This document shows, in pieces, positions 1-38,349 of a stretch of DNA of 38,349 bases; position 1 is the stretch's first letter, and each line of letters starts with the position of its first letter. Source of the DNA: Haloplasmataceae bacterium (GTDB lineage: Bacteria > Bacillota_I > Bacilli_A > Haloplasmatales > Haloplasmataceae). The stretch covers positions 1 through 38,349 of the forward strand of contig JARDZP010000019.1 of NCBI GenBank assembly GCA_029240795.1, given 5' to 3'. The translations under genes were made by a program, and so were the position numbers. Under the pieces are notes generated by a model. The model searched no databases, was not told the DNA's origin, and saw only the letters and a list, made by a program, of their open reading frames with translations.

Positions 1-2
1 CT

Positions 3-104
3 AATTTTAATTTGCGTGACTTAATATAGGGCTATTCTGAAGTTGAAAGAATAGTCTTATATTATAATGCTCGCTACCCTAAGTTAAGAAAGAACCTTAT
101 TTGA
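3..104 (+). pseudogene. unrecognised coding-like fragment at the window edge
   Basis: One plus-strand frame reads like protein (it contains GYSEVERIVLYYNARYPKLR) but has an in-frame TAG at 27-29 and ends at a TGA at 102-104. It enters from outside the window, so its real length is unknown. The family is not recognised. A 7-bp hairpin (32-38 with 48-54) lies inside it without a T-run. It is probably the 3' end of a decayed gene converging on the oxidoreductase gene, but it could be chance. Confidence 0.25.
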
Positions 105-119
105 TGATATGCTTTTTTA

Positions 120-1088
120 CTATTCCATTGGATACTTTAAATTCCAATCTGATCTTACTTTGTCCATAATTTCTAGGACTTTAATCGTATCGGTCATTGG
201 GTTTATATCACTTTCTAATTTACCTATTCTAAGACAATTATTTACTTCTTCAATTTCATATTCATAACCATTTTTAGTGAATGGTAAGTTAAATTCTTTT
301 ATTTCACCATTTACATGTAAATAGGCTTTTTGTGCATTCCAAAATGAAGGAACATGAATTTTACCATTTGTACCTAAAATATAAGCATCATGTGGAGCTT
401 CAACTTGTGATGCTGACGTTACTATGGCTAATTCACCTAATTCGTATTTCATAATAATGACCGATTGCTCATCAACATTAGTTTCACCAATATGTACCAG
501 GCTTTCAACACTTGTCGGATATCCTAATACCATTGTCGCAAAGGTTAAAGGATATATACCTAAATCAAGTAATGCTCCTCCACCTAAATTTATATCCATT
601 AGTCGACTCGTTGGATTAAATCCTAATCTTATACTAAAATCGGCTTTTACCATTCTCACTTCACCGATCAAAGGCAGTAATTCATGTATTTTTTTAGTAG
701 TTGGTAAAAATTTCGTCCACATAGCTTCCATTATAAATACTTTTTTAGCTTGAGCTAGTTCATAAATTTCTTTAGCGTCTTTAGCGTTTAAAGTAAATGG
801 TTTTTCACATAATATAGCAATTCCTGCATTAATACATAATATCGCATTTTCTTTATGAAATGGATGAGGTGTCGCAATGTAAACCACATCAATATAAGGA
901 TCATTGGCTAATTCTTCATAATTTCCATAAGCACAAGTTACATTAAATTCAGTTTGAAATGCTTTGGCATTTTCAATTGTTCTTGAACCCACACCATATA
1001 GTTTGGCATTTTCTACACGACTAAGTGCAGTCGCAAATTTATGAGCGATTGTACCTGTCCCAATTATTCCCCAATTTATTACTCTCAT
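120..1088 (-). CDS. Gfo/Idh/MocA-family NAD(P)-dependent oxidoreductase
   Basis: The 322-residue product has an N-terminal Rossmann fold with the dinucleotide-binding motif GIIGTGTIA (about residues 7-15). The family motif CEKPF is near residue 94; its Lys takes part in catalysis in this family. The C-terminal half matches the substrate-binding alpha/beta domain of dehydrogenases acting on sugars, inositol or trans-dihydrodiols. The substrate cannot be read from sequence. It is the last gene of the thyA-dfrA-acyltransferase-oxidoreductase series and starts directly after the acyltransferase stop codon, with no intergenic base. It ends in TAG. The length is normal for the family and there is no signal peptide, so the enzyme should be cytosolic. 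Confidence 0.85.
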   Translation of the reverse strand: MRVINWGIIGTGTIAHKFATALSRVENAKLYGVGSRTIENAKAFQTEFNVTCAYGNYEELANDPYIDVVYIATPHPFHKENAILCINAGIAILCEKPFTLNAKDAKEIYELAQAKKVFIMEAMWTKFLPTTKKIHELLPLIGEVRMVKADFSIRLGFNPTSRLMDINLGGGALLDLGIYPLTFATMVLGYPTSVESLVHIGETNVDEQSVIIMKYELGELAIVTSASQVEAPHDAYILGTNGKIHVPSFWNAQKAYLHVNGEIKEFNLPFTKNGYEYEIEEVNNCLRIGKLESDINPMTDTIKVLEIMDKVRSDWNLKYPME

Positions 1089-1889
1089 TTATTCCTCAAT
1101 TTTCGTGACTATTTTTGCTTTAACCATTTCAGCTATTTCTTGAGTGTCTAGATCTTTATACTCATCGTAACTGATCGGTTCATGAATATACACATTAACT
1201 ACTGTTTTTCTAAAAGGATAATTATCTTTTACTTTATAAACATTGTTTAGTGTAACTGGTAATATATCAACTTGTGTTTTAGTTGCCATTTTAAAAGTAC
1301 CCGGTTTAAATTCATTTAATTTCGAAGAAAATGAGCGTCTACCTTCTGGAAAGATAATTGCACTATTACCTTCGTTAAGTTTATCTACTACTTCACTCAT
1401 GATTTTTACCTGTCCACGCATATCATCTTTATTTAAAAACAAACAACCTAAATCGCGCATAAATGGAGCTATCATTGGCACTTTTTTTAATTGATGTTTA
1501 GCGACATAGAAGAATGGTGATTTGAAGACTTCTAACATAACGGTTGCATCTAAATTACTTTGGTGATTCGGAGTAATTAAATATGTTTTATTTTTATCAA
1601 ATCTTTCATAATTAAAGACTTTAACATCCATACGCATAAATACATTTACGGTTTTTAAATATTGATGCACGACAGAATAAACTTTTTCTTTATTTAAAGT
1701 TTTTCCTTTTTTCATTAAATGTTGATAATAATAAGCATGTGCTGATATGTCAGCTATACAGTAAAGCAAAACTAATATAGATGCAACTATAAAAAATAGT
1801 AACAAATAATACCATGCAGTTAATTTTGTTATAATGATTAAAGATATAAAAACAATAATTATTTTAGGTAATAAATAAACTCTATTCAT
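1089..1889 (-). CDS. plsC: 1-acyl-sn-glycerol-3-phosphate acyltransferase (PlsC family)
   Basis: This enzyme family transfers an acyl group to lysophosphatidic acid to make phosphatidic acid, the precursor of membrane phospholipids. The 266-residue product starts with a hydrophobic stretch of about 40 residues (one or two membrane segments). It then carries the catalytic HX4D motif as NHQSNLDAT (about residues 108-116) and the substrate-binding FPEGRRS motif (about residues 180-186). Its start codon lies inside the end of dfrA (8-bp overlap), so the two are probably translationally coupled. An acyltransferase acting on another lysolipid is possible. The family is certain; the exact substrate is inferred. 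Confidence 0.85.
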   Translation of the reverse strand: MNRVYLLPKIIIVFISLIIITKLTAWYYLLLFFIVASILVLLYCIADISAHAYYYQHLMKKGKTLNKEKVYSVVHQYLKTVNVFMRMDVKVFNYERFDKNKTYLITPNHQSNLDATVMLEVFKSPFFYVAKHQLKKVPMIAPFMRDLGCLFLNKDDMRGQVKIMSEVVDKLNEGNSAIIFPEGRRSFSSKLNEFKPGTFKMATKTQVDILPVTLNNVYKVKDNYPFRKTVVNVYIHEPISYDEYKDLDTQEIAEMVKAKIVTKIEE

Positions 1890-2379
1890 GACTTTTCACC
1901 TTTCTTTCGTATACACAAAAGTTCAATTCCCCTATTTCATTTTGATTTATTAAATCAAAATCAGCATAATTAAATTTTGGAAAATAAGTATCTCCTTCAA
2001 ATTCTTTATTGATGTGGGTTATATACAATCGGTTAACATAATTAATAAATTGTTCATAGATTGCTTTACCACCAATAATAAATATTTCTTCATTTACATT
2101 TTGATAAGTATTTAAAAAATTACTAATTTGATCAAAACACTCTATATCGCTATATTCATTATATTTAGCAATATTTCTAGTAATAACGATATTCTTTCTA
2201 CCAGGTAAGGGTTTGTTGTTATAACTAAGGATGGAATTAAAAGTATTACTACCCATAACAACTTTTTTTCCCATCGTCTTTTCTTTAAAATATTTTAAAT
2301 CTTCCTTATAATGCCAAGGCATTATATTACTTTTACCAATTAACTGATTTTTATCAAATGCGACAATAATTGATAACAT
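1882..2379 (-). CDS. dfrA: dihydrofolate reductase
   Basis: The protein reduces dihydrofolate to tetrahydrofolate with NADPH and so recycles the dihydrofolate made by the adjacent thymidylate synthase. The 165-residue product begins MLSIIVAFDKNQLIG and has Pro-Trp at 21-22 and the catalytic acid Asp27 in WHYKED. The NADPH-binding GGKAIYEQF motif lies in the C-terminal third. The ATG at 2379 is chosen because AGGTG just upstream is its ribosome-binding site; an in-frame GTG at 2388 is part of that site. The gene follows the thyA stop by 12 bases and overlaps the acyltransferase start. It ends in TAG. Confidence 0.95.
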   Translation of the reverse strand: MLSIIVAFDKNQLIGKSNIMPWHYKEDLKYFKEKTMGKKVVMGSNTFNSILSYNNKPLPGRKNIVITRNIAKYNEYSDIECFDQISNFLNTYQNVNEEIFIIGGKAIYEQFINYVNRLYITHINKEFEGDTYFPKFNYADFDLINQNEIGELNFCVYERKVKSHE

Positions 2380-2391
2380 TTTTATCACCTA

Positions 2392-3186
2392 CTAAACTGC
2401 CACTACCCCAGAAATATGTGGATGTGGATCATAATTAACTAATGTAAAATCTTCATATTTATAGTCAAAAATTGACTGAACATCTTGATTAATTAGCATT
2501 TGTGGTAAGTTTCTTATTTCGCGTGTTAGTTGCAAATTAATTTGGTCTAGATGATTAGAATAAATATGAGCGTCCCCTATTGTATGGACGAATTCACCTA
2601 GTTCTAAATTACATACCTGTGCTACCATCATCGTTAATAACGCATATGATGCGATATTAAATGGTACACCTAAGAAAACATCACCTGATCTTTGATAAAG
2701 CATACAAGATAATTTGTTATCATTTACATAAAATTGAAACATGAGATGACAGGGTGGTAAAGCCATTTTATTTAAATCACCCACATTCCAAGCACTAACA
2801 ATTAATCTTCGTGAATTAGGATTAGTTTTAATTTGTTCAATTACTTCACTTAATTGATCAATTACAGTGCCATCTGTAGTTTCCCAACTACGCCATTGGT
2901 GACCATAAACAGGACCTAAATTTCCAGCTTCATCAGCCCATTCATTCCAAATACGTACACCATTATCTTGTAAGTATTTTACATTTGTATCACCATTTAT
3001 AAACCATAAAAGCTCATGAACGATTGATTTAAGATGCACTTTTTTAGTTGTTACAAGTGGAAATCCCTTAGCTAAATCAAAACGCATTTGGTAGCCAAAA
3101 GTAGAAATGGTTCCTGTGCCTGTCCGATCTGCTTTAAAATTTCCTGTTTCTAATATATGCTTACATAAATCTAAATATTGTTTCAT
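2392..3186 (-). CDS. thyA: thymidylate synthase
   Basis: ThyA methylates dUMP to dTMP using methylene-tetrahydrofolate. From the ATG at 3186 the product is 264 residues, the same length as the E. coli enzyme. It shows the folate and nucleotide-site motifs DRTGTGT (20-26), the active-site Cys146 in [15 protein letters not shown] and [13 protein letters not shown] at 3198 in the same frame is part of the GGAGG ribosome-binding site and is not the start. It is the first gene of the operon with dfrA, the usual pairing of dTMP synthesis with folate recycling. Confidence 0.97.
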
Positions 3187-3415
3187 ACTATCCTCCAACG
3201 TTTAAATTCTTTTTTTATTATAACATACAAAGTCATAAATAGACATTATCCGCTCTTAAAATAAGAATATTTCTTTTTATATAGTATTCTATATAAATTA
3301 AAAATTATATATAAATAACTATACATAAATAATTGAGAAGTTAATATGAGAGTTTAATATTTCACTTTTTTGATCACAATTTTATTCATTCTATTTCTAC
3401 CTTCGATTGATAGAT

Positions 3416-3655
3416 ATGGTGCAACCAGAAACAATTGATCATAAAACACTTTTAATAGATTCAAAATACTTTACATCATCTGAAGAAAACATTGAATTAG
3501 AAGATGGAGATATAAACATCTTTAGTTTTGCAACTATCATAGTGATAAAGTAGAATCTTATACAATCCCGCTATCACTTTTTAGCCGTACTAATATTTGA
3601 TATTGCACTCGTGCTTATTATAGAGATAGTCTTTAAAATAAGAAGAAATAAATAG
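3416..3655 (+). pseudogene. relic of a small membrane-anchored protein gene
   Basis: This 517-bp gap between thyA and proC holds no intact gene. From the ATG at 3416 one frame runs 45 codons to a TAG at 3551-3553. It then continues open for 33 codons that encode a hydrophobic stretch (LIFDIALVLIIEIV) and a basic tail, before a terminal TAG. A neighbouring frame is also protein-like around 3525-3598 (DKVESYTIPLSLFSRTNI), so a pair of frameshifts is an alternative to a single nonsense change. There is no clear ribosome-binding site. The family is not recognised. A decayed gene is the simplest reading. Confidence 0.35.
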
Positions 3656-3715
3656 AGCCAAAAATTATCATCAAAAAAGCATGCATATAATTAAGCATAC
3701 TTTTTATTTTCTTAT

Positions 3716-4522
3716 TTATTTACTCATATTTTTAGACTTATTAAAACAGGCATTCATCGCTTCAATAATTGAGCTTCTAAAGCCTTTCTCTTCTAGTTTA
3801 GCAACTGCTTCAATTGTTGTTCCGCCAGGAGAACAGACTCCATCTTTTAATTTACCGGGATGTTCTCCTGTTTCAAGGACCATTTTAGCGGCTCCTAAGA
3901 CAGCTTGAGAAGCAAAGATATAAGATTGACTTCTAGGCATTCCTTGAAGAACGGCTGCATCTGCCATGGCTTCAATTAACATGAATATATAAGCAGGTGA
4001 AGAACCACTTACTGCGGTTACTACATCCATCAGGTTTTCTTTTACTACTTCAACTTTACCAAAAGACGAAAAAATCGTTTTTATTGTAAATATTTCATCA
4101 ACTGTTAATCCTTCGTTATATGTCAATGCTGTCATTCCTTCTAGAACTAATGCGGGTGTATTTGGCATTGCTTTTATTATTTTTACCTTTTTACCAAACA
4201 TTTCTTCTGTTTTCTTAATAGTTATACCTGCCGCAATATTAACTATGATCGCATCTGCTTTGATTTCATTTTTAATCTCATCAATTACACTTTGATATAC
4301 ATATGGCTTAACAGCCAAAATTAATATATCCACTGTTTTAGCTACTTCTTTGTTACATAGCGTTGTGTTTATATTATATTTATTTTTAATTGTATTTAAA
4401 GTATCCTCATGAAGTGCAGAAGCAATAATTTTATTTGGTTCAACTACATGAGATTTTATCATCCCACCTAACATTGCTTGAGCCATATTTCCACAACCGA
4501 TAAAACCAATTATTTTATTCAT
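3716..4522 (-). CDS. proC: pyrroline-5-carboxylate reductase
   Basis: ProC catalyses the last step of proline synthesis, the NAD(P)H-dependent reduction of pyrroline-5-carboxylate. The 268-residue product has the N-terminal Rossmann motif IGFIGCGNMAQAML (about residues 4-17) and the KAMPNTPA motif in the middle. The C-terminal dimerisation domain carries DGVCSPGGTTIEAV, the family signature. A strong AGGAGG site precedes the ATG. The gene stands alone between the M16 peptidase terminator and the relic next to thyA, with its own TATAAT-like -10 sequence immediately upstream. Confidence 0.95.
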   Translation of the reverse strand: MNKIIGFIGCGNMAQAMLGGMIKSHVVEPNKIIASALHEDTLNTIKNKYNINTTLCNKEVAKTVDILILAVKPYVYQSVIDEIKNEIKADAIIVNIAAGITIKKTEEMFGKKVKIIKAMPNTPALVLEGMTALTYNEGLTVDEIFTIKTIFSSFGKVEVVKENLMDVVTAVSGSSPAYIFMLIEAMADAAVLQGMPRSQSYIFASQAVLGAAKMVLETGEHPGKLKDGVCSPGGTTIEAVAKLEEKGFRSSIIEAMNACFNKSKNMSK

Positions 4523-4560
4523 AAATCCTCCTGGGTATTTTTCTAATAATTATAATATAA

Positions 4561-4584
4561 AAGTGTCTCAACATTGAGACACTT
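4561..4584 (-). terminator. terminator of the M16 peptidase operon
   Basis: A perfect 10-bp stem (AAGTGTCTCA with TGAGACACTT) and a 4-base loop lie 14 bp past the ymfH-like stop codon. On the minus strand it is followed by TTTTATATT. The inverted repeat could also work on the other strand. Confidence 0.8.
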
Positions 4585-4597
4585 TTGTTGTTTTACA

Positions 4598-5887
4598 TTA
4601 TTTATTATCATGAGGTAAGACAACATTTGATGTAATAGCTAATTCATCAAAGAAGGGTAAGACATTTTTAAGATCATCTAATGTTAATTCTTCATAAGTT
4701 TTAATAACATCAAACATATTCATATCATTAAATTTATATCTCGTAAATGAATTTGCGATATTTTCTGGACTATTTAAAGCTTTAATTGTGCTACCTAACA
4801 TCTTATTCTTTATCGTCGTGAAATCTTCTTCACTCATATCTAAATTTCGAGCTTTAAGTAACATTTCAATTAGTCTTGCTTTTAATTCTTCAGGTTTATT
4901 TGTATCACTACTTATAACACCAAAGCCAAATGAATACTCAATTGTTAACTCATAACCAAAACTATCATTAATTAACTCTTCCTCTAATAGTTGTTGATAA
5001 TAGTCAGAACTTTTACTAAATAAATATTCAAATATTATATCTAATGCAAGTTCATATTTCATTAATTGATTACCTTGTAATTTAGATTCATTATTTTTGA
5101 TTCCCACTGCCACTTTTGGAGTTGAAACATCCATTTGTAGTGTGCTTTCTTTTTTAGCAACTTCGTTTGTTTCAAAAATATATTCATTTTTAATTTCAGT
5201 TGGTTCATCAAATTTTCTATTAGCTTGATTTTCTTTAATTAAATTCATTGTTTTTTCTATATCAACATCACCAACTACAAATAATAACATATTTGATGGA
5301 TGATAAAATGTGTTATAACAATTATATAAATCTTCTTTTGTGATTTTATAAATTGATTCTACTGTACCAGCAATGTCAACTTTAACATTGTGATCTTTAA
5401 ACATATTTTCAATAGCGCCAAAATATAAACGCCAATCAGGATTGTCTTCATACATATTGATTTCTTGGGCAATAATGCCTTTTTCTTTTTCAACTGTTTC
5501 ATCACTGAAATATGGTTCTTGCACAAAATTAAGTAAAGTCGATAAATTCTCTTCAAAATTAGATGTACATGAAAATAAATAAGCGGTTCGATTAAAAGAC
5601 GTAAAGGCATTCGCATTAGCTGCATGTTTTGTAAATTGTTCAAACACATCGCCATCTTTTTTCTCAAACATTTTATGTTCTAGGAAATGAGCAACTCCAT
5701 CTGGTACTGTTATATATTCAGATTGACCCAATGGGACAAACTTATTTGTGACTGATCCATATTTAGTCGTAAAAGTCGCATAATATTTATTAAAACCACG
5801 TTTTGGTAAAATATAGACTGATAATCCATTAGGTAACTTTTCAAAATATATTTCTTCTCTAATATTGCTATATTCTAATTTTTCCAT
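4598..5887 (-). CDS. ymfH: M16-family zinc peptidase, YmfH-like (active partner)
   Basis: The 429-residue protein has the inverted zinc-binding motif HFLEH (residues 67-71) and a downstream EKEKGIIAQEI segment that should supply the third zinc ligand, so it is predicted to be catalytically competent. M16 enzymes cut short or unfolded peptides and work as clamshell dimers. The gene starts on the last base of the preceding gene's stop codon (TAATG), which indicates coupled translation. The partner lacks the zinc motif. This active/inactive pairing matches the YmfH/YmfF pair of Bacillota. There is no signal peptide. The natural substrate is unknown. Confidence 0.88.
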   Translation of the reverse strand: MEKLEYSNIREEIYFEKLPNGLSVYILPKRGFNKYYATFTTKYGSVTNKFVPLGQSEYITVPDGVAHFLEHKMFEKKDGDVFEQFTKHAANANAFTSFNRTAYLFSCTSNFEENLSTLLNFVQEPYFSDETVEKEKGIIAQEINMYEDNPDWRLYFGAIENMFKDHNVKVDIAGTVESIYKITKEDLYNCYNTFYHPSNMLLFVVGDVDIEKTMNLIKENQANRKFDEPTEIKNEYIFETNEVAKKESTLQMDVSTPKVAVGIKNNESKLQGNQLMKYELALDIIFEYLFSKSSDYYQQLLEEELINDSFGYELTIEYSFGFGVISSDTNKPEELKARLIEMLLKARNLDMSEEDFTTIKNKMLGSTIKALNSPENIANSFTRYKFNDMNMFDVIKTYEELTLDDLKNVLPFFDELAITSNVVLPHDNK

Positions 5888-7161
5888 TACTTACTCACCT
5901 CTTCCCCTTTTAATAAGAAGATAGTGTCTTCTTTTATTTTTTGGGCAACTTTTACAATATCCTCTTTTGTTACATCATTTAATTTACTAATTAAACGATT
6001 AACATCAAATACATCTTTATATAATAAATAAGAATATTCACTTGTAAGAATTGAACCTGGACTATCTTGGTTTTCTAACAAGTCATTAATTAAGGCATTT
6101 CTAGATACATCAATGATACTATCATCGATATTACCTTCTTTAATATTTTTTAATTGCTTAAAGATAATTTTTACAGCTTTATCATATTGTGATTGATCTA
6201 TACCCGCATAGACAATTAATATACCTTTAGCTTTATCAATACTACTTGAAATATAGTAACATAAACTTTCTTTTTCACGTACATTTTTAAATAGTAGTGA
6301 ATGAGGATATGCACCAAATAAAGCATTAAAAATGAGTAAAGCTGAGTAATCTGTATCAGTTCCACGAGTATATGTTCTAAAACCAATATTTAATTTAGCT
6401 TGATTGATGGATTGTTTTTCTTCAATCTCATTTAATTTTTTAATTTCTTTTTCTTGTTGATCGACAACATGAATGACTTCATCTCGTTCTTCAAATTGAA
6501 TGTAACGAACAATTAAAGTTTTAATGCGTTCGTAATCAATATCACCGATTACTAATAAATCAACAGTATCACTTTCAATAATATCAAGGTAATTGGCATA
6601 TAAGTTTTTCGCTGTAATACCTTCAATATCTTCAATATTACCAATCGCTTTAATCTTAAAGATTTCATCTTTACACATTTCTTCGACGAGTCTATTCCAT
6701 GAGTAACGGATTTTATCATCATATAGTGATGTAAAATGATCTTTTAATAAACGTTTTTCATCATTGACAACTTTCTCAACGAATGCACCTTTTTCGATTT
6801 TGGGGTTAAAAATTATTTCATTTAAAAATTTAAAGGCTTCATCTAATAAGTTATGATCTTTTGTTAAATACAAATCATTAACTACAGACATTCGAAAAGA
6901 AAGAATATGTAGTAAACCTTGTTTATTAACTGAAACTCCTAAACTTCCACCATATAATTTTTCTAATTGTTTGTTTACAGCCTTTTTACTAGGATAATTT
7001 TCACTAGCTGCTTTAAGTACATATGGAACTAAAGCTCTTTTAGTTACATTATTCTCTTGTAAATAATTCCGAAAATTTAAAATAACATCTGTCGTTTTAA
7101 ATTTATCAGTTTTAATCAAAATTACATTTAGTCCATTAATTTTATAATTTAAACGTTCCAT
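5887..7161 (-). CDS. ymfF: M16-family peptidase-like protein, YmfF-like (no zinc motif)
   Basis: The 424-residue product resembles M16 peptidases along its length, including LYGGSLGVSVNKQG and the C-terminal half with NALFGAYPHSLLFKNVREKE. It has no HxxEH motif where the active partner has one. In this family the inactive subunit helps to build the enclosed chamber and bind substrate, so a heterodimer with the following gene product is likely. An AGAGGTG site precedes the ATG. It is the first gene of a two-gene operon ended by the hairpin at 4561. Confidence 0.85.
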   Translation of the reverse strand: MERLNYKINGLNVILIKTDKFKTTDVILNFRNYLQENNVTKRALVPYVLKAASENYPSKKAVNKQLEKLYGGSLGVSVNKQGLLHILSFRMSVVNDLYLTKDHNLLDEAFKFLNEIIFNPKIEKGAFVEKVVNDEKRLLKDHFTSLYDDKIRYSWNRLVEEMCKDEIFKIKAIGNIEDIEGITAKNLYANYLDIIESDTVDLLVIGDIDYERIKTLIVRYIQFEERDEVIHVVDQQEKEIKKLNEIEEKQSINQAKLNIGFRTYTRGTDTDYSALLIFNALFGAYPHSLLFKNVREKESLCYYISSSIDKAKGILIVYAGIDQSQYDKAVKIIFKQLKNIKEGNIDDSIIDVSRNALINDLLENQDSPGSILTSEYSYLLYKDVFDVNRLISKLNDVTKEDIVKVAQKIKEDTIFLLKGEEVSK

Positions 7162-7212
7162 AGTTTCACCTCTTTTTAACTATTATATATTATTAACATT
7201 TTCTTCAAAAAT

Positions 7213-7252
7213 AAAAAAAATAGAAGATGGATAAAATATCCAATTCTTCTAT
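7213..7252 (-). terminator. terminator after deoD
   Basis: The minus-strand RNA forms a long hairpin (ATAGAAGA pairs with TCTTCTAT, and TGGATA with TATCCA) followed by eight T residues, about 35 bp after the deoD stop. Confidence 0.85.
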
Positions 7253-7285
7253 ATCTTAACACTATTTGGAAGTATTATCCAATAA

Positions 7286-7996
7286 TTATGCAAGTTCTAA
7301 CGCAACTTCCATCATTTTTGTAAATGCAGTTTGACGTTCATTAGCAGTTGTTAATTCATGTGTAACCAAAGAATCTGAAATTGTTAAGATCGCTAATGCA
7401 TTAACTCCAGCTCTAGCAGCATTCGCATAAAGTGCTGCTGCTTCCATTTCAATACATAAGACACCCATTTTTGCCCATTTTTTCCAAGCATCAGGATTAT
7501 CTTCATAAAATGTATCACTTGATAAGATATTACCTACATGATACGTATAACCTTTTTTTTCAGCAACTTTAACAGCTTTATTTAGTAAATTAAAACTAGC
7601 TGTTGGGGCAAAAGTACCAGGAAGATCATATTGATGTAAATAGTTTGAGTTTGTACTTGCACTCATACTAATAACTAAATCATATAAATTTAAATGGGGT
7701 TGTATAGCTCCCGCTGATCCAATTCTAATGAGATTTTTAACTCCATAAAAATGAATCAATTCATAACTATAAATGCCAATTGAAGGCATTCCCATTCCCG
7801 TTCCCATAACAGAGATACGTTTCCCTTTATAGGTTCCGGTATAGCCAAGCACATTTCTAATAGCGTTAAATTGTTTAACGTCTTCTAAAAAATTTTCAGC
7901 TATAAATTTTGCACGTAGCGGATCACCAGGTAACAACACCGTTTCCGCTATAATATCTGGTTCTTTTACTTCTATATGTGGAGTAGGTATAGCCAT
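7286..7996 (-). CDS. deoD: purine-nucleoside phosphorylase DeoD
   Basis: DeoD splits purine (deoxy)ribonucleosides with phosphate into base and (deoxy)ribose-1-phosphate. The 236-residue product is the usual length of hexameric bacterial enzymes. It shows the phosphate-site segments LPGDPLRAK and RIGSAGAI and the nucleoside-site CIEMEAAALY. Asp in LTISDSL is the base-contacting residue of the family. It follows deoC by 18 bp, so the two form a salvage operon: the deoxyribose phosphate released here can, after isomerisation, be broken down by DeoC. No phosphopentomutase is visible in the window. Confidence 0.95.
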   Translation of the reverse strand: MAIPTPHIEVKEPDIIAETVLLPGDPLRAKFIAENFLEDVKQFNAIRNVLGYTGTYKGKRISVMGTGMGMPSIGIYSYELIHFYGVKNLIRIGSAGAIQPHLNLYDLVISMSASTNSNYLHQYDLPGTFAPTASFNLLNKAVKVAEKKGYTYHVGNILSSDTFYEDNPDAWKKWAKMGVLCIEMEAAALYANAARAGVNALAILTISDSLVTHELTTANERQTAFTKMMEVALELA

Positions 7997-8014
7997 TTAA
8001 TTTCCTCCTAAATT

Positions 8015-8677
8015 TTAATATCCACTAGTAACCAACTCGTCTTCCATTATTTTAACACCATTTGATGTTCCAATACGAGTTGCACCGTTTTTAATCATGA
8101 TTAAACAATCTTCTTTACTTCTTACACCACCTGATGCTTTAACACCCATCTCTTTACCAACTGTCTCACGCATTAAGGCGATATCTTCTTTTGTAGCTCC
8201 ACTTGTAGAAAAGCCTGTTGATGTTTTAACGAATGCTGCTCCAGCACTTTTCGCTGCTAAACAACAGCTCACTTTTTCTTCATTAGTTAATAAACATGTT
8301 TCAATAATTACTTTTACTAACATATTTTTAGCAGCGCTTACTACTTCACGGATTTCTCTTTCAATGTAATCAAAATCATGGATTTTAGCTCTTCCAATGT
8401 TAATGACCATGTCAATTTCATCAGCGCCAATACTAATCGCTTGTTTAGTTTCAAATACTTTAGTTTCTATTGTAGTAGCTCCTAAAGGAAAGCCTATAAC
8501 GGTACAAACTAAAACATCTGTACCCTTTAATAATTCTATACAATGACTAATATTTGATGGATTCACACATACTGATTTAAAATTATATTTTCTTGCTTCT
8601 TCGCATAATATTACGATATCATCCACTGTTGTTTGTGGTTTTAAAGCAGTATGATCGATATATTTATTTAAATTCAT
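8015..8677 (-). CDS. deoC: deoxyribose-phosphate aldolase
   Basis: DeoC cleaves 2-deoxyribose-5-phosphate to acetaldehyde and glyceraldehyde-3-phosphate. The 220-residue TIM-barrel protein begins with IDHTALKPQ. It contains the Schiff-base lysine Lys151 in [14 protein letters not shown] and the second conserved lysine in [14 protein letters not shown] lies upstream of the ATG, and an extended -10 element sits just before it. It is first in the deoC-deoD operon. Confidence 0.95.
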
Positions 8678-8696
8678 CTTAAAACCTCCTAATTAT

Positions 8697-8705
8697 ATTA
8701 TACCA
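8697..8705 (-). promoter_or_regulatory. extended -10 promoter element of deoC-deoD
   Basis: The minus strand reads TGGTATAAT (TGnTATAAT, an extended -10), only 11 bp beyond the end of the upstream gene. No convincing -35 hexamer is seen at 17 bp, as is common with extended -10 promoters. Confidence 0.5.
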
Positions 8706-8715
8706 TATTTTACCT

Positions 8716-9756
8716 TTATTTATCTTCAAGATTATTAATAATTACTTTGTTTCTTCCTAAAGATTTTGATTTAAATAATGCATCTTGAGCTAATTCAATA
8801 TAATCATCAATATTTTTTGAATAAATGAGTCCACAATAAGCACCAATTGAAACTGAGATGTTAATTTTATTATTATCAGTTATAACTTCTTTTATATCAA
8901 TTTCATGTCTTATTCGATCACAAATTGTTTTAATTATTTTATATTTTTCGTTAGAAACGACACAAAAAGTATCGCCATCAATTCGATAATCATCTCCAAA
9001 ATCAGAAATATTTTTTTTAATTATTTCAGCAACTAGTTTTATTACTTTATTACCAAAGTAAACACCATATAAATTATTGATGTCTTTTAAATGATCAATA
9101 TTAATTAAAATGAATGCAATATTACTATTTTTTCTACTTAAAATACTTGCTGAATACTCCAATAAACAATAATAATTTCTAACATTAGTCACTAAATCAT
9201 AATAATATTGTTTATTATATATATTTTGTGATTTTATAGTAGATTGAATTTTATAAACAATTAATAACAACATGACAAAAACAATAGTCGCAAATAAATT
9301 TATAATAATGAAATTACTGTGACTTAACCAAATTTCTAGATTTAAAAAGAACAAAGATAAAATAAAAATAATAATAAGTAATTTTTTTATATCTTTAAAC
9401 CAGATTTTAATGAACATAACTAATATTATTAACACTAAATATAATAAAGTATCAATATTATATTCATGATAAAATGCTTGAAAGATTAGTATAAGCGATA
9501 AAGCTGTTAAACTAGAATAACACCCTATATAAAATGTTAATAAGCTAAACACAATAACAAATAAGTATAAATGATTCGTTATATTAAAAATATATATAAA
9601 ACTCATGATAAAACCTACATAGAAACCTATATTAATTTTCAACATGTTATTTATTTTAATTTCCCGACCACTAAACAAATAAGTTATTGATAAAAGTATA
9701 ACTAATATAAGTGTCATTTGGATGATTAAAATATACATGAGGTCTGAAACAATCAT
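8716..9756 (-). CDS. membrane protein with a C-terminal degenerate GGDEF-like domain
   Basis: The first ~170 residues are strongly hydrophobic and form about six membrane segments. The last ~165 residues match a diguanylate-cyclase fold: NIDHLKDINNLYG (metal and nucleotide region), the signature hairpin and the C-terminal ALFKSKSLGRNKV. The signature reads RIDGDTF where active enzymes have R-x-GGDEF, so the first Gly and the catalytic Glu are replaced. Activity is doubtful; a c-di-GMP or GTP sensor is possible. The start is placed at the ATG at 9756, 8 bases after GGGAG, and not at the GTG at 9765. The gene lies three bases after the preceding one, in the same operon. Confidence 0.8.
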   Translation of the reverse strand: MIVSDLMYILIIQMTLILVILLSITYLFSGREIKINNMLKINIGFYVGFIMSFIYIFNITNHLYLFVIVFSLLTFYIGCYSSLTALSLILIFQAFYHEYNIDTLLYLVLIILVMFIKIWFKDIKKLLIIIFILSLFFLNLEIWLSHSNFIIINLFATIVFVMLLLIVYKIQSTIKSQNIYNKQYYYDLVTNVRNYYCLLEYSASILSRKNSNIAFILINIDHLKDINNLYGVYFGNKVIKLVAEIIKKNISDFGDDYRIDGDTFCVVSNEKYKIIKTICDRIRHEIDIKEVITDNNKINISVSIGAYCGLIYSKNIDDYIELAQDALFKSKSLGRNKVIINNLEDK

Positions 9757-9768
9757 TTTGACCACTCC

Positions 9769-10530
9769 CTAAATATTCGATAATAGATACTGGGGATTAT
9801 AATAATAAACAAAATCTTTCCCATCCATTAATTTATAACTTGCTTTAATTCTAATAGGGATAGTATATTTATTAAGAAAATTTTCTATTTCTAAACAAAC
9901 TTCAATACCCCAATTAGTTGTATCTATTAAATCCTTTTTAAAAATAACACAATATTGATCCGTTCTTAAGTCACACACTTCTCCCATACTGTTAACTTTA
10001 GATTTTATCAGACAACTTATTTGTGAAATTATTTTATTATACTCTCCTAAGTTTATGATTGTTTTCAATCGTTTCAAATTAGTGATTTCAATTAAGATTA
10101 CACTATATGTCATTTTATTACTTAATAATGAATCATAATTATTTTCAATAACGGTTTGATTAAATTTATAACAAATATTATTATTTTTATTACGTGATAA
10201 ATGATATAAATAAAATAAGTAGGTAACGATAATAATTGAAGAAAGAAATACCATATAATCTAAAATTAAAATAATACTAAAATCAATAAATTCTAAAAAC
10301 AATATAGAAATAAAGCCTATTACACCCACAACATAACACCATTTTAGGTATTTACTTACTTTGAACAAATGATTTATAATGCCTGTTATTAAAACAACAG
10401 AAAAGCATAATATAGAAATGATCAGATTTAATCTTAAATCATCATAAGTAAATAATCTAGTTAAAGTCAACACAATTAACACAAAAAAAAGGTTGATATT
10501 TTTAGAAAATAAGGTTATTAAAGAAATCAT
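9769..10530 (-). CDS. membrane protein with a highly degenerate GGDEF-like domain
   Basis: Of 253 residues, the first ~110 form about four membrane segments. The remainder aligns loosely with a GGDEF fold: YSVILIEITNLKRLKTIINL resembles the first half of the domain, and LRTDQYCVIF sits where the R-x-GGDEF hairpin should be. None of the catalytic Gly-Gly-Asp-Glu pattern survives and the C-terminal end is short, so it is probably not a cyclase. Together with the next gene it suggests a receptor or hetero-oligomer pair. Its start lies inside a 55-codon upstream gene (29-bp overlap). It ends in TAG. Confidence 0.7.
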   Translation of the reverse strand: MISLITLFSKNINLFFVLIVLTLTRLFTYDDLRLNLIISILCFSVVLITGIINHLFKVSKYLKWCYVVGVIGFISILFLEFIDFSIILILDYMVFLSSIIIVTYLFYLYHLSRNKNNNICYKFNQTVIENNYDSLLSNKMTYSVILIEITNLKRLKTIINLGEYNKIISQISCLIKSKVNSMGEVCDLRTDQYCVIFKKDLIDTTNWGIEVCLEIENFLNKYTIPIRIKASYKLMDGKDFVYYYNPQYLLSNI

Positions 10531-10669
10531 TAATAATCGCAGCGTAAGCGTATATAAGAATTTTGGAATTGTGATGATGTAAATTTTGGTTATCGATCAT
10601 GTACATTAAAAATAAACAAACTAACAATAAATATTGAATCACTATGATTACAAAAATATGATTAGACAT
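10502..10669 (-). CDS. small single-span membrane protein, first gene of the GGDEF-like operon
   Basis: This gene encodes 55 residues. The ATG at 10669 is preceded by an AGGGGG ribosome-binding site, and a TTGAAA-17-TATAAT promoter lies about 30 bp upstream. Residues 5-24 are a membrane span (IFVIIVIQYLLLVCLFLMYM), followed by a polar His/Asn-rich stretch and a second weakly hydrophobic stretch. The last 29 bases overlap the next gene in another frame, which suggests translational coupling. No family is recognised. The strong initiation signals make it more likely real than chance, though it could be a leader peptide controlling the downstream gene. Confidence 0.6.
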   Translation of the reverse strand: MSNHIFVIIVIQYLLLVCLFLMYMIDNQNLHHHNSKILIYAYAAIINDFFNNLIF

Positions 10670-10699
10670 TTGGACCCCCTATACAAATTTTATGTTTAA

Positions 10700-10728
10700 A
10701 TTATATATTTTTCGTCATAATATTTCAA
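10700..10728 (-). promoter_or_regulatory. promoter of the GGDEF-like membrane operon
   Basis: The minus strand shows -35 TTGAAA (10723-10728), a 17-bp spacer and -10 TATAAT (10700-10705), about 30 bp before the AGGGGG site of the 55-codon gene. A small inverted repeat, TCGAA (10745-10749) with TTCGA (10758-10762), lies just upstream and could be an operator. Confidence 0.75.
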
Positions 10729-10784
10729 TATTTGTCTAAATAAATCGAAATCTAAAATTCGACATTTTTTTTATTTGAACAAAA

Positions 10785-10811
10785 TAAAAAAGCGCTGATT
10801 ACTCAACGCTT
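10785..10811 (-). terminator. terminator of yceD-rpmF
   Basis: AAGCGTTGA pairs with TCAGCGCTT (one G-U) around a 4-base loop on the minus strand, followed by a T-run. The hairpin begins 5 bp past the rpmF stop. Confidence 0.9.
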
Positions 10812-10815
10812 TAGC

Positions 10816-11007
10816 TTATTTAGAAGCCTCTACTGCAACTGCAACTACTTCTTTACCTTTGTAATGTCCACATTCTGAACATACATGATGAGGTTTAATT
10901 AGCTCACCACAGTTAGAGCATTTTACCATACCAGGAACTTCTAATCTCATGTGACTTCTTCTTTCACGTTTAGCTTTTTTAGATGTACGTCTAAAAGGTA
11001 CTGCCAT
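10816..11007 (-). CDS. rpmF: 50S ribosomal protein L32
   Basis: This is a 63-residue, strongly basic protein beginning [11 protein letters not shown], with two CxxC knuckles (CSNCGE and CSECGH) that form the zinc ribbon of the C+ form of L32. Having four cysteines means it needs zinc; there is no zinc-free paralogue in this window. It follows yceD by 21 bp, the near-universal arrangement in bacteria. Confidence 0.97.
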
Positions 11008-11028
11008 CTGTAAAACACCTCCTTATTA

Positions 11029-11535
11029 TTATTTCTTGAATAGGTCTTTCAACACAGCAAATCGAGGATCAATTTTTTCCTCTTGATTATCTTCATCAAC
11101 TATTTGCCAATTTTCACCTTTTCGCTGCAAGCGTTCATATGCATTCTCACTAACAACACGTAATGGAATATTTACAATAATGTTTTGCCAAATTATTTGT
11201 ATTAATTCAATAAATTGTCCTTTGACAATAATAACATCATCTTCAAAGTCACTTTCTTTTGCGTTTTCAGCAAACGAGAAAATTTCTTGTGTATCAATAA
11301 CCAATGGATAAATTACATCATCAAGGGTAAGCGCACAAGGTAAAACCAATTCACATTTGATATTTAAATCAAATATAACCGTTGTACCAGATAGTTGTCC
11401 TTTTCCTATAATCGTCACTGGAGATATTTTTCTTATTTCGTGATGTTGTGCTGCAATGGAAGAGAAATCTACTGTTTCATTAATCTCAAATGGTTCATTT
11501 CCATGCTTAATTAATTGATTTATAGAATATTTCAT
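11029..11535 (-). CDS. yceD: YceD family protein (DUF177), partner of L32
   Basis: The 168-residue acidic protein is of the DUF177 family, almost always encoded just before rpmF. In other bacteria it is linked to 23S rRNA or large-subunit maturation. It has the typical central segment with a Cys in CELVLPCALTLDD and a C-terminal end IDPRFAVLKDLF, which is the family signature. The start is taken as the ATG at 11535, preceded by AGAGGTG; the GTG nine bases earlier belongs to that site. A consensus promoter lies 27 bp upstream. Confidence 0.9.
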   Translation of the reverse strand: MKYSINQLIKHGNEPFEINETVDFSSIAAQHHEIRKISPVTIIGKGQLSGTTVIFDLNIKCELVLPCALTLDDVIYPLVIDTQEIFSFAENAKESDFEDDVIIVKGQFIELIQIIWQNIIVNIPLRVVSENAYERLQRKGENWQIVDEDNQEEKIDPRFAVLKDLFKK

Positions 11536-11561
11536 ATATATCACCTCTATGCAACATTAAA

Positions 11562-11590
11562 ATTATATATTTTTTAAGTGAAATTGTCAA
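11562..11590 (-). promoter_or_regulatory. consensus promoter of yceD-rpmF
   Basis: The minus strand has a perfect TTGACA (11585-11590), a 17-bp spacer and a perfect TATAAT (11562-11567). This is one of the strongest promoters visible in the window and fits a ribosomal-protein operon. Confidence 0.9.
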
Positions 11591-11824
11591 TACTTAATTG
11601 TTTTATTGACAGAATATACTTATAATTTATAAGAAATATTCATTTTTTTTATAATAATTTTTATTGTAAATATTAAAATATTTCACTTATGTAAAATTAA
11701 TCTGCAATTTCATATTTCTAGTGTAGTTTTAACACATTTTATATATTTTATTAGTAAACTTACGAATCTTGCATTTTATTATACCATAAATAAATTATAA
11801 TACAAATATTAACCATAAATTAAA

Positions 11825-11877
11825 CGCATCAATTTTATATGGGATGCAAATGAGAACCTAACTTTAATTCTGATGCG
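11825..11877. repeat. inverted repeat in the yceD-tmcAL intergenic region
   Basis: CGCATCA (11825-11831) and TGATGCG (11871-11877) can pair around a 39-base loop that also holds GGATGC. The 450-bp gap between the divergent yceD and tmcAL genes has no reading frame I can support. Apart from this repeat and the yceD promoter it holds AT-rich sequence and a possible minus-strand TATAAT near 11778. No known riboswitch is recognised. Confidence 0.4.
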
Positions 11878-11994
11878 CTTTACCTACATAAAAGGTACCA
11901 TCTTTACTTCTTATTCATCAGCAAATATTAAAAAAATGATAATAATATAACTATTTTAAATAAAACTTGATATAATTATAAATGGTGATAAATT

Positions 11995-13125
11995 TTGAAA
12001 ATAACAGGTATTATAGTTGAATATAACCCATTACATAATGGTCATCTTTATCATATAAGTGAAACAAAGAAAAGAGCACATTGTGATTTTTTGATAGCGG
12101 TGATGAGTGGTAATTTTGTAATGCGAGGTGAACCCGCATTATTAAATAAACAATTACGAGCAGAATTAGCTCTAAAAAGTGGAATTGATTTAGTTGTTGA
12201 GTTGCCCTATCCATTTTCAGTTGCAAGTGCCGATTTATTTGCATACGGCGCAATCAGTATTTTAAATAACTTAAATGTGGATGATATTTATTTTGGTAGT
12301 GAAACTGATGATGTTCAAGCATTAACTCTAATCGCAGAAACGCTCGATACAGAGCGTTTTAATGCAGAGATTAAGATTTACCTTAATCAAGGCTTAAGTT
12401 ATCCCAAAGCCTGCGAAAATGTGTTAAAATCACTTCATAATAGTAATTATCAATTTAACGCAAATGATATTTTAGCAATTCAGTATATTCGTAGTATTTT
12501 AAAAATAAATAATCAGATTAAATATTATTCAATCAAACGTATTCACAACGATTATAATGATCAAACTTTTAGTCATGATCGGATTGCGAGTGCTACAAGC
12601 ATAAGAAATGCTTTGGATAATAATATAACAATTGATCAATATGTTCCCTCTTATACAAGTGATATTCTAAAAACAAATAAACTTGTTCATTGGGATGATT
12701 TTTATCCTTATCTTAAATATCAAATCAATGTAAACCAAAATAATTTACATCTTATTCATGATGTAAATGAAGGAATTGAACATGCGATTTTAAATAATAT
12801 TAATCAATATGATGATTTTAATACTTTTGTTGCTTCTCTAGTATCAAAACGTTATACTACTTCAAAAATAAAACGTATTTTAACTCATATACTAAATAAT
12901 GTAACAAAAGCTGAAGTTAATTTAACAGGTCCACAATATATTCGTATTTTAGGTATTAATAAAAGTAAATCGTATGTTCTTAAAGAAATACATAGTAATA
13001 TTCCAATAATTACTAATATTAATAAAAATAATTATGATTTAATCCAATTAGATGAAAGAATAAGTCAAACATATCATTTTATTGATCAGCATAAACTTAG
13101 AAAGATTCCCATTTTTTACGAATAA
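11995..13125 (+). CDS. tmcAL: tRNA(Met) cytidine acetate ligase TmcAL (YlbM)
   Basis: TmcAL activates acetate with ATP and acetylates the wobble cytidine 34 of elongator tRNA-Met, which secures correct AUG decoding. The 376-residue product opens with GIIVEYNPLHNGHLYH, the nucleotidyltransferase HxGH-type motif of the family. It continues with MSGNFVMRGEPALLNKQLRA, another family block. The start is a TTG at 11995 preceded by GGTGAT; it gives the expected N-terminus and no ATG is available. It is transcribed away from yceD-rpmF. Confidence 0.93.
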   Translation: MKITGIIVEYNPLHNGHLYHISETKKRAHCDFLIAVMSGNFVMRGEPALLNKQLRAELALKSGIDLVVELPYPFSVASADLFAYGAISILNNLNVDDIYFGSETDDVQALTLIAETLDTERFNAEIKIYLNQGLSYPKACENVLKSLHNSNYQFNANDILAIQYIRSILKINNQIKYYSIKRIHNDYNDQTFSHDRIASATSIRNALDNNITIDQYVPSYTSDILKTNKLVHWDDFYPYLKYQINVNQNNLHLIHDVNEGIEHAILNNINQYDDFNTFVASLVSKRYTTSKIKRILTHILNNVTKAEVNLTGPQYIRILGINKSKSYVLKEIHSNIPIITNINKNNYDLIQLDERISQTYHFIDQHKLRKIPIFYE

Positions 13126-13201
13126 TCTTTATCATATCCGTTTATTTTTAAATAAATAGGTGCTAAAATAGTAATGAATTAAGTAGTGAAAGGATGATAT
13201 C

Positions 13202-14215
13202 GTGGTTTCGAAAGAAGAATTACGAGCTCGCTTAGAAACTATCATTGACCCCACTTGTAACAAAACTTTAAAGGAAACAGGCGGATTAAAACATGTTGGT
13301 ATTGATGATGAAGTTGGTCGAGCTGTACTAGTAATCGCACTAGAGAAGAAAGACAACGATGAAGTGAAACAATTTAAAATTAATTTAACTAAATTAATTA
13401 AGTTAGATTTAGGATTTTCAGGATTAAAATTAGAAATTGAAGAATTGAATCCAAAAGAAAAAGGTACAGTTTTAGATAAAGAAAAACAAATTAGATACAT
13501 CGGTATTGCTTCTGGTAAGGGTGGAGTTGGTAAATCTACTGTAGCCGCAAATATCGCTGTTACATTAGCTAAACTAGGTCATAAAGTCGGAATTATCGAT
13601 GCCGACATCTATGGACCATCCATTCCTAATGTTATGGGGATAGAAGTAAAATTACCAAAAGGTACAAAAGATGAAAAAGTATTGCCTTATGCAAAATATA
13701 ATGTAGAAGTTATTTCGACTGCTTTCTTTGTGGAAGATAATGCACCACTTATGTGGCGTGGACCCATGTTAAATAGAATGTTGTCACACTTCTTTTATGA
13801 TGTGAAATGGAACGACAAAATTGAGTTTATTATAGTTGACCTACCTCCAGGAACAGGGGACGTAGCACTTGATATTCAAGCACTAATTCCTCAATGTGAA
13901 ATGATTGTAGTTACAACTCCACACCCGACAGCAAGTAATATCGCTGTTAAAGCTGGGTATGGAGCTAAAAAATTAAATCATGAAATTATTGGTGTTATTG
14001 AAAATATGTCTTATTTTATTAACCCAGTAAATGGTCAAAAGGAAAATATCTTTGGTACGGGTGGTGGCGAAGAAGTAGCTAGTAAACTTGGCGTTCCTCT
14101 TTTAGGTCAATTACCCATCGGTCAACCTAAAAGTGGACATCAATCTATTTATTCCTTAGAAGAACCCATCGGACATGAATATTTAAAAATTGTGAATCAA
14201 TTAATAAAGAAATAA
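13202..14215 (+). CDS. mrp: Mrp/ApbC-family P-loop ATPase (SalA-like)
   Basis: The 337-residue protein has an N-terminal MIP18-type domain (about 1-85, with DPTCNKTL) and a Mrp ATPase domain. That domain contains the deviant Walker A GKGGVGKST, the switch DADIYGPSIPN and Walker B-like IIVDLPPGTGD. Mrp proteins bind and deliver Fe-S clusters; some Gram-positive members (SalA) act in regulation. The usual C-terminal CxxC of cluster carriers is absent: the IENMSYF segment continues INPVNG, with Asn at both Cys positions. The start is GTG with AAAGGATG upstream. A hairpin terminator follows. Confidence 0.9.
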   Translation: MVSKEELRARLETIIDPTCNKTLKETGGLKHVGIDDEVGRAVLVIALEKKDNDEVKQFKINLTKLIKLDLGFSGLKLEIEELNPKEKGTVLDKEKQIRYIGIASGKGGVGKSTVAANIAVTLAKLGHKVGIIDADIYGPSIPNVMGIEVKLPKGTKDEKVLPYAKYNVEVISTAFFVEDNAPLMWRGPMLNRMLSHFFYDVKWNDKIEFIIVDLPPGTGDVALDIQALIPQCEMIVVTTPHPTASNIAVKAGYGAKKLNHEIIGVIENMSYFINPVNGQKENIFGTGGGEEVASKLGVPLLGQLPIGQPKSGHQSIYSLEEPIGHEYLKIVNQLIKK

Positions 14216-14244
14216 TCATATTTAAATATACATATTAAATATAA

Positions 14245-14274
14245 AAATAGGTATCTTAATAAAGGTACCTATTT
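14245..14274 (+). terminator. terminator after mrp
   Basis: AAATAGGTA pairs with TACCTATTT, with an inner CTT/AAG pairing, 30 bp after the mrp stop. The T-run is weak (TATTATT), so read-through into the following gene is possible. Confidence 0.6.
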
Positions 14275-14294
14275 ATTATTTAAGGAGAGAAGAT

Positions 14295-15644
14295 ATGTTG
14301 TTAATATTAATTATATTTATGATTTATTCAATCAATTTCTTCTTTGCGATCAATTTAATATTTAGAAGAAATTATAATTTATTAAATATGTCATATGTAT
14401 TAATAGCTTGTATCCTGTTCCCCTTTTTGACTCCATTAATATTCTTAATTACCGCAAACGACGATGGAATACGGAAAATATTAAATAAAAAACATGGGAA
14501 AGATCTTGAATTAATTAAAGATATAAATGATACTTCATTTTATAAAAAAAATCAGATTGATATGTTTACTAATGGTAAAATCTTTTTCGATGATTTGTTT
14601 AAAGAAATTGAAAACGCAAAAGACTTTATTCACCTCAATTTCTTTATTTTTAATACCAATAACATTGGGAAAAAACTCATTAAATTATTAGAAACAAAAT
14701 TAAAACAAAATGTTGAAGTAAAAGTCTTATATGATCGTCTGGGTTCATTAGGATTAAAGAAAAAGGACTTTAATGAATATAAAAAATTAGGAGGTGAATT
14801 ATATCAATTTACTCCTCTGTATTATAAACCTTTTTTCTTAAATATCAATTACAGAAATCACCGTAAAATTGTGATAATCGATAATAAAGTAAGTTACATT
14901 GGTGGTTTTAACGTAAGTGATGAATATTTAAGTCGTGATGAAAAAATGGGCTTATGGGTTGATTGTAATTTAAAAATAATTGGTGATGCGACAAACGAAA
15001 TAAACAAGCGGTTTTTATGTGATTTTTGTTATGCAGCACAAAGAAAAATCGCTGTGAATAAATATTTAACTAAAGAAGCGTTTAGTGGTAATAAAAAATT
15101 AAATATCATCTCAAGTGGTGCAGATATTAACAAAATAAATACCATTGAAAGTCAGTTTATCAAGTTAGTTTACAACGCCAAAGATTATATCTATTTTCAA
15201 ACCCCTTATTTTGTTTTAAGTGATGCATTTATGCATGCTTTAAAAGATGCTTCACAACGAAATGTTAAAATTAAAATAATGATTCCTAGTAGAAAAGATC
15301 ATATTTTCGTGAAATCTGCAAATAAAGCTTATACGGGTTCCTTAATAGATCAAAATACAGAAGTTTATTTCTTCCCCAAAGATGGTTTTTTACATTCAAA
15401 AGTTTTTATCTGCGACGATTTTGTAGCTTCGATTGGTACATGTAATTTTGACATACGAAGTTTTAAATATAGTTTAGAAATTAATCCTTTTGTCTATGAT
15501 CAAGAAATTACCCTAAAGGCTAAAGACATGTTTTTAAGACATTTAGAATACTGTTCACAATATACACTTGAAATGTATCAAAATCGGAGTATTTTTACAC
15601 GAATTAAGGAAGACATGTCTAAATTATTTTCTACATTATTATAA
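14295..15644 (+). CDS. cls: cardiolipin synthase-like phospholipase D family protein
   Basis: Cardiolipin synthases join two phosphatidylglycerol molecules at the membrane. The 449-residue product begins with two hydrophobic segments (about residues 1-20 and 32-53). Two PLD (HKD) motifs follow: NHRKIVIIDNKVSYIGGFN near residue 190 and HSKVFICDDFVASIGTCNFD near residue 362, spaced as in bacterial Cls. GGAGAG precedes the ATG. The stop codon is immediately followed by, and partly inside, a convergent terminator. Confidence 0.92.
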   Translation: MLLILIIFMIYSINFFFAINLIFRRNYNLLNMSYVLIACILFPFLTPLIFLITANDDGIRKILNKKHGKDLELIKDINDTSFYKKNQIDMFTNGKIFFDDLFKEIENAKDFIHLNFFIFNTNNIGKKLIKLLETKLKQNVEVKVLYDRLGSLGLKKKDFNEYKKLGGELYQFTPLYYKPFFLNINYRNHRKIVIIDNKVSYIGGFNVSDEYLSRDEKMGLWVDCNLKIIGDATNEINKRFLCDFCYAAQRKIAVNKYLTKEAFSGNKKLNIISSGADINKINTIESQFIKLVYNAKDYIYFQTPYFVLSDAFMHALKDASQRNVKIKIMIPSRKDHIFVKSANKAYTGSLIDQNTEVYFFPKDGFLHSKVFICDDFVASIGTCNFDIRSFKYSLEINPFVYDQEITLKAKDMFLRHLEYCSQYTLEMYQNRSIFTRIKEDMSKLFSTLL

Positions 15645-15674
15645 AGGACTGTAAAATAAAATTTACAGTCCTTT
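15643..15674. terminator. bidirectional terminator between convergent genes
   Basis: A perfect 13-bp stem (AAAGGACTGTAAA with TTTACAGTCCTTT) and a 6-base loop overlap the stop codons of both flanking convergent genes. A- and T-rich ends on both sides let it work in both directions. Confidence 0.88.
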
Positions 15675-16899
15675 ATAAATCATTTTCGATTTTACTTAAT
15701 TGAAATTCTATTTTAGAAGCTGCATATTTTGCGTTTTCTCTTGCTTCAAATTCATCTTCACCAGTCGCGATCACGAATGCATATCGATTCCCCATTGAAA
15801 TAGGGGGAGTTAAGATACTACCTTTTTTCGGTTTGATAAAGACATATTTTACACCTTTACAGTTTTGTGCTCTATTCCTTCCGTTAACACGCTCTAATAT
15901 TCCTGATTCATTAACAATAATATATTGCGCAAATGTATTTATTTTAAATTTAGGTTTAATGTTTACTTCTTCGTTAAGCGCTAATTTAAGCGTTTCTTCA
16001 ACCAAACTTATTCCTAATCCTGTTTCAAGGAAAGTATTCATTCCCGCTCCTGATATTCTTGGATTTATTTCAATTAATTTCCAGTTATCCTTAACATAAC
16101 GCATTTCTAAGTGACTTGGTCCATTTTTTAATCCATGACAATTAATGATGTCATCTACAGCATCATATAATTTATTGTAAAATGCATCAGTTGGATTAAT
16201 TAATAAATTATAACCAGTAATAATAAAATGACCATTAGTATAGACAATTTCTTGTTCAACAATTGCTACTATATGAACAATATTATTAATAACAAGTGTT
16301 TCAACAATATATTGTGGACCATCAAGAAACTCTTCAACAATAATGGTGGCATCATCGTATGTATCCATTAATTTTTTAGAATATTCTAAATAATCGCTAA
16401 AGTTTTTTATTAAATAAACATCTTTTGAACCTTGGGATTGTGGATATTTTAAGATTGCTGGTAATAAATCATTAATTTGATTTTTAGATATCGAATCTTT
16501 TGAATTTATTGTGATAAATTTTGGAATATAATTTGTGTCTTTTAAGGCTATTCTTGATTTGAACTTATCTTGCATTGTAGTAATCGCATTTGTAGTAAAA
16601 TGATTTAAGCCTAATTTTTCTGCTAATATACTAGCTGTTTCACAATGTGGATCAATAAAACTTACAATAGCGCAAATCTCATATGACTTACTTTGTAGTT
16701 CTTTTATTTTTTTTACCATTTTACTAATATCTAATTTACAATATAACATACAATCTACTTCTTCATAGTCAAAACGTTGATTGATTTGTTTATTTAAATC
16801 AGTTATTACTACGGTATAATAGCCTAATTTTTTGGCAGCTTTTATTGCATCCCTGCTTGATCCTGATTTATGAGTTCCTATAAAGACTATTGCTTTCAC
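15673..16899 (-). CDS. ATP-grasp ligase (L-amino-acid-ligase-like)
   Basis: The 408-residue protein has an N-terminal pre-ATP-grasp domain (IVFIGTHKSG), a central ATP-grasp domain with ILKYPQSQGSKDV and VEEFLDGPQYIVE, and the metal-binding end IEINPRISGAGM (about residues 275-286). A C-terminal domain resembles the one found in dipeptide (L-amino-acid) ligases. The family joins a carboxylate to an amine through an acyl-phosphate. It starts two bases after the other ATP-grasp gene ends, so both enzymes are probably made together and act in sequence or on the same product. The substrate cannot be read from sequence. Confidence 0.8.
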   Translation of the reverse strand: MKAIVFIGTHKSGSSRDAIKAAKKLGYYTVVITDLNKQINQRFDYEEVDCMLYCKLDISKMVKKIKELQSKSYEICAIVSFIDPHCETASILAEKLGLNHFTTNAITTMQDKFKSRIALKDTNYIPKFITINSKDSISKNQINDLLPAILKYPQSQGSKDVYLIKNFSDYLEYSKKLMDTYDDATIIVEEFLDGPQYIVETLVINNIVHIVAIVEQEIVYTNGHFIITGYNLLINPTDAFYNKLYDAVDDIINCHGLKNGPSHLEMRYVKDNWKLIEINPRISGAGMNTFLETGLGISLVEETLKLALNEEVNIKPKFKINTFAQYIIVNESGILERVNGRNRAQNCKGVKYVFIKPKKGSILTPPISMGNRYAFVIATGEDEFEARENAKYAASKIEFQLSKIENDL

Positions 16900-16901
16900 T
16901 G

Positions 16902-17951
16902 CTAATCCTCCTTTTCCTTATTCTTCTTTGCTAAAAATATAGCGTATTTAATTTGATTTTTCACTACATCTAACTCCAAATCAAAAGTAGGTGGGCATCC
17001 AGGAAGATCATTAACTTCAATAATCCATAATTTTTCATTATCATTGATTCCAATATCGATTCCTAGTTCACTTATTGCTCCTTTTTTATTTTGTTTTTGA
17101 TAATTTTCCAAATAATATGCGATTTTAAATGATAATGTTTCTATTTGTTTCAACAATTCTAAATATTTACTGCCAAATTCTTGACTTAAGAAAATATCAA
17201 CTTTATTTGTTGTACCGCCACAATTTAGATTAGCAATTATACTATCATGATGTGCTATTTCCGGAAATATTGATGTTACAACCCAGTTATTTTCACCATT
17301 TTTTTGAATGTGAGATCGTAATATATATGAGTTGCCAGATTTCGTTTTACTTTCTATATATGGTTGTATATGATGTGATTGTTCATTTAATTTTTCAATC
17401 ATTATATTTTTAAATTCATAATGTGTTAATACATAATTGATTGGTCGAGATATTATTTTATATCGATCACTTAATTTTTCGATATATACAACTCCGATAC
17501 CTCGATGTCCATGATTAGTTTTTAACACAACTTTTTGATATTTATTTAAAAAATCATTTAATTCTGCATATGTATTTAACATAATAGACGGTATTAAATA
17601 ACTTTTTAATTCTTCATTTTCTCTTAAACTATTATATATAGTCATTTTATCCCCGATAGAGTGTGATGTAAATGGAATTTCTTTTCTTAGTTTTTTAATG
17701 ATTGCTTTAGAATTTACAAACTTCATCGATAGTCCTGTTTTATATATAACATCTGGAAATCTATCTTGCACCTTTTCCCATTTGCCTTCGATATACTTAT
17801 ATCCATTTATTATTCTATTTTCAAAATCAACTGATTTAGGTGTAAAATAAAGTAATTCAGCACCTTCAATTTTTGCCGTAGCTGCATAAGCATATGACTT
17901 TTTAATAGTATTAGGATTCTTACGATGATGTAACATGCCAATTAAGATCAT
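16902..17951 (-). CDS. YheC/YheD-family ATP-grasp protein
   Basis: The 349-residue protein matches the YheC/D family, known from spore-associated proteins of Bacillus but also found in non-sporulating bacteria. It has an N-terminal domain beginning ILIGMLHHRKNP, a phosphate-binding loop VVLKTNHGHRGIGVVYI and the metal-binding end WIIEVNDLPGCPPTFD. These glutathione-synthetase-like folds form amide bonds; the partners of this one are unknown. It ends in TAG, 2 bp before the next ATP-grasp gene. GAAGGG precedes the ATG. No spore genes are in the window, so a spore role should not be assumed. Confidence 0.8.
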   Translation of the reverse strand: MILIGMLHHRKNPNTIKKSYAYAATAKIEGAELLYFTPKSVDFENRIINGYKYIEGKWEKVQDRFPDVIYKTGLSMKFVNSKAIIKKLRKEIPFTSHSIGDKMTIYNSLRENEELKSYLIPSIMLNTYAELNDFLNKYQKVVLKTNHGHRGIGVVYIEKLSDRYKIISRPINYVLTHYEFKNIMIEKLNEQSHHIQPYIESKTKSGNSYILRSHIQKNGENNWVVTSIFPEIAHHDSIIANLNCGGTTNKVDIFLSQEFGSKYLELLKQIETLSFKIAYYLENYQKQNKKGAISELGIDIGINDNEKLWIIEVNDLPGCPPTFDLELDVVKNQIKYAIFLAKKNKEKED

Positions 17952-18054
17952 AATAACCCTTCTTTAATTTGTGATTAATTTTCAAATTGAAAATCTAATA
18001 AATTATATGATTTAAAATCAAGATTGCGATGGTTAATATCACAAATATATTTTA

Positions 18055-18083
18055 AAAAAGTGGAATGATGATAACATCATCCC
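18055..18083 (-). terminator. attenuator or terminator after capA
   Basis: GGGATGATG pairs with CATCATTCC on the minus strand, followed by ACTTTTTT, directly after the capA stop codon. It would separate capA from the two ligase genes or tune their ratio. Confidence 0.65.
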
Positions 18084-19100
18084 TTATAGATACATTAAAC
18101 CACGATCGGATAATTTGGTAATAAGAAAATTTCCTAAATTAGAATTCGCATATAATTCATAGAGAGCACTGACACCAACTAAACCAGTTAAATGAATAGG
18201 TTGATAATTAACGATTCGATTATTTGTTAAGATAGGGAAAATTTCCACTTTGTTAAGTCCATTTTTAGATATATGAAGCGTAATTGGAAAGCCATAAGTT
18301 AAGGGAGATCTACCAGGAGTATTAAAGACAAAATTACCAATACTATAGAAAACAGGTTTTCCTTGTATTATGTTAATTGGCTGATACTGATGTGATCCGT
18401 GTCCAACAATTATATCAGCACCTGCCTCAATGATTAGTTTTGCTAATTGTCTTTGTTCATTAGTTATAGGTTTATAGTTTAATCCCCAATGAATCGACAC
18501 TATTATGATATTTACGCCATTTAATCTTAAATTTTTAATATCATCTTTTATTAATTCCTCAGATATTAGGTTCACTCCACCATGATTTATCGAAGCATAA
18601 TGATTCAGTGTTTCATCATAGTAAGGCTTATAATTCATATAGTTAAGAATTCCAACCTTAATATCACCTTTATTAATAACGATTGCTCTTCTTGCTTCTT
18701 GCAAATTGCTTCCAGCACCCACCGCAAACATCTTTTTACTATTTAGATGATCAATCGTTTCCTCTAAACCTTCCATACCACAATCTGTTGAATGGTTATT
18801 AGCTAACAAAAAGATATTGAAGTTATGTTTTTCAAATACATTTAAAGCATTTGGAGACATTTTATATTTGTATTTTTTTTCTAACGTGATTCTCGATGCA
18901 TTTTCGCATACCGGTGTTTCTAAGTTTACGACTCTTACATCTGCAGATTTATAAAGCTCTCCAAGTTTTAAAAATGGATAATCATAACCTTCTTGTTTAA
19001 TAATATTCTTTGCCGCATTACCTAATAAAGTATCTCCACCAAAAAAGATACTTAAATGATCCTTTTCACCATTGAGAACGTTGTATTCTTGTATATCCAT
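18084..19100 (-). CDS. CapA/PgsA-family metallophosphatase-like protein
   Basis: The 338-residue protein has the full CapA motif series: FFGGDTLLG near residue 19, NLETPV, LANNHSTDCG, IHWGLNY, GHGSHQYQP and YSIGNFVF. These supply the metal ligands of a calcineurin-like fold. Classical CapA/PgsA proteins are membrane-anchored and take part in poly-gamma-glutamate synthesis or export. This one has no membrane segment or signal peptide, so it should be cytosolic. It is first in a cluster with two ATP-grasp ligases, which suggests a peptide or amide product. AGGTGG precedes the ATG. Confidence 0.85.
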   Translation of the reverse strand: MDIQEYNVLNGEKDHLSIFFGGDTLLGNAAKNIIKQEGYDYPFLKLGELYKSADVRVVNLETPVCENASRITLEKKYKYKMSPNALNVFEKHNFNIFLLANNHSTDCGMEGLEETIDHLNSKKMFAVGAGSNLQEARRAIVINKGDIKVGILNYMNYKPYYDETLNHYASINHGGVNLISEELIKDDIKNLRLNGVNIIIVSIHWGLNYKPITNEQRQLAKLIIEAGADIIVGHGSHQYQPINIIQGKPVFYSIGNFVFNTPGRSPLTYGFPITLHISKNGLNKVEIFPILTNNRIVNYQPIHLTGLVGVSALYELYANSNLGNFLITKLSDRGLMYL

Positions 19101-19251
19101 ATTACCACCTAATTATTAATCTTATATTTATATAATATGACTTTTAATATTTTAAGATTGTATTAATAACTTATTAAGATAAAATAAAAATCTAATAACA
19201 TCATATATTTGACCATTTTAGTTATGATACATTATTATTGGTGAAATACGT

Positions 19252-19280
19252 AAAAAAAGCCTTGAGTTTATCAAGGCTTT
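19252..19280 (-). terminator. terminator after the marR-type gene
   Basis: AAAGCCTTGA pairs with TCAAGGCTTT around a 5-base loop, followed on the minus strand by a T-run, about 40 bp past the stop codon. Confidence 0.88.
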
Positions 19281-19319
19281 TCAATAATTAGAAAATTGAA
19301 AATTGTTTTTTTCTTATAA

Positions 19320-19763
19320 TTAAATTTTAAGTTGATCGAAAAATTCCATTAATTTCATTAATGAATCAGTAAGTAATTGATCTTCATTTATATGTGATTT
19401 TTCAAGTAATTTGTTAATCATCTTTTCATGAAATGCTTCATGAATTTCAAAAGCTTCTTTGCCTTTTTCAGGTAAAGATAAAATAACTACTCTTCTGTCC
19501 TGTTCACTTCGAATACTATTTACATACCCTTTTTGAACTAACCTATTTACTGAAGTAGAAAGTGTTCCAACTGTTACCATTAACTTTGCAGCTACATCTG
19601 ACATTGAAGGATTATTTACTTTCATGATTGCTTCAATAATATGAATTTCTGTTATTGATAAGTTGGTTAATCCATTTTTCTTTAAGTTTCTTTCTTCTAA
19701 TAATAATATATGATTAAACAACTCTACTAGTATTTCATTTAATAATACTCGATTTTTTTCCAT
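19320..19763 (-). CDS. MarR-family transcriptional regulator
   Basis: The 147-residue protein has the winged-helix layout of MarR dimers. The N-terminal helices include LNEILVELFNHILLLEERNL. The recognition region is SMSDVAAKLMVTVGTLSTSV with the wing KGYVNSIRSEQDRRVVILSL, where the Asp-Arg-Arg signature is intact. The C-terminal dimerisation helix follows. It resembles FabT/FabR-like repressors of Gram-positive bacteria, but no fatty-acid genes are adjacent and no operator is evident. The start is the ATG at 19763 with AAAGGTG upstream; the GTG at 19775 overlaps that site. Confidence 0.87.
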   Translation of the reverse strand: MEKNRVLLNEILVELFNHILLLEERNLKKNGLTNLSITEIHIIEAIMKVNNPSMSDVAAKLMVTVGTLSTSVNRLVQKGYVNSIRSEQDRRVVILSLPEKGKEAFEIHEAFHEKMINKLLEKSHINEDQLLTDSLMKLMEFFDQLKI

Positions 19764-19831
19764 TTTTATTATCACCTTTAACTAATTATAACATATAATT
19801 TCCACAAAAAAAACCATTTTGAATATCAAAA

Positions 19832-20701
19832 TTATAATAATCTTTTCATATCATTAGGTAATTCACAAATTATAGTTTTTTTACTATAAGTCCTAGGCTC
19901 AACAAAAGTTAATTCATGTGAATGTAATGCTTGGCGATTAATTAATTCACTATGTTTATTATAAAAACTATCACCTAAGATGTAACCTCCAATTGACGCT
20001 AAATGAACTCTAATTTGATGTGTTCTACCACTTTTAAGCTCACATTCTACTAAAGAATATGAATCATATTCTTTGATAACTTTAAAAACTGTTTTACTCC
20101 TCTTTCCAGAATCACTTACTTCATATTTAGCTTCTTCATTACGAATGATAGAATCTTCGATAGTTCCTGCTTGATCTTTTAGTTTACCATCAATAATAGC
20201 TAAATACTTTTTAACAATGAAGTCCTCATCAAACTGTTTAGCAACAAATTGATGACTATAAGCATTTTTAGCAACAATTAAGATACCACTCGTATCCATG
20301 TCTAAGCGATTAACAAAACGGATCTTCCGTTTTAGTCCTTTTTTATTAAAATAAAAGGCTACCCCATTAGCGATTGTACCCTTTAGATGGCTCTCTGTCG
20401 GATGAACTAATATATTAGGAACTTTATTAATAATTAATAAATCATCTGATTCATAAATGATATCAAGTGGTATATCTTGAAGTTCATAGTTATGTGTTTC
20501 ATCTTCAAAATTAATCGTTATCAAATCATCTACATTTAATTTAATATTTTTTTTAACTGCTTTTAAATTTACTAACAAATTACTATTTCTAATTAAATCA
20601 TTTGTCAATCTTAGTGAAACGATTAATTCGTCTTTTAAATAATCAAATAATCGTTCACTTTTAGTTACTGTATGTGATAAGATTTGCTCATTATTAATCA
20701 T
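19832..20701 (-). CDS. RluA-family pseudouridine synthase
   Basis: This family converts uridine to pseudouridine in rRNA or tRNA. The 289-residue product has an N-terminal S4-like region, the catalytic motif FVNRLDMDTSG with Asp134, and GRTHQIRVHLASIG, the second family block. The family includes RluA, RluC, RluD and the YlyB/YhcT proteins of Bacillus, and the target site cannot be assigned from sequence. It appears to be transcribed alone. Confidence 0.9.
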   Translation of the reverse strand: MINNEQILSHTVTKSERLFDYLKDELIVSLRLTNDLIRNSNLLVNLKAVKKNIKLNVDDLITINFEDETHNYELQDIPLDIIYESDDLLIINKVPNILVHPTESHLKGTIANGVAFYFNKKGLKRKIRFVNRLDMDTSGILIVAKNAYSHQFVAKQFDEDFIVKKYLAIIDGKLKDQAGTIEDSIIRNEEAKYEVSDSGKRSKTVFKVIKEYDSYSLVECELKSGRTHQIRVHLASIGGYILGDSFYNKHSELINRQALHSHELTFVEPRTYSKKTIICELPNDMKRLL

Positions 20702-20874
20702 CTTATTTCCTCTACTATTTCTATAAATTATTACTATTATTTTATCCTTAATTATTTGATTATATCATTAATAAACTTATATTTATATAAATAAAAAAAT
20801 TCTTTCTTAAACGAAAGAACTTTAATTTTTTTCTTCTTATTAATTTACTTTAAGATAGGGAGTTATTTAATAAT

Positions 20875-21168
20875 ATGTAGAATGCTAAATATTTTTCTCA
20901 TGTAAAACAATTACAACAAGAACAAATGAAACAGTAGAAAATAGTAAACATTTTCAACATTAAAATTCGAATTTGTGATTTTTTTGGTGATAAACCAGTC
21001 AAACTATCAGGAAATGGAAATAAAGATTAGACCCTGTTTTTTCCTGAAGGTGGATTCATGATGGTCATGAAAACGAAGGACAACGAAAATGGTCTTAATT
21101 TTAAAAAAGAGTATGCAAAGCTGGCTGGAATCATTGCCATGTTAATCGATGAAACAACAACAAGTTAA
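20875..21168 (+). pseudogene. unrecognised gene relic with three in-frame TAG codons
   Basis: From an ATG at 20875 a single frame stays protein-like for 97 codons to a TAA at 21166. It is interrupted by TAG at 20878, 20935 and 21028 and by no other stop. The best stretches are FFGDKPVKLSGNGNKD and LNFKKEYAKLAGIIAMLIDE. A GGGAG sequence lies about 14 bases before the ATG. It fills the gap between the pseudouridine synthase and the first DUF5667-like gene and converges on the latter. No family is recognised. Decay by nonsense mutation is the simplest reading, since TAG ends several intact genes here. Confidence 0.4.
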
Positions 21169-21206
21169 TGAATTTAATGTAACAAAAATGATTAAGTCGT
21201 TATTTC

Positions 21207-21968
21207 TTAATTTATATCAATATATTCTAATAATTTTACTTTTAAATCAGTAATTGATAAGCCTAACGATTCTAATAATAAACTTAAGTTTACAACTTTC
21301 TCATCATTTATTGTAACTACATGATCAATTAATAATAATTCATCTACAGTTTTTGAAGTAATTGCACTAATTACATGTAATTTTAATAAATCACTATAAC
21401 CATACCCTTGATCATGTAATGTACTTACTGAATCGATATCTGTAAATCTTGTGAATAGTGACATTTTCGCACTATTTAAATCTTTAAGTACGCAGTCTTT
21501 TACCTCATAAGATATTTTTGCCTTTGCTTTTTCATTTACTTTTGTTATCTTACCTTCTGCCATATTTACTCTTGCTTCAAGTTTAGCTAATCTTTCATCA
21601 CTTATTCTTCCTTCAACTAATAATTTTTGTAGACAAATATTTGCCCGTTCTAAACTTAACCCGTATTCAATAAATAATTTATTTGCATAAGATGCCACTA
21701 TTTTCGGATCTAATATATCTAATTCAGCCAATCTTTTTTCTGCGATTTTAGCTAGTTTTTCAGCTTTCCTTTCTTTACTAAATGTAAATTTTAAATTAAG
21801 CTTTTCTAAGAATTTATCTATACTGTATAAAGCATTCCCTGGAATTAAACCTGCATTAGGTAATTCATCTGAATCTATTACAACTTTATTTATTGTATCA
21901 GTCGCACCCACACTTAATCCAAATGATAGAAAGGTTAACATTAAAGCTGATATTATAAACATTTTCAT
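21207..21968 (-). CDS. secreted DUF5667-like protein, paralogue 1 (divergent, no charged tail)
   Basis: From the ATG at 21968 (GGAGG eight bases upstream) the product is 253 residues. It begins with a signal peptide (MKMFIISALMLTFLSFGLSV, cut near GATD). The conserved block runs from DELPNAGLIPGNALYSIDKF through a KAEKLAKIAEKRLAEL helix, as in DUF5667. It lacks the highly charged C-terminal tail of its two upstream paralogues and has diverged further. A longer frame to 22094 exists but would place the signal sequence internally. Two TCACA repeats 11 bp apart lie upstream. The molecular function of the family is unknown. Confidence 0.8.
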   Translation of the reverse strand: MKMFIISALMLTFLSFGLSVGATDTINKVVIDSDELPNAGLIPGNALYSIDKFLEKLNLKFTFSKERKAEKLAKIAEKRLAELDILDPKIVASYANKLFIEYGLSLERANICLQKLLVEGRISDERLAKLEARVNMAEGKITKVNEKAKAKISYEVKDCVLKDLNSAKMSLFTRFTDIDSVSTLHDQGYGYSDLLKLHVISAITSKTVDELLLIDHVVTINDEKVVNLSLLLESLGLSITDLKVKLLEYIDIN

Positions 21969-22011
21969 ATTATAATCCTCCATCCTACAATAACTTATTG
22001 TACTAAATAAT

Positions 22012-22027
22012 TGTGAGTGATATGTGA
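22012..22027 (-). promoter_or_regulatory. 11-bp-spaced operator repeats upstream of DUF5667-like gene 1
   Basis: Two TCACA cores (plus-strand TGTGA at 22012 and 22023) lie exactly 11 bp apart, 44-59 bp before the start codon. The same motif occurs four times before each of the other two paralogues. Confidence 0.6.
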
Positions 22028-22051
22028 TGATTAAAATCTCTATATATATGT

Positions 22052-22082
22052 AAAAAAAGCAGAAATAAATCCTGCTTTTTTT
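22052..22082. terminator. terminator after DUF5667-like gene 2
   Basis: GCAG and CTGC pair within an A-run/T-run frame (AAAAAAAGCAG...CTGCTTTTTT), about 13 bp past the stop. It is nearly the same sequence as the terminator at 23091, so it was copied with the gene. The stem is shorter than in that copy. Confidence 0.7.
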
Positions 22083-22094
22083 ACAATATATCAA

Positions 22095-22970
22095 TTATTT
22101 TTCTTTTTTTTCGTTAATTTTTTCTTTTACTTCTTCGCGTCTTTCATCTGCTTGTTTTTGTGCCTCATCCATTTTAGTTTTCATCGTTTCTTTTAATAAA
22201 CCTTTATATTCTGTTAATTTAGTTTTTAAATCATCTCTAGTTAATTCTAATGTTTCTAATAAAACATCAAAGTTAATTGCTTTTTCATTTTCTTCATCTG
22301 TAGTAACTACATTTTCCACTAATAATAATTCATCAATTGTTTTTGAAGATAATTCTGCGATGGCTTGTAATTTTAGTAACTCTCCATAACCATAACCTTC
22401 ATCATGTAATGTATTCATTGCTTCTTTATCAGTAAATCTTGTGAATATTGACATTTTAGCATTCTTTATTGCTTCATTTACACTTTCTTTTACTTCGTCA
22501 GAGATTTTTTCTTTTGCTTTTTCATTAACTTTATCTTGACGTTCTTCAGCTTTTGCCACTTTCGCTTCAAGTTTAGCTAATTTTTCTTCACTAATTTTAC
22601 CTTCAGCTGCTAATTTTTGAACATATAAATTAGCCTTTTCTAGACTTAAACCATATTCATTAAATAATTCATCAGCATAAATTGCTGCTTTTTCAGGATC
22701 TAATTCATTAAGTTCAGCTAATCTTTCTTCAGCTACTTTAGCAAGTTTTTCAGCTCTTTTTTCATCACTGAATGTTAATTTTAATGCGATATTTTCAAAG
22801 AATTTATCTACACCATAGAATGTATCCCCTGGAGTTAAACCAGCATCAGGTAATTCATCTGTAGTTTCAATAACTTCTTCATTCGTAGTAGCAACAGTTG
22901 CACCTACACTAAAACCAGATGTTAATAACACAACAAACATAAATCCAAATAAAACAAATATTTTTTTCAT
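22095..22970 (-). CDS. secreted DUF5667-like protein, paralogue 2
   Basis: The 291-residue protein has a signal peptide (about residues 1-24, ending FSVGA). DELPDAGLTPGDTFYGVDKF follows, with several amphipathic, Glu/Lys/Ala-rich helices (EKRAEKLAKVAEERLAEL and a coiled-coil-like segment near 115-160). The last ~35 residues are a highly charged tail (KQADERREEVKEKINEKKEK). It should be exported and probably helical, at the surface or outside the cell. It is very close in sequence to paralogue 3. Four 11-bp-spaced repeats precede it and a terminator follows, so it is its own transcription unit. Its function is unknown. Confidence 0.88.
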   Translation of the reverse strand: MKKIFVLFGFMFVVLLTSGFSVGATVATTNEEVIETTDELPDAGLTPGDTFYGVDKFFENIALKLTFSDEKRAEKLAKVAEERLAELNELDPEKAAIYADELFNEYGLSLEKANLYVQKLAAEGKISEEKLAKLEAKVAKAEERQDKVNEKAKEKISDEVKESVNEAIKNAKMSIFTRFTDKEAMNTLHDEGYGYGELLKLQAIAELSSKTIDELLLVENVVTTDEENEKAINFDVLLETLELTRDDLKTKLTEYKGLLKETMKTKMDEAQKQADERREEVKEKINEKKEK

Positions 22971-23017
22971 TTTAAATTCCTCCTATTTCTTTTTACACTT
23001 TTATTATATTTTTTCAT

Positions 23018-23055
23018 TGTGATTATTTTGTGAGAGTTGTATGAGAGATATGTGA
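23018..23055 (-). promoter_or_regulatory. four 11-bp-spaced operator repeats upstream of DUF5667-like gene 2
   Basis: On the plus strand the cores TGTGA, TGTGA, TATGA and TGTGA start at 23018, 23029, 23040 and 23051, in exact 11-bp steps (minus-strand consensus near TCTCACAAAAT). They lie 48-85 bp before the start, next to a TATAAT-like -10. The arrangement is that of OmpR/PhoB-type response-regulator boxes. Confidence 0.75.
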
Positions 23056-23090
23056 AGTATTAAAATTATTATATTTTAACTACAAAATGA

Positions 23091-23121
23091 AAAAAAGGCA
23101 GGAATAAATCCTGCTTTTTTT
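23091..23121. terminator. terminator after DUF5667-like gene 3
   Basis: GCAGGA pairs with TCCTGC around ATAAA, flanked by an A-run and a T-run, so it can act in both directions. It ends 13 bp before the stop codon position of the gene it serves. Confidence 0.82.
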
Positions 23122-23133
23122 ACAATATATCAA

Positions 23134-24021
23134 TTATTTTTCTCTTTTTTCGTTAACTTTATCAGTAATTTTTTCTTTTACTTCTTCGCGTCTTTCATCT
23201 GCTTGTTTTTGTGCCTCATCCATTTTAGTTTTCATTGTTTCTTTAGCATTATCTTTATATTCTGTTAATGTTGTTTTTAAATCTTCTCTAGTTAATTCTA
23301 ATGATTCTAATAAAACATCGAAGTTAATTGTTTTTTCATTTTCTTCATTTGTAGTAACTACATTTTCCATTAATAATAATTCATTAATTGTTTTTGAAGA
23401 TAATTCTGCGATGGCTTGTAATTTTAATAACTCTCCATAACCATAACCTTCATCATGTAATGTATTCATTGCTTCTTTATCAGTAAATCTTGTGAATATT
23501 GACATTTTAGCATTCTTTAATGATTCATTTACATTATCTCTTACTTCATCAGAGATTTTTTCTTTTGCTTTTTCATTTACTTTATTTTGACGTTCTTCAG
23601 CTTTAACTACTTTTGCTTCAAGTTTAGCTAATTTTTCTTCACTAATTTTACCTTCAGATACTAATTTTTGAACATATAAATTAGCTTTCTCTAGACTTAA
23701 ACCATATTCATTAAATAATTCATCAGCATATATCGCTGCTTTTTCAGGATCTAATTCATTAAGTTCAGCTAATCTTTCTTCAGCTACTTTAGCAAGTTTT
23801 TCAGCTCTTTTTTCATCACTGAATGTTAGCTTTAATGCGACGTTTTCAAAGAATTTATCTACTCCATAGAATGTATCCCCTGGAGTTAAACCAGCATCAG
23901 GTAATTCATCAGTAGTTTCTGTAACTTCTTCATTCGTAGTAGTAACAGTTGCACCTACACTAAAACCAGATGTTAATAACACAACAAACATAAATCCAAA
24001 TAAAACAAATATTTTTTTCAT
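23134..24021 (-). CDS. secreted DUF5667-like protein, paralogue 3
   Basis: The 295-residue protein is nearly a duplicate of paralogue 2. It has the same signal peptide (MKKIFVLFGFMFVVLLTSGF), the same DELPDAGLTPGDTFYGVDKF block and the same helical body. Its charged tail has a four-residue insertion (EKITDKVNEKREK). Differences are mostly conservative, which suggests recent duplication with both copies still under selection. TTGGAGG precedes the ATG. Four 11-bp repeats lie 49-86 bp upstream. Its function is unknown. Confidence 0.88.
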   Translation of the reverse strand: MKKIFVLFGFMFVVLLTSGFSVGATVTTTNEEVTETTDELPDAGLTPGDTFYGVDKFFENVALKLTFSDEKRAEKLAKVAEERLAELNELDPEKAAIYADELFNEYGLSLEKANLYVQKLVSEGKISEEKLAKLEAKVVKAEERQNKVNEKAKEKISDEVRDNVNESLKNAKMSIFTRFTDKEAMNTLHDEGYGYGELLKLQAIAELSSKTINELLLMENVVTTNEENEKTINFDVLLESLELTREDLKTTLTEYKDNAKETMKTKMDEAQKQADERREEVKEKITDKVNEKREK

Positions 24022-24069
24022 TAATTATTTCCTCCAATTTCTATTTATATTCATATTGTAGTGCCCAAT

Positions 24070-24107
24070 TGTGATTAAATTGTGATAATTATATGATAAT
24101 TGTGTGA
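24070..24107 (-). promoter_or_regulatory. four 11-bp-spaced operator repeats upstream of DUF5667-like gene 3
   Basis: On the plus strand TGTGA, TGTGA, TATGA and TGTGA start at 24070, 24081, 24092 and 24103, exactly 11 bp apart. The minus strand reads as four tandem units close to TATCACAATTT. The third unit is the weak one (TATGA), as upstream of gene 2. No other signal is seen in the rest of the 358-bp gap up to 24379 apart from an AT-rich promoter-like TATAAT at 24301. Confidence 0.8.
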
Positions 24108-24379
24108 AATATAAAAAAGATTGAATAAATATCTTTTTATTTTCATAAACAATAACATAAAATATGTCTAAACTTACTTTTAAATATGCATAAGAATATT
24201 ATATCACTTTTCTTTACTTTATAACTCGTGTTCATGTTAAATAGCATTTTCTTTTATGAAAACTTGTTTAAAAATAAATAATTATTAATCTTGTTTATGA
24301 TATAATTAATTGAAAATTATAATTAAAAGAATTAAATCCAATTAATATATAACAACAAAAATACAAAGGAGAAAATCAT

Positions 24380-25366
24380 ATGGAACTCCCACTACATTTA
24401 CTTACTGCTATTGATCACGAGCTCGAAAAACAATCTACTCATAAGATTGCTACACTAGTGACTGAACTTTCTGAGAGTTACCGTACTGGCATCCCTCTCA
24501 ACAAAGGGAAATTCATTCGTTCTCACGAAGATGTAATAGCTTATGCATCATTTAGATTACCCGCAACATTTGCCGCAGTATATTCATCTATTAGTCATAT
24601 TAAAGAGCGGTATCCTCAATGGAATCCGAAAACACTAATGGATGTTGGAGCAGGACCTGGTACTGCAATGTGGGCTACATCAACTCTATGGACAGCCTTA
24701 GAACATATCACATTGTTAGAGCAAGAAGAGTACATGATCGATTTTGGTAAAAGACTGTCTGCTTATTCTCCACTGACTGCAGTTCAAAAGGCAGAATGGA
24801 TAAAAACTGATATTACAAAACAATGGGATGTATCTCCTCACGATTTGGTAATAGCATCTTATGTTCTTAATGAACTACCGCAAGATAAAAGTGAGAAGTT
24901 TATAAAACAACTTTGGGATCGTACAGGTGACGTACTTGTGATCATTGAACCTGGAACACCAGCTGGGTTTTTGCGGATTAAAAAAGCCCGTGAACAGTTA
25001 ATAGCAACTGGTGCTAAGACTATAGCACCTTGTCCACATGACTTACCTTGCCCAATGGATAATAGTGATTGGTGTCATTTTTCACAACGTGTGGCACGGT
25101 CACGATTACACAGAAATGTAAAGGCAGGTGAGTTATCTTATGAGGATGAAAAATTCTCATTCTTGTGCATGTCACGAACGGGTGGAAAGGCTATTAAAGG
25201 ATTAGTAATAAGACATCCTCAGGTTAGAAAAGGTCATATTCAATTAAAACTCTGTACACCTAATGGATTGACAAACTCTATGATCACACGCAAAGATAAA
25301 GATCTATTTAAAAAATCTCGCGATTTAACTTGGGGTTCAATTATAAACAATAATGATGAGCTATAA
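24380..25366 (+). CDS. Rsm22-family SAM-dependent methyltransferase (small-subunit associated)
   Basis: The 328-residue protein has a class I methyltransferase fold: the SAM-binding loop LMDVGAGPGTAMWA (about residues 91-104), the acidic LEQEEYMIDFG and the motif ASYVLNELP. A Cys-rich block follows (CPHDLPCPMDNSDWCHF, then FLCMSR), typical of the mitochondrial and bacterial Rsm22 family. The yeast and mitochondrial members associate with the small ribosomal subunit and bind an Fe-S cluster; the target base in bacteria is unsettled. Base composition and codon choice (more C- and G-ending codons) differ clearly from the neighbours, which suggests transfer. AAAGGAG precedes the ATG. Confidence 0.87.
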   Translation: MELPLHLLTAIDHELEKQSTHKIATLVTELSESYRTGIPLNKGKFIRSHEDVIAYASFRLPATFAAVYSSISHIKERYPQWNPKTLMDVGAGPGTAMWATSTLWTALEHITLLEQEEYMIDFGKRLSAYSPLTAVQKAEWIKTDITKQWDVSPHDLVIASYVLNELPQDKSEKFIKQLWDRTGDVLVIIEPGTPAGFLRIKKAREQLIATGAKTIAPCPHDLPCPMDNSDWCHFSQRVARSRLHRNVKAGELSYEDEKFSFLCMSRTGGKAIKGLVIRHPQVRKGHIQLKLCTPNGLTNSMITRKDKDLFKKSRDLTWGSIINNNDEL

Positions 25367-25378
25367 AAATACTAAAAA

Positions 25379-25413
25379 ACTCACATAACTTTTGTTATGT
25401 GAGTCATTTTTTT
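25379..25413. terminator. bidirectional terminator between rsm22-like gene and ysxC
   Basis: ACTCACATAAC pairs perfectly with GTTATGTGAGT around a 4-base loop, with a T-run on one side and an A-run on the other. It serves both converging genes. Confidence 0.9.
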
Positions 25414-25415
25414 GT

Positions 25416-26012
25416 TTATTGTTTATTTTTATTTAAAATACTTAATATTAGTTTCCACGCTTCATCTCTACCTTCATCAGTTTCAGATGAATAACGAATG
25501 AAATGATCATATTGATTAAATTTTAAAGTTTGTTTGATTAATTTTTCATGTTTATCGTGTTGTGTAGTACCAACTTTATCAATTTTTGTTCCTACAACAA
25601 TTGTTTTAATATTATAGTATTTAAAGAAATTATACATAAGTAAATCATCTTCAGTTGGCTCATGTCTAAAGTCAACGAGCAAGACGGCTAAAGCAAGTGG
25701 AATTCTTGTTTTAAGATAACTTTCAATCATCACACCAAATTCTTCTCGCTTTATACGATTAACATTAGCATAACCATAACCTGGTACATCGACAAAATAA
25801 CAAAAATCATTAATGTTGTAAAAGTTTAAGGTTTGCGTTTTGCCGGGATTACTTGATGTATATGCCAATTTTTTACGATTAACCATTGAATTAATAAATG
25901 AAGATTTACCAACATTTGATCTTCCTGCAAGTACTATTTCTTTTAAGCCATCTTGAGGGAAATGTTCTTCACGCGTCCCCATTTTGACTAATTCGGCTTT
26001 ATTTATTATCAC
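25416..26012 (-). CDS. ysxC: ribosome biogenesis GTPase YsxC/EngB
   Basis: YsxC is an essential GTPase for assembly of the 50S subunit. The 198-residue product has G1 GRSNVGKSS (about residues 30-38), the G2 region SNPGKTQT, G3 DVPGYG and G4 GTKID, all intact. The start is a GTG with AGGTGAAAAC immediately upstream. It is the last gene of the tig-clpX-lon-ysxC block, as in many Bacillota, and follows lon by 23 bp. Confidence 0.96.
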   Translation of the reverse strand: MIINKAELVKMGTREEHFPQDGLKEIVLAGRSNVGKSSFINSMVNRKKLAYTSSNPGKTQTLNFYNINDFCYFVDVPGYGYANVNRIKREEFGVMIESYLKTRIPLALAVLLVDFRHEPTEDDLLMYNFFKYYNIKTIVVGTKIDKVGTTQHDKHEKLIKQTLKFNQYDHFIRYSSETDEGRDEAWKLILSILNKNKQ

Positions 26013-26035
26013 GTTTTCACCTACTCAAAAATTGA

Positions 26036-28363
26036 TTATTCATTTATTAATGCGATTTCAAAAACTTCATCTACCTGAGATACAGGAATAAATTGAAGTT
26101 CATTACGAATAATTAATGGAATATCGTCTAAATCTCTTTCATTTTCTTTAGGAATAATGATTATTTTAAGACCAGATCGATGTGCCGCAATCGATTTTTC
26201 TTTTAAACCACCAATGGGTAATACTCTACCTCTTAAAGTGATTTCGCCTGTCATACCCACTAAATGATTCACTTTTCGTCTAGACAGTGCAGACATAATC
26301 GCAGTAGCCATCGTTACCCCTGCTGAAGGTCCATCTTTAGGAATAGCCCCTTCAGGTACATGGATATGGATATCATTTTCATTAAATATGTTTGGATTAA
26401 TATTGTATCTTTCACAATTAGAGCGAACATAACTAAATGCTGCTTGAGCAGACTCTTTCATTACGTCACCTAATTTTCCTGTAAGCATTAATTTACCATT
26501 ACCTTTATAGAATGTTACTTCAACGGGTAATGTGTCCCCACCATATGGAGTGTAAGCTAAACCAGTAACAACACCTATTTGATTTTCAGTGTCACTTTGA
26601 TTGTGGAAGAAAATCTCTTTACCTAAAAAATCTTTTAGGTTTTCTGGTGTAAAGGTTACTTTTTCTATTTTTTTAGTTAATATTTCTTTCGTAGCCTTAC
26701 GACATAAAGAGCCTATTGTACGTTCAAGACTACGGACACCTGCTTCACGCGTATATGATCGAATTATTTTATAAAGTGCGTTATCAGTTATTTCTATTTG
26801 TTTTTCATCAAGTCCGTGCATGTTGCGTTGTTTTGGTATTAAATGATTTAGAGCGATATGGAATTTCTCAATATCTGTATAACTACTTACCTCTACTATT
26901 TCCATCCGATCACGAAGTGGTTCAGGAATATTGCCTAAATAGTTAGCTGTCGCTATAAACATTACACCGGATAAATCAAATGGATCTTCAATGAAATGAT
27001 CACTAAAGATTTTATTTTGTTCTGGGTCTAATACCTCTAACATTGCACTTGCAGGGTCACCTTTATAATCACTCGATAATTTATCAATTTCATCAATTAA
27101 AAAGACAGGATTATTACTTCCAGCTACTTTCATTTCTTGAATAATTCGTCCTGGCATCGCACCTATATAAGTACGTCTATGTCCACGTATCTCTGCCTCG
27201 TCTTTAACTCCGCCTAAAGATACTTTAACGAATTTACGATTTAATGAATGAGCAACAGAGCGTGCCAAAGAAGTTTTTCCAACTCCTGGAGGCCCAACTA
27301 AACAAAGAATAGTAGGTGGAGTTTTACCTGTCATAATTTTAACAGCTAAATACTCGATGATTCTTGCTTTGACTTTTTCTAAGCCATAGTGCTCATCATT
27401 TAAGATTTTTTCAGCGAGATTAATATCATTATTTTCCTCAGTCTTTACAGACCAAGGTAAAGCTATAAGCCAATCTAAATAAGTACGAATAATATTTGAT
27501 TCACTTGAATAATTAGGTATTGATTCATAACGACGTAACTCATCATACGCTTTTTTCTTAGTTTGTTCTGGCATGCCAGCTTTTTCAATTGCGTCTTTAA
27601 GTTTAGTTATTTCAATATCTTTATTCGCTTTTTCGCCTAATTCATCTTGGATAACTTTCATTTTTTCACGCAAAATGTATTCACGTTGATTTTCTTCAAT
27701 ATTTTTCTTAACTTCAGATGTTATTTTCTCTTCAATTTGTGATACTTGTTTAGCTTTTTCAACATCAACTAATAATTTTTCAAGACGATCATTAATATCA
27801 ATTATGCTTATATATTTTAATTTATCATTTTCAGTTGTTTTTAAATTAAAAGCAACAATATCAGTTAACTTATCAGCTGTAGTATTACCTTGAATACTAG
27901 CGATTACCTCTTTAGGATTTGTAAATAATAAATCTGCACTAGGTACAATGGTATTTATAGCCATTCGCACTAATGCGATTTCTTTATCTGGATCGCTAGC
28001 TATTGAAGGTAAAGTCTTTATATTTGTAAAGAAGAATGGTTCTTCTTGAAAATATTCTTCAATACTACAACGAATAAGTGCTTTAACTTTTACTTTATAA
28101 TTTCCATTGGGTTGTTTAATTTTCATTAAGAGTTTACAAACAATACCATATTTTAATAAATCCTCAGGTTTCGGATTATCAATTAATGGATCTGCTTGAT
28201 TAATTAAAACAATATGACCGTCAAATCTTTCGGAATCTACTAGTGCATTAATACTAGTTTCTCGTCCTACTTCAATTCTAATTTCGTTGTGTGGTAAAAC
28301 GACTAATCCACGTATCGCAATTGCTGGAAAATGTAATTCTTGGACTTCAGTGCTTTTAATCAT
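26036..28363 (-). CDS. lon: ATP-dependent protease La (Lon)
   Basis: Lon degrades damaged and regulatory proteins in the cytosol. The 775-residue product has an N-terminal substrate-binding domain (from [13 protein letters not shown]). A coiled-coil region follows, then an AAA+ module with Walker [10 protein letters not shown] and Walker [10 protein letters not shown]. The Ser-Lys protease domain has the catalytic Ser in [10 protein letters not shown] and Lys in GGLKEKS. GGAGGGG precedes the ATG. It follows clpX by 90 bp. No heat-shock operator (such as a CIRCE repeat) is seen upstream. Confidence 0.98.
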
Positions 28364-28453
28364 TTAAGGTCCCCTCCAACAAAGTATTTTATGTTTATAA
28401 TTACATATAACTTATATATACTCCATAATTTGGATTATATCAATAAAAACACT

Positions 28454-29752
28454 TTATTTGACATTATTTACTGTAACTTGTTTAGGTGTTTTTATTTTTA
28501 TTGGTTTTTCGTTATAAACATATTTAGGCTCTTCATTATTTTGGATTACTTCTTTAGTAATAATACATTTTTTTACGTTTTCTTTTGAAGGTAATTCAAA
28601 CATAATGTTGTTCATAATATTTTCAATTATGCTTCTTAAGCCACGTGCACCTGTTTTACGTTTAATTGCTTCTTTCGAAATTAATTTAAGAGCCTCTTCA
28701 TCAAAATCTAAATCGACATTTTCGAAATTAAATAATTTTTGATATTGTTTAATAATCGCATTTTTAGGCTCAGTTAAAATACGAATTAAGTCATCTTCAC
28801 TAAGGGGATTTAATACCCCAAGAACAGGAAGTCGACCAACAAGTTCTGGGATTAAGCCAAATTTATGTAAATCTTCGTGTTCAATCGCTTGGTAAACAAC
28901 ATTTTCATCTGCTTTAGAATTATCTTTATCTGAATTAAAACCAATTACTTTTTTACCTAAGCGTCGTTTAACGATTTCTTCTATTCCTTCAAACGCGCCA
29001 CCACAAATGAATAACACATTTTTGGTATTAAATTGGATAAATTCTTGATTTGGATGCTTTCTCCCACCTTGTGGAGGGACATTTGCGACTGTGCCTTCTA
29101 ATATTTTAAGTAATGCCTGTTGAACTCCTTCACCAGATACATCACGTGTAATCGATGGGTTTTCGGATTTACGGGCTATTTTATCAATTTCATCAATAAA
29201 GATAATTCCTTTTTGTGCTTTTTCTATATCATAATCCGCTGCTTGAATTAATCTAAGCAAAATATTTTCAACATCTTCACCAACATATCCTGCTTCAGTT
29301 AATGATGTTGCGTCAGATATCGCAAATGGTACATCTAAAATACGTGCTAATGTTTGAGCTAAAAGAGTTTTTCCACTACCCGTTCTCCCAATTAATATTA
29401 CGTTACTTTTATCTATTTCAACATCATTTGAGTGATTCTCTTCTTGGTCAATTAATCTTTTATAGTGATTATAAACCGCAACAGCTAAGATTTTTTTTAC
29501 TTTATCTTGACCAATTACATAATCATTAAGCACATTATAAATTTGTCTTGGTTTAAGGATTTTATCTTTACTTATAAATGTTTCACTATCAATTCCGTAA
29601 ACATCATCGCTCTTTTCATTTTTTAACATGTCAGAACACATATAAACACATTGATCACAAATGTAAACATTATCACCATATATAATTCGATTTACTTCAT
29701 GTGTACTACGTCCACAAAATGAACATTTAATTTCTTCATTGATTTTACTCAT
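28454..29752 (-). CDS. clpX: ATP-dependent Clp protease unfoldase subunit ClpX
   Basis: ClpX unfolds substrates and feeds them into ClpP. The 432-residue product has an N-terminal four-Cys zinc-binding domain (CSFCGRS...CDQCV, residues ~10-36). An AAA+ core follows with Walker A GRTGSGKT, Walker [10 protein letters not shown], the ClpX pore-loop region AGYVGEDVE and sensor 2 GARGLRS. No clpP is in the window. It follows tig, separated by a strong hairpin that may limit read-through. Confidence 0.98.
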
Positions 29753-29794
29753 TTTAACACCTCACAATGCTAATTCATTGTATTTGATAAAAGA

Positions 29795-29830
29795 AGGTAC
29801 CAGGCACCTTAAAGGCGTCTATTGGTACCT
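29795..29830 (-). terminator. long hairpin between tig and clpX (terminator or REP-like element)
   Basis: AGGTACCA (29795-29802) pairs with TGGTACCT (29823-29830). An inner stem (CGCCT with AGGTG) extends the fold to a cruciform-like hairpin, followed on the minus strand by TTCTTTT. It is unusually GC-rich for the window. It lies 6 bp past the tig stop, so a terminator or processing site is likely. Confidence 0.65.
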
Positions 29831-29836
29831 CATAAA

Positions 29837-31132
29837 TTATTTTTTAACAGCTGTTTCCACTAATAAATCTACAGCTTTTCTAACTTTTAAATCTGGAACT
29901 AATGCGCTAGCATCAGGAATGTATTTTTTGATTTCTTCAATTGGCATTTTATAAACATTAGCCATTTGAGCATATTCTTTTTCTAAATCTTCTTCAGTTA
30001 CTTGAATATTTTCTTCTTTACTAATTTGTTCTAATGTTAAATTATAACGTAAACGTTTAGCTGATTGATCTTTTAAAGTTTCTAATAAACCTTCTTTAGT
30101 TCCACCAGTAACTTGTAGATATAAATCTAAAGTCATTCCTTGATATTGTTGTTGTAAACGTTGTTCTGTTTCATGCAACATTCTATCCGCTTCAGCATCA
30201 ATCATTTCTTGTGGTAAATTAATTTCAGCATTATTAGCAGCTAAATCAACTATTGAATCCACTTTATGATTTTTAGCTTCAGTCGCTTTATGTTCTAATA
30301 GATGTTCTCTAAGATCAGCTTTTAATTCTTCAACTGTAGATACATCTCCATGATTTAATTCTTTAACAAACTCATCATTTAATTCTGGTAATTCACGACC
30401 TTTAACTTCATGACAAGTTACTTTAAATACTACTGGAGCTCCAGCTAAATCAGCTGCTTGATATTCTTCAGGGAATGTTACGTTAATATCACGACTCTCA
30501 TTAGCTTTAACACCAACTAATTGTTCTTCAAAACCAGGAATAAATGAATTTGATCCTAATTTTAATGAATGATTAGTAGCTGTTCCACCATCAAATGGAA
30601 CACCATCTTTAAGTCCTTCATAGTCAATAACAACTGTATCGCCTAATTGTGCTTCAGTTTCTTTAACGACAAGTTCAGCTTCTTTTTCTAATAATTTATT
30701 AACTTCAGCTAAAACTTCTTCATCTGTAACAGTTTGATCTAACTCTTCGTATGGAAGACCTTTATATTGACCTAATTTAACTTCAGGTTTAACAACTACA
30801 GTTGCATAGAAAACAAATTCTTTATCCTTACCGATTGATTCAAAATCAAAATCAATTTCAGGTTGAGCTACAGGTTCAATACCTGCTTCAGCTACTGCAT
30901 CTGGGTATGTTAATGATACGATATAGTTAACTGCTTCTTCATATAATGCTTCTACACCAAATCTTTTTTCAAACATTGGCCTTGGCATTTTACCTTTACG
31001 AAATCCAGGAACATTAACATTCTTAGATACTTTTTTAAATGCTTCATCTAATGCTTTATTAAACTGTTCACTTCCTACAGTTACAGTTAATTTTACTTTA
31101 TTTTGTTCTACTTTTTCTAATTGTACAGACAT
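29837..31132 (-). CDS. tig: trigger factor, ribosome-associated chaperone
   Basis: Trigger factor binds the ribosome exit tunnel and shields nascent chains. The 431-residue product shows the ribosome-binding signature NVPGFRKGKMPR (about residues 39-50). The middle FKBP-type peptidyl-prolyl isomerase domain has GDTVVIDYEGLKDG and SFIPGFEEQLVG. A C-terminal helical chaperone domain follows. The length is typical. A GGAGG-type site precedes the ATG. It heads the tig-clpX-lon-ysxC block. Confidence 0.98.
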   Translation of the reverse strand: MSVQLEKVEQNKVKLTVTVGSEQFNKALDEAFKKVSKNVNVPGFRKGKMPRPMFEKRFGVEALYEEAVNYIVSLTYPDAVAEAGIEPVAQPEIDFDFESIGKDKEFVFYATVVVKPEVKLGQYKGLPYEELDQTVTDEEVLAEVNKLLEKEAELVVKETEAQLGDTVVIDYEGLKDGVPFDGGTATNHSLKLGSNSFIPGFEEQLVGVKANESRDINVTFPEEYQAADLAGAPVVFKVTCHEVKGRELPELNDEFVKELNHGDVSTVEELKADLREHLLEHKATEAKNHKVDSIVDLAANNAEINLPQEMIDAEADRMLHETEQRLQQQYQGMTLDLYLQVTGGTKEGLLETLKDQSAKRLRYNLTLEQISKEENIQVTEEDLEKEYAQMANVYKMPIEEIKKYIPDASALVPDLKVRKAVDLLVETAVKK

Positions 31133-31199
31133 TTGTAAACCTCCAAATTTTTATTCATACATCAAACAATTATATCATAAAATTTAATTTTGTAAAATA

Positions 31200-32123
31200 T
31201 TAACAATCAAAATATCTAAATAATGTTGTAGAATTAACATTATAGGCATTACATACATCATTTACATTGAATTTAACTTCAATTGATTTAAGCATTAATG
31301 TGTGTAATAAACAACACGATAATTCAATGTTTTCAATCAAATCAGGGTAATGTTTGATACAAAAATCTAACCAGATATTTTTAACAAAATTGATCGCAAA
31401 GGAATAATTAGATTCTAAATTTTTAGATACAGTTTCGATTGGTTCGTTAAATCTTTTATCTTCTAGTAAATTAATAAATACTTTTTTTTCAATTATAAAT
31501 TGTTTATTATAGTAATTAGTATAAGTTATTGACTGTACTTTATTATTATCAATTAAGTATTTTAAAATATTATACTTTATAAACGAATCAATATCCGATT
31601 TATTTAAAAAATTTATTATCTCTGGTTTATATTTTTGATAATCCAATCTTTCTAAGTTTAAGATAATTTGAATATGATCTTCAAACTTATCAGATGTTAA
31701 ATACTTCATTAATTGTACTTCTTTATCATCTAACTTATTATCAATAATATTTAATAGATTATCTAAATACCTTTCTAAATCATTCGATACTGCTTTATTT
31801 TGCTTATAAATTTTAATAATTTCGTTAGCTTCAATAAACTGCTCATCAAGAACCATTGTATACAAATACTTTTTCAAAAGATATTCTTCATCCACATTAT
31901 GATCAACAAATTCATCTTCAATCATTTTATATACCTCGTCATAGTTATGTAATTCAATATGACAATCTATTAAGTATTTTATGCAATCAGTTTTAAGATA
32001 TTTTATTTTTATCGCTTTTTCAAAGTAAGTAATGGCCTTTTGATAGTCTGATTCACTGAAATATTTTTTTCCTTCATTGAATAAGTTAATTTCGTTTTTT
32101 GGAAAAAGAATAAATCTTTCCAT
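31200..32123 (-). CDS. TPR-like helical repeat protein
   Basis: The 307-residue protein is all-helical in appearance. The N-terminal half holds TPR-like units, the clearest being NEGKKYFSESDYQKAITYFE at residues 16-35. The C-terminal half is helical and ends in a segment (NVNDVCNAYNVNSTTLFRYF) reminiscent of a DNA-binding helix-turn-helix, which I cannot confirm. A GAGGAGC site precedes the ATG. It lies upstream of tig in the same direction and could be co-transcribed with it through a 67-bp gap. Genes for similar TPR proteins next to tig occur in other Bacillota. Its role is unknown. Confidence 0.75.
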   Translation of the reverse strand: MERFILFPKNEINLFNEGKKYFSESDYQKAITYFEKAIKIKYLKTDCIKYLIDCHIELHNYDEVYKMIEDEFVDHNVDEEYLLKKYLYTMVLDEQFIEANEIIKIYKQNKAVSNDLERYLDNLLNIIDNKLDDKEVQLMKYLTSDKFEDHIQIILNLERLDYQKYKPEIINFLNKSDIDSFIKYNILKYLIDNNKVQSITYTNYYNKQFIIEKKVFINLLEDKRFNEPIETVSKNLESNYSFAINFVKNIWLDFCIKHYPDLIENIELSCCLLHTLMLKSIEVKFNVNDVCNAYNVNSTTLFRYFDC

Positions 32124-32337
32124 AAATAATGCTCCTCATTTACAGATTTTACCATCATTTATTATTATTCATTTTTATAGTTTTAATGAGGATTTAGACA
32201 AAAATAGTTAAAAATAGAACTAATTCTTGTTTATGTATACTAAAAAAATATTTTACAAATATAGTTACAATATTTATTATTTACCATTTTTTACATTGTA
32301 TAACTAAAAAAAATTGTAAAAAAATATATAAAAATGA

Positions 32338-32366
32338 TTGCATTTTAATTTTACATAGTGTAAAAT
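32338..32366 (+). promoter_or_regulatory. promoter of the first tRNA-Arg gene
   Basis: TTGCAT (32338-32343), a 17-bp spacer and TAAAAT (32361-32366) lie about 30 bp before the tRNA. The rest of the 270-bp gap back to 32124 is AT-rich with no other signal seen. Confidence 0.75.
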
Positions 32367-32395
32367 AATTCATGTCGTCAAAGACATTACATAAT

Positions 32396-32472
<77 letters not shown>

Positions 32473-32485
32473 TTTTGTATTATTA

Positions 32486-32510
32486 ATATGCTTAAAGGCA
32501 TATTTTTTTT
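32486..32510 (+). terminator. terminator after tRNA-Arg copy 1
   Basis: ATATGC pairs with GCATAT around TTAAAG, followed by eight T residues, 13 bp after the tRNA. Confidence 0.85.
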
Positions 32511-32547
32511 ATATAATTTACTAAATGATACATTATGAGGTCACTTT

Positions 32548-33208
32548 ATGAAGAAAAACACCTATCCAATTCTAGAATTTGCTATAAATAGAGAGGCTTT
32601 TATCAAACATTAGTTAAAACGAGCGTAAAAGAACTATCGTTTAGTTATTTGTTTTTTCAAAGTAGTGATTGCTTCCTTACTTGAAACAAATAGAACATAA
32701 CTTTCTTCCAAGTGAGATGATGGACTTAATTTTGTACAAATTTGTCGATTGTGATTGTTGTATCTTTCAAGGACTTTTAGGCGCACAGCTTCCGCAGGTT
32801 TCTTAGTAAAATTGATCATTAACAAAGTTGTTTGTTGCGGTGGAGAGGAGTATTAAGAAACGATGTTACATTAGGTCGATTAGTAGTATGAAGGACTAAG
32901 TTATCATTATGTAGAACCATCCAGAAAAATTAAGGCAAATTAAATTGTTGTTATGCATATAACAAATTATTTAGTTAAAAATAATATCATAGGATAGTCT
33001 TGGATAATTGATGCATTCTATCGTGAGACAAAAGACAAAATTCAGTTTGGATGAAAGTTGTATATCAGCTATGATTCCTGTAAGTCAGTTTAGAAATGTT
33101 GAATACGGGGCCATCATTTATAGTGGAGATGATATACAAAAGAATTTTGGGATTCACGGTGTTGGCAATCTCGCGATGATTTCGAATGGGTTTAACAAAT
33201 ATTTGTAA
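32548..33208 (+). pseudogene. decayed nucleoside phosphorylase (uridine-phosphorylase-like)
   Basis: Fragments in all three plus-strand frames follow the order of a family member. The start MKKNTYPILEFAINREAFI has GAGG upstream. VICFF is next, then AGFLVKLIINKVVCCGGEE and DVTLGRLVV. SYHYVEPSRKIKAN corresponds to the SYHY-PPSR block, and WIIDAFYRETKDKI (33001) to the WTTDAFYRET block. QFRNVEYGAIIYSGDD corresponds to the VAQFR-GxILYAGDD block of the C-terminus. Several frameshifts and TAA, TAG and TGA stops make it non-functional. It sits exactly between two identical tRNA-Arg genes. Confidence 0.8.
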
Positions 33209-33254
33209 AGAAATTGCCAAATTTATGTAACCATTAAATAAGTACCAAAAAGAC

Positions 33255-33283
33255 TTGACTTTATAACTTAAATATTATAAAAT
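33255..33283 (+). promoter_or_regulatory. promoter of the second tRNA-Arg gene
   Basis: TTGACT (33255-33260), a 17-bp spacer and TAAAAT (33278-33283) end 17 bp before the tRNA. It is unrelated in sequence to the promoter of copy 1. Confidence 0.8.
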
Positions 33284-33300
33284 GACTAAGCAACTAATTT

Positions 33301-33377
<77 letters not shown>

Positions 33378-33385
33378 TATTAATT

Positions 33386-33438
33386 AAAATACCTTTATAG
33401 TGTAAACTTACATAGTTTCTACTATAAAGGTATTTTTT
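33386..33438 (+). terminator. terminator after tRNA-Arg copy 2
   Basis: AATACCTTTATAGT pairs with ACTATAAAGGTATT, followed by a T-run. It is a long stem with a 19-base loop. The next ~100 bp up to the tRNA-Gly terminator hold nothing I recognise. Confidence 0.85.
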
Positions 33439-33542
33439 TATTTAAGTAAAAATTCTATAATACATTTTTACTAGATTGGAAAAACCATGTTGAATGGGAA
33501 ACAAAAAACAAAAATAATAATTGATTTACCTTGTTTGAAAAT

Positions 33543-33570
33543 AAAAAAACTGTGACAATTTATATCACAG
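33543..33570 (-). terminator. terminator of the 5S rRNA-tRNA-Gly unit
   Basis: The minus-strand RNA pairs CTGTGA with TCACAG around an AT-rich loop, then has a run of seven T. It lies 13 bp after the tRNA-Gly CCA end. Confidence 0.88.
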
Positions 33571-33583
33571 TATTATTTCAATT

Positions 33584-33657
33584 TGGAGCGGGCGAAGAGA
33601 ATCGAACTCTCACAATCAGCTTGGAAGGCTGAGGTTCTACCATTAAACTACGCCCGC
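33584..33657 (-). tRNA. tRNA-Gly (anticodon TCC)
   Basis: The 74-base tRNA has CCA encoded: acceptor stem GCGGGCG/CGCCCGC, discriminator T, anticodon stem TCAGC/GCTGA and loop CTTCCAA, giving anticodon TCC. It begins 8 bp after the 5S rRNA gene on the same strand, so both are made from one precursor. Confidence 0.97.
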
Positions 33658-33665
33658 ATGCTTAT

Positions 33666-33771
33666 GTTTGGCAACGACCTACTCTCGCGTGAACTACCAT
33701 CGGCTTTATGGAGCTTAACTTCTGTGTTCGGGATGGGAACAGGTGTTTCCTCCATGATATAATCACCAAAC
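33666..33771 (-). rRNA. rrf: 5S ribosomal RNA (orphan copy)
   Basis: The gene is about 106 bases. The ends GTTTGGTG and GCCAAAC pair as helix I, and the conserved CCCATCCCGAACAC and GAGAGTAGG segments are intact. No 16S or 23S sequence lies upstream: a promoter and then an oppositely directed protein gene follow. It is therefore a stand-alone 5S copy with tRNA-Gly. Confidence 0.95.
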
Positions 33772-33781
33772 TTGCTTTTTT

Positions 33782-33810
33782 ATTATATCTAATATTATAA
33801 TAGATGTAAA
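33782..33810 (-). promoter_or_regulatory. promoter of the 5S rRNA-tRNA-Gly unit
   Basis: TTTACA (33805-33810), a 17-bp spacer and a perfect TATAAT (33782-33787) on the minus strand would start transcription within a few bases of the 5S 5' end. It lies in the 84-bp gap shared with the divergent peroxiredoxin gene. Confidence 0.88.
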
Positions 33811-33855
33811 GATTTTTTTGAAATTTTTTTGATTTTTAATTGAAAGGATGATTTT

Positions 33856-34302
33856 ATGTATCAAAGAGGTGACTACATTAACTTCACATTACCTGGAAGT
33901 GATGATAAACTTCATACTACAAGTGATTACAAAGGTCAGGTAATCGTTTTATATACCTACCCTAGAGATAATACACCTGGATGTACGATCGAAGCTAATG
34001 GCTTTAAATTACTTCATGATGAATTCAAAAAATTAAATTCAATAGTCTTAGGTTTAAATAATAATACATTTGCTTCACACCAAAAATTTATAGAGAAATA
34101 TTGTTTACCATTTAACTTACTTATTGATGAAAATTTAGAGTTGGTCGAACAATTAGGTGCAAAAAAAGAAGAATCAAAAGTACTTCGTAAAACCTTTATT
34201 ATAGATGAATTAGGTAGATTAGAAACAGTCTTTGATCAAGTGAATACTAAATCCCATGCTGCAGAAGTATTAGAATATCTGAAAAATAGAGAAAAACATT
34301 AG
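33856..34302 (+). CDS. bcp: thioredoxin-dependent peroxiredoxin, Bcp/PrxQ type
   Basis: Bcp-type peroxiredoxins reduce hydrogen peroxide and organic hydroperoxides in the cytosol. The 148-residue product has the peroxidatic Cys43 in YPRDNTPGCT. Many family members have a resolving Cys five residues later; here that position is Asn (IEANGF). Another Cys (KYC, residue 82) might substitute, or the protein may work in a 1-Cys mode. AAAGGATG precedes the ATG. A serine hydrolase gene follows after 15 bp. It ends in TAG. Confidence 0.92.
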   Translation: MYQRGDYINFTLPGSDDKLHTTSDYKGQVIVLYTYPRDNTPGCTIEANGFKLLHDEFKKLNSIVLGLNNNTFASHQKFIEKYCLPFNLLIDENLELVEQLGAKKEESKVLRKTFIIDELGRLETVFDQVNTKSHAAEVLEYLKNREKH

Positions 34303-34317
34303 AAAGGTGGAATAAAT

Positions 34318-35334
34318 ATGATAAATGATAAAATACATGAGATTGTAGAAAAAATGAATAGTATTAAGGATTTTTCAGGTGCAGTAATAATTAAAGAAAA
34401 TGATAAAGTAGTTTTAAAGAATGCGTTTGGTTTTGCAGACATCAGTAATAAAATTAAAAATGCTGAAAATACACGTTTTGGCATCGCGTCAGGAGCAAAA
34501 ATTCTCACAAGTATCAGTATATGTAAATTAGTTGATCAAGGAAAATTATCATTTGATACTTTATTAAAAGATTGTCTAGATATAAAATTTCCCTTTTTCG
34601 ATAGTAAAGTTACAATACATCATTTGTTAACTCATTGTTCTGGGATTCCAGATTATTTTGACGAAGAAACCCTTGTTGATTTTAGTGAATTATGGGTGAA
34701 TATACCTATGTATCTTCTTAGAAATCCAAAAAGTTTTATTCCTATGATCCAAAATCAAAAAATGAAATTTAATCCAGGAGAAAAATTTTCCTATAACAAT
34801 GGTGCCTTTATCGTACTAGGATTAGTTATAGAACAAATAACAGGGATGAATTTTGTAGATTTTGTAAGAAAAAATATTTTTGATGTGCTTGAAATGAGTG
34901 ATTCAGGATATTTTGCATTTGATATGTTACCTGAAAATTGTGCTTACGGATATATAAAAAATACAGATGGAACATTAAAGACGAATATCTATTCATTACC
35001 TATAGTAGGTGGACCAGACGGAGGTGTATATATGACAGTTGAAGATATGAGTAAATTATGGCATGGATTATTTAATAATAAATTACTCAGTAAAGAAATA
35101 ACTAATAAGTTTTTAACACCTCATATACATGTTGAAAAAAATGTTTATTATGGATATGGACTATGGATTACTAAAAAAGAAGATGAATTATTCAAATATT
35201 TTGTTATGGGGAGTGACCCCGGAGTAAGATTTAGGTCATCGTTTTATCCTAAATCTCAAATTGAAATAACTGCAGTTTCAAACAAAGAATTTGGTCCATA
35301 TGATATTTCCACGTTCGTTGAGTCACTTATTTAA
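34318..35334 (+). CDS. serine hydrolase, beta-lactamase class C/penicillin-binding-like family
   Basis: The 338-residue protein has the nucleophile motif SxxK as SGAK near residue 59, preceded by RFGIA. The YxN motif is YNN in FSYNNGAFIVLG. Near the end VMGSDPGVRF stands where many relatives have H-x-G. There is no signal peptide or lipobox, so it should be cytosolic, unlike true beta-lactamases. Relatives include esterases, D-aminopeptidases and proteins of unknown substrate. It follows bcp by 15 bp with AAAGGTGG before the ATG, so the two are probably one operon. The substrate is unknown. Confidence 0.85.
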   Translation: MINDKIHEIVEKMNSIKDFSGAVIIKENDKVVLKNAFGFADISNKIKNAENTRFGIASGAKILTSISICKLVDQGKLSFDTLLKDCLDIKFPFFDSKVTIHHLLTHCSGIPDYFDEETLVDFSELWVNIPMYLLRNPKSFIPMIQNQKMKFNPGEKFSYNNGAFIVLGLVIEQITGMNFVDFVRKNIFDVLEMSDSGYFAFDMLPENCAYGYIKNTDGTLKTNIYSLPIVGGPDGGVYMTVEDMSKLWHGLFNNKLLSKEITNKFLTPHIHVEKNVYYGYGLWITKKEDELFKYFVMGSDPGVRFRSSFYPKSQIEITAVSNKEFGPYDISTFVESLI

Positions 35335-35486
35335 GATTGAACTAAGTGAAAACTAAGTTGAGTAGTCCTATTACTAAATCTTTTATTTATATTTAAAAAA
35401 TTTTTACTATAGTTTAATAGACACGGTTAATGGAATGTGATAATATATATCTTGTTAAAATTACAATTTTTAGGAGGAAATAAGAT

Positions 35487-36494
35487 TTGAAAGCCTACCA
35501 AATTGGAGTTGATTTGGGAACAAGTAATATATTAGTTTATGTCAATAGTAAAGATATTATTTTTAATGAACCTTCCATTGTTGTATTTGATATAGATTCT
35601 AATAAACCTATAGCTATAGGACGTGCAGCGAATAGGATGTTAGGTAAAGAAAATAAAAAAATAAAAGCGGTTAAGCCTGTAGAGGCTGGAGCAATCGCTA
35701 ACATTGATGCTTCCAAAGCAATTTTAGAACATGTATTTAGTAAACTTAAAGGTAAAAACGTAGAAATTGAGAAATCCACTCTTTTAATTTGTTGCCCTTC
35801 TGAGATGACCTTAGTTGAAAGAAATGCACTATTAAATTTAGGATATAAATTGGGTATAAAAAATGTTTTTATAGAACAAGAAGTTAAATCAGGAGCTATT
35901 GGTGCAGGTATTGATATCTTTGTTCCAAAAGCACATATGATTATTGATATAGGTGGTGGTTCTACTGATATTGGAGTACTATCACTCGGTGATATTGTTG
36001 TAAGTGATTCCATTCGGATAGCTGGACATTATATAGATAAAGCGATTATAAAATATGTAAGATTTAAATATAACATGGAAATTGGAGAAAAAACTGCAGA
36101 AAATATTAAAATTAAACTAGCAACACTTAGAAAAGAATTAAAGAATGATAAAGAATATAAATTTGCAGGTAAAAGCATTAAGTCACATTCACCATGCAAA
36201 ATGGTAATCAAACAATCTGAAGTTCGCGATATACTTTTAAAAGTATTTGATGCTATTTCATATAAAGTTAATAGTGTATTACGAGTTACACCACCCGAAT
36301 TAGCTGCTGATTTACTTGAGAATGGTATTTTGGTTAATGGTGGTGGAGCTTTAATCGATGGAATAAATGAATACTTTCATACTATAACTGGTTTAAATAT
36401 CAGAATATCACATAATCCTTTAACAGCAGTAGCAGAGGGTACAAAATATTTACTACAAAATAAAGGTAATTATTTAGTAAAACCAAAGGATTAA
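35487..36494 (+). CDS. mreB: MreB-family actin-like protein
   Basis: MreB polymerises under the membrane with ATP and organises rod or helical shape and wall synthesis. The 335-residue product has phosphate 1 VDLGTSNILVY (about residues 8-18), phosphate 2 MIIDIGGGSTDIGVLSL and the adenosine motif LVNGGGALIDG, all intact. It begins with a TTG preceded by TAGGAGG. It is a single gene, without mreC or mreD nearby, as for the isolated paralogues (Mbl, MreBH) in Bacillota and Spiroplasma. Which paralogue it is cannot be told here. A strong terminator follows. Confidence 0.93.
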   Translation: MKAYQIGVDLGTSNILVYVNSKDIIFNEPSIVVFDIDSNKPIAIGRAANRMLGKENKKIKAVKPVEAGAIANIDASKAILEHVFSKLKGKNVEIEKSTLLICCPSEMTLVERNALLNLGYKLGIKNVFIEQEVKSGAIGAGIDIFVPKAHMIIDIGGGSTDIGVLSLGDIVVSDSIRIAGHYIDKAIIKYVRFKYNMEIGEKTAENIKIKLATLRKELKNDKEYKFAGKSIKSHSPCKMVIKQSEVRDILLKVFDAISYKVNSVLRVTPPELAADLLENGILVNGGGALIDGINEYFHTITGLNIRISHNPLTAVAEGTKYLLQNKGNYLVKPKD

Positions 36495-36536
36495 TGAGTA
36501 ATATTTGTAATTCTCGTTCTAATTTTAACAAAATGG

Positions 36537-36569
36537 ATCCTATCAATTAATTTAATGATAGGATTTTTT
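36537..36569 (+). terminator. terminator after mreB
   Basis: ATCCTATCA pairs perfectly with TGATAGGAT, followed by TTTTTT, about 40 bp after the stop. Confidence 0.9.
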
Positions 36570-36573
36570 GTTC

Positions 36574-36597
36574 AAAAAAAAGACCTCTGTTGAGGCC
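36574..36597 (-). terminator. minus-strand terminator with no gene upstream of it
   Basis: GGCCTC pairs with GAGGTC (one G-U) around a 4-base loop on the minus strand, then eight T. No minus-strand gene lies to its right within the window (the next genes are plus-strand), so it may stop antisense transcription or be left over from a lost gene. Confidence 0.6.
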
Positions 36598-36711
36598 CTT
36601 TCATAATATTATTCATATTAATAATACAATATCTAAAAAAACTAATACCTTGAAGATGTCAATTGCACAAATGAAAAAGTCGAACAATATCTTAATAAAG
36701 ATAAGTATAAG

Positions 36712-37392
36712 TTGAAGACAAAAGAAGATGTAAAAGAATTTATTAATAATCATCAAGGAAAATCATATTCTTATTATTTTGTCTCAGTTTACGCTTTGAA
36801 AAAAAGAGAGATTGATCTTGAAAACATAAAACAAGGGAATATACAGCCTATGAAAGTTGACAGAAAAAAGTATCCAAAGAGTTACACTGTATTAGATATT
36901 GAAACTACTGGATTCAGTAAAGAAAATGATCAAATACTACAAATTAGTGCCTTAAGAGTAAGAGATAATAAAATTGTTGATACTTTCAATACTTATGTTT
37001 ATACCAAAGAAATCAACTTTAGCAAATCAGCATTTGAAGTAAATGGTATTACTTACAAAGATGTAGAAAATGCCCCTAAAATGGATGAAGCACTTACTAA
37101 CTTCTTTAACTTTCTTGATTTTGAAGGTAAGTTTAATAACGAAGTATTTTTAGGTTATAATGTTAAATTCGATTTAGAATTTATTAATGAAAAGTCACCA
37201 AGAAAATTAAGTAATAAATATTTTGATGTTCTAAAATTGGCTCAACGTAAAATACCATATCATCCAACTAAACTTCCAGATTACAAACTAATAACTGTTA
37301 GCAAATTTTATAATTTTAATTTTAATTGGCATAATGGCTTAGAAGATTGCAAGGCTTGTTTTGAAGTTTATCAAAAACTTAAAAATGAATAA
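36712..37392 (+). CDS. DnaQ-like 3'-5' exonuclease domain protein
   Basis: The product is a DEDDh exonuclease. ExoI is VLDIETTGF near residue 61, ExoII is YNVKFDLEF, and ExoIII is HNGLEDCKAC, where His and Asp have the HxxxxD spacing. Such domains proofread DNA or trim nucleic acids; this 226-residue protein is not the polymerase itself. The first ~50 residues are not recognised. The start is uncertain: TTG at 36712 has only a weak ribosome-binding site. The frame stays open upstream to 36646 and reads protein-like (NEKVEQYLNKDKYK) without an ATG, GTG or TTG. The 5' end may therefore be truncated or changed. Confidence 0.75.
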   Translation: MKTKEDVKEFINNHQGKSYSYYFVSVYALKKREIDLENIKQGNIQPMKVDRKKYPKSYTVLDIETTGFSKENDQILQISALRVRDNKIVDTFNTYVYTKEINFSKSAFEVNGITYKDVENAPKMDEALTNFFNFLDFEGKFNNEVFLGYNVKFDLEFINEKSPRKLSNKYFDVLKLAQRKIPYHPTKLPDYKLITVSKFYNFNFNWHNGLEDCKACFEVYQKLKNE

Positions 37393-37469
37393 AGAAAGTT
37401 TTTAACTCTTATATTTTTTAATTTATATGAAAAAATATTATGAAATTTTCATAAAATGGGGAGGTATTT

Positions 37470-37997
37470 ATGTTAGAAAAATATGATAAACTGATTAATA
37501 AATTAGTGAGAGGATCAATAACTATTGATAAATTTAAAAAGTCAATTCCTTATGACTTAGAAGGAAATCATCATTTAATGATCGAATTATTTAATAAGGC
37601 TTGTTTCATGGAAAATGGCGATGACATAGAACGCTTATTATTCTTAGGTCATTATTACAACCTAGATTATAATTATTTAATTGATATTTTATGTAAATTA
37701 TTAAAATATACGTGGCATGAAAGACATGAAGATATAGTATTAATCCTACAACAATTAAAGTCACCTAAGACTGTTGATTGTTTGTATGAAACTGCTATAA
37801 CTACTTATCCAATGTTTAAATGGGATGAAAACAATGCTTTGGCGAGAAAGTGCCTTTTTGCTTTGGGAGATATTAATACTCCTGATTCTATTAAAAAGAT
37901 TTACTCACTATCAGAATCTAAAAACGAAATACTAAGACGACATGCATTAGAACAAATTAACAGATTGCAAATGTATAAAGGGGATAAGAATGAATAA
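37470..37997 (+). CDS. HEAT-like helical repeat protein of unknown function
   Basis: The 175-residue protein looks all-helical. Its C-terminal half has HEAT-like units: DIVLILQQLKSPKTVDCLYE, then ARKCLFALGDINTPDSIKKI, then LRRHALEQINRL. GGGGAGG precedes the ATG. The next gene begins inside its last codons (8-bp overlap), so the two are translationally coupled. Small helical-repeat proteins of this type often occur among immunity proteins of secreted toxins, but no toxin is in the window and this is only a suggestion. Confidence 0.7.
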   Translation: MLEKYDKLINKLVRGSITIDKFKKSIPYDLEGNHHLMIELFNKACFMENGDDIERLLFLGHYYNLDYNYLIDILCKLLKYTWHERHEDIVLILQQLKSPKTVDCLYETAITTYPMFKWDENNALARKCLFALGDINTPDSIKKIYSLSESKNEILRRHALEQINRLQMYKGDKNE

Positions 37998-38349
37998 AAC
38001 CGTTATTACATTAGATGGGGATGAATATATAAATCGTATATACATACAAGATAACTATTCAAAAAGATGTTTCTTTTATATTGATGTAATTGATATTCAA
38101 AATGATCATGTTAATTTGACATTACACTTTAATCAATCAAATTGCTATTCTAAATCTTTTGATATTGCGATTAAGAATGATGACTTAATAAAAATTAACA
38201 AATTGTTTTGTGACTTTTTGTTAAATAAAATATTTAAATTTACAATTAAATTCGTTCTTTTCAACTTAAGTGTTGATGAACCTATGCAAAAATCCCATAT
38301 CTATATTCATAATACGCATCTTTTAAGGAAATTGGTAATTCAAATTTCA
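37990..38349 (+). CDS. unrecognised protein, cut by the window end
   Basis: From an ATG at 37990 the frame is open for all 120 codons to the edge. It overlaps the end of the HEAT-like gene by 8 bp, and AAGGGGAT lies just upstream as a ribosome-binding site. The visible part is a mix of short beta-like strands rich in Asn, Ile and Asp (MNKTVITLDGDEYINRIYIQ) with no signal peptide. No family is recognised. The coupling suggests that it works with the HEAT-like protein. Confidence 0.65.
   Translation, partial: MNKTVITLDGDEYINRIYIQDNYSKRCFFYIDVIDIQNDHVNLTLHFNQSNCYSKSFDIAIKNDDLIKINKLFCDFLLNKIFKFTIKFVLFNLSVDEPMQKSHIYIHNTHLLRKLVIQIS

Follow-up and report, generated by a model that had tools for sequence, protein, structure and literature searches.

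The analysed window is a 38,349-nt stretch of DNA from a Haloplasmataceae bacterium, in which three genes on the minus strand (genes 1, 2 and 3) encode secreted DUF5667 proteins. The initial annotation had called these genes DUF5667-like, and the Pfam domain PF18915 was indeed found in all three products. The genes, the direct-repeat arrays preceding them and the other features of the locus, all on the minus strand, are as follows:

24070..24107, minus strand: predicted four-unit operator of gene 3 (TCACA, TCATA, TCACA, TCACA; 11-bp steps), pattern read
24055..24060, minus strand: −10 box TACAAT of gene 3, 9 nt past the last core
23134..24021, minus strand: gene 3, secreted DUF5667 protein of 295 aa (PF18915, 2.8e-18)
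23089..23114, minus strand: terminator-like hairpin 3' of gene 3 (GCAGGATTTATTCCTGC, then a T-run), sequence reading
23018..23055, minus strand: predicted four-unit operator of gene 2 (TCACA, TCATA, TCACA, TCACA), pattern read
23003..23008, minus strand: −10 box TATAAT of gene 2, 9 nt past the last core
22095..22970, minus strand: gene 2, secreted DUF5667 protein of 291 aa (PF18915, 7.6e-21)
22052..22078, minus strand: terminator-like hairpin 3' of gene 2, sequence reading
22012..22027, minus strand: predicted two-unit operator of gene 1 (TCACA-N6-TCACA), pattern read
21997..22002, minus strand: −10 box TACAAT of gene 1, 9 nt past the last core
21207..21968, minus strand: gene 1, secreted DUF5667 protein of 253 aa from the ATG at 21968 (PF18915, 4.1e-16)

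All ten repeat cores reported for this region in the initial annotation were recovered at their positions when the window was re-read. On the plus strand they read TGTGA (22012, 22023, 23018, 23029, 23051, 24070, 24081 and 24103) or TATGA (23040 and 24092), and on the minus strand, which is the coding strand of these genes, TCACA or TCATA. The two TATGA units are the weak variant that the four-copy sites were said to share; on the coding strand, TCATA is the second unit from upstream in both four-unit arrays. The matching core-to-start distances also held as a pattern, but the exact values are 48 (gene 3), 47 (gene 2) and 43 bp (gene 1), one less than claimed because the counting convention differs. 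A regularity absent from that annotation is the distance from the last core to the −10 hexamer, which is exactly 9 nt in all three promoters. Since every gene has its own array and hairpins follow genes 2 and 3, each of the three genes looks like a separate transcription unit.

When each 160-nt upstream region was subjected to 5000 dinucleotide shuffles, three or four phased units never arose for genes 2 and 3 (0/5000), and two phased units arose for gene 1 in 10/5000 shuffles. Over the whole window, TCACA-N6-TCACA with at most one mismatch was matched 10 times against 2.6 expected, a count equalled in 0/100 shuffles. By these counts, the arrays of the window are well above chance and are predicted to be real shared operators. 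With coding sequences that are 94.7% identical, genes 2 and 3 are closely related duplicates, and their arrays are therefore not fully independent. Alignment of these two arrays showed identity at 20/20 core positions and 9/18 spacer positions (hypergeometric p about 3e-4); that the cores were kept while the spacers drifted points to selection on the cores.

The genome to which the window belongs (G000; 2.67 Mb, 181 contigs, 85.6% complete) was searched for the same patterns. Exact TCACA-N6-TCACA occurred 14 times, in comparison with 3 occurrences of the reversed control pattern, and 9 of the 14 sites were intergenic and placed as promoters, so that the arrays are not scattered at random over the genome, the outcome on which the initial annotation had made its proposal depend. 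Seven exact sites are left once a −10 box at 9 nt is required. Three of the nine promoter-placed sites precede the window genes and the others are distributed as follows:

C12: array before the gene of a 639-aa DUF5667 protein
C126: array before a DUF5667 gene that is the first of an operon
C48: array before the gene of an HtrA-type lipoprotein protease
C80: array before the gene of an orphan lipoprotein
C43: two exact array sites with no ORF behind

In G000 the gathering score of PF18915 was exceeded by the window's three genes and by two others; the DUF5667 genes of the genome thus number exactly five, each with the array upstream. The membership of the three paralogues in a common regulon, as originally proposed, was supported, but the predicted regulon is wider and also takes in the HtrA-type protease, the lipoprotein and three candidate small-RNA genes. 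The intragenic matches C43:47300, C43:50850 in metK, C82 and C171 were set aside as chance, and the match on C131 sits in TTGTCACAA repeats of another kind.

The promoter type can be written as TCACA-N6-TCACA-N9-TANNNT, the place of the −35 box being occupied by the repeat. Alignment of 26 promoters from five genomes showed TCACA at positions 0–4 and 11–15, a TATAAT-like box at 25 and a preference for A directly 5' of the second core, while GC following the core was not conserved. As the set was collected via the motif, the conservation of the cores in it is partly by construction, which does not apply to the −10 box of those sites that were collected without −10 in the pattern. On the evidence of this alignment, the promoter layout is that of an activator binding at the −35 position.

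Exact composite sites of this type were found in G000 (7), G001 (3), G003 (2), G005 (2) and G006 (4), whereas the pattern search found none in G002, G004 and G007. The latter three genomes have no DUF5667 gene and only 42–43% paralogues of the OmpR-family regulator encoded on C126 (see below), while orthologues of this regulator (55–66% identity) were found only in G001, G003, G005 and G006, the four other genomes of the same family that encode DUF5667. Five genomes thus have DUF5667, the regulator orthologue and the exact composite sites together, and three have none of them. The comparison of promoters in relatives, which had been put forward as a check on the shared operator, showed the array conserved upstream of orthologues: all 12 DUF5667 genes of the family in the five genomes have it with the 9-nt spacing to the −10 box. 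The weakest family array, at the long DUF5667 gene of G006, has a score reached in 24/1500 shuffles. DUF5667 genes of another family (G021, G009) showed no array. Four-unit arrays precede window genes 2 and 3 and the DUF5667 gene on C12; by sequence reading, the C2 gene of G005 and the long DUF5667 genes in G001 and G006 have further ones, with mismatches in some units. An array, in some cases with one mismatch, precedes the orphan lipoprotein gene (LAFS-YLASG ... ELDEVNIYF-KLK-FM) in 5/5 positive genomes, and G000 and G005, which represent two genera, have one before the gene of the HtrA-type lipoprotein protease. The C48 protein of G000 contains Trypsin_2 (8.8e-28) and no PDZ domain, and its counterpart in G005 contains Trypsin_2 and PDZ_2.

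A dedicated OmpR/PhoB-type two-component system had been postulated for these genes, with its regulator outside the window. Both points are supported by the operon on C126 of the same genome, in which regulator and kinase are joined to an array-bearing DUF5667 gene:

C126 12553-13449, minus strand: DUF5667 gene with the array upstream
C126 11891-12556, minus strand: OmpR-family response regulator, overlapping the DUF5667 gene
C126 10455-11891, minus strand: HAMP-HisKA-HATPase kinase, adjoining the regulator

The regulator has a receiver domain (PF00072, 1e-26) and a Trans_reg_C winged helix (PF00486, 4.6e-27), and the partner kinase of the same operon has HAMP, HisKA and HATPase domains. The regulator scored below every named NCBIfam cut-off, those of CpxR, BaeR, PhoB and WalR/YycF included; the best score was that of PhoB (191.9 bits, cut-off 296.2), with YycF at 173.7 (340) and CpxR at 123.8 (341). 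The recognition helix R-TVDTH-[IV]-KQLR is conserved in the five orthologues. In G001, G003 and G006 the order array–DUF5667–regulator was found, and in G001 a kinase gene was seen to begin behind the regulator; in G005 the array directly precedes regulator and kinase. Sites of the form that regulators of this type are expected to bind, direct repeats spaced by about one helical turn, are conserved. The arrays are very probably the operators of this one OmpR/PhoB-type regulator.

Four other OmpR-family regulators are encoded in G000 (C18, C43, C74 and C180), and since the assembly is 85.6% complete a further one could be missing. The arrays might thus be bound by another member of the family, WalR/YycF-like or PhoB/PhoP-like, with the C126 operon as merely one target. 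WalR and PhoP likewise bind direct repeats of about 11 bp, and the array read on its other strand, TGTGA, comes close to the WalR box TGTWAH. The WalR box is, however, read on the coding strand, whereas the array faces the gene as TCACA, and W does not allow for the G at the fourth position of TGTGA; the WalR-type reading was rejected for these reasons. Moreover, G002, G004 and G007 encode such paralogues (41–46% identity) as well but lack exact composite sites, and of the regulator operons only that of C126 has an array among the exact matches. We therefore regard control by another regulator of the family as improbable. Still further from the data is the reading of the repeats as CRP-type half-sites or as a chance by-product of AT-rich promoters, which we consider hardly credible. 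The CRP consensus (TGTGA-N6-TCACA) does consist of TGTGA and TCACA half-sites, but both cores have the same orientation, towards the gene, in 26/26 aligned sites and none is inverted; the array is hardly ever produced by shuffles, and exact composite sites are absent from the control genomes. As far as the sequence goes, this reading is refuted, and the assignment of the TCACA operator to the C126 regulator is strong.

The array sites on C43 belong to a tandem of candidate RNA units:

C43, L050 2640-2179, minus strand: three tandem candidate RNA units, each with array, −10 box, CU-rich stretch and terminator

The units are about 95–107 nt long and their CU-rich, Shine-Dalgarno-complementary stretches are CUCUCCUC, UCCCUUUCCUC and CUCCCUCUCUC. 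None of the three contains an open frame of 10 codons. Their promoters have 11 nt between array and −10 box, as against 9 nt at the protein genes, and the third array has one mismatch. No match to the three RNAs was found in Rfam, and a covariance-model search of seven related genomes gave no convincing homologue, the best outside match being partial (E 0.38). G005 (C10:8582, CCC-rich) and G003 (C74:68498) have similar units of array plus terminator in which no ORF directly follows the promoter. The C43 units would be RNAs that pair with ribosome-binding sites.

We infer promoter activity, regulator binding, activation, the signal and the functions of the DUF5667 proteins and RNAs from sequence, and the following mechanism is proposed. 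The phosphorylated C126 regulator would dimerize head to tail on the TCACA direct repeats, and binding of one or two dimers would explain the two- and four-unit arrays, respectively. The bound regulator would substitute for the missing −35 contact and activate transcription, raising the levels of the DUF5667 proteins, the HtrA-type protease, the lipoprotein and the three small RNAs; the array at its own operon would provide positive autoregulation. The DUF5667 proteins may serve outside the cytoplasm as helical factors of a chaperone-like or feedback kind, following the logic of Cpx/CpxP, and the RNAs may damp the synthesis of other exported proteins, following that of the CiaR csRNAs or LhrC. 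By analogy, the regulon would constitute an extracytoplasmic (envelope or secretion) stress response, because its targets (HtrA-type protease, secreted helical proteins, lipoprotein, csRNA-like RNAs and the regulator's own operon) fit such a role as known from CiaRH, LisRK-LhrC and CssRS/Cpx.

Both the signal and the RNA arm allow other readings. The regulon might respond to something other than protein misfolding (metal, redox or cell-wall damage), the DUF5667 proteins being structural or binding proteins, a possibility to be taken seriously even though we find it rather unlikely. Some DUF5667 proteins have long charged tails, and one-mismatch sites on C13 of G005 precede candidate redox- or metal-linked genes (CcdA-like, Lgt-like and His/Met-rich, named by sequence inspection), but at the level of one mismatch the reversed control also matches 10 times in G005. 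Envelope or secretion stress is the best fit to the csRNA-like genes and to an HtrA-type protease gene that has the array in two genera. Somewhat more doubtful is the idea that the C43 units are decayed promoter-terminator repeats or functionless leaders. They are duplicated and AT-rich, lack conservation in relatives and have a promoter spacing unlike that of the protein genes; array, −10 box, CU-rich stretch and terminator are nevertheless kept in 3/3 diverged copies, none has a 10-codon open frame, and G005 and G003 also have units with array and terminator. With a probability of about one half, we propose that DUF5667 is the effector and feedback part of an undescribed DUF5667–regulator–kinase stress system which also drives an HtrA-type protease and tandem anti-Shine-Dalgarno RNAs, i.e. 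an equivalent of Cpx/CpxP coupled to an RNA arm of the CiaR kind and using a PhoP-like TCACA operator. No papers on DUF5667, a domain of unknown function, were found in an open-access literature search. The domain would gain its first regulatory setting here; the almost perfect linkage of DUF5667 to a single operator and a single two-component system makes an extracytoplasmic stress role concrete and testable.

The Mycobacterium tuberculosis PhoP protein binds TCACAGC-N4-TCACAGC as a head-to-tail dimer, and three or four repeats are bound more tightly than two (PMC4832192). The TCACA core, its head-to-tail orientation, the 11-bp period and the OmpR-family regulator are the same here, whereas the genome type, the targets and the recognition-helix residues differ and the GC after the core is not conserved. 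In the alignment, the PhoP contacts Asn212, Val213, Glu215, Ser216, Tyr217 and Tyr220 correspond to Arg, Thr, Asp, Thr, His and Gln of the C126 regulator; as the base-contacting residues differ, the shared core is an analogy. Two-component control of HtrA/DegP-type proteases is shared with CpxAR and with CssRS, which is described as homologous to it (PMC12802291), although the C126 regulator stays under all named NCBIfam cut-offs. The DUF5667 gene beside the regulator recalls cpxP, which adjoins its regulator genes. The likeness to CpxP/Spy lies in gene placement, and Pfam assigned the window proteins to DUF5667 and not to the LTXXQ (CpxP/Spy) family. AlphaFold models of the three window paralogues were all-helical with low confidence (pLDDT 47); PDB profile matches of DUF5667 to helical or designed-repeat proteins were disregarded as compositional.

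In Streptococcus, CiaRH recognizes TTTAAG-N5-TTTAAG with an 11-bp period, 10 nt 5' of the −10 box, and controls htrA and several terminator-ended small RNAs with Shine-Dalgarno-complementary stretches (PMC3091779). The 11-bp direct repeat and a similar gene arrangement (HtrA-type protease plus terminator-ended candidate small RNAs with such stretches) were found here, but the core in the 26 aligned promoters is TCACA and not the CiaRH operator, and the protein targets are DUF5667 and the orphan lipoprotein; the likeness rests on design and not on regulator orthology. LisRK of Listeria is an envelope-stress two-component system driving the multicopy sRNA LhrC with CU-rich (UCCC) motifs, and the LisR-responsive element was located at −53 to −75 with no consensus defined (PMC4132741). 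A two-component system driving a multicopy family of CU-rich candidate sRNAs is predicted here too, whereas the LisR element lies further upstream and the sRNA sequences are unrelated by Rfam. The design known from streptococci and Listeria (11-bp direct-repeat operator, HtrA and several anti-Shine-Dalgarno RNAs) now seems to occur in an uncharacterised low-GC lineage, which suggests that it recurs with different operator cores.

Candidate small RNA genes predicted to be driven by the arrays of TCACA direct repeats were found both in the window's own genome (G000) and in a relative of the same family (G005):

G000 C43:2179-2640 (L050 2640-2179), minus strand: three candidate RNA genes in tandem
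G005 C10, L144 560-780: candidate small RNA gene, CCC-rich

The three tandem genes, each of about 95-107 nt, contain CU-rich stretches and their own terminators, adjoin an mscS-like gene and have no entry in Rfam. In the G005 candidate a strong terminator follows after about 200 nt, and a DUF5667 gene lies shortly downstream.

Several arrays with one mismatch were observed in G005 upstream of candidate redox- or metal-linked genes and possibly represent an extension of the regulon in this genus:

G005 C13:24400-33500 (L151): candidate CcdA-like and Lgt-like genes and genes for His/Met-rich small proteins

In G021, a genome of another family, TCACA pairs lie upstream of a small secreted-protein gene divergent from an OmpR-type regulator (L086, C1:2077365), and a three-unit array precedes a lipoprotein gene (L073, C1:1380912). 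These may be an older form of the circuit marked by the Haloplasmataceae arrays. The TTGTCACAA repeats clustered on G000 C131 (L052 2460-2560) look more like iterons than like the operator of the regulon.

Remnants of broken reading frames between gene 1 (secreted DUF5667) and the adjoining pseudouridine-synthase-like gene (window 20860-21170) look like a decayed gene. Two tRNA matches of equal score, about 900 bp apart, are possibly a recent duplication:

window 32396-32469: tRNA match
window 33301-33374: tRNA match
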